Assembly: GCF_038396675.1 (NCBI RefSeq)
Contig: NC_088922.1
Location: 15,802,001-15,866,000 of the forward strand
Direction: 5' to 3'
DNA length: 64,000 nucleotides
Source of the DNA: Hydra vulgaris
Taxonomy: Eukaryota > Cnidaria > Hydrozoa > Anthoathecata > Hydridae
Each line of letters begins with the position of its first letter. Position 1 is the stretch's first letter. Made by a program: the position numbers and the translations under genes. The notes under the pieces are model-generated. The model was not told where the DNA came from and searched no databases. It saw nothing but the letters and a program-made list of their open reading frames with translations. Below, piece after piece: positions 1 through 64,000 of this stretch.

Positions 1-146
1 ATATCAGAGCAAATCAAGTTAATTCTAAATAAATGGAAAATAATTGAGAAAATACTTTAAACAAGTAATGACACTGCTGCGAATACCAAACATTGTCCTG
101 AAGATCTAATTAATAAATTGTACATACCTTGTTTTTGTCATAGAAG

Positions 147-1013
147 AAAGGCACCTATGATGGCATACTTAACTTTGAAGCTTCATTATTAAGTATCCTG
201 AAGACCAAGAACAAAAGTTTTGATATGGATACATTCTTTGTTGCATGTAGAACAATAATAGCCTTTGGAGTTTTTATCAGTTTTATTTTTTAATTAGTTA
301 TTCTTTTTTTTTAAAAAAAAGCACAAGTATGCCATCATAGGCATTTGCTGTTCCTATGATGAGATAGGGGAGGATGGAACTGGTTAGCATCAAGGGTAAC
401 TTAACAATTTCATTTGATCTATGAGTCTTCCCTCAGAAATGCCAGAAATTACGCTTAATCATCGTAATTAACCCTATCATGCTACATAGCAGCGGTGTAG
501 AATTTTGCCCATGCGCATAAGAGATATTGCGTTTTATGTGTTTTTTGAACCAATAATTTTTTAGTGAAGTAAAAATTCCTTTTTACTTCACTAATAAATA
601 TGTTGCTTTTATGAAAAAAAAGGTTTTTTCCACTCGTCAATATTGCAACACATCTAACATCATAGGAAAAAATCATCATTTTCATTTAAACAAGCTATGT
701 CTGTCTTGTTCAAAAGACAAAATTAAAATAAATATTCCACTAAATGCTCAAAACTTGGAAATAAAATGCATGAAAATTTCATTTCTGCACAGTTAATAAT
801 AAAATCATAATCTTAAATATTTAAAGAGATTAAAAATACAACAGCACATCCCAAAATTTTTGTTGATTATAAAAGCAATATTTGTGCCTGAGGGACGTAT
901 TTTTACTAAAACTAATGTAAATTCAGTATAGACATGTTGGTCTAATTACTTTTTCGCCATAACCAATATTTTTGATATACCATCATAGGCGCTATCCCAT
1001 CATAGGCGCCTTT
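147..1013. mobile_element. Non-autonomous TIR element with CCTATGATGG termini
   Basis: Bases 147-167 and the reverse complement of 993-1013 match at 19 of 21 positions (core AAAGGC-R-CCTATGATGG). Two further copies of the core lie inside, near 325-343 and 975-990. No credible coding region is present; the two small open frames at 482-796 overlap each other on opposite strands. A segment near 505-600 resembles one at 49545-49640, so part of this unit is dispersed. No clear target duplication was found, so the limits are inferred from the inverted ends only. Confidence 0.5.
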
Positions 1014-1091
1014 CCCTTATATTAAATTGTTAAACATATTCTTTTAAATGAGAATGAGCAATTAACCAAAAAAAACCATTGCGTCTCCATG

Positions 1092-1472
1092 ATTTTAAAG
1101 AAACGTAGGAAACTGGTAACTGTTTGGTTTATTTAAAGAAACGTAGGAAACTGGTAACTGTTTGGTTTATTTAAAGAAACGTAGGAAACTGGTAACTGTT
1201 TGGTTTATTTAAAGAAACGTAGGAAACTGGTAACTGTTTGGTTTATTTAAAGAAACGTAGGAAACTGGTAACTGTTTGGTTTATTTAAAGAAACGTAGGA
1301 AACTGGTAACTGTTTGGTTTATTTAAAGAAACGTAGGAAACTGGTAACTGTTTGGTTTATTTAAAGAAACGTAGGAAACTGGTAACTGTTTGGTTTATTT
1401 AAAGAAACGTAGGAAACTGGTAACTGTTTGGTTTATTTAAAGAAACGTAGGAAACTGGTAACTGTTTGGTTT
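1092..1472. repeat. 38-bp tandem array, ten copies
   Basis: Nine exact 38-bp units run from 1131 to 1472, preceded by one unit with a single extra T (1092-1130). The unit begins ATTTAAAGAAACGTAGGAAA. The units show no visible divergence, which points to recent expansion or active homogenisation. Units abut without spacers, so this is a minisatellite and not a CRISPR array. Confidence 0.97.
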
Positions 1473-2255
1473 ATTTAAACATATTAATAAGCTTATTTCT
1501 CAGCTAGTTAGTTGTGCTGAGTTAAAAAATATGAAAATATTTATAACGTTTTGACAAAGACGTCATAATTAAGCCAGTGAACAAAGATAAAAAATATTTG
1601 TTATTAAAAAGTTAGGGATTTGAAATCATTGCTAAACTAATTAATTTATTTGAGCCAATACATGATTTAACAAAAATTTTGAGGGGATCACAATATACCA
1701 CTTATTCAATTATATTACCGGCTGTTTATAAGTTAATTGTTTGTTTTGCAAACTTTAAAAGGTAATCAAGCAATCGTACATTTATGAACCTCGCCATCAA
1801 GTTCAAAGACAATTTTAATTGAAGGAGTGAAAATTTTCTCAAAATTGAAAAGTTATACGCAGATAAATATTTAGATCCTTGATTTTTTACTTTAAAATTT
1901 ATATATATAAAAAAGCTCATTCTTCAGTTGTTCAATTGAGCAAAAAGTTGCTGCTCACACGAATAGGTCTTGAGTTGTTTAGCAGGAGTCATCCAAAAGT
2001 TTTATTCATTTCATAGAGCCTAAAAAATCAATTGTCAATTAAATGATTATTATTAAAAAAAAGTTATTTAAATATTTCGACTGAACCGACTTTTAGTTGA
2101 CTTTGAAAAATACATTATTCGACTTAGTCGACAGTCGAATTACTTCAAAGTCGTAACAACATTAATCTTAAGTCGCACCCATATCAGTTTTGTAAATACC
2201 GGTACGAGTTAAATAACTATTCTTTTTTTCATTCTTATTTTTAGACCATAATTTT
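1473..2255. other. AT-rich stretch without recognised gene
   Basis: No convincing exon or RNA was seen. Around 2078-2150 there is a cluster of GACTT/AGTCGA words (ttcgactgaaccgac, cgacttagtcgacagtcgaa) that is locally self-complementary and may be a transposon end of the neighbouring pogo-like remnant. Confidence 0.4.
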
Positions 2256-2259
2256 GTCG

Positions 2260-3030
2260 AGTCAATTAAAGCAAATTTATAAAAAGTGGAAGCAAGAAGA
2301 TATGGAAGGGGCGTTAACCAAACTATCGGAAGGAGTTTTTGGGTTCAATTAAGTTCATAGATAATGTAATATCCCTAAATCAACATTAAGGCGTTATTTT
2401 AAAGAATTAAATGAAAATATCAAATTTGAAATATCTAAAGCTATTACTGCAAATATAGAGAAAGAGCTTGCTATGCATGTTCTCAACTTGGAATCAGATT
2501 TCCATGGGCTTACATCAACTGATCTGAGAAGACTTATTTATCGATTGGCAAAAAAATATGAATTATCTTATCTCTTCAGTAAAGAAAAAAACATGTTGTT
2601 GGGAAGAAGTACTTCTACAAATTTATGAATGGTAATCCTCCTTTATCTTTGCGTATGCTCATAATTGCCGATTAAAAATAAAATTAATGGCTAGGGCCAA
2701 GGTATACAATAAAGATAATGTTTATGGATTTTTTTGATAAATACGAATCCATATAATGAACATGAACATGAACACAACTTTTCTCTAACCAGATAGATAA
2801 CATTACGAAACAGGGTTGCCACTGTTTACAAACCATTAAAAATAATTGTCCAGAAAAAAAAAAAAATTAAACAGTGGGTACTGTACTTAGGTGCTCCATA
2901 AATGGATGAATAACCTCTAAACTTTTTTGTTGAATGCTTGCAACGTTTTATCAAGATTTAAAAGAAAAGATTTCAAGAAATATAAGAATATGTACTTTTT
3001 CTTTTGGATGGACACAAGACTCATATAAAA
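2260..3030 (+). pseudogene. Pogo/Tigger-like transposase remnant
   Basis: Fragments of a pogo/Tigger (jerky-like) transposase appear in order but in different frames. Near 2275-2340 is a psq-type helix-turn-helix start (YKKWKQEDMEGAL), followed by IPKSTLRRYF near 2370-2405. Near 2505-2560 is GLTSTDLRRLIYRLAKKYEL, the usual CENP-B-like DNA-binding region, and near 2605-2660 YKFMNGNPPLSLR. At 3001-3027 the frame reads LLDGHKTHI, which fits the second catalytic aspartate region of DDE_1 transposases. Stops and frameshifts separate these blocks, and the C-terminal acidic residue was not found. This is a dead copy. Family assignment rests on remembered motif patterns. Confidence 0.7.
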
Positions 3031-4160
3031 AATATTAAATATTATTTTTTTAAATATAAAAAATATAAAAAATATCATTTTTTTAAACTTTACTCGTTTT
3101 AGTACAGATAAGAATATTTATAAAAACGATACTAGGGTGTTTTAAACCAACGATACTAGGGTGTTTTTTTTGATTTTAAAAAGTAAATGTCGTGGTTTAG
3201 TGCTCCCTCTGTTCCTTGAATATATGCGGTGGTCAATATAAATTTAGAACCCACTCTTACATCTTCTATCCTTAAATACCAAGTTATTAACATTTCCATA
3301 TGAATTTACAAAGTTATGATAATTTAAGCTAAGTTAAAAAGTGAATTTTGTGAACTTTACAGTTTTTTTAAGAAATATCAAAATATATAAATGTATTACG
3401 ATAAAGAGTATTACGATACGTAATTGAAGTCAAAAAAAGGTATCTATGCAGCGTGAATTGTCTGGTCAAGCTTTTATATTTTTACTGCGTAAATTAATAA
3501 ATTGTCTGGTTCAACCTTTTTATTTATGAAATTTGGCTGGTTTTATCAAAAAAAAGGTTTTAAATTAAAAAGATTTTTGGGTTTTGATGTAGGATTGTAG
3601 GAAATATTTTTGAAAATTAGAAGCTTTAAAAGCATACATAAATAAATATTACTTTCGTAAAGAAGAAGTATTTTTGAAAAGCAGTGATATAATCAATAAA
3701 TGTACTGTATATATAAAGTATATTGATGAATTTAATCATTTTATAATCACTGACAACAATTTTGACTATTACTCTACAACTGTAAAAGTTGGTGTGGATT
3801 CTGGGTAAAAATTTTTTGAAGGTCGCTATGAATGTTATTAATATTATTATTCGACCTGACTAAAAACGCTGGATTTAAATTTTGTTTTGTAGTTAGTATT
3901 GTAAAGGAAGAATTAAAAAACAATGGAATTCCTCGGATATTAGTTGATCCTCTTAATCTTCAAAATATTGGTTTTGTTGCATGAGATTTGTGTGTGAAAA
4001 ATAATCCTTTGGTTCTACAAATCATTCTGGAAAATATAGTTATATAATATAGTTGATTTTTTGTTTGGAGAAAAAAGTCTTTTGGATGATGGAAAAAACA
4101 AACACTTAGTTGTGTTAAATATCATTACAGTAAACACAAAGAAGCTGGAAAACAAAAATC
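3031..4160. other. AT-rich stretch, no gene recognised
   Basis: Short direct duplications are visible (cgatactagggtgttt twice at about 3128-3166). It may include decayed 3' sequence of the pogo-like element. Nothing else can be supported. Confidence 0.4.
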
Positions 4161-4318
4161 AAAAATGCCTCATTATTTAATTAAATTTTAATATCTTAAA
4201 AAATATCCAAACACAATTACTGAAAACTTATTACTTAAGTACTTCCAGTACTTCCAGTGTTTGTGCTTGAATTTTTTTTTTAAGATATTAAAATATGATT
4301 AAATAATGAGGCATTTTT
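4161..4318. repeat. Imperfect inverted repeat, about 45-bp arms
   Basis: The left arm at 4161-4205 (AAAAATGCCTCATTATTTAA and following) is complementary to 4272-4318 with a few mismatches. The loop of about 65 bases holds ACTTCCAGT words related to the adjoining 21-bp array. This could be a foldback element or a MITE. Confidence 0.75.
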
Positions 4319-4360
4319 AATAGGTCTAAAAGTACTTAAGTACTTTTAGTACTCAAAGTA

Positions 4361-4486
4361 CCAGTACTTAAGTAAGTACATCCAGTACTTAAGTAAGTAC
4401 ATCCAGTACTTAAGTAAGTACATCCAGTACTTAAGTAAGTACATCCAGTACTTAAGTAAGTACATCCAGTACTTAAGTAAGTACAA
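4361..4486. repeat. 21-bp tandem array, six copies
   Basis: Six consecutive copies of CCAGTACTTAAGTAAGTACAT, the last ending AA. The unit is itself partly palindromic (AGTACTTAAGTA). Looser copies of AAGTACTT extend back to about 4230. Confidence 0.95.
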
Positions 4487-4534
4487 GTAGCTTTTTTTTC
4501 CCATTTCGTTTTCTTTTTTTCTCTTTCATATATT

Positions 4535-4737
4535 CAGAGCCGTGGCTAGGCTCCCCGCACCCTATGGGGAAGGGGAGAGATTACAGCAATTTTAAGGGTC
4601 CCATTCGGAAAATAAGGGGTCCTTTTGCAAATTTAAGGTTATTTTTTTTTGGTAATATCTACAAATTTTTATGATTTTAGGGCCCTAATGATAGGTTTGC
4701 GAGGAGGTGGGTCTCCGACCCACCTATTACGGCACTG
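4535..4737. mobile_element. hAT-type MITE, 203 bp
   Basis: The ends are CAGAGCCGTGGCTAGG at the left and, reading inward from the right, CAGTGCCGTAATAGG. This is the CAGNGCCGT pattern usual for hAT termini. The flanking 8-mers are catatatt (4527-4534) and cacatatt (4738-4745), a 7 of 8 match expected for a hAT target duplication. There is no coding capacity. Confidence 0.75.
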
Positions 4738-4885
4738 CACATATTATTATTACATATTTCCTTTTTTTTTATATAATATAGGGGAGAGTTGCCTAAATTG
4801 GAACACTTAAGGAATAAATATTTATTCACTAAAGATGGCTTAACTATGAAAACATTTATGATTTGATTAATATAAACAAGCAATT

Positions 4886-4927
4886 GTTAAAAGTATAGTA
4901 GGGTTGCAACCCTACCATACTTTTAAC
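4886..4927. repeat. 42-bp near-perfect palindrome
   Basis: Two 21-base halves abut with no loop and match at 20 of 21 positions (GTTAAAAGTAT-A/G-GTAGGGTTG). It lies about 90 bases inside the left end of the TIR transposon. Confidence 0.9.
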
Positions 4928-5344
4928 TTTATTTTTACTTGATTGATTGCACTGTTATTGTAAATAAATTTGTTTTTGCGAAGATACCATTTTGTTATAA
5001 TCAAGGCAACTGGTTTCCTAAATTGAAACACTTTGATTCCTTAATCAGAACAGGCTTTTTTTTTAAAAAACAACCAGTAAAATCAACAAAAATTTATTAA
5101 AAATGATATTTATCTTTATAGTGAGAATTTAAATTGTTCATTCAAAACCTATAATAGAATTAATATTACCCTGACAAACTGAAAGTCTACAAACAAAAAG
5201 TTGTATAAAAGCTTTACCCGTTCTCTTAATTTATTGATTAAAAATCACTAAAGAAAGTATTATTTTTAAGGTTTATGGTTGTTACTAAGTATTTTTAAAT
5301 TGTGCTTGAACTATTTCTACAACCCTTTGATTTTATTACTGATT

Positions 5345-7625
5345 AAGTAATTTATATTTTAATAAATAGACCAACAAGGGTAACTGCAACATCTGCCTCG
5401 TTAATAGACAATATCATAACAACTGACACATCTTATAATTTACTAAAAACAGGAGTAATTAAAAGTGATACCTCGGATCATTCTCCTATTTTTTTATCTA
5501 TAAATATTAATACAGATTCGATATTACATGAAAAACAGGTCATTATCAAACGCTTTATTAATGATAAAAATATTTTATCATTTAAGGAACAATTATCCTT
5601 AATAAACTGGAATTCAGTAAGTAATTTGTCAGAGGCAAATAATATGTATAATGCATTTTTTAAAGTTTTTATGAAGTTTATGATGTAAACTTCCCAAAAT
5701 GTAAAATTAATAAAAAAAAAAAAAGCTTAAAATCACCATGGGTAACAAAAGACCTTAGAAAATCCTCAAAAATAAAACAAAAACTATATATTAAATACCT
5801 TAAAGCAAAAACAATTGAAAGCAAAACACTCTATAAAACCTTTACCAAACTATTTGAAAATAAAAAAAAAAAAACCTTAAAAGAAAGTATTACAGCGACT
5901 TATTTGATAAATATAAAAACGACTATAAGCGAAAATGACAACTTGTTAATGAAATCACTTGGAACAATAAAATGAAAATATGCTCTTTGCCAAAGGCAAT
6001 TAAAATAAATACTGGCATTTTTTATAACCCTACCATAATAGCAAACGTAATAAACAAGTTCTTTGTATCAGTTGGACCAAACCTAGCCAATAACATCCCC
6101 ATAATTAATAATTCAATCAATTCAAAAAAAGATTTGACTTCCCCTGAAATATCTTCTCTAAATAAATTTAAAGTATCTTTTGATGAATTTGAGATTGCTT
6201 TCAAAATGCTTAAGACTAATAAAGCAATTGGTCCAGACGATGTAAACGGGAATATTGTTATTGGTTCATATGACATAATTAAAAATATATACGTGCTTAA
6301 TAAACCAAGCTGTATTTCCCGATAAACTCAAAATAGCTAGAGTTACCCCAATTTTCAAAGGAAGAGAACTTACAAACCTCAATCATTATCGCCCAATATC
6401 AGTTCTCCCAGTTTTTTCAAAAATTCTAGAAAGAATATTATATAATAAAATATTTAACCACTTTTCAGAAAACAAAATATTATATAATAACCAATATGGA
6501 TTTAAAAAAAATAATTCTGCAGAACATGCAATACTTCAACTAACAAGAAATACTGGTGATTCATTTGAAACATCGCAATACACATTAGGTATTTTTATAG
6601 ATCTATCGAAAGCTTTCGATACTATAGATCATGAAATTCTTTATAACAAACTAGAACAATATAGAATCACTGGAAATACTTTATTATTACTAAAGAACTA
6701 TTTAACTAATCGTAAACAGTTTATTCAAATAGACTCATTATTATCATCAAATTTATTAAATATAGCTTGTGGAGTGCCACAAGGCTCAATACTAGGCCCA
6801 TTGCTGTTCCTGATATACATCAATGATCTCTACAAAGCCTCAAACTTAATGACAATTATGTTTGCGGATGACACTAATCTTTTTTTAACCAGCAATGATC
6901 TACCAACATTATTTAGAAATATGAACACTGAGCTTATTAAAATCTCTGACTGGTTCAAATCAAACAAATTATCAATTAATATAGAAAAAACTAAATGGAT
7001 GCTTTTTTACCCAAATAATTATTTTTATTAAATGGAAACACCACGTTAACAACCTAAATAACAAAATTACTAGAACTATAGGAATATTATATAAATCAAG
7101 AAGTTTCTTAAATAAACATACTTTAACTCAATTATATTATTCCTTTATTCACTGCCATATTAACTACGCTAACATTGCTTGGGGTAGTGTGAACAAAAGT
7201 ATACTAGAACCTCTTCATCTTCAACAGAAACACATTGCACGTCTTATAAACTTTAAAGACCGTTTTACTCATGCCAGGCCTCTCTTACTTGAAATGAATA
7301 TTTTAAATATATATTAGCTAAACGTTTATAATATTTTATGCTTTATGTATAAATGTAAAACCAACGATTCCCCTGCTTCCTTTCATAACCTATACTCAAT
7401 AAAAGAAAAAAACAAGTACAATCTACGAAATGATAATTCTATTCGACTACAATTTTCGCATACAAATTTTGGTAAATCTTGTGTTTCTTTCCGAGGAGCC
7501 TTTCTTTGGAATAAAATAGTTTTGAAACATTTTGACTTTTCTCATGAATGGACTTATACCTCTTATAAAAGGAAACTTAAGAAAATTATTTTGTCTATTG
7601 ATAATATACTTTTATACTTTTAATA
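5345..7625 (+). pseudogene. CR1/jockey-like LINE ORF2 remnant, copy 1
   Basis: This is a 5'-truncated non-LTR retrotransposon reading frame. The tail of the apurinic endonuclease domain is visible at 5395-5515 (ATSASLIDNIITTD, SDTSDHSPIF). The linker and reverse transcriptase follow: FFVSVGPNLANNIP near 6060-6105, NHYRPISVLPVFSKILERIL near 6381-6440, DLSKAFDTIDH near 6600-6632, PQGSILGPLLFLIYINDL at 6777-6830 and the catalytic FADD at 6860-6871. The C-terminal block is at 7345-7623 (FRGAFLWNKI). A stop near 5686, frameshifts near 6300 and 7030 and a stop near 7315 break the frame, so it is inactive. Copy 2 at 48020-50420 is closely related. Confidence 0.9.
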
Positions 7626-7746
7626 GGAAATTTATTTGAAAATTTCTATTTTTTATTTAAATTATGTTTTTCTTCTAATTTTGTTAAACACAGTTTTTTT
7701 TTATTTATTTTAAAATATGTAACACGTAAATTTGTAACGAATTTGC

Positions 7747-7796
7747 AGCGGTTCTCGACGACAAGACCTTAAGGTCTTCTACGAGTCTCCGCATTC
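7747..7796 (+). ncRNA. LINE 3'-end stem-loop, copy 1
   Basis: The perfect 16-bp palindrome AAGACCTTAAGGTCTT (7763-7778) is nested in outer complementary pairs CTCG/CGAG (7754-7757, 7782-7785) and GCGG/CCGC. It lies in the 3' untranslated part of LINE copy 1. It matches stem-loops at the 3' ends of three other LINE copies here and the tail of the SINE, so it is probably the recognition hairpin for the LINE reverse transcriptase. Confidence 0.6.
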
Positions 7797-8404
7797 TTTT
7801 TTTTTTATTATTTATAGTAAAAATCCTTACTTGTAATTGTTTATATTATTATATCTTAACTTGTAATTTTATAAATATTGAAGAAATGTAAAAAAGAAAA
7901 AAAAGAAAAAAAAAAAAAAGTAAGGAAAACGTTAAAGTTCCAATCAAGGAAACTTTGGACTATTTTGTTACATCACTGCAATATCATGCTTGCAACAACT
8001 TATAAGATAAGTTTATATTGTTATTTGCATTTTAAATCCCATCGACTCAAACACAAAAGACCGTATAACCTATAGCAGTATAGTTTACACAGCGCAATCA
8101 ATAAAGTGTGAACACAAAACTAGATTACCGAAAAAAAAATGACGTAAAAAAACTTTAAATCAATGGTGCACATGCATTTTTTGAGGAATAACTTTCAAAA
8201 TGGGTCAAAACGTAGAAAATAAAGCGATTTACTAAAATAATGTAAAATCTAGCCATAAAATTTTTTTGTTTTGAAAATAAATGCAAGTGTTTCAATTTAG
8301 GCGCTGTTCCAATTATGGCAACTCTCCCCTATATTTTTAATGTTGTTACTGTATTTTCTTTCTTAAAATAATAAATAACGTTTTAAAAATTTAAAAGACG
8401 TTCA

Positions 8405-8445
8405 CAGAATAACTATTAGCACTTCCAGTGGTAATAGTTATTCTG
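8405..8445. repeat. Inverted repeat, 14-bp perfect arms
   Basis: CAGAATAACTATTA at 8405-8418 is complementary to 8432-8445. The 13-base loop contains a further CACT/AGTG pair. It may be a residual short transposon. Confidence 0.8.
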
Positions 8446-10010
8446 GTAAGTGGCTTCCAGTTTTATTTTATAACCCAGTTTTATATTGTAACTTAAATAT
8501 TTTAAACCATAAAGAGTACAAGACATTGCTTATCTTCAACCATTTGAAAAGTTTAATAAAATTTCAGCGATGCAAACAACTGATAACATATTAGCGTATA
8601 AAGAGTAAAGTTAAAACTTATACAACAATTTCTAAAGAAAAAAAAATACTATTTTTTTTATGCAATAAAATAAATTTCCAAACGCCCGTTGACGTATGCT
8701 ATTACTAAACTTATCAAAAATTTAAGTGTTAGTTTAAAAATTGATTTAAAAACGCCGCACGAGGGCGACAGGTAAATTAGAGCGGAAATTTTTTTATTTC
8801 ACATGTAGTGATTTTGAATTCGCAAACTTTATGAAAATAAAATGTTCCATTTAATGATGTATGTAAATTAAAGATTTCATCACAATGTACTATTTTTGAA
8901 CTAATTTTGTTATTATCTTCCACGTAACTCCTCAGAAACATTATAAAGTTGTTAGGAGCGGCCAAAAAATTTCGCACGAGGTTGGCTGGAAGGGGAAGGT
9001 CGGGACTGCCAATATTTCTTTTTAAATGTCTCTTTTAAAATATACTTTATCGTATTTAAAAAAGTGTGAAAATAGTTACCGTTGAAAACACAAATTAGTA
9101 AAGCGAAAACGTTATAGATCTTTTTCTTACATTTTCATCATAGCCGGCACACTTTGCGTCACAATGCAGAAATAGGATTTTACTTACGTTTCTTAGAGAT
9201 TTTTTCTTTTTAAACATTTAAAGTATTCTTTACGGAATTATGTTAGAATTAAATGGCAGGGGAAGGGGGTTCTTGTTCAGTCAGTAATGGCTTGTTTTCT
9301 TAGTTCAGTCCGTAATGATTAATGGATTAAATCATGTTAATACAGAGGTAGTTAGTTTTTTTATATAACACAAATTTTTTGGAACAAAATAACTTTTTAA
9401 ACGTAAAAAAAATATCCTCACTACCTCTGTAGTAAGAATTCAATTCATTTTTACGAATGTAAACTGAATAGAAAACCAACTCAATTCTTCTTCTAAAGCT
9501 ATTGTTATTTATAGTTATAAAGAACAAAATGGTTTAATAAATAAACATACTTTAATGTTCAATAAAGACTATTGGTTTGCAACTCTTTATTACCGTTAAA
9601 CTAAATTAATTTGGAATGGACGAAAAAAAACGGTTTTTTTTCGGTTTTTTAAGAATTTTAATTTTTTCTTATATATGCGTAAAAATGAAAATATGATATT
9701 CTGAGTAAAAATTATTTCAAAGTATTTTAGATCAATTACCTATTTCCTATTTTAGTTGGAGTGCGACGCTTGGTGCGGATTTGGTCTGAATAAAGCATCT
9801 TTTGAACGTTCACTTGAACGTTCAAAAGATGGCTGGGATACTTAGCCATTAAATTTAACAATTTTTGAGTGCTTCACTTTTAAAAAAACTGTTATTTATT
9901 TTACTTTTAGCTTCCAAGTTTTTTGATTTAATTATGTTCAGAAAATTAGAACTTAGAATTTCTATTTTATTTCGTCATTTTACACATTTTACAATGTTAT
10001 CTATAAATTT
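8446..10010. other. No gene recognised
   Basis: AT-rich. Two similar words, GCACGAGGGCGACAGG (about 8757) and GCACGAGGTTGGC (about 8973), may be remnants of one repeat. A strong small palindrome lies at 9796-9831. No exon chain or domain was seen. Confidence 0.4.
9796..9831. repeat. 17-bp perfect inverted repeat, 2-base spacer
   Basis: CATCTTTTGAACGTTCA (9796-9812) and its exact complement (9815-9831) are separated by CT. The GAACGTTC core is itself palindromic. Confidence 0.92.
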
Positions 10011-10014
10011 AAAC

Positions 10015-10905
10015 AAATATATATAATTACAAGCTGACTGGGGCAAGTAGAAGTCAAAATGACTTATCATCAAGCCCCTTTGTGAAATACAAAAAAAAAT
10101 ACAATTAAATTTTACATCTTCCAATATTACATAAAAGAGTGAAATTAATAAGTTTAAAAAAAAAAAAAAAAAAAATTGGTTAGAAATTTTAGGTTAAAAA
10201 AAAACTTAAAGTTAAAAAACGAACTTAAAGTTAAAAAAAGAAGAAATTTAAGATAAAGTTAAAATATAAAATAACAAATAAAAAATTACAAATCTGTACA
10301 TATTCGTATACATATTAAAGACAATAAACAAAAACAAAAAAAAATTAATTCGCTTCATATGCATATACATATTCAATACAATATTAAAATTAAATAAAGT
10401 ACATAAAAAATTAAAAATACAAAATTATTTCGATTTTTTTTTTTAAAAATGAGAGAATGTACGTAATGTTTAAATTTAGTAAGTGTTTTTTTATAGTTCT
10501 TTTAAATGTAGCAATAGATTTTATTTTTTTCATATTTTCGTCAAGAACCGAATTCCACAAGCGTGGTCCCCGGCATATAGTCGAGAAGTCAGATTTTTTG
10601 AGTGATGTTAGTGGGATGTAGTAATTACTCATTGAATGTCTTGTTTCATATTTATGATTAATTCGAGTGGAACTTTTAAAAAAATATTTTGGAATCATTT
10701 CATTTTGAAGTTTAAACATAAATAACAAGTTATGGTATATATTTAGTTTGTATACATTTAGAGCATTTATTTCCTTGAGTAACGGCTCGGCACTTTCGTA
10801 TCTACTTGCACCCAAAACTAATCTACTTGCTCGCTTTTGTTTTGTATAAATAATTTTTAGGAAAGATAAATGATTGTTTGCCCAGGCAAACTTCATTTCA
10901 TCTTT
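10015..10905 (-). pseudogene. LINE 3' end with ORF2 C-terminus (minus strand)
   Basis: The minus-strand frame 10411-10896 (161 aa) is the C-terminal, post-reverse-transcriptase part of a CR1/jockey-like LINE. It shows FAWANNHLSFLKIIYTKQKR, LNVYKLNIYHNLLFMFKLQN and FSTICRGPRLWNSVLDENMK, the pattern seen at the end of the other LINE copies. No polymerase motifs remain, so the copy is 5'-truncated near 10905. Its 3' untranslated part runs down to about 10015 and carries the shared stem-loop before an AT-rich tail. The single uninterrupted frame is notable compared with the other copies, but it cannot act alone. Confidence 0.85.
10040..10078 (-). ncRNA. LINE 3'-end stem-loop, copy 2
   Basis: AAGTC-AAAAT-GACTT at 10051-10065 is nested in GGGGC (10040-10044) and GCCCC (10074-10078). 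On the minus strand it reads GATAAGTCATTTTGACTTCT, matching the pattern GATAAGNC-loop-GNCTTCT of the other LINE tails and the SINE tail. Confidence 0.6.
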
Positions 10906-11480
10906 GCAACCACTTCAAATGGGGCCATAAAAAATAAAAGGGAGAAGCGTCTAATAGATGCGCATACAAAACAACAAAGAAAAAATAAAAAAACAATAGA
11001 GACAATGTGTCGAAATGATAAACTCACATTTTAATCCACTTCCAATAAAAACAGTTAATAAGAAAAAAAAATGAATTGTTGTGTAATGTCATGATTAAAA
11101 TCGGTGATGGAAGATGACTTGAGGCAGCTTTTAGATTAATTCCTAGATTGCCTTCATCGATTTATATGGGTGTTTACTCAGAGACAAAACCAGCTAATCA
11201 CAGTTAACCAATTTTTATTTTATTAATTAGCAAGACCCATAAAATAGTTGGATTGTTTTCACTTGTCATTGGTTGGGCAGATATTTAAAAAAAGGTGTAC
11301 GATTTCTCAAGGAAAATATAAATTAAAGTTATCAATGAGTGTGGAAACGTGCTTTAAGAGCATATGATATTAATTCAAAAAAATTTTATAAAATTTACGC
11401 TAATTGAATGCCCACAAAATAATATTTTGTAAACATGCAATTGACTTGTCTAACTTCAATTACTGGCAATAATTAATTCA
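10906..11480. other. No gene recognised
   Basis: AT-rich sequence between a LINE fragment and a degenerate tandem array. No domain, tRNA or long repeat was seen. Confidence 0.4.
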
Positions 11481-11486
11481 TTTTTA

Positions 11487-11775
11487 AAGGCATTATCTGA
11501 AGCCCCTATTTTGAAGGCGATATCTAAAGCCCCTATTTTAAAGACGATATCTGAAGCACCTATTTTAAGATCAATATTAGAGGCCCCTATTTAAAATGTG
11601 ATATCTGAAGCTCCTATTTTAAAGGCGATATCTTAAGTTCCTTTTTTAAAAGCGATATTTGAAGCCCTATTTTAAAGATGATACCTGTTTCAAAAGGCAT
11701 TATCTTTTTAAAAGGCATTATCATTATCTTCATCTGAAGTCCCTGTTTTAAAGGTAATATCTGAAGCCCCAACTA
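11487..11775. repeat. Degenerate tandem array, about 30-bp unit
   Basis: About nine diverged copies of a unit resembling GATATCTGAAGCCCCTATTTTAAAGGC. Units vary in length and sequence (for example GAAGCACC, GAGGCCCC, GAAGCTCC), so the array is old. A local TTTTTAAAAGGCATTATC duplication lies near 11689-11720. Confidence 0.85.
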
Positions 11776-12239
11776 TTTTTAGTGTAAAACTAAAAGTATG
11801 CTTTAGATTGACTTTTCTGCGCATTGCAACTTGAAAAACTTGCGTCTCTCAATTAATAAGAAAGACAAAAATTTATTAAATATGCACTTGTAATACCTTC
11901 TACAAATTTTTATAGGACATTTGGATTGTTCTATTCTCTCCTAAAAAGTGAATAAAAAAAATGAAAAAACATTTGTCCTATGTTTAAAGTTAAAATAGAT
12001 CTTATTGGTGTTCAATCTTTCATCAGAAATTGTTTATCCGAAAACATAAACATGTAAAACGAAAACATTTCTAAATACGTATCCAATTAAAAGCCTTTCC
12101 TAAAAAACATAGAGTATTAAATAATTTAAGTTAGAAATTTTTAATTAGAAACTAGACGGCTATTCGGCGACTTGAATCAGCAATTCAAGATATTCAAAGG
12201 TATTGAAATTATTGATATAAAAAAAAATTAAACACCAAT

Positions 12240-12640
12240 GAACTCTATATGCTTATCTGGTCGATCATCTAATATTAGAGGCTCAAAACATAGAAACCTG
12301 AATTCATCAGAAATTGTATGAAAAGACAATATTTTTTAACAACAGGGTTGTTGATGGATGGAATAGTCTACCAGAAGAAGTCATTCAGTCTGTTACAGTT
12401 AATAGCTTTAAATAGAACTTGCAATCGGTTAACTTTGAAGTAATAACAAATGAAAGAAAGCTTAAGAAAGCTTATTATTAACTATTTATGTTCAGAAACT
12501 GAATTAACTTAACAACTAACTAATATTTACCGGCTGCAATAGATATTACCTAGCGCTCTATTTCAGCAGCATTAATTATTATTATTATTATTGTTATTAT
12601 TACTATTACCATTTTTGTTATTATTATTATTAGAAATTTG
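12240..12640 (+). pseudogene. LINE 3' fragment ending in (ATT)n
   Basis: Broken reading frames encode RGSKHRNLNSSE near 12280-12310 and NNRVVDGWNSLPEEVIQSVT near 12340-12400. This is the C-terminal signature of the same LINE type as the minus-strand element at 20812-22925 (compare FSNRTVPIWNQLP there). The copy ends in an ATT microsatellite at about 12570-12635, as does the other. It is a strongly 5'-truncated insertion. Confidence 0.7.
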
Positions 12641-12675
12641 GATTTTTTTATGTTTATGATGCGATTCCAAGTTCA

Positions 12676-12772
12676 AGATTATCTGGAGGGAGAGAAGGAG
12701 GAGGGAGAGAAGGAGAAGGGAGAGAAGGAGGAGGGAGAGAAGGAGGAGGGAGAGAAGGAGGAGGGAGAGAAA
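12676..12772. repeat. Purine-only tandem repeat (GGAGGGAGAGAA)n
   Basis: About six copies of a 15-base AG-only unit, GGAGGGAGAGAAGGA with small variants. The pure purine strand could form triplex DNA in vitro. Confidence 0.93.
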
Positions 12773-13019
12773 ACCTTTAATGAAAAGTAACCTGTAGCAA
12801 AAGTTTTACCTCCGAAAGAAAAAGCTTTTGAAAGGAACGATTTACAAAAAGTAACCTCTATAAATTTTTTGCATCTAATAGAGCATCTAATTTTGCATGT
12901 AATCTTTTAAAATATGTAGTATAAATGCAAATCAATTATCACAAGAAAACCTCGTATCACAAAATTCTCTTATTATATTTAATTTACTTAAAATAAATTA
13001 AAGACTATTAGCTCCGATA

Positions 13020-13227
13020 AGGGGTCGCCTTCAAATTAGGTCACGCAATTATTGACCTTTATAGACCCCTTTTTTTGACCCCCTTATTTGACATTTTTAA
13101 ACCCTTAGACCCTCTCCCCACCCAACCTTGTCACAACGTTGTAACACTTAAGTAGCAAGTTCCGTTTAAGTCGTCACGATAACATTACTCCCCCCCCTCC
13201 CCTAAACTTAATTTATGGATGACCCCT
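13020..13227. mobile_element. Short TIR element (AGGGGTC ends)
   Basis: The left end AGGGGTCGCCTTCAAATTAGG and the reverse-complemented right end AGGGGTCATCCATAAATTAAG match at about 16 of 21 positions. The 208-bp interior is unusually C-rich and non-coding. Probably a MITE. No target duplication was confirmed. Confidence 0.5.
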
Positions 13228-14825
13228 AACCGATTATTATATAAAATAAATTTAAATATAAACATTTGAAATCTAAAAACAACCCATTTTTATGTCAAAT
13301 AAACTTTAATTTAATACAAACATTTAAAGTTTTTAGATATTCAAACCGAGTTGCTTTCAGAGAGTTTTTTATCTTACCAATATAAAGATAAGCATAAAAT
13401 TTACATATAAAAAATTCCTTGATAATTAATTGAGTATAAACCTAATTTAAAAACGTATTTAACTCAATCTAAAAGTTTTATCTGAATCGGAATATATTGT
13501 GGAGTATTTAAGTTATAGCTTTTAATATAAATATAAATATAAATTATAATCGGAATATATTGTGGAGTATTTATGTTATAGCTTCTGTAAAACCTCTTCA
13601 GAAGAGTTCCATATATTAAAGCTCAATCAATTCTAAACATTATTTTCCACGTATGTTTTTGTTTATTTTATAGTTTCTCTTTAATTTTATATAATAAGTA
13701 CTTGGCAAAATATTTTTATAGTATGTTAAGTAACTATATATAGAAGTTACATCAACATTTTTTAATTTTTTTAATATTATCTATTGTTATTATTATTATA
13801 AAGTTAAGAACAATTATAATGTTTTGTCAATAATAAATTTTTTCATTACTACTCATATAAAAACTTGATTGTAATTTTTCCTCAAAGGAAACTTATAAAA
13901 TGTTAAATGATTTCAAAGTCTATAATAAAAATTATTTTAGGGGGGCAACGCTGGATTAAGAGGCCCCGAAATAGTTTTAAGGACCTTTCTTTTTCTTTTT
14001 TAGTTATTATTTCAGTAAATTTTTTTTAATTCTCTATTTGAAAAATTATTGCGGAGGACAAATCCCCCTGCTGCCCCTCCCCCCCCCTCCCCCGGTTGTT
14101 ACGGGCCTGATTATTTATTAACTTAAAAAAGTATTGTTTAAACCATGTTAAACAAAATAGAGTGATGTTGAAATTAATAACAAATGTAAATTAATAGCTA
14201 CGTTCATAAAGTTTGATAAATTCGTGTCGATGTTGTTTTCTAAGCTATTTAACTTCTATGAATTTAAGTATCTGTCACAATATTTACGTTCCAGTTTGAT
14301 AATAGCCACGATGTTTATTTTTCAATTTAAGATTAAAAACAAATAAAATGATTAAAATTGAAAAATTAAATTGAAAAGTTATACAAATTTATTTTCATTT
14401 TAAAATAACTTTAAAAACTTTTTGTTAAAAAAAGTGTATCATTTGTTTTATATATTTGCTAACGTTTTTAGATTTTAATCAAAACTCCAAAAGGTTTGTT
14501 TTAAGTTTTTATGAATGTACAGAATAATAAATTATTATTTAAGATAACTATTAAATAATTACATGTTGTTTATTAAAACATGTGAATGCTAACTTTATTA
14601 AAAGTTAGAAACGATTTTTCAAATAACAAAAGTATTAATAAGGTTTGAAATGGCGAAAAAAATTTTAAAATCCAAAGCTTTCGGACTAATATAATACTTG
14701 GACTAATAACAAATTTCGGACCAATTTCTCTCATATTTTGAAATAATTTTTTAATTGATCTAAATTTATTTTACTTGAAAACTTTTTTAACATAATATTC
14801 ATATTTTGACTATATTATTCAAAAA
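13228..14825. other. No gene recognised
   Basis: AT-rich. A short direct duplication of atcggaatatattgtggagtattta occurs at about 13488 and 13550. A GC-rich patch at 13930-14110 with a C-run near 14082-14093 might be an old transposon with ends GGCAACG/CGGGCC, but the ends do not match well enough to call. Confidence 0.4.
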
Positions 14826-14904
14826 CAGAGCCAACGACTGGGGAGGGGAGGCCGATGGCGAGGGGCTCACTTAAATACCACCCCACCCCACCCCTGACAC
14901 CCCA

Positions 14905-14989
<85 letters not shown>

Positions 14990-15095
14990 TCATTCTAGAG
15001 GACCTTTTTTTAAAATAAATTTCTAGATATAGAGAACTTTTATTAGAAATAGATAATTGTGCCCCTCGGCTTTGAAATTCGTATCGTCGGCCCTG
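14826..15095. mobile_element. Probable hAT-like MITE holding a (CA)n tract
   Basis: The left end CAGAGCCAACGA and the inverted right end CAGGGCCGACGA match at 10 of 12 positions in the usual hAT pattern. An internal (CA)n microsatellite covers about 14908-14988. No clean 8-bp target duplication is visible, so limits are tentative. The long open frame across the CA tract is a low-complexity artefact. Confidence 0.5.
14908..14988. repeat. (CA)n microsatellite
   Basis: About 40 CA dinucleotides with one G interruption near 14941. Confidence 0.97.
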
Positions 15096-16780
15096 AAAAA
15101 TAAATAAATAAAGCAAATTAAAAATCAGACTTAAAGTTGAAACGTGGAGGAGCTGTAATGCCAAATATAATCTTTTACATTATTTATTTAATGTAGGTGA
15201 TTAACGATGCAAATACATAAATTTACTTTAATATAAAAAATAAAACGCGAAAATGTTTTTTATTACTACTACAGACAAAACTCAAAGGAATTTTTTATAA
15301 TTTATTAAACTTCTAATTTTGGTTAAGAATTTTTTAAAGCAAAAGTACCATACAAACAACATTCAAAATTACATTATTCAAACGACATTCAATATTATAC
15401 ACCATTCAAACAGCATTCACAATTAATTTGAAAAGTATAGAATAATATATTATTATTTAATAAAACGTAAATTTAAAATTAAAACGTCCGTTTTATCGGA
15501 GATGGAGGAATTTTTTCTTTTGTTGGGAAGAAATTTAATTGATAATTGAATTAAAAGCTTTAAATTATTAAATTAAGTAATAATAATAACAATTAGTAAT
15601 AATAATGATAATAATAGTAATAATAATAATAACAATAATAATGATAATAATAACAAAAGTTATTTTTATCGTTTGTTGAAACCAAAATCAAGATCTATCT
15701 TGCCTCATAAACTATGCAAGGTTTTTTTTTGAATTACAATTAGATTTTCTGTCCAAATTTTTAATACGCAGCAGTGACGCTTGTTTTTTCAAGAACATTA
15801 AAATGATTAAAACTGTTCGACACTTACAGATATTGTCTTTGTAAATAAATTTGTTTATGTTTTCAGATGTATGAAATTTTTTAATATTTTTATAGAAAGA
15901 GTTTACCTAAGCGAATTACTTTTACTCGTGTTACAACACAGTTTAACTGAGTTGTTTACATAAAGTATTAAATCATTTTTTGAATATTTTTTAAATACTT
16001 TTACCTCATTATTTTATGTCGTTAGTTTTTTTGTCGCTTCTTTATTTCATTTTGTTACGTGGTATACGCAGTATTGTATTATTATATACTAAAAAAGACT
16101 AGTTATCGCGATTGATATTATCAATAATTGAAAAAAAATACGTTACAAATTACAGACAATGTTTTCCTTTAATTTAAACAAATATGTTGTCAAATAATAC
16201 CATATTAAGTGTTATAGGGCGTGCTTTATGAGAGGATATAACTTAGACAAATTTAGTCAAGTTTTTATTTATAAATATATTCTGCTTATAAAAGACAAAT
16301 TCGTTAATGTTAAGACGAAAAACTATATGACAAAAAACATTGCAATTTTTAGAAGATATTATTACATTTTTTATTAGTAAATTTTATTTGATTATAACAT
16401 TTATTAACTGAGTTACTTTTGTTTTATAAGTATATGAAATTGAACATGGCGACAATATACAACATACTTTCTAGTTATGACTTATATCTGAAATTTATCG
16501 CACGTTTATTAACACAAAATTCTTTTCGCTTTAATTAATAATTACATTTTAATGTTTTTGGAGAGGAAATAATGATTTAAACGAAAATATCCAAGTAACA
16601 GTTTTATCAAAGATTGTCAACAAAATCAAAAATTTAGATACGCTTGACTAAATACTAAATACTAATTGAGAATATTGATTTGCGCTTGGAGATTGAAAGT
16701 CAATTTTGAAATACATTAAAATGTTTTTCCCGGCAAAATGAATGAAATAGTTCTCCTTGATACGCCAGTAATATTTTACA
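15096..16780. other. Upstream region of the 16826 gene
   Basis: AT-rich. An (AAT/AAC)n microsatellite lies at about 15582-15655. A pyrimidine-rich AG at 16778-16788 (ACATTTTTTAG) just upstream of the start codon could be a 3' splice site for a 5' untranslated exon or for spliced-leader addition. No TATA box was firmly placed. Confidence 0.4.
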
Positions 16781-16825
16781 TTTTTTAGTGACTTATTCAA
16801 AACGTTATTGTTTTAGAAAACAAAC

Positions 16826-18607
16826 ATGGATTTGTTTGGAAATTTTGAGTCTGAAAAATGGTCAAATGGAGTTCCTCCGTCAAACTTGCAAACTTCAGGT
16901 ATATCTATGCCATTTAGTTAATAAGGCGCTCGGTAACATTGGTATAACATTTAATGTTATTCTCATGAACGCAATCTTATTTTTGTCAGTAGAATTTGTT
17001 ATAGTAATTGCTTGAATACATTTGTAGATTCTTAGTATGACTTTTTATGCTCATTGTAAACTAATATGAAACATTTTCAAAAATTATAATAATTAGTCAG
17101 AATTAAATGCCAAAAAATTCGGACCACTTTATGACCACTCTAGCCCATTTGTGAAGACAAAAGAATTTTGAAAGTAAAAAATGTTAAGAATTAAACTAGA
17201 TCAAAACGCTATTTACAGATTTGAAATTTTATTAAAAAATAGTTAGACATTTAAAAGTTATAGCGAAAAGATAAGAAGAAAAAATGATAGGAAGAACTGA
17301 AATAAGTGAAATAGCAATTTAAAAAATAAACTTAGGCATACATACATGGGTTTGGCATTCATATAATTCCTGTACATTTAGGTAACTTCCAGAAATGAAA
17401 TTGACTAGCAAAAACACAGACTTCCTAATTTAAAAACAGAAAGACTTCTCTTGTTACACTTAGGTTTGATTAAAGTATGACCAACCAGACTTATATAGCG
17501 AAAACTATTTTTTATAACTTAATTTTTTTTTTTCAGGTTACGAAAAGCATACAATCTATCGAGTGACTAAAAAACCTGAATTTTTTGAGTATTATATGGC
17601 AAACAGTGATGGGGATCCATGCTGCACGTTTTTGTATGGAGCATTGAGAGATCCATTGCTTTCAATAACTAATTGCTACTTAAAAATAAAAAAGATAAAT
17701 GGTTGCCATGTTATTACAGGAATGATGGTTGATGAGGATTGTGTTGAAATAAACAACGACTTCCTTAAAACTATAAATCCTCCTGCTCCCGAAGAAAAAT
17801 TTCAAAGAAAAGAAAGCATTAGTACATTTCTTTTTTTTTTTTAATTTTATTAGTTGAGTTATTTAAAATCTAATAACTTGCTCACATACTGTATTTGCTT
17901 TCTAAATGTATTTTAGGTCTTGGATTAATTAGTGACTTAGAAGTGGATCAATGGACCGAAAAGGAAGAACCTCCATGGAATAAATCAAAAATTGGTAACT
18001 AAGTTATTTATTTTATTATAAACGAATTTTTTATATTAACATTTGATTTAATTCACCATCTAATAATTTTTTTTTAAAATATACTTTTGTATAAAGTTGT
18101 TTTAAATAGAGCAATTGCAAAATATTGAACTTTATTAAACTGCATTTAAATTAATGTAGGTTTAACAGGCGACATTCTCTCAAAGACGATGCTCCTTCAG
18201 AAGAATTGTTATTTTACGAGTTTAAGAGCTAAAAAAAAAACTAATTTTTTTAACTTCTAGAATTAAATATCAAATTTTTTTTTTTTTTTAAAACTGACTT
18301 TCAAACGTTTAATAATTTTTCAGGTTTGACGTCGTATAAAAAATTTGTTTTTCTGTTAAACAACGTATTTTATATTCTTTTTTAAGGCTACAGTTACTAC
18401 AGTATTCGAAGAAATAAACCTGAGGTGATTGATGGCGTGTTGAAATATCATCTGGCATCTGACCAAGGACTTTCTATAAATGCTTTTTTAAAAGGGGCGA
18501 GAAGAGATCCTTTGCGATCGATTGGAAATGTATATTTGAAAATAGATAACTTTGACGAGATAATAGGCATAATAGTTGAAAATGACTGGGTAGAAAAAAA
18601 TCAATAA
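16826..18607 (+). CDS. Four-exon gene, two-repeat protein of unknown family (218 aa)
   Basis: Exons 16826-16898, 17537-17821, 17917-17994 and 18387-18607 join in one open frame. All three introns start GT, end AG and are phase 1. Donors are GTATAT, GTACAT (weak) and GTAACT. The product begins MDLFGNFESEKWSNGV with no signal peptide or membrane segment. Exon 2 (residues about 25-119) and exon 4 (146-218) encode related domains. Each has a Y-rich start, an R-x2-K-PE motif, FLxGAxRDPLxSIxNxYLKI, then an isoleucine-rich strand ending V-x2-D-x-VE-x-N. Exon 3 is an acidic linker (SDLEVDQWTEKEEPPW). I do not recognise the family; an origin by phase-1 exon duplication is inferred. An AATAAA lies near 18840. 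A possible extra 60-base exon, also phase 1, sits at 18160-18219. Confidence 0.75.
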
Positions 18608-19825
18608 TTCAAATTTAACAAGGTATATTGGTAAATCAAGACATGTCAAATTTGGGAAATCAAGACTCAAGTTTCATTTATACTTAACTGTGTTATAACA
18701 ATACTTTATACACATATTGTACACTGTTGCTTACACTAAGGAAAGTTTTTTTTATTAATTTCTAAACTTAAAATTTAAAAACCATGTATATAAATTTTTT
18801 GCTATTTCCCTTCCCTTTTCCTGTGGGGTATTTATAATCAATAAAGCAAATGAAGTGACCACTTTTTTTAGAAAATTGAAAAGTTAAAAAAAAAGTAAGA
18901 AATATTATAATTCAAGATTTAATTTAAACGTTTATTGCAATATTTAATTTCTATATAACCTAACGTGTTTAAATTTTTTTTGTGTTGAAATTTTTAACAA
19001 ACCCAAAGAAGAGAAAAAGTTATTAATGGTTTAAATATTAAAAAAAAAATTACCCAAAGCCTGCACGCAATTTTTGATGGTTATTAGGGTCTTATCCTAT
19101 AAAACAATATTTTTGTATGTTAAGATTTTTCTAACACGTTTAGGCCTAATCTTATATCTGTACGTATTAAGATAAGTCTCTAGAGTTGCTATTTCAACTG
19201 TCATCTTTTCTTTATTTAAAAATTTATAGTCAATGTCGTTTGAGCAAGGAATGTATAGCACACACAAAATTTAAAATGTTAGATAAAAACCATTTAACAT
19301 TTTAGAGTCATTTTTGAATGTTGCTTTTCATTAAATAGCGGTGAAAAATTCACATTCTATTAAAAAAAAAAAATTAATATCAATTTGAATAAGCTCATAA
19401 CAGTAAATGTAGTACAAACGAAAATATTTAAAGATGCTGTTTTTCTTGTATTGCAAGGAGGTAATTATGCGCCAACGTATCCGAAAATAAAAAACATTGA
19501 AGTTAGTAAACGATCAGCTTTTTGTAAACAAAGATTATAGCAAGAGGAATGTAAAAGCAATTATATAAAGAAGTAAAATAGTGCTGAAGGTAAATACACT
19601 AAGGTTGTCTACAATAAAATTATAACGCACAATCTTTAAGAAGTTATTTTACTTTATAGTTGTTCTGTTATGAATTTGTAGGGTTTTGGGGATAAAAATT
19701 TAATATTCAGAAAACATAACAGAAACGGCAATCAATGCGCCGAATTAACTAAAACTAATAAAACACAAAATTGAAAGTATACACAAGATTAAAGCATATT
19801 TCAAATTACAGATCTAAAAAATATC
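18608..19825. other. 3' flank and intergenic DNA, no gene recognised
   Basis: It contains the likely polyadenylation signal AATAAA (about 18840-18845) of the upstream gene, then AT-rich sequence without a supported exon. Confidence 0.4.
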
Positions 19826-19828
19826 ATA

Positions 19829-19943
19829 AAAACTGTTGGTTTAGTTTTTCACGGTCACCGAAGCCTTTTTTATCCGGCGCTCTTTCCAGGATATCTCTAA
19901 AGCAACTTTCTAGTCCATTCTCGACATACTTGACCATGATCTC
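19829..19943 (-). CDS. Possible terminal coding exon (minus strand)
   Basis: On the minus strand a pyrimidine-rich TATTTTGCAG precedes an open stretch reading IMVKYVENGLESC, then FRDILERAPDKKGFGDREKL and ending NQQFL before a stop. Base composition is clearly less AT-rich than the surroundings, which suggests coding constraint. A strong donor (GTAAGTTT on the minus strand, about 20570) follows MMSPFAKLTS-like codons, but the phases do not agree, so I could not chain the two. The family is unknown. This could also be a relic of a transposon. Confidence 0.3.
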
Positions 19944-19949
19944 TGCAAA

Positions 19950-20635
19950 ATATAAAAAAATATATAAATAAGATTTATAGAATATAAAATAAAGAATATA
20001 ATAAAGATTTAATCAAGTTAGCTTATACAAATGTGAAAGCTATCTGAACCATTATTATCATGTAATAAGTAATTATATTTTAACAAAAAAGAGACAATTT
20101 ATTATCATGCATAATATAATAGTTTGATCTTAGGCGTGAAATTAATAAATCAATTTTATAGTCAGGTTTTTAAAATTAAAAAAATCTAATCTTATCATTG
20201 TAAGATCATAATCAACCTTATTTATATTTTAACCTTATTATAATTTAAAGATCCTATTTAATGACCTGCAAAATATTGAGTTTTGCCTACATTTTATATA
20301 CATCAATTAATTTTATAGTAAGATTTTTATAATTAAAAAAATCCAACCTTATCATGTAAAGATCATAATCAATCTTATCATTTAAAGATCATATTTAAGG
20401 ATCTGCAAAGTATTGAGTTTTTGCCATATTCTATATATAAATACCTATTATCGATTTAAATGTTAGAATAATTGAAAGTTTTTACAAACAAACCCAAAGG
20501 AGACATCAATTTTTGTTGATGAGCAACTATTAGTGGCTCAGTTTTCATAAATTTTTCAAAATAAACTTACTTGATGCTAGTAAGTTTTGCAAATGGGCTC
20601 ATCATATACAAAATTTGATATTATTTTTTTTTTTG
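19950..20635. other. AT-rich stretch with a diverged direct duplication
   Basis: Two related segments (about 20130-20285 and 20300-20420) share words such as AATCTTATCATTTAAAGATCATA and CTGCAAAATATTGAGTTTTGCC. This looks like an old tandem duplication. No other feature. Confidence 0.45.
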
Positions 20636-20667
20636 CAATTACATCCAAATTCTAAAAATTGATATAT

Positions 20668-20680
20668 ACTATATAATAAA

Positions 20681-20748
<68 letters not shown>

Positions 20749-20811
20749 TAATAACAATAATAACAATAATAACAATAATAACAATAATAATAATAATAAT
20801 AATAATAATAA
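20668..20811. repeat. (TAA)n microsatellite at LINE 3' end
   Basis: About 48 AAT triplets with a few AAC interruptions between 20745 and 20785. It directly abuts the 3' end of the minus-strand LINE and is best read as its tail. Confidence 0.95.
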
Positions 20812-22925
20812 GCTTAGGCTGCTCTCGAAGTAGGTTCTAGTAAACCAGTTTGCTTTGTTAAAGCAGCCGTTGCACTTTTTAGTGCTTGTCATAAAGGTTC
20901 TTGAAGCAGTTAACTGACTAGGCGTTGACGACTTTTATCGGTAGCTGATTCCAGATAGGCACAGTTCTATTTGAAAAGAAGTTTTCTCTTTGAGCACAGT
21001 TCTTAGTTACTTGCTTAGAAATACAATAAGGGTAACCCCTTACTCTACTCGCTAGTCCTTCTAAACCGATTGAGCTTGCAATTGTGTTTGGGTAATATTG
21101 TTTGACAATATTGAAATTATTTATCACTTTAAAATATTGATTTGCATCACCTCTATTACGCCTTTCTTCTAATGTTGTTAAACCAATTTGTAAGTCTCTC
21201 TTGCTATGTCATACTCTTTAGTTCAGGAACCAGCTTCGTAGCTCGTCTTTGGACCTTTTTAACTAGTTTGATTCTAATTGGTGGTAAGGATTCCCAACTG
21301 AGGACGCATACTCCAGATGAGGACGGACAAAGGATCAATAAAGTATTAAAACTGTTACTATATTCCGTGTTTTAAATGACCGCCTAAGAGACCCAAGCAC
21401 GAAGTTTGCTCTGGTTGAAACAAGTTTTGAGTGATCTTTCCAATTCAGGTTATTTGTAATTTTACACCAAGATCTCGTTCAGAAACAGCTTTTTCTAGCT
21501 AATAAAGAGACCTATTGTCGTTAAATATTGTATAATTATATACAGGAACTTTTGGTGTTGCTGACAATTTCCTGATTACCATCGGTTCGCATTTTGCATA
21601 ATTCAGCTTCATTTTTCATTTTTTTGACCAATCAACAATTTTGTTTAAATCTTTTTGTTGCGTCATTCGATCGTTTAAACTTCTGATAATTCCTATTAGT
21701 TTAAAATTGTCTGCAAAGAGTTTGACATAGTGTGTCATTGCATCGGGGAGGTTGTTAATAAATATAATAAAAAGCAGCGGCCCAATAAAAAGCCTTGGGG
21801 ACACCACTTTTTACCTCTTTCCATTCTGACAAGTTTGAACCTATAACTACTTTCTGTCTTCGACCTGTAAAGAAAGATTTTAGCCAATCAAGCAACTGAT
21901 CTTTAAAAACATACGCACTGAGTTTAAGTAGAAGAGAGTCATAATGGACAAGATCAAAGGCTTTAACAAAATCTAAAAATATAACATCTGCTTCATTGCC
22001 TTCATTTAGCGCTTGTGAGATAATGTCAATTGATTCTATTCAATTCGTTGAGCATGATTTTTTGGGAACAAAGCCGTGCTGTGCTGAGTTGAGAAGATTG
22101 TTATCGATAAGGTGTTTCATCATTACTGCTTTAATTATGCGTTCCACAATCTTGTAAAGTAAAGATGTGAGGGTGATTGGTAGATAATTTGAAACTAATT
22201 GTTTGTCTCCTTTTTTGAAAATCGGAGTGATTTTGGCTGATTTCCAAGAGATGAATCGAGTACCGTTTTGAAGGGTATGAACAAAGATCGGAAGAAGAGC
22301 TTCAGAGAAGCTGGAATGACACTCGTGTAATGGTTGAGGGTGAATGTTGTCGCCACCAGGAATCTTGCGTGAGCCGAGATTTTGTATCTGCGCATTAATT
22401 ATCAAAATCGAAAGAGAAGATTGATTGAATAAGCAGATGTTTGATGTTCTTGATTTGAAAATCGGGAATGGATGATCGATATTCGAACAATTTTTATCGA
22501 AAACTGAATAAAAGTGTTTGTTTAGTCGTTAGTTTGTAATTTGCTGTTGGTCGAAAGTAACTTCGCCGGATTAGAGTTTTATTGATTCGATTTTAGGTCT
22601 TGTTTTATTTTGAGAATTTAAGTATGAGTACAAAAGTTTTTGGAGATCTTTTCCGTAGTTTCTTACTGATAATTAAATTTGTTTTTAACTTCTTTTGAGA
22701 TTCGTTTAAATTTGATAATAGCATTTGATTTATCAGCCGAGCTGAACGTTTTAAACCAGAGCTTGCATTTAAGTTTAAGTTAAATTTCTCAAATCGTTGG
22801 TAAACCATTAAGGTTGGATCTTTGTTTGTTCTTTGAACATAGGAATGTGTAATTTGATTAGATTTAAGTAAGCATGGCAAAACTTTGAGTTCATTTGCTA
22901 AATGTTCATATCTTTGTAAAAATTT
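20812..22925 (-). pseudogene. CR1/L2/jockey-type LINE ORF2 remnant (minus strand)
   Basis: Reading right to left, the order is: a pre-RT region (22605-22880, RFEKFNLNLNASSGLKRS); the RT fingers at 22040-22405 (SRKIPGGDNIHPQPLHECHS, ISWKSAKITPIFKKGD, NYLPITLTSLLYKIVERII, LNSAQHGFVPKKSCSTN); the palm at 21616-21807 (GPLLFIIFINNLPDAM, then FADNFK where FADD is expected); and the C-terminus at 20918-21127 (RENFFSNRTVPIWNQLPIKV). Frameshifts and the D-to-N change in the catalytic motif make it inactive. It ends in a TAA microsatellite. The 5' side stops exactly where the large palindrome begins (22926), so that rearrangement probably cut it. Confidence 0.85.
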
Positions 22926-24468
22926 GACATGTAAATCGACATGCCATTCAGTCAGTATATGGAAGTCAATCAGTCAGTATTATCAAGACAGTTTATCGAA
23001 GTGAGTTTTATCAAAGTGTTTTATCGAAGAACATCAATACAAGAAGTGAAATACAACAAGTGTTTCATTACATCAATACAGTCCACATCCAACCAAGACG
23101 TTGTGTTCCACAGAGCATTATTGTATCATCACAAGGTAAATAGAACACGGTAAGCCTTGAGAAGCGTGATTATTTATTTTTATTATTTTTATGACTTCAA
23201 GTGCAAAAATGGCTCCTGACAGTCTTGGATTAGAACTAAGAAAGAAAATTATTGGCGATTACGTAAGTGGAATGTCACAAAAAAGTATTTGTGATAAATA
23301 TCGCGTAAAAAAATGGACCGTATCAAGACTATGCTCCAAATATCGTTCTACGGGGAAGTTGGCAGCAGATAACAAAGGTGGAAGACCACGTTTCACCACT
23401 TTTAGAGAGCATTCTATGATTGTCAGATCCGTCAAGAAGGATCCCTGGATATCATCAGTCAAGATACAAAAGCAATTAGAGCTGCCTGTATCGGACCGAA
23501 CAATCAGACGACGTGCTGTTGAAGCCGGATTGTTTTCTCGACGCCCTGCAAAGAAAGCGCTGATTTCACTAAAAAACAGAAGAAAAGACTCCTGTTTGCT
23601 ATATCTCATATTGAATGGAATGTGCAAAAATGGCGAACTGTCCTGTTCAGTGATGAATCGAAGTTCAACATTATTGGGAGCGATGGCATTTGCCGTGTAC
23701 GCCGACCGGCCGGAAAACGCCTTGATTTACGTTACTGCCATAAGACCGTGAAGCATGGTGGAGGCAATGTAATGGTCTGGGGGTGTTTTTCTGCTAACGG
23801 TCTAGGTCCAATACATCGAAACGATGGAATAATGGACCGTTTCATGTATAAAAATATCCTGAAAGATGTTATGTTACCTCATGCTGAATGGAATATGCCA
23901 ATAAAATGGGTTTTTCAGCAAGACAACGATCCGAAATACACTGCAAAAGTAGTCAAGTAGTGGTTTCAAGACAACCACCTATCGGTGATTGATTGGCCAC
24001 CTCAATCTCCGGACTCAACCCTATCGAGAACCTGTGGGAGATCGTCAACCGCAGAATTAATCGTGAAGGTGTTCGTAATAAGGATCAACTGTTTGAACAA
24101 ATCCAAAAGACCTGGGCAGCGATTCCACAAAGTTTCATTGATCACCTGATTGAATCTATGCCTCGAAGATGCAAGGCTATGATCGACAACAAAGGATTTG
24201 CCACGAAATGTTGATAGCGAAATACAGCTTGGTCAACATTTTGTCGAGTTGCACTTGTTTTGTTCAGAAAGAAATCAACTCTTTTTAATACTTTTGATTA
24301 ATTTATTAACTTTCGTGTACAAATAATGAACTTTGTGATGAATAAAACTTGAAGAACTTTGTCTCTAAACAGCTACATAGTTATTTCTCTAAATTGAAAA
24401 AATGCAGCACTTTTATATAAAGAAACTAAATTAGCATTATTTGGTTGCACTCGTTTTGTCCGATACTG
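22926..24468 (+). mobile_element. Tc1/mariner element, left copy, 5'-truncated
   Basis: This is the mirror image of the right copy but cut at the palindrome edge, so it lacks the 5' terminal repeat. The 3' end is at 24468, reading GTTTTGTCCGATACTG then TA. It carries the transposase pseudogene 23191-24214. Confidence 0.85.
23191..24214 (+). pseudogene. Tc1-like transposase, left copy (frameshifted)
   Basis: This is the cut-and-paste transposase of the mariner element. Residues 1-130 (23191-23600) hold the paired-like helix-turn-helix region (LRKKIIGDYVSGMSQKSICD, GRPRFTT). The frame then shifts to 23622-23960, which carries the first catalytic block (VLFSDESKFN), MVWGCFSANG and the second (VFQQDNDPKYTA). 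A stop at 23958-23960 and another shift near 23990 lead to the last block (GLNPIENLWE, 24000-24030), where the third acidic residue of the D,D34E triad is expected. The gene is therefore broken in at least three places and should give no active enzyme. The right copy carries the same lesions. Confidence 0.93.
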
Positions 24469-24773
24469 TACTGTAAGAATTCGTTCTTGTCCGATAGATA
24501 TTTGAACCAAGATCTGTTCGCAGTCCTGTTTTTTATTTATATCTTTGATCTCGATTACATCCAAATTCTAAAAATTGTTATATACTAAATATACTATATA
24601 CATATACTTTTTATTTCTTTTTTATTTATTTTTTTTGTAATTTACTTTCCCAAGGCCAAGAAGGCCACTACAGATGAGGAGGTTACTTGTGGTTATAACC
24701 CTCTCCCAACTCTATAACTCCAAAACACGAACCTTGACGAACAAGGCTGCTGCGCAGAAGAACAAGAAGAACA

Positions 24774-24775
<2 letters not shown>
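24469..24775. other. Palindrome inner segment (left half of the spacer)
   Basis: Non-mariner sequence between the transposon end and the TA-rich axis. A 40-base stretch near 24551-24595 (ATTACATCCAAATTCTAAAA...) is nearly identical to 20638-20674 beside the LINE tail, so this segment shares a repeat with the 20.6-kb region. It is mirrored at 24844-25150. Confidence 0.7.

Positions 24776-24841
<66 letters not shown>
24776..24841. repeat. (TA)n at palindrome axis
   Basis: About 33 uninterrupted TA dinucleotides centred on 24809/24810. Confidence 0.97.
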
Positions 24842-24845
<4 letters not shown>

Positions 24846-25404
24846 TGTTCTTCTTGTTCTTCTGCGCAGCAGCCTTGTTCGTCAAGGTTCGTGTTTTGGA
24901 GTTATAGAGTTGGGAGAGGGTTATAACCACAAGTAACCTCCTCATCTGTAGTGGCCTTCTTGGCCTTGGGAAAGTAAATTACAAAAAAAATAAATAAAAA
25001 AGAAATAAAAAGTATATGTATATAGTATATTTAGTATATAACAATTTTTAGAATTTGGATGTAATCGAGATCAAAGATATAAATAAAAAACAGGACTGCG
25101 AACAGATCTTGGTTCAAATATCTATCGGACAAGAACGAATTCTTACAGTACAGTATCGGACAAAACGAGTGCAACCAAATAATGCTAATTTAGTTTCTTT
25201 ATATAAAAGTGCTGCATTTTTTCAATTTAGAGAAATAACTATGTAGCTGTTTAGAGACAAAGTTCTTCAAGTTTTATTCATCACAAAGTTCATTATTTGT
25301 ACACGAAAGTTAATAAATTAATCAAAAGTATTAAAAAGAGTTGATTTCTTTCTGAACAAAACAAGTGCAACTCGACAAAATGTTGACCAAGCTGTATTTC
25401 GCTA

Positions 25405-26428
25405 TCAACATTTCGTGGCAAATCCTTTGTTGTCGATCATAGCCTTGCATCTTCGAGGCATAGATTCAATCAGGTGATCAATGAAACTTTGTGGAATCGC
25501 TGCCCAGGTCTTTTGGATTTGTTCAAACAGTTGATCCTTATTACGAACACCTTCACGATTAATTCTGCGGTTGACGATCTCCCACAGGTTCTCGATAGGG
25601 TTGAGTCCGGAGATTGAGGTGGCCAATCAATCACCGATAGGTGGTTGTCTTGAAACCACTACTTGACTACTTTTGCAGTGTATTTCGGATCGTTGTCTTG
25701 CTGAAAAACCCATTTTATTGGCATATTCCATTCAGCATGAGGTAACATAACATCTTTCAGGATATTTTTATACATGAAACGGTCCATTATTCCATCGTTT
25801 CGATGTATTGGACCTAGACCGTTAGCAGAAAAACACCCCCAGACCATTACATTGCCTCCACCATGCTTCACGGTCTTATGGCAGTAACGTAAATCAAGGC
25901 GTTTTCCGGCCGGTCGGCGTACACGGCAAATGCCATCGCTCCCAATAATGTTGAACTTCGATTCATCACTGAACAGGACAGTTCGCCATTTTTGCACATT
26001 CCATTCAATATGAGATATAGCAAACAGGAGTCTTTTCTTCTGTTTTTTAGTGAAATCAGCGCTTTCTTTGCAGGGCGTCGAGAAAACAATCCGGCTTCAA
26101 CAGCACGTCGTCTGATTGTTCGGTCCGATACAGGCAGCTCTAATTGCTTTTGTATCTTGACTGATGATATCCAGGGATCCTTCTTGACGGATCTGACAAT
26201 CATAGAATGCTCTCTAAAAGTGGTGAAACGTGGTCTTCCACCTTTGTTATCTGCTGCCAACTTCCCCGTAGAACGATATTTGGAGCATAGTCTTGATACG
26301 GTCCATTTTTTTACGCGATATTTATCACAAATACTTTTTTGTGACATTCCACTTACGTAATCGCCAATAATTTTCTTTCTTAGTTCTAATCCAAGACTGT
26401 CAGGAGCCATTTTTGCACTTGAAGTCAT
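25405..26428 (-). pseudogene. Tc1-like transposase, right copy (frameshifted)
   Basis: Mirror image of the copy at 23191-24214, with identical translations in all three frame blocks (25868-26428, 25659-25997 and 25405-25626). It carries the same two frameshifts and the same stop. It faces the left copy tail to tail, about 1.2 kb apart. Identical inactivating lesions show that both descend from one already dead copy. Confidence 0.93.
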
Positions 26429-26729
26429 AAAAATAATAAAAATAAATAATCACGCTTCTCAAGGCTTACCGTGTTCTATTTACCTTGTGATGATACAATA
26501 ATGCTCTGTGGAACACAACGTCTTGGTTGGATGTGGACTGTATTGATGTAATGAAACACTTGTTGTATTTCACTTCTTGTATTGATGTTCTTCGATAAAA
26601 CACTTTGATAAAACTCACTTCGATAAACTGTCTTGATAATACTGACTGATTGACTTCCATATACTGACTGAATGGCATGTCGATTTACATGTCTCTTATA
26701 TAGTAAAATGAACCTGTGTGAACCTGTTC

Positions 26730-26900
26730 TGGAAGATTCTAGATGCTTCTTTTCGATGCTTCTGGAAGCTTCTGGATGCGTCTGGATGCTTCTGAATGTT
26801 TCTGAATATTTCTGGATGCTACTGGATGCTTCCAGATGTTCCTTCTGGAAACTTCTGGAAGCTTCTGCATGATTCTGGAAACTTCTGGATACTTCCTTTA
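26730..26900. repeat. Degenerate CTTCTGGATG tandem repeat
   Basis: About fifteen diverged copies of a 10-12 base unit around TTCTGGATGC / TTCTGGAAGC. It lies in the 5' non-coding part of the right mariner copy, just outside the palindrome. Confidence 0.85.
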
Positions 26901-27254
26901 ATTATCAAAAAACTTCCGTGACGTTGACACGAACCAGACTTAAGAAAATGAAACAAACCAAAAAAGTTGCACTTGTTTTGTCCGCTGCAAAATGGCACTT
27001 ATTAACGAAATTCTGCCTGTGTGCTGTCACCTGTCAGCTGATTGCTCATGTCATGGCATGCTATGACTCCAGACTCCTGAACTGTTCGCTGTGGTAGTAT
27101 AGTTCGTTTTGTTTTTAAGACATGTAAAATTAGGAACACTTTTTAGCATTGTTTGATGTTTGTTGCGAATGTTTTGTCCAATACTGTGTGTTTATATATA
27201 TTGATTTTAATAAAAAAAGGCAGCGTATAGCTATTTTTTAAATATATTTTGATA

Positions 27255-27312
27255 TAATAATATATTAACAATATTTCGCTGACCTATTGTGGTCAGCTTC
27301 ATCAGGTAATGA
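27255..27312 (-). ncRNA. Hammerhead-like motif, left arm of Penelope-like element 1
   Basis: On the minus strand it reads CTGATGA (27299-27305), one extra A, a 7-bp stem GCTGACC/GGTCAGC, then GAAA (27274-27277), followed by an AT stem with a short loop. The core words fit a type I hammerhead, but the extra A and a poor stem I argue that this copy is decayed. Confidence 0.45.
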
Positions 27313-27559
27313 AAAAAACGTTACAAAGTAGCACCAAACCAACCGTTTAAAGAAGAAGACAATAAAAAGCGTAAAGTATAAAAACCAATATAAACCAATA
27401 ATATAATAGTCACTATCATCCACATATCTTTTGTAAGTTAATGGTAGGAATGAATTAACAAAGGCTATATTAAAGGCACTTTTTTTATCTTCATAGCTGA
27501 AGCATTTTGCAAAATATAGAAAAAAGAGCCCTTAATATAATTTGTTAATTCATTCCAAC

Positions 27560-28510
27560 CAGTGACTTGCAAATGATATGTAGACGATACTCGATAGCTC
27601 GCTTCGATTCGAAAGAAAAACAAGAACTGTTTCTTAAAAGTTTAAATGAACCAAACACCTCCATATAATACACTGTTGAACTTGAAAACGAAAGAAAACT
27701 TTTTAGATATAAATATTACAAATACAATTAAAGGATTTTATAAATTTTAAGTACGATATGTGATAACAATCAAAACAAGTACGGATGCAGTAACAAATGT
27801 TCAAATAAAACCAAACTCTAACATCAAACAAAGCATAATCACTGGCGTCTTTAAAGGATTTCTATGTAGAGGAAAACAAATCTGCTCCCAAAAACACCTC
27901 TCACAAGAAATTGACTTCCTCAGAGATATATTTTTTGAAAACGGCTATAACAAAAGTCATCTTATTAAAATAACCAAAAACTATTTTGACCACGTTTTAA
28001 AAAATACTACATCTAAACAATTAGATAAGCAGTTTGTTAAACTACCTTGGATACCTATTATTGACCCTAAACTCCGAAGAGAATTTAGAAAACAAAACAT
28101 CAGAGTTATATTTACTTCAGCTCCCAATTTAAATAACATATTATGCAACAATAAAACAAAACTACCTCCGATTTCAAATCCGGGAGTTTACCAACTTAAA
28201 TGCTCATGTGGAAATATATATATATAATAGCGAGACCAAAAAGAAAATCATTTGAAGAAATGCGGAACACCAAAGAGCCAGTAAAAATCAAAAATGGTCG
28301 AGTTTAGGAGCCACGCAACATTCTAGAACATGCCGTGGTACTTTTGATTAGCTGAATCCTAAGACCTTGGCAGTCATTCCAGAATACAGGATAAGAAAAG
28401 TAAGAGAACCCCTGGTGATAAATAAAGCAAGAAATCGATACGAGATAGGTATTGGGCAAACTGTTCTAAAAAGAAATGACGGGGATAATGTGAAAACAAA
28501 AACTTAGGGA
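27560..28510 (+). pseudogene. Penelope-like RT/GIY-YIG remnant 1
   Basis: The end of the RT palm is visible as YVDDT at 27577-27591, then the thumb (SKEKQELFLKSLNE, 27613-27655). The open frame 27760-28227 covers the linker (SIITGVFKGFLCRGKQICS, PWIPIIDPKLRREFRKQN) and the start of the GIY-YIG endonuclease (NPGVYQLKCSCGNIYI). A shift at the TATATA run then moves the frame, and the rest of the nuclease follows (NAEHQRASKNQKWSSLGATQ, NKARNRYEIGIGQTV) to about 28500. This is the expected Penelope order of RT followed by GIY-YIG. The N-terminal part of RT is missing, and stops occur near 27582 and 28246, so the copy is dead. Confidence 0.88.
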
Positions 28511-28633
28511 TCATTTTTGACAAAAATTTAACTGACGTCACTATTTTATTATTTGATTGGTTTTTATATTTAACGATTTTTAATGTCTTCTTTAATAAAA
28601 GGTTAGTTTTATGTTATTTTGTAACGTTTTTTT

Positions 28634-28690
28634 CATTACCTGATGACACTGACTACAATAGGTCAGCGAAATATCGTTAATATAGCAGTA
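28634..28690 (+). ncRNA. Hammerhead-like motif, right arm of Penelope-like element 1
   Basis: CTGATGA (28640-28646), a stem CTGAC/GTCAG with unpaired bases at its foot, GAAA (28668-28671), a 4-bp stem III (ATAT with ATAT) and TA at 28683-28684 as the likely cleavage step. Stem I has at least one mismatch. It is a decayed relative of the better preserved motif at 30131. Confidence 0.45.
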
Positions 28691-28708
28691 TATCAAAATA
28701 TATTTAAC

Positions 28709-29185
28709 TAGGAAATTAAAAAAAAATTTCTTTTTTCAAATCCATGCTTTATGCAAGCAGAATTCTATTGGGCCTAGAAATTCTTTTTTTGTTATCTTTT
28801 GTAGAGGGAAAAATTACTGTTTTTTTTTTTTTTTTAATTTAAAAATTACTGTTTTTACTAAATTTTTTTTTTTTAACTTAATAACTTAAGACTTATTAAC
28901 TTAATAACTTAAAACAATAGGTTTTGAATCGCTGCGCTTTAATGTCTTCGAAACTGCAAATAATTTGCAAATTAATGATTTTTGTGACATAATACGCAAT
29001 TCATATCAAATAAATAAAGTATATGGGGTATACAAATTAAATTTTTGTTAACTTAATTAACTTTTTTTGGTCAAATTTTTCCATTTCCTTGTATTGTCAT
29101 CGAAAATGATTAAGTGTACAAAATTTGAGCAAAATTGGTTGAGAAAAATGCTTTCAAAAATTGATTTCAAGTTTTGTGGCACACA
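28709..29185. other. AT-rich spacer, no gene recognised
   Basis: T-runs near 28820 and 28865 and TTAACTTAATAACTTAA repeats near 28875-28915. Nothing else supportable. Confidence 0.4.
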
Positions 29186-29450
<265 letters not shown>

Positions 29451-29557
29451 AGTAACCTTATATAAAGCATGGAAAAAATAATTAGACGCTGTCTTTTTTA
29501 TTAAAATCAATTTATATATTTATAAACATATCGTATAACAAGAAATGACTTTTAAAA

Positions 29558-29630
<73 letters not shown>

Positions 29631-29636
29631 ATATAC

Positions 29637-30009
29637 CGAGGGCAAATGGAAAAAACGTTGTGCCAATCACAAACAATCTTTTGAACGTAAAAAATACTCA
29701 AAAGAGACTATGCTGTCTAAATATATATGGCAACTAAAAGAAAAAAATATTAATTTTAAATTAAACTGGTCTATCCTAAAAACTGCGCCTGCTTATAATA
29801 ACATTTCCAAAAAATGTACACTATGTTTACAAGAAAAATTTGAAATTATTACTCATTTAGATCAAGAAAATTTACTAAATAAAAAATCAGAATTAATTTC
29901 TAAATGCAGACATGAAAATAAGTTCCTTTTAAAAATTATAAAAACAAATGACCAGTCCAAATTTATCCTAATTCTAAAGAACTCTTTTCATGATTTTTTA
30001 ATTATCTAA
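29637..30009 (+). pseudogene. Penelope-like GIY-YIG endonuclease end, remnant 2
   Basis: An open frame emerges directly from the (TA)n tract and reads TEGKWKKRCANHKQSF, SKYIWQLKEKNINFKLNWSI, CTLCLQEKFEIITHLDQENL and LNKKSELISKCRHENKFLL. This is the distal GIY-YIG nuclease plus the cysteine/arginine-rich tail typical of Penelope-like elements, and it differs clearly from remnant 1, so it is a different subfamily. Everything upstream (RT and the GIY and YIG strands) is missing, and the copy begins at the TA repeat. The intact stop at 30007-30009 is followed 120 bases on by the hammerhead motif. The short TA-coded N-terminus of the open frame is not real protein. Confidence 0.85.
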
Positions 30010-30130
30010 TGTAGTTGATGCAACTTCCTGGTTAAAAAATACTACAGTTATTACATAATTAATTATAACAATTCCTAACTTCCTGTGAAATAATTTTTCT
30101 ATAATTTGAAAACTTTTTTATGTTTAGACA

Positions 30131-30175
30131 TTCTTCCTGATGAACCTGCTGATGGTGAAACACATTGTAGAAGAG
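30131..30175 (+). ncRNA. Type I hammerhead ribozyme motif
   Basis: All core elements are present in order. Stem I 5' strand TTCTTC (30131-30136); CTGATGA (30137-30143); stem II ACC/GGT (30144-30146, 30154-30156) with a 7-base loop; GAAA (30157-30160); a minimal stem III of 3 bp closed by the loop CAT (30163-30165); GTA with cleavage expected after A30169; and stem I 3' strand GAAGAG (30170-30175), giving 5 Watson-Crick pairs plus one G-U. A very short stem III is the hallmark of retroelement hammerheads. It sits where Penelope-like elements carry such ribozymes, just 3' of the GIY-YIG frame. Confidence 0.75.
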
Positions 30176-30179
30176 ATCA

Positions 30180-31680
30180 AAAATTAGATAAATGTTTTTA
30201 CTAATTTATATATTTGTTGCAGTATTTTAAAAATGAAAAAATTATCAAAATTAAACGATTTGACAAAAAGTTATAATAATACCGATAGTACATAAATACC
30301 GATTTTTTGATATATGGATTTGTTGAAGAAACTGTGGTCAAAAATATACTTTTCTCAACTAAAATTAACATAAATTTGTCAATTCTCTTTTAAACGTCTA
30401 TAATTTGGTATCAAAAGATAGGTATTAGAGTGGGGTACAAATTCATGTTGGTTTCTAGCTATTGGGCGTATCCAGGAGGCTAGATGGGGTACCAAACCAA
30501 CACCTACACCGCCAATAAATGCAAGTTTTATCTACAAAAAAGTTTATTTATTGCTAAAATACTTGATTTTCATTTTATTTTTTAAAAGTAATTATTATTT
30601 GCTTCCAGACCACTGCCAAATATGAAACTTAGGGTGGGTGTTAGTTCAGTTTAGGGTGTTAACACACCCTAAAATGAAAAAAAAATTTCTAAATAATTTT
30701 TTTTCATTATTAAAAAAAATAAATTTAGTATGAAATACAAAAACTTTATTTTACTACTACTAGATGCACACATTGATTCAGTGAAATAGGGGACGTGTGC
30801 CACCACGTCTCTCCAACCTAAAAATAGATTCAAATTTTTATATGCAATTTAGAAAAAGATTTAAATTGCTATTATATAAAATAAAACAAAATAGCATTAA
30901 CAAAATTACAAGATGCATCAGAGGATCCATTCTTTCTGTAAAAAAAGCGTTTAAATCCCCCCTCCTAACCTAAAAATAATACTTTTAAATTAAATTATTT
31001 TGAACTAAACCAATTATTAATTTTTGTCTTGGCTTTTAGTAAATGATTAAAATTTTAAATTCCATCAATGAAACAAATAATAATCATTTTTAACTATAGA
31101 CACGACGAGAACGTAAGTCAGAGCCTCCTATCAAAATAATTGCAAGTCACACAACTTGCTGTACTTTTTTTGCAAGTCATACCACTTGCAGTAATTAATT
31201 TATACATATATTGATAATAAATTTTATACATATATTTATCATACTTAAATCACAGAAGCAATATTATTACAAGTTGTTACATATTCACTTGTGTTGGGGT
31301 AAGCTTTGTCACAAAAATGTTGTGACAAAGCTTACCCTAAACAACAAGTTTGGTTTCTACTATCACATAAATAACATTAAACCACATAATAAAACAGCCA
31401 ATTTATGAAAAAATCAACTCTCGTGCAATAACATCAGCAGCAAGCTGGATTTTTTTTATGAGATTGTCAACGCTTCTGAATCAGATTCATCCTTTTTCCT
31501 GTAAGAAATGGTATAAATTCTGTTTTCTTTTCTCTTATTTGTTTTTACTACTCGCCCATCATACATGATAGATTTTACCATCTGTATCAAACCATTTATG
31601 GCAGAGTTCTCTCCCAACAATTCTTTTATACATTACATCATATAAGTTTCAAGTTGTTTAATAGATAAGTGCTTATATAA
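30180..31680. other. No gene recognised
   Basis: AT-rich. A small inverted repeat is visible at 31298-31335 (GGGTAAGCTTTGTCACAA...TTGTGACAAAGCTTACCC, perfect 18-bp arms). Short repeats of TTGCAAGTCA(C/T)AC occur near 31140-31190. AGGGTG words near 30635-30665 are inverted (AGGGTGTTAACACACCCT). Confidence 0.5.
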
Positions 31681-31685
31681 AAAAA

Positions 31686-31746
31686 AAAGCTGGAGCGAGA
31701 GCTGCGTATTCTAAAAGATGGAATACGCCGCTCTCGCTCCAGCTTT
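31686..31746. repeat. GC-rich hairpin, 26-bp arms
   Basis: The arm AAAGCTGGAGCGAGAGC-T/G-GCGTATTC is inverted around a 9-base loop with one mismatch. This is strikingly GC-rich for the region and may mark a transposon end, possibly that of the transposase-like gene to its right. Confidence 0.9.
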
Positions 31747-31989
31747 CTTTTTTCTTTTTCTTTTTCATCCATTTTTTCTTTTTCATCCATTTTTTGTCTT
31801 TGACATGTCTTTTTGAAATCTCTGCTCATAATGCAGTGTGTTTCAGTCGATTATTTATTCTTTTTTTATGAGATGCTTGCATTGAGCACTTAACTATATT
31901 TTCCCTAGATATTTGGTCAAGACTATCTAGATAATCTATAGTTCTATTCTTTTTTGATCTTATTTTTATATATAACAAACTGTTGAATT

Positions 31990-34049
31990 TGGAGATCTTC
32001 CTTTAGCTTCACTAAACGTACCCATTAACTCTTTGCTATCTATGTTTTGAGGCCTTGCACTAGCTGTCTCCTCCTTAAGTGTCTCTGTAATAGAAAGTGA
32101 GAAATATCGCTTATATTGACGGTTGAAAATATCTTCAACCACAATAAGCCAAAATCATGTTGATAACCTGCTCATTGATGGAGGATAAATTTTTGACAGG
32201 TTCAAAAACATTTTTCTTTAAGGGGAAAAAAATCATTTTTACTGTTTATCAGTGCACCTGGATTATATTTGCAATTTTTAATTGTTTTCAAAACATTTTT
32301 AGCTTCTTGGATACCTGCAATATGATCAAAACTTCTTTTTTTAGCTGATACATAAAATTTTTTCATCCAGAGTCCAGTAAGAAGTTTTCCAAATATTGCT
32401 AGCACACACATTTGTTTTATGGCAGTTGTATAACAAAATGCTAATCTCAGAACTGTTTGTAAAGTGCCACACTTTACTGCTCCAATGGTCCAAAATTGCT
32501 TAAAAGCATTGTAGTGTTTCATAAAGATGAAACAAGTACGGAAAGGTATATGAAGACGATTACCACGATTTCTTGGAATTATACCTCGTGGCAATTTGTT
32601 ATTGTCTAAAAAATTTACAAATCCTTCCCGATTATCTTTGCCATCTTTAAATCTCATTTTGTACATTGCCTAAACAATTTTAACTGCCATACAGTCTTTT
32701 CTAAGTAATAGGCAACTTGCCTTTTCCAAAGACTGTAATGCTGAACGATATGAAATAGCTATTATATCAAGCAAGTGCAAATGGCAGTTCATTTAAATTC
32801 TTACCCCAGGTTGCACAAATTTGGTAACGGTAAGATGATTTGCTTTGAAATAATAGACTTACGACATTCGTCAAAGAAAAGTTAGAAATAATCTAAATAA
32901 ACTAAAGCCATATGATCCACTGCATTACATATGTGATTTTGGTAATCATCAGATGCACCTCCAGGTAATTAGTCCAGGGCAATGACTTGACATTTATTCT
33001 TTGACGTCAAGCGGATGCTGTTACTATGGACACCCGCTTGCGTTGCTGCATTAAACCCAAGAGTTAGATTATTATTATTGAAAGCCCATTCTGCTGCTTG
33101 CAATTCATATATACTGCCTAGTTCACGAGCCATTTGCTCAACTGTAATACGCTAAGAAATATGTAAAAATTTAACACCTAAATATTGTGCAGCTTTCTGC
33201 AATAAGAATGGAATGTTACATGTTGGGACATTAGACAACAACATGCTGTAAATTATCATTCTTGTTTGTAATGCATGAGCCTTACTATTTTCTGATAGTG
33301 CTGATAGTAACTGAAAGTGCAATATTATCCTCCTCCATCTGGATCATATCATCTTCTAATCTAGATAATCCCATTTTGTTTACCCTTATGACATCATTAT
33401 GTTTGAGATTCATTTGCCTTAACTTTTCTTTTTCTTTAACTTTTTTTGCCTTTCTTGTAATTATAAGGTTGCAAATACGTCTACTGTAATAATATGTTTG
33501 TAACTTTTGTTTTAAGTCTCTAACTTCTTCTCTTAAAGTTTTTATTATATCTTCTTTTCTTTTAACACTTTGCCTTAAAACTTTCAATTGATATGGCGTG
33601 CTCTTTATTTTAGCTTTTAAAAAAGCTATCTTATTTTGGTATTCTTTAGAAGAGCTAGCTAACTTTGAAGACAAATGAGACAATATATTCTTTAATTTTA
33701 TTTCCTTTGGATTTAATTTTTCTCTTTAACTTTTTAAATTTACAATTTGACCTTGTGAGCATAAAGATTCACTATTTATTAAAGATAACATAATAATATT
33801 TTCTAATGATAACACAACTTAAGAAGTTGATACAAGGTTTATGCTACTAGAGTTAGCTTGCAATGAATTGGTCAATAGTGGTTTTTGGAATGCAAAGGTC
33901 TAATCTCAAAATGCAATAAAATGTTTAGAGTCTCTTTTAAAGTTGCAAACCCATTTATTTGCTTTATTAACAAAGGTCTGAATACCATTTTTGCTAATGC
34001 TGAAGCCAAAATACTCTTCGACTTGTTTAACAGTTTCAGCAAACAATTC
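31990..34049 (-). pseudogene. Decayed transposase-like gene of uncertain family (minus strand)
   Basis: Reading right to left: VEEYFGFSISKNGIQTFVNK (about 34010); a lysine-rich coiled-coil block (33285-33683, with VLRQSVKRKEDIIKTLREEV); EQMARELGSIYELQAAEWAF and LTLGFNAATQAGVHSNSIRL (about 33150-33000); then LPGGASDDYQNHICNAVDHM (about 32970-32910); and NKLPRGIIPRNRGNRLHIPF within the open frame 32202-32666. The order and motifs match a multi-copy family common in fish and invertebrate genomes that I associate with mobile DNA but cannot name. Stops near 33155, 32970 and 32895 and frame changes show that it is inactive. The N-terminus is cut at 34050 by the CCCAGTG-ended element. Confidence 0.6.
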
Positions 34050-34068
34050 CCCAGTGAAAAATAAAACC

Positions 34069-34262
34069 GCGTCCCACATGGGTTACGCGTGGGTTCCGTG
34101 TGGGATTGATGGGATTTACGTGGGACGGTTTTTCCCATGTGGTATCCGTATGGAAATTTGTCACCTTAAACCCATGTGGGTAATCCCACATGGGTTACAT
34201 GTGGGAACCATATGGTATTTACACACATGGGAAATCCCACGTGGGTTTCCTGTGGGATTTGC
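34069..34262. repeat. Left subterminal CCCACATGGG array
   Basis: At least eight words of the type CCCAYATGGG or its variants (CCCACGTGGG, CCATATGG) in 194 bases, separated by TTAC or GTAATC spacers. Such clusters inside transposon ends commonly bind transposase; that role is inferred. Confidence 0.8.
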
Positions 34263-35361
34263 ATGAGAATTAATTTGAAAGTTGGAAACTAAAAAAAAAA
34301 ACTTTAAAAAAAAAACTAAAAAAAGAATTATTAAATCGACATTGCATTGCGTTACGTTTATATTGTGTGAAAATAATTTATATTAATATAGAGAATGGCA
34401 AGCAAGTATGTAAGTACCACGAATAATGTTTATCTTTCTTTATAGAAATAAGATTAAGATTTGTGCAAATAGACGTATTATTAGGATAATATAATAGTTA
34501 TTTGAATTTAGATTTTGAGTAAATTATTTGCAAACAATTAACTGAAACAAGTTGAAATGTTGTCAAAAACCAATCTTGCATGCATGGGACACTGCAGTGT
34601 CCCACAAAGAAATGCAGGTTTGAAAGTCAAAGAATTCCCAATTTTCTTTATTAAAAAAAGAAAAAAATAGGATGGAGATGGGTTTCTGTAACTTTTTTTA
34701 TGCTCCAAAACTTTTAACTTTAGATATAATAAGGTCCTTAAGACTTAAGGGACTTACGAACTACATTGAGGAACAAAAACAGGATATTTACAGAAACTTT
34801 TCAATTTTTAATTTGGAGTACCACAGTGTTATTGGGAATACAGCCTCTGGGTCCAGTTTTCAAAGTAATATGATCTAAAGTAATGTTTAAATAAAATAAT
34901 ATGCTTTAAAATGCATATAGTTATACATATAACTCCTGATAGTTAACTATATGTATAACTAGTTATACATATAATTTGTTATAAAAGGTTATTTTTTAAG
35001 GTTATACTTGAACAAATTAAAACCAATTAATTCAAATTCAAAATTTAGTTAAAGTTCAAGTTAAAGTTCTTATTTATTCATTGTTTTTGTTAATTTTATA
35101 TTTATTTGTTCAAATTTATCAGTTAGTACTATTTTTTACTACAGTAAGAATGCTTATCATTGTTGAATGTGATTTTATTAGTAACTCAATTTTATTTTCA
35201 ACATATTTTGACAACACCCTTTATATTTTAAATGATTACAGCTTTACTTTTCTATTGATGTTAAATTTATTACGTTTCAATAACTCAGATTGAATCTTAA
35301 CTGAATTATTGTAAGCTTTGTAGGGGTTTGTTGTATATCAAATGGTGTTGTAAATAAAGTA

Positions 35362-35493
<132 letters not shown>

Positions 35494-35718
35494 TTTTAAA
35501 TGAGAAATAATGCAAATTGATTACTTATTTTACCTAAATCATAGGGTCATCTATGCATAATGATGTTAGATGATGACCCGTTTATTGAACACCTTCACCC
35601 TTTATCAAACTCAGTCAATTTTTTGCCATCTCCCATTGAAAATGTTGTCAGTTTTTGTTATCATATTATAATGGTATATCTGAATTGTTAATATAATATT
35701 AAAAAAATGCATATACCA

Positions 35719-35908
35719 TCAATTTTTTTCTGGTTCAATCATGCATTTATTCTCAACAGTACTAAAAGTAAAAAAAAAAAACATAAATTGTTCTTTCAGA
35801 TAAGCAAGCTAATTCAATTTTTTTCTGGTTCAATCATACATTTATTCTCAACAGTACTAAAAGTAAAAAAAAAAACATAAATTGTTCTTTCAGATAAGCA
35901 AGCTAATT
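35719..35908. repeat. 95-bp tandem duplication, two copies
   Basis: Two adjacent copies beginning TCAATTTTTTTCTGGTTCAA, nearly identical (one difference noted, ATGCAT versus ATACAT). Confidence 0.92.
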
Positions 35909-36171
35909 TCTGAATTTAGATTGTTTTTCCTATGATCCTCTACAGTTTTAAGCAACAAAAGCAAGAAGTTTTTAGACGACATTAGCTAGCATAAATTGTT
36001 TTACTTTTTTTTTAAATAAAATATGTTACTTTTTTTTTTAATTCAATTTTTTAATTGACATTATTTTGGTCTCAACATCCCCTCCCCATTGTCAATTATT
36101 GTTAAACTCACACTGCCCCTCTATCTACTGGCATCATTTATGGATGATCCCATAGCCTAAACACTATATAT

Positions 36172-36255
<84 letters not shown>

Positions 36256-37279
36256 TTTACTTTATTTACAACACCATTTGATATACAACAAACCCTTACA
36301 AAGCTTACAATAATTCAGTTAAAATTCAATCTAAGTTATTGAAACGTAATAAATTTAACATCAATAGAAAAGTAAAGCTGTCATCATTTAAAATGTAAAG
36401 GGTGTTGTCAAAATATGTTGAAAGTGAAATTAAGTTACTAATAAAATCACGTTCAACAATGATAAATATTCTTACTGTAGTAAGAATTAGTACTAGTTAA
36501 CAAATTTGAACAAATAAATATAAAATAGCGAAAAAACAATGAACAAATAAGAACTTGAACTTAAACTAAATCTTGAATTTGAATTAATTGGTACTAATTT
36601 GTTCAAGCATAACCTTAAAAAATAAGTTTATATAATAAATTTCATGTATAACTAGTTATACATATAGTTAAGCATTTTATTTAATTTATATATTACTTTA
36701 GATCATATTACTTTGAATACTGGACCCAGAGACTTTATTCCCAATAACACTGTTGTACTCCAGATTAAAAGTTGAAAAGTTTCTGTAGTTATCCTGTTTT
36801 TGTTCCTCAATGTACTTCGTAGGTCCCTTAAGTTTTATGAACCTTATTATATATAAAATTAAATGTTTTGGAGCCTAAAAAAAGTTACAGAAACCTCCCT
36901 ATCTTCCCCCTATTTTAATTTTTTTTTTTAATAAAGAAAATTTGACTTTCAAACCAGCATTTCTTTGTGGGACACTGCAGTGTCCCATGCATGCATGCTT
37001 GGTTTTTGACAACATTTGAACTTGCATCAGTCAATTGTTTGCAGATAATATATTCAAGAACTATATTCAAATATCATATGAACATGTTAGAGAATGTTCA
37101 TATGATATTTGAACATCACAAATTTAATAATACTGTTGTGATATGTTATATAAATAATACCATAATAGATTATGGTATGAAAATAAGATAGGATATGAAG
37201 GCAATGATCAAAGAATAAATTTACTTATAGAAATTTAGATGTTTGTTTATTAGTTTCAGAATATTATATTATGTGTAAC

Positions 37280-40200
37280 CACGGTCTTCTATAATAACAG
37301 GCCTTGACATCGCGCAACAAAGTTGATAAACTGAAGGCCAATTCCTAATACTGTGTTTACATTTTCATCTTTTAACATTAGACGAAAGTTTGTGTTCACA
37401 CTTTTTTAATAAATCTTTAAAATTTGATTGGTTTATAAATTAGATAGCGCAACTTCAAGACGATAACCTTGTAAGGTTCAAGGCGTTACATTGTAAGGTA
37501 ATAATATTGTCAAACTAACGGTAAGTTTTTTTAATAATTAAAATGCCTTTAAAATGCTGTGTATCTCTTTGCAAGTCGAACTATCTCAACTACAACAAAA
37601 ATATCAATTTATACAACTACAACTACAATATCAATTACAACTACAACAAAAATATCAATTTATAAATTCCCGAAGAATCTAGAGGAGAGAAAAAGATGTA
37701 GTGAAGCTATCCCAAGAACTGGTTTTATTGTTACAGACTATACAGCAGTATGTCAACTTCATTGGCCAAATGAAGCACCTTTTGAAAGCAAATATGGGAA
37801 GCAACGACCTTTAAACCCACCATCTGTTTTTAAAAATATTCCGCTCAGTTGTTTAGCCTCACCAGCAAGTAAAGTTAGAAAAACTGTAACTTCAAGCGGT
37901 TTTCGAAGCATTTTACCAGATGAGTTAAATAATTTTCTAAAAGAGGATGAACTTATATTTGACGATATTCAATCTTTGTTAAGTGATAATGATGTTATTG
38001 TTTTCCAGCTTAATAAAAAAAGTTTACACATACAATCAAAAATGTACAAACTTGGTGTTCCATTATTTATTTTAGTAATTTTCAATGATTATTCACTTGT
38101 AGCTAACTATAATGGCACAACTTGTAATATTTCATCTTTAGCTGTAAACAAATTAAAGTTAATAAAAACAAAATCAGCTTTATTTGAAGCAGTTAGATTT
38201 TTTTAAAAAATTAAGAAAGTTCGCTTCAGTTAAATAATCTATTCGAACACCTTAATGCTATGAAAAAAGTTAATGTTGGTGAAGTTTTATATACTTCAGA
38301 TATTATATGTAGAGCATATGAGTATTTTGCTATGTGACAAAGTTTATATGACTGTTTGTGTATTGACTACAAGTTGCCAAGTATAAGGACACGATTGACT
38401 TCAAAAATAAGCTCAATGGAGGACCTAATTTTCATAAATAGTATTTTTATGAATTTAAATCCATTGAAAAGAACTTACATACTACTAATTGATGAGGTCA
38501 AAGCTTCATTACTTTACCAAAGAGGTGCTTTGTTTGGTCAAGCAGTAAACTACCCTGAAAAGTTAGCTAAAACAATTTTATCATTTATGATGAAATGTCT
38601 TTTTGGAGGTCCAGAATATATATGTAGAGCTCAACCTATTGCAAATTGTTCTTCTGAATTTCAGTTTGCTTAATGTCAACAAATTGTTGATACTATAAAT
38701 AATATTGAAAATAGTAAGACACTGGTAATAATTACTGATGGTAACCGTGTAAATCAAAGATTTTTTGGAATGTTTAAAACAGTTGATAGTAAACCATGGT
38801 TAACAACATCAGGTATATATTTATTGTATGATTATGTGCATCTCTTAAAATCTATATGAAACAATTGGTTGACAGAAAAGACTGACAAACTTCAATTTTG
38901 AACAATAAAGAACTGGCTTTGGCTAAGTGGAGTGATTTAGAAACTTTATATAAAACTGAGTGCAATAGTCTTTTTAAACTCTCTAAACTTACAGCTAAAT
39001 CAGTTTATCCAAAACCAATAGAGAGACAATCTGTAAAGTTTTGTTTGTCTGTTTTTTGCGAAGAAACAGTAGCTACATTAAGAACGCATCCAGAGATTGA
39101 AAATAAAGCATTTGAAGGTACTGCTGAAATAAATTTTTTTTTTCGAATGTTGTTAATGTCAAAGCACCTGGTGCTGGCATTCGGTTTAGAAATGAATTAT
39201 GCGGAGAAATCCACTCAGTTGGTGATCAACAGTTACAACTGCTACGAGATATTGCTGAACTGTCAAATCATATGAAACCTACAGGTAAGCGTGTAACACA
39301 GCTTTCGCTAGATACTAGTAATGCAATAGCGCATTCATGTTATGGCTTTATTGATCTCGTAGAAACTTTGTTGAGTAATGGAGCAAAGTATGTCTTATTA
39401 GGTTGGTTTTCAACAGTCCACTTGAAAAAGCTTTTTCTAAGCTTTGACAGGGATCTGGAGGTACTTACTTTATAAACGCTAAATCTGTAATTGAAAAAAT
39501 TAATATTCAACATACTAAATTGATATTACAACTTGACATTCCTGTTGATGGTATCGATGGTCATACTTTTGACACATGTTTTAGAGATATTTCTACTGAT
39601 GAAAAAGAACTTCTGGATAATATACATGATCTTGAAAGGTCAGTTAATAAATCTACATTAGTGGCTATAGTTTACATAGCTGGCTATGTGCAAAAAAGCG
39701 AAATAAAAATTTATGATTATTCTACCAATTATTATTATAAATATGGAAGTTATCTGTATAGCCTAAACAGAGGCGGACTTGAAATTCCTTCTGATACTCT
39801 TGTCTAATGGTCAATATTTTGCTTTTTTTTTTCAAGGTGCTACTGACCCTTTATGCAGAACATCTTGTGTTTCATTTCATTGCTGCTAAATATAAATTTA
39901 AAATCACAAAAAAACAATGCAGAGTATATTCTAATATTCTGCTAAAGAATTACTCTCTAATTACCACTCCCAAAATACTAAAGCTATCATAATTTATGTG
40001 AAAATTAGTTTTGTAATTTATTATGCTATTTACTTGTTATGTTTTTTATTTTCTCATTAGCCTATATGTCTCTCAATATGTTTGGATTTGTAATTATTTA
40101 CCCTGTTGAGATATATTGATAAAACTTTTGTTTTGCTTGAATCAACTTTTGTTGGTGATTTTTATTGTTACCATTTTTAGAAAAAAAAATTAAAAAAACA

Positions 40201-40503
40201 GTTATCTTTCTAATATATAGATATATACTTTGTTATGGTTCTGCTTGTTATTGATACTATTTATTACATAAATATTCTTAATGAAATTTGAAATACGAAA
40301 AATATGATTATCTTTTAACAATTTTTTGGTTTTCTTTTTATATTTCCGTCTTTACTAGAGATTATTATTAGAAAACATAGACTGCCATTACACCCTACCT
40401 AATATAAAAGTATATCAATATAAGTAAAAGTGAAAGTTTAATCGGCCTTCAGTTTTTACGGCATTTTGCGCGATGTCAAGGCCTGTTATCATAGAAGGCC
40501 GTG
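37280..40503 (+). mobile_element. P-type transposon, 3,224 bp, with TIRs and target duplication
   Basis: The terminal inverted repeats are 38 bp with two mismatches (CACGG-T/C-CTTCTAT-A/G-ATAACAG then GCCTTGACATCGCGCAA). The flanks are TGTGTAAC (37272-37279) and TGTGTTAC (40504-40511), an 8-bp target duplication with one change, as expected for the P superfamily. The interior encodes a THAP-domain transposase. This is one of the better delimited elements in the window. Confidence 0.93.
37543..39992 (+). pseudogene. P-element-like THAP transposase (frameshifted)
   Basis: Starts MPLKCCVSLCKSNY at 37543, the N-terminus of a C2CH THAP zinc finger. A local duplication of AACTACAACAAAAATATCAA sits inside the finger and shifts the frame, after which FPKNLEERKRCSEAIP, TAVCQLHWPNE and LNPPSVF complete it. 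The catalytic region follows in pieces: LPSIRTRLTSKIS and ILLIDEVKASLL (about 38350-38515), RGALFGQAVNYPEKLAKTIL, VIITDGNRVNQRFFG (about 38730-38770) and FINFFFRM-like residues near 39130. The C-terminus shows VAIVYIAGYVQ (39661-39693) and YSLNRGGLEIPSD (39760-39798). Stops near 38337, 38673 and 38860 and frameshifts inactivate it. Known P transposases cut and paste using acidic residues such as those in LIDE and ITDG. Confidence 0.92.
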
Positions 40504-40511
40504 TGTGTTAC

Positions 40512-40821
40512 GAAAAAAAAAAGATACTTTTGCATCCAGTGGCTATTGCACCCAACGTCTACATCATTGAAAAAGTAGGTTTTTACATTTTTGTTTTTGT
40601 TTTTTTGTTTAACTACTTATCCTAATTGGTCACTTTTTTCAGGATTCTCCTCATGGGTTCAAGCTCATTACGCATAATATGTGTTCAATTACCCATAATA
40701 CGTTAGTCATTGTAAGTAATAAATTAGGAAATAATTATTTGTGAAATATTGTAGTCATTAATGACTTCAACCTGGCTAATAATTAAAATTGCTCGACTAA
40801 TAAGATTCCTTATTAAAATTG

Positions 40822-40881
<60 letters not shown>

Positions 40882-41399
40882 ATTTGTATTTATATTTTTT
40901 TTTTTAGAAAATGTTTAAAGAAAGTTAGAAGATACTAAAAACCTTGGTATTATGCAAGCCGAAGCGATTTCATTAATTCAATCGACAAAAAACGGCGTGT
41001 AAATCGCAAAAGAAAAAATAATATTTTTAATATTCATTTTGGATGTATTGATTACTAGCATTTATTTTAAAATAAATTCATTTTGCAAAACGTTTTTTAA
41101 TTTTATAAAATTTCGTTATAATAGTTTAAGGTAAATCCCACATAGGTTGTAGGTGGAAAATATCACATGTAAAAGATCAAAAGTGCTACACATTTTGAAT
41201 ACCAAATGGGATAAAGTAGCAAATACCAGATTAAGTTAAGCCTCTTTGAACGCTTCGAATTAATTTTAAATTACTATTTAAGTAATTTTTAAATTAAAAG
41301 AACTTTAAAAATTATCATAGAAGCATTCAGACTTTTATTTGTCTAGTATTGACTACTTTTATACCATTTGGATTAAAATATATGTGGCATTTAAGATCT
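40512..41399. other. Right flank of P-type element within the composite element
   Basis: AT-rich. A (CT)n then (TA)n tract runs at about 40824-40866. TAAATCCCACATAGG near 41132 is an outlying subterminal word. No gene. Confidence 0.5.
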
Positions 41400-41660
41400 A
41401 TAACATGTAGTATTTTCCACCTATATCCCATGTAGGATTTACCACATAAAACCCATGTGGGATTTACCATATGAAACCCACAAGGGACAAAATAATAATC
41501 CCCATATGGCTTACATGTGGTAAAAACCCACGCGTATCCCATATGGGATTTACCATAAGGAATTCATGTGGGATTTACCATATGAAACCCACATGGGACA
41601 AAATAATAATCCCCACATGGGTTACATATGGAAAAAATCCACGCGTATCCCATGTGCGCT
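41400..41660. repeat. Right subterminal CCCATGTGGG array
   Basis: Dense CCCATRTGGG and ATATGG words, plus two long direct copies of a segment beginning GGGATTTACCATATGAAACC (about 41459 and 41571) that extend about 90 bases. This is the counterpart of the array at 34069-34262. Confidence 0.85.
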
Positions 41661-41674
41661 TTTTCACTGGGTCA

Positions 41675-42500
41675 CTGTTTAAAGTAAAAAAAAAAGGGTA
41701 TGCCTTTTGATAACCATAAACATTTTCATTTCTTCATTTTTATTCATTTTTCTTTTTAGATAAATCTGAATCAATTATAACAGTTTTAAAAGCAGATTGA
41801 AGTTTCTCTTTATCCACCCCGCCCCCTCCCCATGTCTCAAAATAAAAATCAAAATTTAAGTACCAAAAGTGCTGCACAAAATAGAGTATGTGCTGCATAA
41901 AATAAATCAACGAAATTTAGCAGGTGCAAAGAACTTGTGTAAACTTAACATCGAGAATAGTATTGCAAAAGAAAGAAGCATATCTTCAACATTTACTGAA
42001 TGCACAAAGTACAACTAAGTTTTTGTCATTTAAAAATCTACTTAAAAAAGTTTGAATTGTAATCAAAAGGTACAGATTAATAAAGTTTAATAACTCTAGT
42101 TTTTAAAAATTATCTATATTAATATATAACTCTAAATAAAAAACCTTAAAATACGTTTCTCCCTCAATCGCGAGAAGCAAACTTCAAAAAGCGTGGCACA
42201 GAATTTTAGCACAAATATCGGTTCCGTAAAACGCGTAATTCTACGTACCAACTATTTTTATTCAACAATATTGTTGATTAAAAGTAATTATTACTTTGTA
42301 ATATTGTTTATTTATGCTCTTTTTGGGCAAAAAATTTTTTGTTTTTAGTTCATTTCGACTGTATTTATAGTTTTATCAAAAACTGTAAATACAGTTGATA
42401 TAATTATCTTTATAAAAAAATATATTCAAAAAAAATTTTTAAAGTCATTATTTCATACATATTTTTTTTTTATTTTTAGTTTACATTGTTTGCATGTCGT
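41675..42500. other. No gene recognised
   Basis: AT-rich, with one C-rich patch at 41815-41832. Nothing supportable. Confidence 0.35.
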
Positions 42501-42536
42501 GATTTACATGTAATATAAACATATAAACTTGGAAAC

Positions 42537-42566
42537 TGCAAGATCATATCGATCTTGTCGCCAGAA
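42537..42566 (-). ncRNA. LINE 3'-end stem-loop, copy 3
   Basis: On the minus strand: GGCGACAAGATC, a 5-base loop, then GATCTTGCAG. It shares CGACAAGA...TCTT with copy 1 at 7763. Confidence 0.55.
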
Positions 42567-43130
42567 CCATATAAAAATTACAATGTAAATATAATATAAA
42601 ATAATACAGTTTATAACAAAATAATAATCCGAAACATTTGAAATAATAAATGGTTAAATAATATCTCAAAAATATTTCCTTTGAAAAAATGATATTCTTT
42701 AACTTGTTTTTAAAAACAGAAAAAGAGACAGATGAATCAAAATTAAGCTGGATAATTTTATTCCAGAGATGTGCTCGATAATCTATACGAAATTAATTAA
42801 ACTTTGTTTGACAAAAGGATTCTTTCAAATAGTTATTATTTCGCAAACTATATTTATTCTTTAACTTAAAGGTAAATAGATCTTTAAAAACATTTAATAA
42901 AGGGTTGTTCATACAACAAAACCTAAAATTATAAAGTATTATACAAGTTAAGTTCATAAACGTTTAATACATTCATATCTTTGTATAAAGGTTTTGTATT
43001 TGAAAAACGGTTTAAAAAAATATATTATTCGCTTTGCATGTTTTTGATTGCCATAAAGAAGTTGCAACTTACTTTTACCTGTACTTCCCCAGGCAATATT
43101 TGCATAGTTTATATAGCTATGAATAAATGA
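42540..43130 (-). pseudogene. LINE ORF2 C-terminus and 3' end (minus strand)
   Basis: On the minus strand the frame reads NYANIAWGSTGKSKLQLLYG (about 43115-43060), QKHAKRIIYFFKPFFKYKTF (to about 42985) and then decays. This is the post-RT block of the CR1/jockey-like family in this window (compare INYANIAWGSVNKSILEPLH in copy 1). A stem-loop at 42540-42556 (AAGATC-ATATC-GATCTT) marks the 3' end. Polymerase motifs are absent. Confidence 0.75.
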
Positions 43131-43803
43131 GTAGTATAGAGTTTTAAATTATTTTTATTTAAATATTTAATATGTTTCTGACCTTATAGAGGCTTCATTC
43201 AAAATGGCCATTGACACACACATAAAAAACTTCGGTTAGTCTTTGGAATATAAAGTTCACACTTTTTACCCTATATTCAAATATCATACATATTTTAGCT
43301 ATATAAAAATAGAAATAGATATAGGGGAAACTGTTGTACCTAGGACAGATTTTTAGATATATGTATTTTATTGTGATTTGACGTACACCACACAAATCAT
43401 ATTTGTATATTTTGAAAGGTCAATTATTTGGGTATTCACAACCAAAATATCAGAAATGTATATCATATAACTAGTACATAGATTTTAAAGTTAAAAAAAA
43501 TGGTAAATAAGGCCAAGGTACAACATACCCTATGTATCTTGGCCAGTACTACAGTGTACCCAAGACACATTGAGAATTTCATTAAATTTTCTTAACCAAA
43601 ATTGTTTTATTCGGTTTATCAGATTACTTAACAAAACACCTTAAAAATTCAGAACAAAAACTAAATAAAATTTAATTTTTTTTTTGCTTTTTAATTAAAA
43701 TCTTTGAACAAAAACAACAAACTTTTAATTACTATTTTATCACATCAAAAACTTTAAAATTAGTAGGTATATAGACCTAGGTAGGTACATTTGAACATAT
43801 CAC

Positions 43804-43927
<124 letters not shown>

Positions 43928-44643
43928 AAAAATTTTTATCTTATAAAGCATAGAAAAATATTTAAACAATTAACTTTAGAAATGATCATTTCTCTTTTAA
44001 CTAATTAATCAGTGATTGGGACTAGCTTAAATAAAAATACTATCAATACGAAGATATATTATTCAGCTTTTTGCATTTAGTAGAAACCCCAGTACTTCTG
44101 TATCTCTGGAATATTATAAATTTTTTGTTCTTGTTTACTTTTTGAGGGGTTTTAATTTTTTTTATAATGTCGCTTATCGGGTACTGATTCAAATTCTCTT
44201 TTTCAGGCCATTTCCAGCTTTTAAGTGATTTTTGCAGTGATTTCAGTAATACGCGATCAGATATTGATTCTACCTTTCCAATAAAATAGGATCCTTGATA
44301 TAAATATATAATATAGTCTTCAATATTTTATTTTTTTTTAGTTACATGTTCAACCTGTAGGTTGTCATCTAACCAAGGAACAACTGATCAACAGTGATCG
44401 AGGTACAACACTACTCCAACTACAACAAAACGATGGATTTTAAATGTTTTGAGATTACTTATCTCGTAAGTTTTTAATCGTTTGGATACTTGTTAAATAA
44501 AAGAACCCATAGCATATAAAAAGTAATTGACTATTATAAAACGTTTAAAACTATCAGGCTTCAAAATATATTAGAAATACTCAATTTTTCGCCGAAAAAA
44601 ATTTTAACGTCGATAACAGCAAACACCGTCTTAATGGCGGCAT

Positions 44644-44707
44644 GTGACTAATTTCACATTGAATAGTCGTTAGTGATGTAACGACTATTCAATGTGAAAT
44701 TAGTCAC
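44644..44707. repeat. Perfect 29-bp inverted repeat, 6-base spacer
   Basis: GTGACTAATTTCACATTGAA with nine further bases (44644-44672) is exactly complementary to 44679-44707. A partial third copy (GACTAGTCGTTACATCAC) follows at 44711. Confidence 0.95.
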
Positions 44708-44799
44708 ATTGACTAGTCGTTACATCACCATAGATAGTAAAATTTAATGAGCCCAGTGGCCTAGGTACACATAGTATTAAGGTTCAACAGGTTCCCCTA

Positions 44800-46400
44800 C
44801 GATATTAATACATTAAAAAAAATTATTTTTATCTTTTTTTTAAGTTTTTCACTTTCCAATCGTAAAACTTTTATTATAATGGTATACCATCTCGTTGATT
44901 CTAATGTATACTATCTTCATTTCTTTTTTTTTTAATGTTATGCATAATTCAAAATTATACTTATGTAATACAATAACCTGACATTGGGAAACAACGCCTT
45001 TGATGAAATCAAAAAAAGACCTAATTTAAGTGATAAATGCAAAACTTAATTATATAACAAAATGCGTAAAAATAGCTCTCACTTGTTTTCAAATAGAATA
45101 ATTTTATGTTTAGTCAGTTATATACACTTTCGCTTTTTTTACCTCAATAACAACAACTATACTTAAAAAAATTTTATAAACACCCTTTTCAATGATTTTT
45201 TCTAAAATGTTTTCCTTTATAAATAAAAAAAAGTCAGGGGGGGAAGGCCATTTGTTGCCCCTTGCATTGTTGCCATAGAAAATACTTTAATTTTCAACAT
45301 CCCAACTTTATTGGGACTTGCTAAAAGTTTTTAATCTCTAGCTATTTTTGAAAACAATAAAAAATTATTTGCAAGATTTAGTTTCAAAAAAACGGGCACG
45401 TACAATGCGACCCTTTCCCGGGTCTTCACCCCTGGAAACAATTTTAACATAAAAGCTCACCAGGACTATACAAGCGCTGAAAGTTTATTATGCGCTTACC
45501 GCACATTCCGAATTTCCCAAGTATTCTTTCAAAATGATTTGTTTCGCAAGTTTCTTTTCGCAAAGGGTTGTTACGGAATTATCATTATTCTTTTCGTATA
45601 ATGAGTTACCGTAGGTGAATGTACAACTTCCCTTATAGCAATTTAAAATACGGAAGATAAAAATGGGAAATTTTCGTAAGTTTTTGTTTACGGCGAACAA
45701 CCACTACTGCATTATTCAATTTTTTTAAAGGTGCACAACTGATTAGGAAGCAAAGAAAGAAAATAGGAGCTCTTTCATTTTAAAAAAAACAAGAAGTTAA
45801 CTTGTAAAAAAATGGAACTAAATCTTGTAAAACACTTCCTAAATTATACATACACGTCTGGATTTAATCAAGGTATAGCTTATGGGAAAACCAAAATCAC
45901 AATGAACATCTACAGGTACATTTTTCTAAAAAATTTTTATAATTGTAACTGCATAGTTTTTTAAAAATACATTTTAAATTTACTCATTATGCAATTTGAT
46001 TATAAATAGCTAGATTCAGAGAACAAAAGGTTTTTATTTTCAGGCAATTGACATTCATGTTATGTGCCTGATAGCGTCTGATGTCGTTCATGATTCAATC
46101 ACTATTCTTATTTGCAAGGTGAAAGGCATACGCCTCTTAAGGTATGATTACAATGAGCAACAAAAAGATTAAAACTAATGTGAGTGCAAAAGCGCTTTTG
46201 CCAAAACATATAATAACTCTAGAAATAGCTGTATGTTAGCACAAGTTATCTAAAAAGGTGTGAAGTTTTATAAAGATTTAAAAGATTTAAAAGAAAAAGT
46301 GTTTGAAATGGATCATTGATAGCTATATAATTAAAAATAAAAAAAGTTAAAATTGATTATTGATAGCTATATAGTTACCCATTAATAGCAATATAACTAT
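44800..46400. other. No gene recognised
   Basis: AT-rich with a less AT-rich patch at 45390-45700 containing a 70-aa minus-strand open frame (45488-45700) that shows no known motif. I do not call it a gene. Confidence 0.35.
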
Positions 46401-46403
46401 TAA

Positions 46404-46541
46404 GCAAACATTTTTATAGTGGATTTGCAGCAGACTTCCCACTGCCAAAAGCCTGATCATTTAATTTTTTTTAGTTATCGAAACATAAATATGCATAGTG
46501 CACAAACATTTTTTCTCTAAATCCCCACTATATGAAAATGT
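46404..46541. repeat. Short inverted repeat around ATAGTGG
   Basis: AAACATTTTTATAGTGGATTT (46405-46425) is inverted, with small gaps, at about 46517-46541 (AAATCCCCACTATATGAAAATGTTT). Confidence 0.6.
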
Positions 46542-46799
46542 TTTATATAAGTTTATAACTTTATATATAGTTTTATAAAATGTAAGTAGTTTAGTATAAA
46601 AGTTTATAAACATTATAATAGTTGTAAAAAATATAAAAATAAGACCAGGTCTTTTATAACTATATCTTTTTTATAAATTTCATTACTTTTATAACTATAT
46701 CCTATATATAAGTTTCACGACCTATTACTTATATAAAGTTAAAAAGTTATAACGTAATTTTAACTTATGTTAGTTTTAAAACTTAAATAAATTAAATTT

Positions 46800-47101
46800 G
46801 CGTTAACTAAATCAAAGAAACTAATAGACAAGTTTAATATACGTTTACTTAGACTAAATCTAAACGCTTTATATACGTTAATTAGACTAGATTTAAATGT
46901 AAATTAGACAAAATCTAAACGCTTTATATACGTATAATAATCCTATAATAGACGTCTAAAATACGTTTGAATATAGACGTATCATGGACGTTTGTTCTAA
47001 ACGTTAATCTGGATTTCATTCTAAACGGACAATTGACCAAATCTGAACGTTTTGTTGAAACGTTGTTTTGACGTTTAGTAGACGTTTGTGTGTTTACTGG
47101 G
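46800..47101. repeat. Transposon end with AAACGTTT-type subterminal words
   Basis: Many ACGTTT / AAACGT words, including two long copies of ATCTAAACGCTTTATATACGT (46857 and 46913). They lead to an end reading, inward, CCCAGTAAACACACAAACGT at 47101. The end resembles the CCCAGTGAAAAA end at 34050. No matching left end was found, so it is probably truncated. Confidence 0.55.
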
Positions 47102-47790
47102 ATGGAGCGTTTTTTTTTTTTTGTATAGACGACATGGAGGTGATAAACAAATGCTGTAGAGATTGAATAATTATTTTTTATTTTAAATTTTCATTATACT
47201 ATAATTTATAGATTTCAAAAATAGTAATACTTTTAATGTGTCATTTTAAATGAATTGTATCTGAATTTAGACACAACCACCCTTTGAACTCTTTCAATTT
47301 ATTAATGGTGTTTAAGTGAATAAACCATTTTCAAAAATTGATACGTCAATAGCATATTGAGTTTTTTCAAAGGTTTTGAGATAATGTTTTAAGATTTTTG
47401 ATTTAATTTGAGCTTTAAATAAGTTTTCAATAAAACCTTAATTTCTAAATATAAGAAATTAAGGTTTTATTGAAAAATATATAAGATTATAAAAAAACGC
47501 CCCAAGGGTGTTTTTCTATAATAGTAAAAAGATTTTGCAAGCATTTTAAAAGTTCTACTTTTTCATTACATGTATACAAAATGGTATAAACTGGATCAGA
47601 AACATGTAAAACTTTAAAAATTTGAATAAATCCAAGTACTTAACTACTTTAAGTTGCATCATTCTTATAAAAAAACGTTTAAAGAAGTAGAACAAACTAA
47701 TATAAGAACTTATTGTCCAAATTTTTTACTTACATTTAATTTTAGGAAAAAACTTTATTGTATAGATATTTTTTTTTAATTAGTTATTAA
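47102..47790. other. No gene recognised
   Basis: AT-rich. An inverted repeat of about 20 bp lies at 47429-47477 (AATAAAACCTTAATTTCT...AGAAATTAAGGTTTTATT). Confidence 0.5.
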
Positions 47791-47872
47791 AGTGCTCGAT
47801 AAAAACGTAACGGTCTTTTCACAGAGCATTGCAGAATAGTATTTAACAAAAAAAATCACGCCTCATTCTTTA
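47791..47872 (-). mobile_element. SINE tail fragment (third SINE piece)
   Basis: AACGGTCTTTTCACAGAGCA followed by TCACGCCTC matches the 3' half of the two better SINE copies (49789 and 51721). The tRNA-like head is missing. Confidence 0.6.
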
Positions 47873-49398
47873 CCAATGCATACATATAATATATCAAAAC
47901 AAATATTTTACATATGTAATATATAATAACAAATATTACAATAACAAATAAGAAATATTTTATAAAATATTTAAATAAAATAGCAACATTAAAATGTTTT
48001 ACGATGGTTTATTCCGAGTTAAAGCTATAGCACTTATTAACAAACTAACTAGAGCAACCTCAACGTCTGCTACCTTAATTGACAACATAATAACAACTGA
48101 AATTGTTAATGAATCTCTAAAAGTAGGTAAAATTAAAAATCCCCATTTTTTTCTTCATTAACGTATAGAAAAAAATAATAAAAAAAACAACAAAAAGTCT
48201 TTTACAAGCGCTCTTTCAATAATAAAAATTTGGTATCATTTAAGGATCAGCTCTCTCTTACAAATTGGAAGCATGTAAAAAGTTCATTCGAAGTAAACAT
48301 AATGTATTACAGATTCTATTAAACCTTTTATAAAATATATGATGTAAATTTTCAAAAACGTCAATTTATAAAAACTGATAAATATTTAAAGTCACCTTGG
48401 GTCAATACAGATCTTAAAAAACCTTCAAAAACAAAGCAAAAACTGTATATAAAATACTTAAAAAACCAACACCTGAAATCAAAATAGTTTATAAGAATTA
48501 ACCTAAACAATTTGAAAGCCAAAGTAAAAATGCAAAAAAAAAGATAATACTGCAATTTACTAGAGAAGCATAAGTCAAGTTCAAAGCGCACATGGTAAAT
48601 TATATGTCAGATTACTGGTAAAAACAAATTAAAAACGTGCTCTCTACCTAACGCTATAAAAATAGATGACGTATTTTTATTTTGCCTAAACAAATAGCAA
48701 GTGAGCTAAATAGTTTCTTTGTATCTGTAGGACCAAATTTAGCTAAAAATATTCCTAGTATGATAAATTCAATAAATAATTTCGCTTTTCCATTAATTTC
48801 TAAATTAGATAAAACCGAAGCAACTTTTTCAAAATTTGAAAATGCGTTTAAGATGCTAAAAACTAACAAATCTGTTAGTCCTGATTATATAAATTTTAAC
48901 AGAGTTATAGATTCATACAACAATAAAAAGCAAATTCTTTTTAAAGTTTTTAAAGGCTCAATAAACCAAGGAATTTTTTCAGACCAATTAAAAATTGGTG
49001 AACCATTAAATGTCAGTAATTATCGTCCAATATCTGTTCTTTCTGTTTTTTCAAAAATTTTAGAGCGAATTTTGTAAAAAATCGCTAACAATATGTCCAC
49101 GTCGAAGGATCTTCTTTAACTTACTTTCTAAATATAATCTGTGGAGCTCCACAAGGATTTATACTCAGACCCCAATAATTTTTATTCATGTAAATGAGCT
49201 CCATTCAGCCTCAAAATTAATAACAATCATGTTTACTGGTGATACTAACCTCTTCTTACCATGTAGTAGTATCAATAAACTTTTTAATGATATGAATATT
49301 AAGCTAACAAAAATCTCTAATTGGTTCAAATCAAACAAACTATCGCTTAATACTGAAAAGACTTAATGGACTCTCTTCCATCCAGTATTTAAAAAACG

Positions 49399-49785
49399 TT
49401 TTGGGGAGACCGGGGCTAGTTGGCCGTAGGGGTAAGTTGACGAACTGCGTTTATCTTCAGAGTCTTTCATCAGAAAGTGACAAAAATTATACAGAAATTT
49501 CCTTATTGACCATTTCATCATTCACTGTAGTATTGTCAGGATTCGCGCATGCGCATGGGAGATATTGAGATTTATGCGTTTTTTGGACAAAAACGTAACT
49601 TTTAGAACATCGCTTCCTTTTTACTTTACAAAGAAAATAGTTAGTCGTATGAAAACATAATTATTGTAAAAGTTCAAGTCACAATTGGTTTACTATATCC
49701 AGTCAGACTTTTTTTTCAAAGCTGACGTTTTTCAGGATCTATAGACTGTTTATTAAAAAAAAAAGCTTTCGGGGTAAGTTGACTC
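49399..49785. mobile_element. Insertion with GGGGCTAGTTGGCC-type end inside LINE copy 2
   Basis: The sequence starts GGGGAGACCGGGGCTAGTTGG, and GGGGTAAGTTGACK occurs at both 49429 and 49770 in the same orientation. A 100-base part near 49545-49640 (CGCATGGGAGATATTGAG) resembles 505-600. It directly abuts SINE copy A. Its exact boundaries are uncertain. Confidence 0.5.
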
Positions 49786-49788
49786 ATA

Positions 49789-49955
49789 GCCCTAAGAAGT
49801 CCTTACGGTCTTATCACAGAGCACCGTGGATGAGCATTTAGTTGGAAGTTCACGCCTCCTTCCTAGCCGATTTCGCAAAACTTCCCCAGAGGTGGGATTT
49901 GAACCACGAATCCTTTGTTTCTGAGGCAAGTGCGCTACCACTGCGCCACGGCTGC
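49789..49955 (-). mobile_element. tRNA-derived SINE, copy A
   Basis: The minus strand starts GCAGCCGTGGCGCAGTGGTA, containing a polymerase III A box (TGGCGCAGTGG). A B box GGTTCAAATCC lies about 40 bases on. The tRNA-like head is followed by a short body and a tail reading GTGATAAGACCGTAAGGACT then TCTTAGGGC. The anticodon arm does not fold cleanly and the unit is longer than a tRNA, so it is called a SINE rather than a tRNA gene. Confidence 0.8.
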
Positions 49956-50681
49956 TTTTTAGATTGAAACCACTTTATTGTCCAGAGAAGCATATTGCAC
50001 TTCTTATAAATTTCAAAGATCGTTTTACTCACTCAAAGCCTCTCTCAATTAATATGAATATTTTAATATATATCATGTAAATGTTTTTAATGTTCTTTGT
50101 TTAATGTTCAAGTGTAAAACCAACTCTTCTTCTGCTTCCTTTCTTGATTTATATTCTTTAAAAGAAAAGAAAAAAATGTTCTTTAGGAAATTATAGTTCT
50201 ATTAAACAACCAATTTTCCAAACAAACTTTGATAAAATCTGTATTTCATTTAGTGGAGCTTTCTTATGGAACAATATTGTGTTAAAAAATTTTGATTTTT
50301 CTTATGAGTGGAGTTTATTTTTCTTATGAGTGGAGTTTATTTTTCTTATGAGTGGAGTTATTTTAGGAGAAAGCTTAAAAAAGTACGTTTTTCAATTGAT
50401 AATATACTTACATACTTTTAAATTATACTTAATATTAATTTATTTTATTCAATATTAATTTAAATTTTACTGTAAAAATACGTTTATTTGAATACAATTG
50501 AAGGTTGCATTAACTACAACTTTTTGTATATATATTTTATTTTATATACGTTATTATACTGAACGACTTTTAATGTAAATGTAAATGCTGCGCTAGTTTT
50601 GATCTTTATTTATACTTGTATTATTAACCATGTATATATACTTCTTATATTGTATATGTTCTTCGAACTTTCTAAAGTTAT

Positions 50682-50992
<311 letters not shown>

Positions 50993-51715
50993 CATGAGCC
51001 ATTATAACAAAAGAGTAGCATTGGGCAGATGTATTACAGAAGAATCAATTTTATTACAGACTAAAAAAGAACATGAAATTACATTATAAGTGTTTGTTGA
51101 AAAAGATCAATACTATAAAACGAAAAAAATAACATCCTTATTATTTATACTTTATTGTTGACCTTGTATATATAGTTTTAAAAAAAAAAACATGCTAAAA
51201 ACAAATTTTGGAGAAATTAGTAATACATATAGAAAATGAAGTATAAAAACTTAATTGAAATTTATAAATTTTAAAGCATTTTTTCCGATTTTATAAACGC
51301 TCTTTCCTTTTTTTTATAGAACAAACGCTCTTGATTTTAAAATACTGTTTTTTAAGGGGCATCTAAAATGCTTAAATAGCCTTAGGCTCCCTCAATTTAA
51401 CCCGTTTCCCATTGGTTACCTTTAGCACTTTTTTTTTCACATTCAAAGTTCTATATTTTTGACTTTATCAGTCATTTTATTACTCTTTACATTTAAGGAA
51501 TTTTTTATTTTGAAAAAATTTGACAAAATGCATATATTTACACAGGAAAAAAAAAAGATTCATAAGTAATTAACAATTGATACATAAACCCACCGTAAAT
51601 AAAATCAAACATTAAACAAAAATATCAAACAATAGTGAAGTACTCTGACAAATTGATCGTAACCCTAACCCTCTAATGCGCTTACCCTTAAATTTTTTTT
51701 TTAATTTTGTTATTT
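50993..51715. other. No gene recognised
   Basis: AT-rich, nothing supportable. Confidence 0.35.
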
Positions 51716-51720
51716 AAGTG

Positions 51721-51895
51721 CCCCAAGAAGACCTAACGGTCTTGTCACAGAGCACCTCGGAAGTGCATTTAACTAGGAAGTTCACGCCTCTTCCTTACTA
51801 TGAAGCGAAAATATGTCCAGAGTTCTTTTCGAACCTAAATCTCCTGCTTATAAAGCAAGCGCTATAACCATTGCACCACGGCCGCAAGTTAGGGC
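51721..51895 (-). mobile_element. tRNA-derived SINE, copy B
   Basis: The minus strand begins GCGGCCGTGGTGCAATGGTT (A box TGGTGCAATGG), with GGTTCGAAAAG as a B-box relative. The tail reads GTGACAAGACCGTTAGGTCT then TCTTGGGGC. Same family as copy A, with about a 175-bp unit. Confidence 0.8.
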
Positions 51896-51899
51896 CTGT

Positions 51900-52339
51900 G
51901 AGATCAAATTTTTGTAACACGTGCTAGCACGGTGATGATAATGATGAGGATAATAAAAAAACTTATGATGACAAATCACACACCAATTATAAGTTGAAAT
52001 AAGTGTATTTAGGCGTGCCCGAATAAGTCCATTCAAAAAATGGAGTTTTAGTCGGAAATTTAGTTACACCTTTTTTAAATGAAAAAATGTTAAAAATTGC
52101 ATTTAAAAACGTTTAAATAAAACTAATATTGAAATAAAATATTTACGTTTAAAATAATATATGTAAAAACTTTTATTTACATTAACAATAGTTAAAAAAA
52201 AATTTTTGACTAACGCTCCGTTAAGTCTAGCGGAGAGTGAAGATTACGACCACAGATTTGCTCATTCAGGAATTTTAATAAACATTAATTTTGTTGTGTT
52301 GAAAAATTTATTACTTTCTCTTACCAACCCATTAAGTTT
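51900..52339. other. No gene recognised
   Basis: AT-rich. A small hairpin CTCCGTTAAGTCTAGCGGAG lies at about 52215-52234. Confidence 0.4.
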
Positions 52340-52344
52340 CGCTT

Positions 52345-52745
52345 TTTATAGTAGTAGAAATGTTGTACAACAGCAGCGTTTTTGTTGTACAACAATCGTT
52401 GCCTAAATTGATTAGATTCTATTTCCGCAACCTTTGTTTTGCAACGTAAACTTTGTCGTAAAACCAACGTTATAAAATTAACGTTAACCAAGTAAATGTT
52501 TCCATTATGAAACATTATTGCTGTACAACTGTTGTACGACATTTCTCTAACTATTGGAAATCAAGCTTTAGGCTTGGTTTACATTTGTTGCAGAAATGTC
52601 GTACAACAGTTGCACAACAGTTTTGTTTTAAAATGAAACATTTTCTTGCGTAAGTCGCACAACTTCTGTTGTGTTATGATGAAACTTGCACAACTTTTGT
52701 TATATAGCAAATTTTATTTTGTAAAACAATTGTTGCGAAAATAGA
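52345..52745. repeat. Cluster of TTGTACAAC / GTCGTACAAC palindromic words
   Basis: Repeated GTTGTACAAC, GTTGTACGAC and TTGCACAAC words in 400 bases. The best pair is a perfect 21-bp inverted repeat, CAACTGTTGTACGACATTTCT (52526-52546) with 52592-52612. It looks like the subterminal binding array of a DNA transposon. Confidence 0.75.
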
Positions 52746-53202
52746 AATAATTCAATTTCTTATGGTACAGCAAAGTCATCCATTTGTTTTATGCTTCTTC
52801 AACAATAGGACACCAACTTTTCACGTAGCTATGTTTTCTTAAAAAACCTCAAAACAGTTGAATTTTTTGTACTACACTATAAATTATAATTTGATTCACT
52901 GCAAAATTAACTCTCAATTCACAGGCGCAGCATTTGAGACTTAAATTAGGAAGTCGCAGCGTTTGTTGGGTCGTAATTTTTTTAGCGCCAAAGAAATTAT
53001 AACGCCTTGGTAGGAAGAGCCTAATTAATTTCCAGTCATATGTGACGGAAAATGAATTCAAAGTTTATATTTGGAAAGTTTTATTAGTACATAATTGGAA
53101 TACATTTGTTAATAATTTGTTTTTTAATCTTTTATAATTAAAAAGGAAAGCGAGTTACGTCATATGAAAAAATGCCTCATTTATTCCAGGTTTTTAAAAA
53201 CC

Positions 53203-53209
53203 TATAAAA
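53203..53209 (+). promoter_or_regulatory. Possible TATA box of the chitin-binding gene
   Basis: TATAAAA about 100 bases upstream of the ATG at 53303, at a plausible distance for a short 5' untranslated leader. Such a word is common in AT-rich DNA, so support is weak. Confidence 0.35.
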
Positions 53210-53302
53210 TAACCAAAAAAATAATTACATCTATACAATCGATTATACTTGTTTGGCCAGTGTTAAAACAACTTCAATTTAAACCTTACTTTCATAATAA
53301 AG

Positions 53303-56300
53303 ATGAAGCACGTTTGGATTTTGCTTGTTGCAGCGTATATAATGAGGATTGCAGGTAAAAAAAATTTCTCTTTATTTTATAACTTACGCGATGCATTTAA
53401 AAGACGTCTGAATAAAGTGTATATTTTGAATGCCAAACTTGACGTTTTTGAAATTTAAAAGCACAAAGGGCAAGACAAATACCTAAAGTGTTTACAAAGA
53501 TTGGTGCTTGTTTTATCCTAACTTAAAAATGACTTCCAAGTTGTTTAAAGAATTTAATAAGTTAGGTGTTTAATGCTGACGAAAAGCTAAAATAACCTCT
53601 TGTTAGCCATTTATGCATATTGTTTGCTATTCGGTAAGACATTTTGTTTGAGAATAAAAAAAACAGGCAAACATTTTAAACACATAAGATTGTTTCACCA
53701 ACTTTTTAACATTTGTCCCATTGCGTGCTAAGTATTTTATTGATAGTTTTTCTTTTCCCTGATCTTGGTATGACATTTAACTGATTTCTTATATAAATAC
53801 ATATCACCAGCTCGGAATACAAATATTGTATCGAAAATTTATTAAAGCTTTATATAAATACGTAATTACTTGGTTTATGTTGGGGGAGTGGGGAGAAGTG
53901 GGACGCGGGAGAAGTAGGACAGCCTGAAATTTCTGATAAGGAGTGGTGCCTAAATACTGTTATTTAATGTAAACAATAAAATTACTTCCCCTCTATTTAG
54001 CAGAAATTGCTTTGTTTCCCTGCGTGCGCTAGAAGCCCTAATTTTAAAATGTACCTTAAAAAGAGTTTACATTAGAGTGAAGCGGGACAGAAAAAAGAAA
54101 TATTTATGCCCCGCTTCTTCCCATCGCCATTTAATTTTTTCGATTGGTGAAAGCTCTTGAATATTTTTATGTCGATTTGGTGATTTTATGATTTTATCAG
54201 TTTCTATTTAATAATTTGTGTTAAAACGTTATTTTAAATTTGTTTCTCCCACTTCTAGTCACACTCGTCCCACTTTACTCCGATGGCACGGTTTCTCTAA
54301 AAGCAAAAATTTATATACTTAGTTATAATTTGCTGGAAACCTAGAGGGATTGAAATTTTTCTTTTTTGTTTTCTATATTTTTTATTTATTTAGGAGACAC
54401 ACAACCATCAGTTACGTCCTTAGAAACTTTGAAAACTACTCCAAGCTGTAAGAAGTTTTTAAAAATATTTCTGTATATATGCGAATTTTTAAAATTAATA
54501 TGCGAAGCAACATCCATTAAAATTATCAACTTAAGGCCCTTAAGTTGCTAATTTTAAAGAACGTTATTGGTTCTGGAAAATTTGAACAACTCAAAAAACG
54601 TTGTAAATGTTTTGCACATATATAAAAATACTCTTATTGTGTACCTTGAGTTTCGGATTTTTATTGCTGCTTTTATTTTGGTCTTTATAAATACTTTTTA
54701 TGAAATAAAAATAGTAATAATAATAGTAATGATAATAATAATAGAAAATTAATAATAATAATAATAATAATAATATAAATAATAATAGCAATAACAATAA
54801 TAAATAGCAAGAATAAAAATACTATTATATTACGTCAGGCGAATACAAAAATCAACCAACAGGAACACCTATTCCAACTCCTAAGTGTAAGTTATTTTTA
54901 TTTAAACTTTTTTTTTTACATATATTTTTATTTTTCTTTACAAGTATTACTTTTATGCTTTGTGTTATCTAATAAATATTATTATTGTAATTTAAATAAT
55001 ATAACTATGGAAAATTGATGTGCTTGAAACTTAGGTGCAGGATTTGATACTTGTCGAACGTTTACTGGGTGGCTAAATGGAACCTTTACTCACCCATTTG
55101 ATGACCACTCGTTTGTAACATGCATACCAAACGATAGTGCTGATGGTGGTACATTTACATGTGGAACTTGTTATCCCCCACTTTTCTATTCTGAAAAGTG
55201 CAGCTCATGCGAGTGGAATAACGATGGTACTTATATTTTCAAATAGTTGTTATTTTGTGTGTGCAATTTTATTTGGAAAAAAATTGGCAACCTAACAAAG
55301 CAAATTTTTTGTAATTTATAAGACTTAAAGCTCAAAAAATATGAAAAAATGAAGAAAAATATGAAAATATGAAAAATATTATCTCACTTTTTAGGTTTCT
55401 AAAACTAAACTTAATATTTATAGAATAATAATCAGTAGAACAAAATGAACTCAAATTAAATCTATTTAGTGAGTTTTAATTTTTTTTTACAGGAAAATAG
55501 TTATTACATTTTTTTTTTGATACTACATTTGATCGATGATCGAGAATAAAGCATACATGTTGATACTACATTTGTCGAGAATAAAACATACATGTTGATG
55601 GGTAAAAGAAGTTATTTTAAGAAAAGCAACCAATAATAACAATAAAAAATAAGGAAAGGTGTAAAATTAAAAAAACAACCGTTAAGAACAATTAAAAGGA
55701 TAAGATCGTTGTCATAACTACTTCATTATATCCTTTTAATTTTAGTTTTTCCCATGTCTTACTCAAGTTCAAGACATCTTTAATATACATTTCTTAATTT
55801 CATTTTCTTTTTTTTTTAGAAATAAAATTGTTTTCCAACAATAATACAAACTTTTTCATCAATTTAAAATTGTTTTTTTAAGTATATTAGTTCTTTGTTA
55901 AGATTTTACTTTTATAAAAAGTGTTTAATGTTGTTTGATATTGCTGTTTAATTGATTGCTTAATATTGTTGTATTGAGGTCTTAGTAAACGTAAAAAACC
56001 AAAGAAAGGCGTGCATTTGGACGTAGAAAATATTAACTATTTTTTTGAAACTGTTTTTTTTTAACGAAAAATCATAAATTTAAAAAATTGTCCTAAAAAC
56101 AAAGTCATTTTTTTTTAACCAAAATTACTTATTTTGAACCGCTTATTGCTTTATTAACAGAAACTTCGATAATCTGAGCGCTTCAGATGCGTTTTGATGT
56201 TATTGTTGTGTAAAAATATTTTGCTTTGCTGCAATTAATTAGTTGCCCTGCAATATTTTAGTTGCAATATTTTGTTGCGTTGTATTACTTAAAATTATAT

Positions 56301-56436
56301 TTTACTTTGAAATAATTTTTTTTATTATTATTCAGATAGCTTAAACGATTGTTCTACAACAATAAAACCTGGGGTTGTTCCTACAACCGATTGTAAGTTG
56401 TTTTTTTTTAATTTTATCATTATTATTTTACTATTG

Positions 56437-56529
<93 letters not shown>

Positions 56530-56724
56530 GAATAGTTAAAATACTTTTTGCTTCTAGATAAAACCAATTTTTGCGATTCTAAACCAAAAAGCCAAAACTA
56601 CGAAGACCCTGTGAATCCTAGTTATTACTATGCATGCGTTGCCAAAATCACTTACCACATGTGGTGCGGAAGTAATTTACTGTACTACAATTCAACCTGT
56701 GACGCATGTTTATCAAAACAATAG
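53303..56724 (+). CDS. Secreted two-domain chitin-binding (CBM14) protein, six exons
   Basis: Exons 53303-53354, 54394-54447, 54839-54886, 55035-55226, 56336-56392 and 56558-56724 give 189 codons and a TAG stop. All five introns are GT-AG and phase 1, and most donors read GTAAG or GTAAA. Residues 1-17 (MKHVWILLVAAYIMRIA) are a signal peptide, so the product is secreted. A Thr/Pro-rich linker follows. Domain 1 (exon 4, about residues 52-110) has Cys at 52, 58, 81, 94, 97, 107 and 110 with GTFTHPFDDHSFVTC, a peritrophin-A/CBM14 pattern. A second Thr-rich linker (exon 5) leads to domain 2 (exon 6, Cys 140, 161, 171, 182, 185). CBM14 domains bind chitin through aromatic residues. A role in cuticle or nematocyst-type matrix is only an inference. 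Confidence 0.88.
53884..54281. mobile_element. MITE in intron 1 (GGGGAGAAGTGGGAC ends)
   Basis: The left end GGGGAGAAGTGGGAC (53890-53904) and the inverted right end GGAGTAAAGTGGGAC (54267-54281) match at about 12 of 15, with a second AGAAGTRGGA word inside each end. Non-coding. Confidence 0.6.
54715..54805. repeat. (AAT)n microsatellite in intron 2
   Basis: AAT/AAC triplets with interruptions, ending about 30 bases before exon 3. Confidence 0.9.
55519..55600. repeat. Short direct duplication in intron 4
   Basis: TTGATACTACATTTG...CGAGAATAAARCATACATG occurs twice in a row (about 55519 and 55559), the first copy having a GATCGATGAT insertion. Confidence 0.8.
56436..56525. repeat. (TA)n microsatellite in intron 5
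   Basis: About 45 TA dinucleotides, 30 bases upstream of exon 6. Confidence 0.97.
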
Positions 56725-56726
56725 AA

Positions 56727-56732
56727 AATAAA
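56727..56732 (+). terminator. Polyadenylation signal AATAAA
   Basis: It lies three bases after the stop codon of the chitin-binding gene, implying a very short 3' untranslated region. Confidence 0.55.
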
Positions 56733-56739
56733 CTTTTAA

Positions 56740-57465
56740 ATACTAACTGTTCCAGGGTTGTTTTTTTTAATATGCATCGCAGTATAAAACGAAAAAGGAA
56801 AACGGTTCGCCTAATGCAAAAATAATTGTTGCTTAATTATGGTCATCTAAAAACGTTGTTTGGTTACGTATGCGCCATTTAAAACTTTAGAGCTTTCAAA
56901 GTTACGATGGCTCTTTTTAATTACAGTAAAAATATATGATTGACCACAATCGAGTCTTTCTTGCGGCAACTGTTTTTTCATTAATAGACGATATTTAGTC
57001 TGACTTTTTTTTCCCGTGAACCTTGGGAAGTCAGACGATAAAACTTTGGTTTTTGAGCTAAAGCATTTTACAATCTACCGGAACAATCGTGTTTGTGCGG
57101 CTTTACTCTGATGTTTTAAAAAAACAATGGAATTTTGCGTAGTTTTATTTTCTAGCCTTTTAAATTAATTTAAATTTGTTTTAAATTAAGATTTTACTGT
57201 TGTGTTTCAATAATAATAAAAATAGATGTCTTAGATTAGGAAATAAACTAAATTTTATTCAACTTCTGCGATAGCGGGATGGGGATGGGGAAATAATTCG
57301 ATGAACGGAGTTGGAATGGGGACAAAAACCGTCCCCATGTCACTCTCTCCTGGAAAGATTTTAGTACTTTTTAGTTTTAATGGAAATAAAATATAAATTT
57401 TTTAAAAATAATTAAATAAATTGAATAATTAAACAATTAAATAATTTTATAAAAATAACTCAATG
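56740..57465. other. No gene recognised
   Basis: A G-rich patch at 57270-57340 contains the small hairpin ATGGGGAC...GTCCCCAT (57316-57338). Otherwise featureless. Confidence 0.4.
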
Positions 57466-57469
57466 AAGT

Positions 57470-58610
57470 TACTAGGTGTTCTTCTTGACGAAATATCACA
57501 TGGATAAACCACTTAAAATTAATCGAAAATAAAATTTCTAAAAATATTGGCATACTTTATAAGGTAAAACCTTATCTTAATCAAACTTGCTTAAAATATA
57601 TCTACTTCTCTTTTATTCATTGTTATCTCAATTATGCTAACATTGCTTAGTGCACACCAATAAAAAAAAACTATTTAACAAACAAAAACATGCCATAAGA
57701 ATAATATCCAACGCAGACCGTCTCTCTCATTCACGACCACTATTTATTAATTTAAAAATCTTAAATGTTTACCAAATAAATATATATCATCATTTATTAT
57801 TTTTTATGTATAAAATCAATAACGATACCAAATATTTTTAAAACGCTATTTAAAAAAATACAGCACAAATACCTTACTAGACATGCAAACAATAATTATG
57901 TTCAAGGTAAAAATCACTTTGAAGCCACCAAGTTTTCTATCACAGCTAGAGGCCCACAACTATGGAGTAAAGTAATTAGAAATGACATAAAAACGCTTGC
58001 AAACATAAATATTTTTAAATCATTTAAATTTCTAAAAGAAATAATTTTAATTAATCAAAACATGAAGGACTTCTTCTAGAGCTTATTTGTTGGCCTTTAA
58101 AATATTGTGTAGTATATTTTCATTTTATTTGCAAAGGTTTAAAAACTTAGTTCACTAAAAAACTTATTTTTTATATTCTATTTTCTTTTTATGAAAAACT
58201 TAAGGTCTTGCTATAGAAGTTTAAATTCTTTTCATTATATTTCCTAATTAAGAATTCTTAATCGCAATAACTAAAAACATTTATATATAGTTTCGAATAT
58301 CTTTTATGTTTGTTTGTTTCTTTTTTATTTTTGCTTTGTGTTCAATTATATTTGAAAATAAGTTTTAGAATTTATTATCTTTATTTTTTTGTCTTTTTTT
58401 GTTTGTTTGTTTGTCTGTTTTTTTGTTTTTTTGTTGTTTGTTTTTGTTTTGTTTTTTTTGTTTCTTTTTTTTAAAAAAAAAAATTTTCTTTCTTTTTTTT
58501 CTTTTTATATTTGATAACATTTTTAATGACAAGATTTGATAGCTATATTATTTACGGATTATGGGAGCTTGGTGATAAGACTATTTTGTCTTCTTCTTGC
58601 CCCCGCCATG
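57470..58610 (+). pseudogene. LINE ORF2 C-terminus and 3' end
   Basis: Broken frames read LLGVLLDE (about 57473-57495), NISKNIGILYKV-like residues near 57530-57565 and LFNKQKHAIRIISNADRLSH, RPLFINLKILNVYQINIYHH (57668-57795), then FSITARGPQLWSKVI-like residues near 57935-57980. This is the post-RT block of the CR1/jockey-like LINE family and is closest to the minus-strand copy at 10411. Many stops are present. The 3' untranslated part runs to about 58608 and ends in the shared stem-loop. Confidence 0.8.
58570..58608 (+). ncRNA. LINE 3'-end stem-loop, copy 4
   Basis: GGTGATAAGAC, a 6-base loop, then GTCTTCTTCTTGCCCCC. The stem is AAGAC (58577-58581) with GTCTT (58588-58592). The same order and words appear on the minus strand at 10040-10078. 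Confidence 0.6.
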
Positions 58611-58902
58611 TGTATATTTTACCAATACGAGAGTTGTAATTATTTTAAACGGCAAACTTATAACTAAAAAAAAAAAAAGTAACCTCAAGCAGGAATTAAT
58701 GCAAGAATGGTGCGAATATTTATTACATATTTCGATTGCAAAAAAACACTGTGTAAACAAAATATTTTCAGAAAACTATCTTGAGTCTTAAGCTTAGGAT
58801 CTCTGTTAAACTTTAATTTAAAGGATTATACTTCTCAAGCATTTAGCAACATAGCCAAATGTTAACTAAATTTTTTAAATTTTGAAACCCTATAAACAGT
58901 CC

Positions 58903-59010
58903 TACGCACCCGTACAAAACTGTCCTACGCACCTTTTTCGAAAACCTACGAACATCCCTAGGCACTCGTTTTTTTTCGAAATTTTGAAAATAACGGGTGC
59001 GTAGAACTGT
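58903..59010. repeat. Inverted repeat around CCTACGCACCCGT
   Basis: CCTACGCACCCGT near 58905 is inverted as ACGGGTGCGTAG near 58993. Extra copies CCTACGCACC (58924) and CCTACGAAC lie between. Confidence 0.8.
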
Positions 59011-59940
59011 TTTTGAAACTGTACTTCTTTATTTTATATTTTTTATTTCTCATTTATAGAATTAAAACTTGCAGAAAATATATAAACTTTCAAACCTGAG
59101 ACTCTGTTTGCAACCCTTTACAATTTATTGTTAAGTATTTACTGCATAGCATGACCACGAGTGACCATGATATTTACTACATAGCATGACCACTAGCTGA
59201 TGCCAATTAATAATATCAATCTGACGTGTTATTTTAAACTGCTGTATGTTATCACTTCTCATCTTTTTTTCAATTAGAGTGATAAATCCAAGTGCTTTAA
59301 GTTTATCTTTGTATGGTGGTTTTGATATTTTTTCAGTAGAGTGGCAGTTTTGATATTGAAAAAATTAATCTTGTAGTTTTTTTTTAAACGCGTTCTAAAA
59401 CCTGAACATCTCCCACTTGATATGGTGGTTCAAGCTTTTTGGTAAGAATTTAATGTCTCTCAAATTGTACCATTCTACGGTCTTCTTAGAACAACGACAA
59501 AAAGCAAGATCAGGCCAGAACCAACAGGGGACATTGTGTCTTCAAGAAAATGGCAAAAGTCTAGCTTGAAAGAATTTTGAACAAAAGTGTAAAATTTTGG
59601 CCCTGGGAGCTGTTTAAAGTTGCACTCAATATATGTTTCGTCATCTATAATTATGCAAACATTAAATTTTGAAAGCATTTAGTCATAAAGATTTCGAACT
59701 CTAGTTTTAGCAGTCAGTGATTGCTTATTTAATCGGTTTGCACAAAATGCAATTGTTTGCTGGCGCGAAATGCAGCATTTTTTTTTTAATTTATTTATCA
59801 CAGCTAATGAAATCTAATGAAAAAAAAAAGAAAAAATTCAAAGTAAGAAACTTTTTGTTTATAACTCTAAATTAATGTTTTTATTATACAATAAAAAGAA
59901 GCAAACTGTTAGTGGCACGTGAAACCATTTGAGGATTCAT
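59011..59940. other. No gene recognised
   Basis: A short direct duplication (TATTTACTRCATAGCATGAC, 59139 and 59171). A minus-strand open frame at 59475-59678 has somewhat lower AT content but no recognised motif. Confidence 0.4.
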
Positions 59941-59945
59941 CAAGT

Positions 59946-60251
59946 AAGACAAAGAGTCACTGTCATCTCAGGTTGTTTTTTTTTTTTGTATCTAGATTAC
60001 TCAATGCTCACTTTTTTACAGTTAAACTTAAATTTATTAAATAAGACAAAGAGTCACTGTCATCTCTGGTTTTTTTGTTTTTTTTTTTCTTTTTTTCTAG
60101 ATTACTCAATGCTCACTTTTTTACAGTTAAATTTAAATTTATTAAATAAGAAAAAGAGTCACTGTCATCTACGGTTTTTTTTTTTTTTTTTTTTTTTTTT
60201 TCTAGATTACTCAATGCTCACTTTTTTACAGTTAAATTTAAATTTATTAAA
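59946..60251. repeat. Tandem repeat, three copies of about 100 bp
   Basis: Units start at about 59946, 60043 and 60148 with AAGACAAAGAGTCACTGTCA, followed by a variable T run and TCTAGATTACTCAATGCTCA. The T-run length accounts for most of the size differences. The 144-aa open frame across it is a by-product. Confidence 0.93.
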
Positions 60252-60400
60252 TAAAAAAAAAATTAAAAAAACTTCTTTTTTTCTTCTTAATTTAGCTTTT
60301 AGGATGTGTAAAAAACGATTAAATAACATTTTTTCTTCGCACGTTAGAACGCTAAGATTTTAAAAATAGCTTTAGCATTTGTTTTGATTAAAATAATAGT

Positions 60401-60513
60401 GTCTATTTGCACGTTTTTTACTTGCGAAAACACTATTTACTTATAGTCTATTTGCACGTTTTTTCGTGCGAAAAGACTTTATTTACTTATAGTCTATAGG
60501 CACGTTTATTAAA
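60401..60513. repeat. Three-copy repeat of TAGTCTATTTGCACGTTTTTT
   Basis: Copies begin near 60401, 60446 and 60497, the second with a CGTGCGAAAA extension. Another copy (TATAGTCTATTTGCACG) lies at 62211, beyond the foldback, so the foldback appears to sit inside or beside this repeat. Confidence 0.85.
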
Positions 60514-60604
60514 AAAAAGGAAAAAATCTATCCAATTCAATGAAAACTGAAAGGCATAAAATTTGTTATGTTTAGTTTTTAAATTTTAAATTTATCCAGC
60601 GCAG

Positions 60605-61171
60605 TGCACAGTGATTTAGAAACACTTAAAATTTGGCCAAAATACAGTTTTTTGAGTGGCGCAATTTAAATAATGTTATTAGCTAACTATTTTCTACAGT
60701 TTCTTATGATTTTAACGGTATAAAAAAATAAGTAGTGAAATAAAAGATTCAAATGTTAATTTATGTTTGAAAGTGACCGAAAACAGCTTTTTTTTAACAA
60801 TAAAATTTTATCGTTTTTAAATCTTGATTTTCTCCCTAAATACAAAACCTTTCAATTAATTTTCTATATATACAAAGATAATAGATAACTTTATCTTAAA
60901 TTATGAAAATATTTGAAATATGTATTTATACAGGTTGTAAAAATTTTAAAAATGCGATTGTAACGAGTTTAAACTGATTTTTATAGTGCTAGGACTTTTT
61001 ACCTCAGACTTCCTTCGCGAAGCTGTTTCTTTTTTTAAAGAGAGTTTGTATCATTCTATAAGAAACTAAAAAAGTTAGCTGCCCCAACTTGCCCCATTTC
61101 GAAATAATGTGGTTTTGAAAAGCTCATTTTATAAAAAAATTAGCGACGTAAAAGCTAATACGACGTAATAT

Positions 61172-61266
<95 letters not shown>

Positions 61267-61924
61267 CATTAAAAAGTTTTGTTCAGAAATTTCAGAAAAA
61301 AACTCTTAAAACATTTAAAAAGTTAAAGTTAAACATTTAAAAAGTTAAAGGTAATTTACGTCGTATTAGTTTTTACGTCCCTAATTTTTTTATAAAATGA
61401 GCTTTTTAAAACCACGTTATTTCGAAATGGGGCAAGTTGGGGCAGCTAACTTTTTTAGTTTATTATAGAATGATACAAACTCTCTTTAAAAAAAGAAACA
61501 GCTTCGCGAAGGAAGTCTAAGGTAAAAAGTCCTAGCACTATAAAAATCAGTTTAAACTCGTTACAACTGCATTTTTAAAATGCATTTCTTACAAACTGTA
61601 TAAATACATATTTCAAATATTTTCATAATTTAAGATAAAGTTATCTATTATTTTTGTATATATAGAAAATTAAATTGAAAGGTTTTGTATTTAGGGAGAA
61701 AATCAAGATTTAAAAATCATAAAATTTTATTGATAAAAAAAAGCTGTTTTCGGTCACTTTCAAACATAAATTAACGTTTGAATCTTTTATTTCACTACCT
61801 TTTTTTTATACCGTTAAAATCATAAGAAACTGTAGAAAATAGTTAGCTAATAACATTATTTAAATTGCGCCACTCAAAAAGCTGTATTTTGGCCAAATTT
61901 TCAGTGTTTCTAAATCACTGTGCA
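60605..61924. repeat. Foldback element, arms about 565 bp
   Basis: 60605-61169 is inverted at 61356-61924 with a few percent differences (for example TGCACAGTGATTTAGAAACA at both outer ends). Near the centre each arm holds GGGGCAAGTTGGGGCAG (61429-61445 and inverted 61079-61095), a typical transposon terminal word. The spacer is (TA)n plus a duplicated AACATTTAAAAAGTTAAAG. Confidence 0.92.
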
Positions 61925-62355
61925 GTGAAGTGAACATTCGTTAACAAACTATTTTGGGATAGACTCAGAGTAGTGTAAATAGATCGATAAGAGTTGGTTT
62001 GGAAAGGCAATCTTTTAACTAAAAAAAATTTCTTCTCAAAATTTATTTTATTTATTGACACCTAATTTTTTTTTCTAAAGAATGAAAATCTAGTTATACT
62101 GTAGTTTTAACTTAAATTTAAGTAACTTAAATTGTAAATTATTATTTTTTGTTAATATTCATTATAAAAAACCTCAATTTTTTATAACAAGCGAATAGAC
62201 TATAATAAGTTATAGTCTATTTGCACGCTAGTGGGAATAAATTCACCCTAAAAAAATATTCACAAGCTGATAACGTAACAAGATGTTACCTAAATTATGT
62301 AAAAAGGTATACAAAACAACAGTTCCTATCAAGTTAACTTAATATTGAACGTAAA
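61925..62355. other. No gene recognised
   Basis: AT-rich flank of the foldback, including the TAGTCTATTTGCACG copy at 62211. Confidence 0.4.
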
Positions 62356-62359
62356 TTGC

Positions 62360-62800
62360 ATACCTAACATCTGGTGCAATATCTGTCCGCTTTCTCTATA
62401 CTATCTCTTTAACTCAACTTCTTCTGACTTTCACTCAATGATCCTTTATTCTTCTTCGGGTTATAATGTTCTTTAGTGAGCTGAACTCGTCTTCACAGGC
62501 CTTGGTATCTGGCCTCTATATGGCAATTAGCCGGAGGAGGATAAAGCACAGTACCAAAAAATATTTACAAACACATTAATTAAAAACATGGTAATTAGTT
62601 GTAACTGTTTAATTGTATAATTGCACATTCTAATATCTAGTGCAATATCTTTCCGCTATCTGTATTCTATCTTTCTAACTCGACTTTGCGGGCCTTGGTA
62701 TGTAGCCCCATACCACCTTGGTATGTGGTCTCATAAGGAGAATAAATTGCAATACTAAATAATATTTACGAATTAAAACTAATAATATTTACGAATTAAA
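62360..62800. repeat. Diverged direct duplication, about 265-base period
   Basis: ATCTGGTGCAATATCTGTCC... (62370) and ATCTAGTGCAATATCTTTCC... (62634) head two related segments that both continue to GGCCTTGGTATSTRGCC and then AATATTTAC words. It probably belongs to the 3' part of the minus-strand LINE next to it. Confidence 0.75.
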
Positions 62801-63410
62801 ACTGTATTAATTTTATGCAATTTTCTTTTGTGTAAATGTTACAGATATTAATTAGCTTTTGTAGGCCAGAGAGGGTGGAACTAAGAAGTATAATGTCATC
62901 AGCATATGCTACAACACCCGTGTAGTTTCCATTTATTGATGTTCCTACGACACTTTCATTTTGTAAGGTTTCTAGTAGGTTTTGAGTGTAAAGATTGTAC
63001 AAATGAGGCGAGAGAATCGATCCCTGTCTCACTCCTTGCGTTAGATAGAATAGAGTTGATTTGCAACCTAGATAAGACACAGAAGCACTACTCTCCCTGT
63101 ATAATGACGATATTGTATTAACAATATACAGTGGTAATTTTTTATTATTGTACAGTTTCTCAAAAAGAATGTCCCAGTTGCAGCTGTCAAAAGCTTTTTC
63201 AGCATCAAGGGAACAGAGATAAACAGGTGAGTTGTTGTTGTTGTAGTGTTTAATTGTTTCACTAATAACAAATTCGGCGTGTAGGGTTGAGCTATTTTTG
63301 GTGAAAACGAATTGAAGAGGATGAGCTTCTTTTAGATCTGGACAGATTATTAGGATTATATATTCGATTAGTTTTGTGAAGATTGGAATGATGCTGATAT
63401 TAAGACCACG
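62796..63410 (-). pseudogene. LINE reverse transcriptase fragment (minus strand)
   Basis: Read right to left: CPDLKEAHPLQFVFTKNSST (about 63345-63290), PVYLCSLDAEKAFDSCNWDI (about 63225-63168, catalytic D of RT motif A), YLGCKSTLFYL, GVRQGSILSPHLYNLYTQNL (63035-62976, motif B) and VVAYADDIILLSS (62923-62885, motif C with an intact YADD). This is a different LINE clade from the CR1-like copies. It carries an RT core of about 200 residues that is broken by one frameshift near 63075; the ends are missing. Confidence 0.88.
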
Positions 63411-63609
63411 TAAAAAAGGTCTTTTTAAATATAAGTAGTAGTTTTTTTTAATTTTTATTGTAATTAGTCAACTATTTTATTACTTTGGCCATTATCACAT
63501 TTGCTACGCCACTGGCAAATAAAATTAAAAATATATTTTTCAATTAATTTAAAAAGGTTTTTTCAATTAACAAAAAAACACTACTTTGCTTTAAATGAGC
63601 TTTGTATGT
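63411..63609. other. AT-rich spacer, no gene recognised
   Basis: Sequence between the minus-strand LINE fragment and the possible zinc-binding exon. Nothing supportable. Confidence 0.35.
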
Positions 63610-63717
63610 TTATTGGCAATTCTTGCTCGTATCGTTGACCATAATAGAACAGCAAGATCCACACAACCAATCGTCACATGATTCGCAACGCATCCATAAT
63701 TGTCGTTGAGTTGTAAT
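63610..63717 (-). CDS. Possible terminal exon with a cysteine-rich zinc-binding motif
   Basis: The minus strand reads TTQRQLWMRCESCDDWLCG then SCCSIMVNDTSKNCQ and a stop. The pattern W-x-RCESCDDWLCGSCC resembles the C-terminal part of a PHD/RING-like finger, as found at the ends of some transposon-encoded proteins. The stretch is less AT-rich than its flanks. I could not find an upstream exon, and its 5' side is an in-frame stop, so it is either an exon with an unseen acceptor or a transposon relic. Confidence 0.35.
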   Translation of the reverse strand: MTTQRQLWMRCESCDDWLCGSCCSIMVNDTSKNCQ

Positions 63718-64000
63718 TTATCTCCAAAAAAAATGTCAAAAGCTTGATATTTTTTAGAACTCAAAGAACTGTAGTTAGTTTTGTAGTTAAATATGTTTTT
63801 TTATTCAAATAAAACACAATGGTGTGTATCCATTATAAAATTGTCAAAATTTACTGGTAAATTTACAGGTAAAGTTACCGGTAAATTTTACATTCGCAAC
63901 ACTTATCAACATTTCACAATATTACTGCTTATTGTCTCCTTCGCTGTTTATCCGTGAATGACCAAAGTTCGAGTATTTCAAAATTTCATTAATTTTTATA
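63718..64000. other. Window end, no gene recognised
   Basis: A small internal repeat of ACYGGTAAATTTACAGGTAAAG near 63852-63890 (partly palindromic, GGTAAATTTAC). Nothing else. Confidence 0.4.

Follow-up and report, generated by a model that had tools for sequence, protein, structure and literature searches.

Hammerhead motif and host element

The window analysed here is the whole 64,000-nucleotide stretch of Hydra vulgaris DNA, and it contains the remnant of an open reading frame followed, 121 bases after the stop codon, by a compact hammerhead motif (Table 1).

Table 1. Coordinates of the element copy and of its hammerhead motif in the window.
Feature	Position	Strand	Basis or remark
Mainly (TA)n tract adjoining the 5' truncation	29560..29634		direct reading, copy comparison
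5'-truncated ORF remnant (endonuclease C-terminal part)	29635..30009	+	inside ORF 29545-30009, stop 30007-30009
Hammerhead stem I, 5' strand TTCTTC	30131..30136	+	direct reading, structural scan, covariance model
Core CTGATGA	30137..30143	+	direct reading, structural scan, covariance model
Stem II ACC/GGT, 7-base loop	30144..30156	+	direct reading, structural scan, covariance model
Core GAA	30157..30159	+	direct reading, structural scan, covariance model
Stem III ACACATTGT, 3 bp (ACA/TGT) and 3-base loop CAT	30160..30168	+	direct reading
H17 = A; predicted cleavage 3' of A30169	30169	+	direct reading
Stem I, 3' strand GAAGAG	30170..30175	+	direct reading, structural scan, covariance model
Element 3' sequence to 3' end site 1	30176..30213	+	homology limit of long copies

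The core words CTGATGA, GAAA and GTA stand at 30137-30169 in the order given by an earlier note on this DNA, and direct reading bears out the stems that it described, namely stem I with 6 bp, one of them G-U, stem II with 3 bp, and stem III with 3 bp and a 3-base loop. The motif has the ordered CUGAUGA, GAA(A) and NUH segments, the three stems, and the opening at stem I that define type I hammerheads, and by the rule of hammerhead anatomy cleavage is placed after H17. A structural scan of both strands of the window requiring an exact core, at least 3 pairs in stems II and III, and at least 4 pairs in stem I has 30131-30175 as its sole match; the chance expectation is 0.005 per window, from 200 random sequences with the first-order base steps of the window.

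The check by hammerhead covariance models proposed in the earlier note gave a divided answer. Rfam 15 yields no match at gathering over the full 64 kb, none of its eight matches at E ≤ 10 over 29600-30800 is a hammerhead, and on an 81-base piece it reports only a mis-framed Hammerhead_3 with E 2.6. None of eight kin loci reaches gathering with RF00163, and the sibling copy L061 matches Hammerhead_1 with E 2.3e-4 and 25.6 bits, below gathering (34 bits). Because Rfam misses the window copy, a covariance model was built from 35 other copies, the window copy excluded; this model finds the window copy with 74 bits and E 7.5e-18, and its next-best match in the window has only E 2.1. The lowest-energy fold of the isolated window strand is not the hammerhead (-8.1 kcal/mol, z 0.01, compared with -3.7 kcal/mol for the hammerhead fold), and folding energy was set aside as a test, being uninformative at such a short motif length.

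Genome-wide searches covered the 911.5-Mb assembly of 15 contigs. The pattern CTGATGA-N10,13-GAAAC-N5-GT has 3,848 + 3,819 = 7,667 matches, compared with 4 + 11 = 15 for the reversed control, and a stricter, window-like pattern has 104 + 105 matches and 0 in the control. Chance resemblance of AT-rich DNA to a degenerate motif would agree with the failure of Rfam and of minimum-energy folding to detect the motif, but it is refuted by the scan expectation, these genome-wide counts, and the independent covariance model, and its probability is negligible. The hammerhead at 30131-30175 is confirmed as real, with its core, three stems, and predicted cleavage site. It is a slightly decayed member of an already described ribozyme class, overlooked by the curated RNA library.

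The reading frame upstream had been taken for a GIY-YIG endonuclease of a Penelope-like element (PLE). The motif does lie 3' of its stop codon, but the frame is a 5'-truncated remnant that begins at the TEGKW point, after the YIG motif seen in kin, and adjoins the (TA)n tract. In kin the protein extends upstream with IYKC...DKHYIGLTEGKW and a reverse transcriptase (RT)-like part, and the motifs IYKC..YIGLT..R..H, FDIIDFYPS, and DDGL can be recognized by eye. Recognition as a nuclease by profile failed: Pfam, NCBIfam, and PDB sequence searches with the window protein and with longer kin name no RT or nuclease and return only unrelated families below the cut-off, so that the label Penelope-like rests on the motifs read by eye and on anatomy. 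The PLE traits found in the family are 5' truncation, head-to-head inverted partial copies, a one-ended tail, and an AT-rich target; of these the window copy itself shows truncation and 5' (TA)n only. A protein search with 352 kin residues gives at least 116 matches, the best 115 of 14,371 candidates having been scored.

In the window copy and in L059 the ORF is followed by the ribozyme at a distance of about 120-170 bases. One 5'-complete copy, L061, has a ribozyme also just 5' of the ORF, with the order hammerhead core (at 748), site 1 (..ACTAATTA), hairpin, site 2 (..ACATAATTTA), and ORF, the last being open from 909 onward, with ATG first occurring at 942. The 62-base inter-site segment of L061 folds at -10.7 kcal/mol, and 19 distinct natural inter-site segments range from -14.0 to -4.5 kcal/mol with a median of -10.7. 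The stretch GCTCTGTTC...ACATAATTTA, which adjoins many copies, had been considered as a MITE-like target repeat, which is rejected since L061 places it inside the element, between ribozyme and ORF.

Other features of the window are recorded as side observations. Tracts of (TA)n occur at 29189-29447 and 29560-29634; (TA)n adjoins many of the copies examined, which fits an AT-rich target choice. A 152-nt inverted repeat (27238-27389 and 28556-28707, 87% complementary) flanks a degenerate ORF remnant at 27760-28227, and in each arm there is an older core resembling a hammerhead (28640 on the plus strand, 27305 on the minus strand), in which stem II is longer and a matching stem I is lacking; the whole is probably another, older PLE whose ends stand head to head. 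Two 186-aa ORFs, 23191-23751 (+) and 25868-26428 (-), have identical Pfam scores for the Tc3-type transposase helix-turn-helix PF01498 and probably form an inverted transposon pair. A 215-aa ORF at 37559-38206 (+) has a weak THAP-domain match (E 0.005, below the cut-off).

Covariation and stem III in the family

With the 696-base stretch 29635-30330 as query, at least 44 matches were obtained, the best 40 of 4,228 first-look candidates having been scored. Among those listed, 41 are long, namely the window itself (100%) and 40 others at 93-96% identity aligned over roughly the first 535-590 query bases, and 3 are short (86-92%). Homology of the long copies stops near 30213 (about 30202-30218). 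The window copy is not special: it is one among thousands.

Covariation was assessed on an alignment of 35 motifs from other loci chosen by an exact core and three stem III pairs, so that core invariance and these three pairs prove nothing. The hammerhead structure together with the outer loop III pair has 86.8% of 455 cells paired. The covariation score is 0.316, compared with a shuffled mean of 0.155 that none of 500 shuffles raised to this value, and structures slid along the alignment score at most 0.084; cells changed on both sides number 46, compared with 17.8 in shuffles (0/500). Two of five measures fail to exceed shuffles: pairs with a double change (8 of 13, reached by 121/500 shuffles) and further pair types (20, reached by 124/500) are not above chance. 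The two outer stem I pairs are unpaired in 16 and 19 of the 35 rows and the outer stem II pair in 12. Across copies, stem I varies from CTTC/GAAG to ATTT/AAAT types, and stem II among ACC/GGT, GCC/GGC, and ATC/GAT. The stems of the family hammerhead are supported by covariation with compensatory changes, and the comparison with other genomic copies, suggested earlier for stems I and II, upholds a type I architecture 3' of the ORF in an apparent Penelope-type element.

Stem III of kin is ACACAGTGT, a 9-nt near-palindrome that could form an 8-bp stem between two molecules, the ribozyme RNAs being of the GAAACACAGTGTA type. The two outer bases of loop III, which leave a one-base gap within one molecule and can thus pair only between two, are paired in 34 of the 35 rows (CG 21, UA 9, AU 3, UG 1). 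When the search pattern left these bases free, they were complementary in 83 of 100 copies (the first 100 of the 7,667; shuffled mean 41.3), and counted by distinct stem III types they are complementary in 12 of 22 (shuffled mean 6.6, P 0.01). The window copy has CAT instead of the CAG of kin, so that its dimer stem III has 6 pairs (6/9 positions) rather than 8. The calculated energy of its dimer hammerhead is -11.7 kcal/mol, with a cofold optimum of -20.1; the corresponding values are -20.2 and -20.8 for the kin copy L025 and -17.8 and -19.0 for L061. In two other copies the dimer hammerhead lies far above the optimum (L012, -13.4 vs -17.2; L021, -12.0 vs -22.6 kcal/mol).

Because loop III covaries as an intermolecular pair, the family ribozyme looks built for dimers, as far as its sequence indicates, and the window copy looks damaged in that respect. 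The dimer dependence proposed in the earlier note on account of the tiny stem III is therefore supported for the family but not for the window copy, in which the pair is lost; overall, the earlier interpretation is partly supported. According to PMC7761336, minimal PLE hammerheads have been reported to cleave as dimers. As presented in that article and in PMC7229834, the minimal type I hammerheads of PLEs (Cervera & de la Pena 2014; Lunse, Weinberg & Breaker 2017) resemble the present family in being type I with a very short stem III, in lying in non-coding ends of PLEs, in numbering thousands per genome, and in being thought to cleave as dimers; relative to that description, the Hydra family differs in that stem III has 3 bp and a 3-nt loop, the outer bases of which covary as an intermolecular pair.

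Head-to-head junctions and end sites

Neighbouring motifs no more than 400 bp away were classified by orientation for the first 100 copies, and 2 are tandem, 13 head-to-head, and 2 tail-to-tail. A retrozyme, that is, a small tandemly repeated unit (150-450 bp) that is non-autonomous and carries type I hammerheads, of the kind found in corals, has the precedent of a coral genome in which such repeats occur beside minimal PLE-like hammerheads (PMC7229834, as far as its account goes). The scarcity of tandem neighbours, the coding remnant in front of the window copy, and its being the only scan match in the window make this origin very improbable. In the description of PMC7229834, non-LTR retrozymes share with the present family type I hammerheads in cnidarian repeats, but they are tandem and non-coding, and helix III is longer in those of invertebrates than in the weak retrozymes of amphibians.

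The head-to-head arrangement is common. Genome-wide, TCATCAG-N0,30-CTGATGA has 2,322 matches, some of them nested, with 142 in the control, and TCATCAG-N31,60-CTGATGA has 814, with 48 in the control. Among the first 50 matches listed for the shorter spacer (41 distinct), 43 carry a hammerhead stem I word, with gaps of 4-30. In one subfamily, searched with words of equal length, 201 junctions fall at stem I (control 0), compared with 28 in the cleavage/stem III region, 3 within the tail, and 1 further upstream (controls 0); the ratios are rough, because exact-word counts depend on conservation and the upstream word is known from two copies (L059 and L061). Of the 28 junctions in the cleavage/stem III region, 11 read CTTC-TA-GAAG, which is explained by TA overlap. 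Ribozyme-cleaved RNA as the template is without support, just 1 of these 28 junctions coinciding with the cleavage site itself. Apparent inverted partners near position 1017 proved to be false matches of a loose regular expression in coding sequence.

The arms of these pairs end at two different sites. From the 50-row list, 35 were fetched (15 loci as listed and 20 picked by hand) and 15 left out; after L045, which is the same place as L044, had been dropped, 34 head-to-head places were available, of which 9 were unclassifiable. Of the 25 classifiable pairs, 24 are mixed, with one arm reaching to site 1 and its partner to site 2, compared with 12.5 mixed pairs expected (nominal P 7e-7, which assumes independent copies); the end-site rule was written after the arms had been seen. 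The remaining pair is 2/2, and none is 1/1. Seven of 30 long copies have an inverted tail upstream, and all 5 assessable ones (L014, L016, L027, L033, and L037; L021 and L035 were not assessable) are likewise mixed.

The arms of one pair are also more alike than arms of different pairs. They share the subfamily in 25 of 25 assignable cases. For the comparison of differences, L045 and L050 were dropped, leaving 26 pairs with readable arms, and 25 were used, L080 being left out since one of its arms fits no family word. The mean difference within pairs is 3.04, compared with 5.34 between pairs of the same family, and none of 2000 permutations is as good; the arms are identical in 9 of the 25 pairs. 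One pair, L072, behaves in the opposite way, its arms differing by 11 compared with 8.3 between pairs. The similarity could come partly from gene conversion. Most head-to-head arms hold the whole ribozyme, in a sample of pairs chosen by the core on both sides.

Side observations on the pairs include whole-element head-to-head copies with RT and endonuclease (minus then plus), among them C4:2884648/2888868, C8:30210196/30212760, and C10:47518561/47519541, some of which match from the same residue in both arms. L046 and L048 (C1:4429979 and C1:5875910), 1.4 Mb apart, share a non-palindromic 26-base centre and a GAACAT variant in both arms, suggesting that this palindrome was copied or moved once. 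Palindromes replicating as units were rejected as a general rule, as one spacer (with at most 2 mismatches) recurs at 2 places only.

Proposed insertion from two sites

We assign a probability of roughly 85% to the reading that the motif is a minimal type I hammerhead belonging to a highly abundant Penelope-like retrotransposon family, dimer-shaped and inserting from two sites, of which the window holds a 5'-truncated copy with a slightly decayed ribozyme. Since the arms end at different sites and share variants, one RNA template appears to have been copied from two start sites. In the mechanism proposed here, two RNAs would pair through the 9-nt near-palindromic stem III, a structure supported by covariation, and may then cleave after H17. 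The element protein would prime reverse transcription at (TA)n DNA, starting at one of two AU-rich RNA sites that flank the hairpin downstream of the ribozyme. For a head-to-head insertion, each target strand would use a different site on one and the same uncleaved RNA; the two cDNAs would extend as far as an RNA 5' end situated at stem I, some 6 nt before the core, and be joined there. That every head-to-head insertion is one such event on one RNA, with RT straddling the hairpin, priming the strands at its opposite sides and having the cDNAs joined at stem I, is put forward tentatively, at somewhat short of even odds; RT might then act as a protein dimer, and joining might use a few bases of homology.

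An inverted pair could also arise by self-priming, in which the 3' end of one cDNA (or antisense RNA) folds back and primes the copying of that strand, later endonuclease cuts producing the ends at sites 1 and 2. Self-priming has been put forward for rotifer PLEs on the evidence of palindromes in their inverted junctions, as reported in PMC3846280, and it agrees with the variants shared by the arms and with junctions such as GGAAGAGTTCC, which has the form of a snap-back with a 3-nt loop. It does not by itself predict different end sites in nearly all classified pairs, and perfect, loop-free palindromes make up 4 of the 50 junctions listed. Self-priming is possible, with the balance of probability against it. 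In the description of PMC3846280, Penelope of the rotifer Adineta vaga resembles the Hydra family in its head-to-head inverted pseudo-LTRs, junction palindromes, and tail on one end only; in Hydra the junction palindrome is hammerhead stem I, with about two thousand junctions above control, whereas the main text of PMC3846280 is without the word hammerhead.

The closest parallel for two start sites is a PLE of the lizard Anolis, Poseidon PAc. As described in PMC11167929, both strands are cut and extended by its protein, two adjacent RNA sites serve as starts for reverse transcription, and insertion proceeds without cleavage by the ribozyme. PAc shares with the Hydra family a hammerhead at the boundary of non-coding sequence and ORF, two start sites, an AT-rich target, and an optional 3' tail between the sites. 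By that account it differs in that the Hydra sites lie on either side of a hairpin, between the hammerhead and the ORF that follows it, and in that PAc has no start-site difference between strands in vitro, whereas Hydra insertions mostly pair one site with the other.

The anole element bears as well on what the hammerhead is kept for. The fold may be retained as a recognition structure for the element protein and not for self-cleavage: cleavage-dead mutants of the anole PLE still insert, and cleavage needed protein (PMC11167929, in the account available there). The whole ribozymes in most head-to-head arms point the same way, since the templates of the pairs studied would then have been uncleaved. 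Against this, covariation keeps the geometry of a dimer hammerhead including the loop III pair, and related PLE hammerheads are those reported to cleave as dimers in PMC7761336. We regard recognition without self-cleavage as unlikely. A role for dimer cleavage by the family ribozyme is what we infer from its structure.

The wider data set matters more than the ribozyme itself, and the insertion signature is its less expected part; among the titles and abstract openings searched, no published report of hammerhead stem I as a head-to-head junction was found. PLE insertion is described in PMC11167929 as largely an open question, and the Hydra genome offers about two thousand junctions at a fixed position with paired end sites. 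With this set one can test whether priming of the two target strands takes place on one RNA, and whether ribozyme action precedes or follows insertion. If true, the proposed insertion from two sites would provide a single mechanism for the long-known one-sided tail, the inverted pseudo-LTRs, and the junction palindromes of PLEs, and the uncleaved RNA would be the template.
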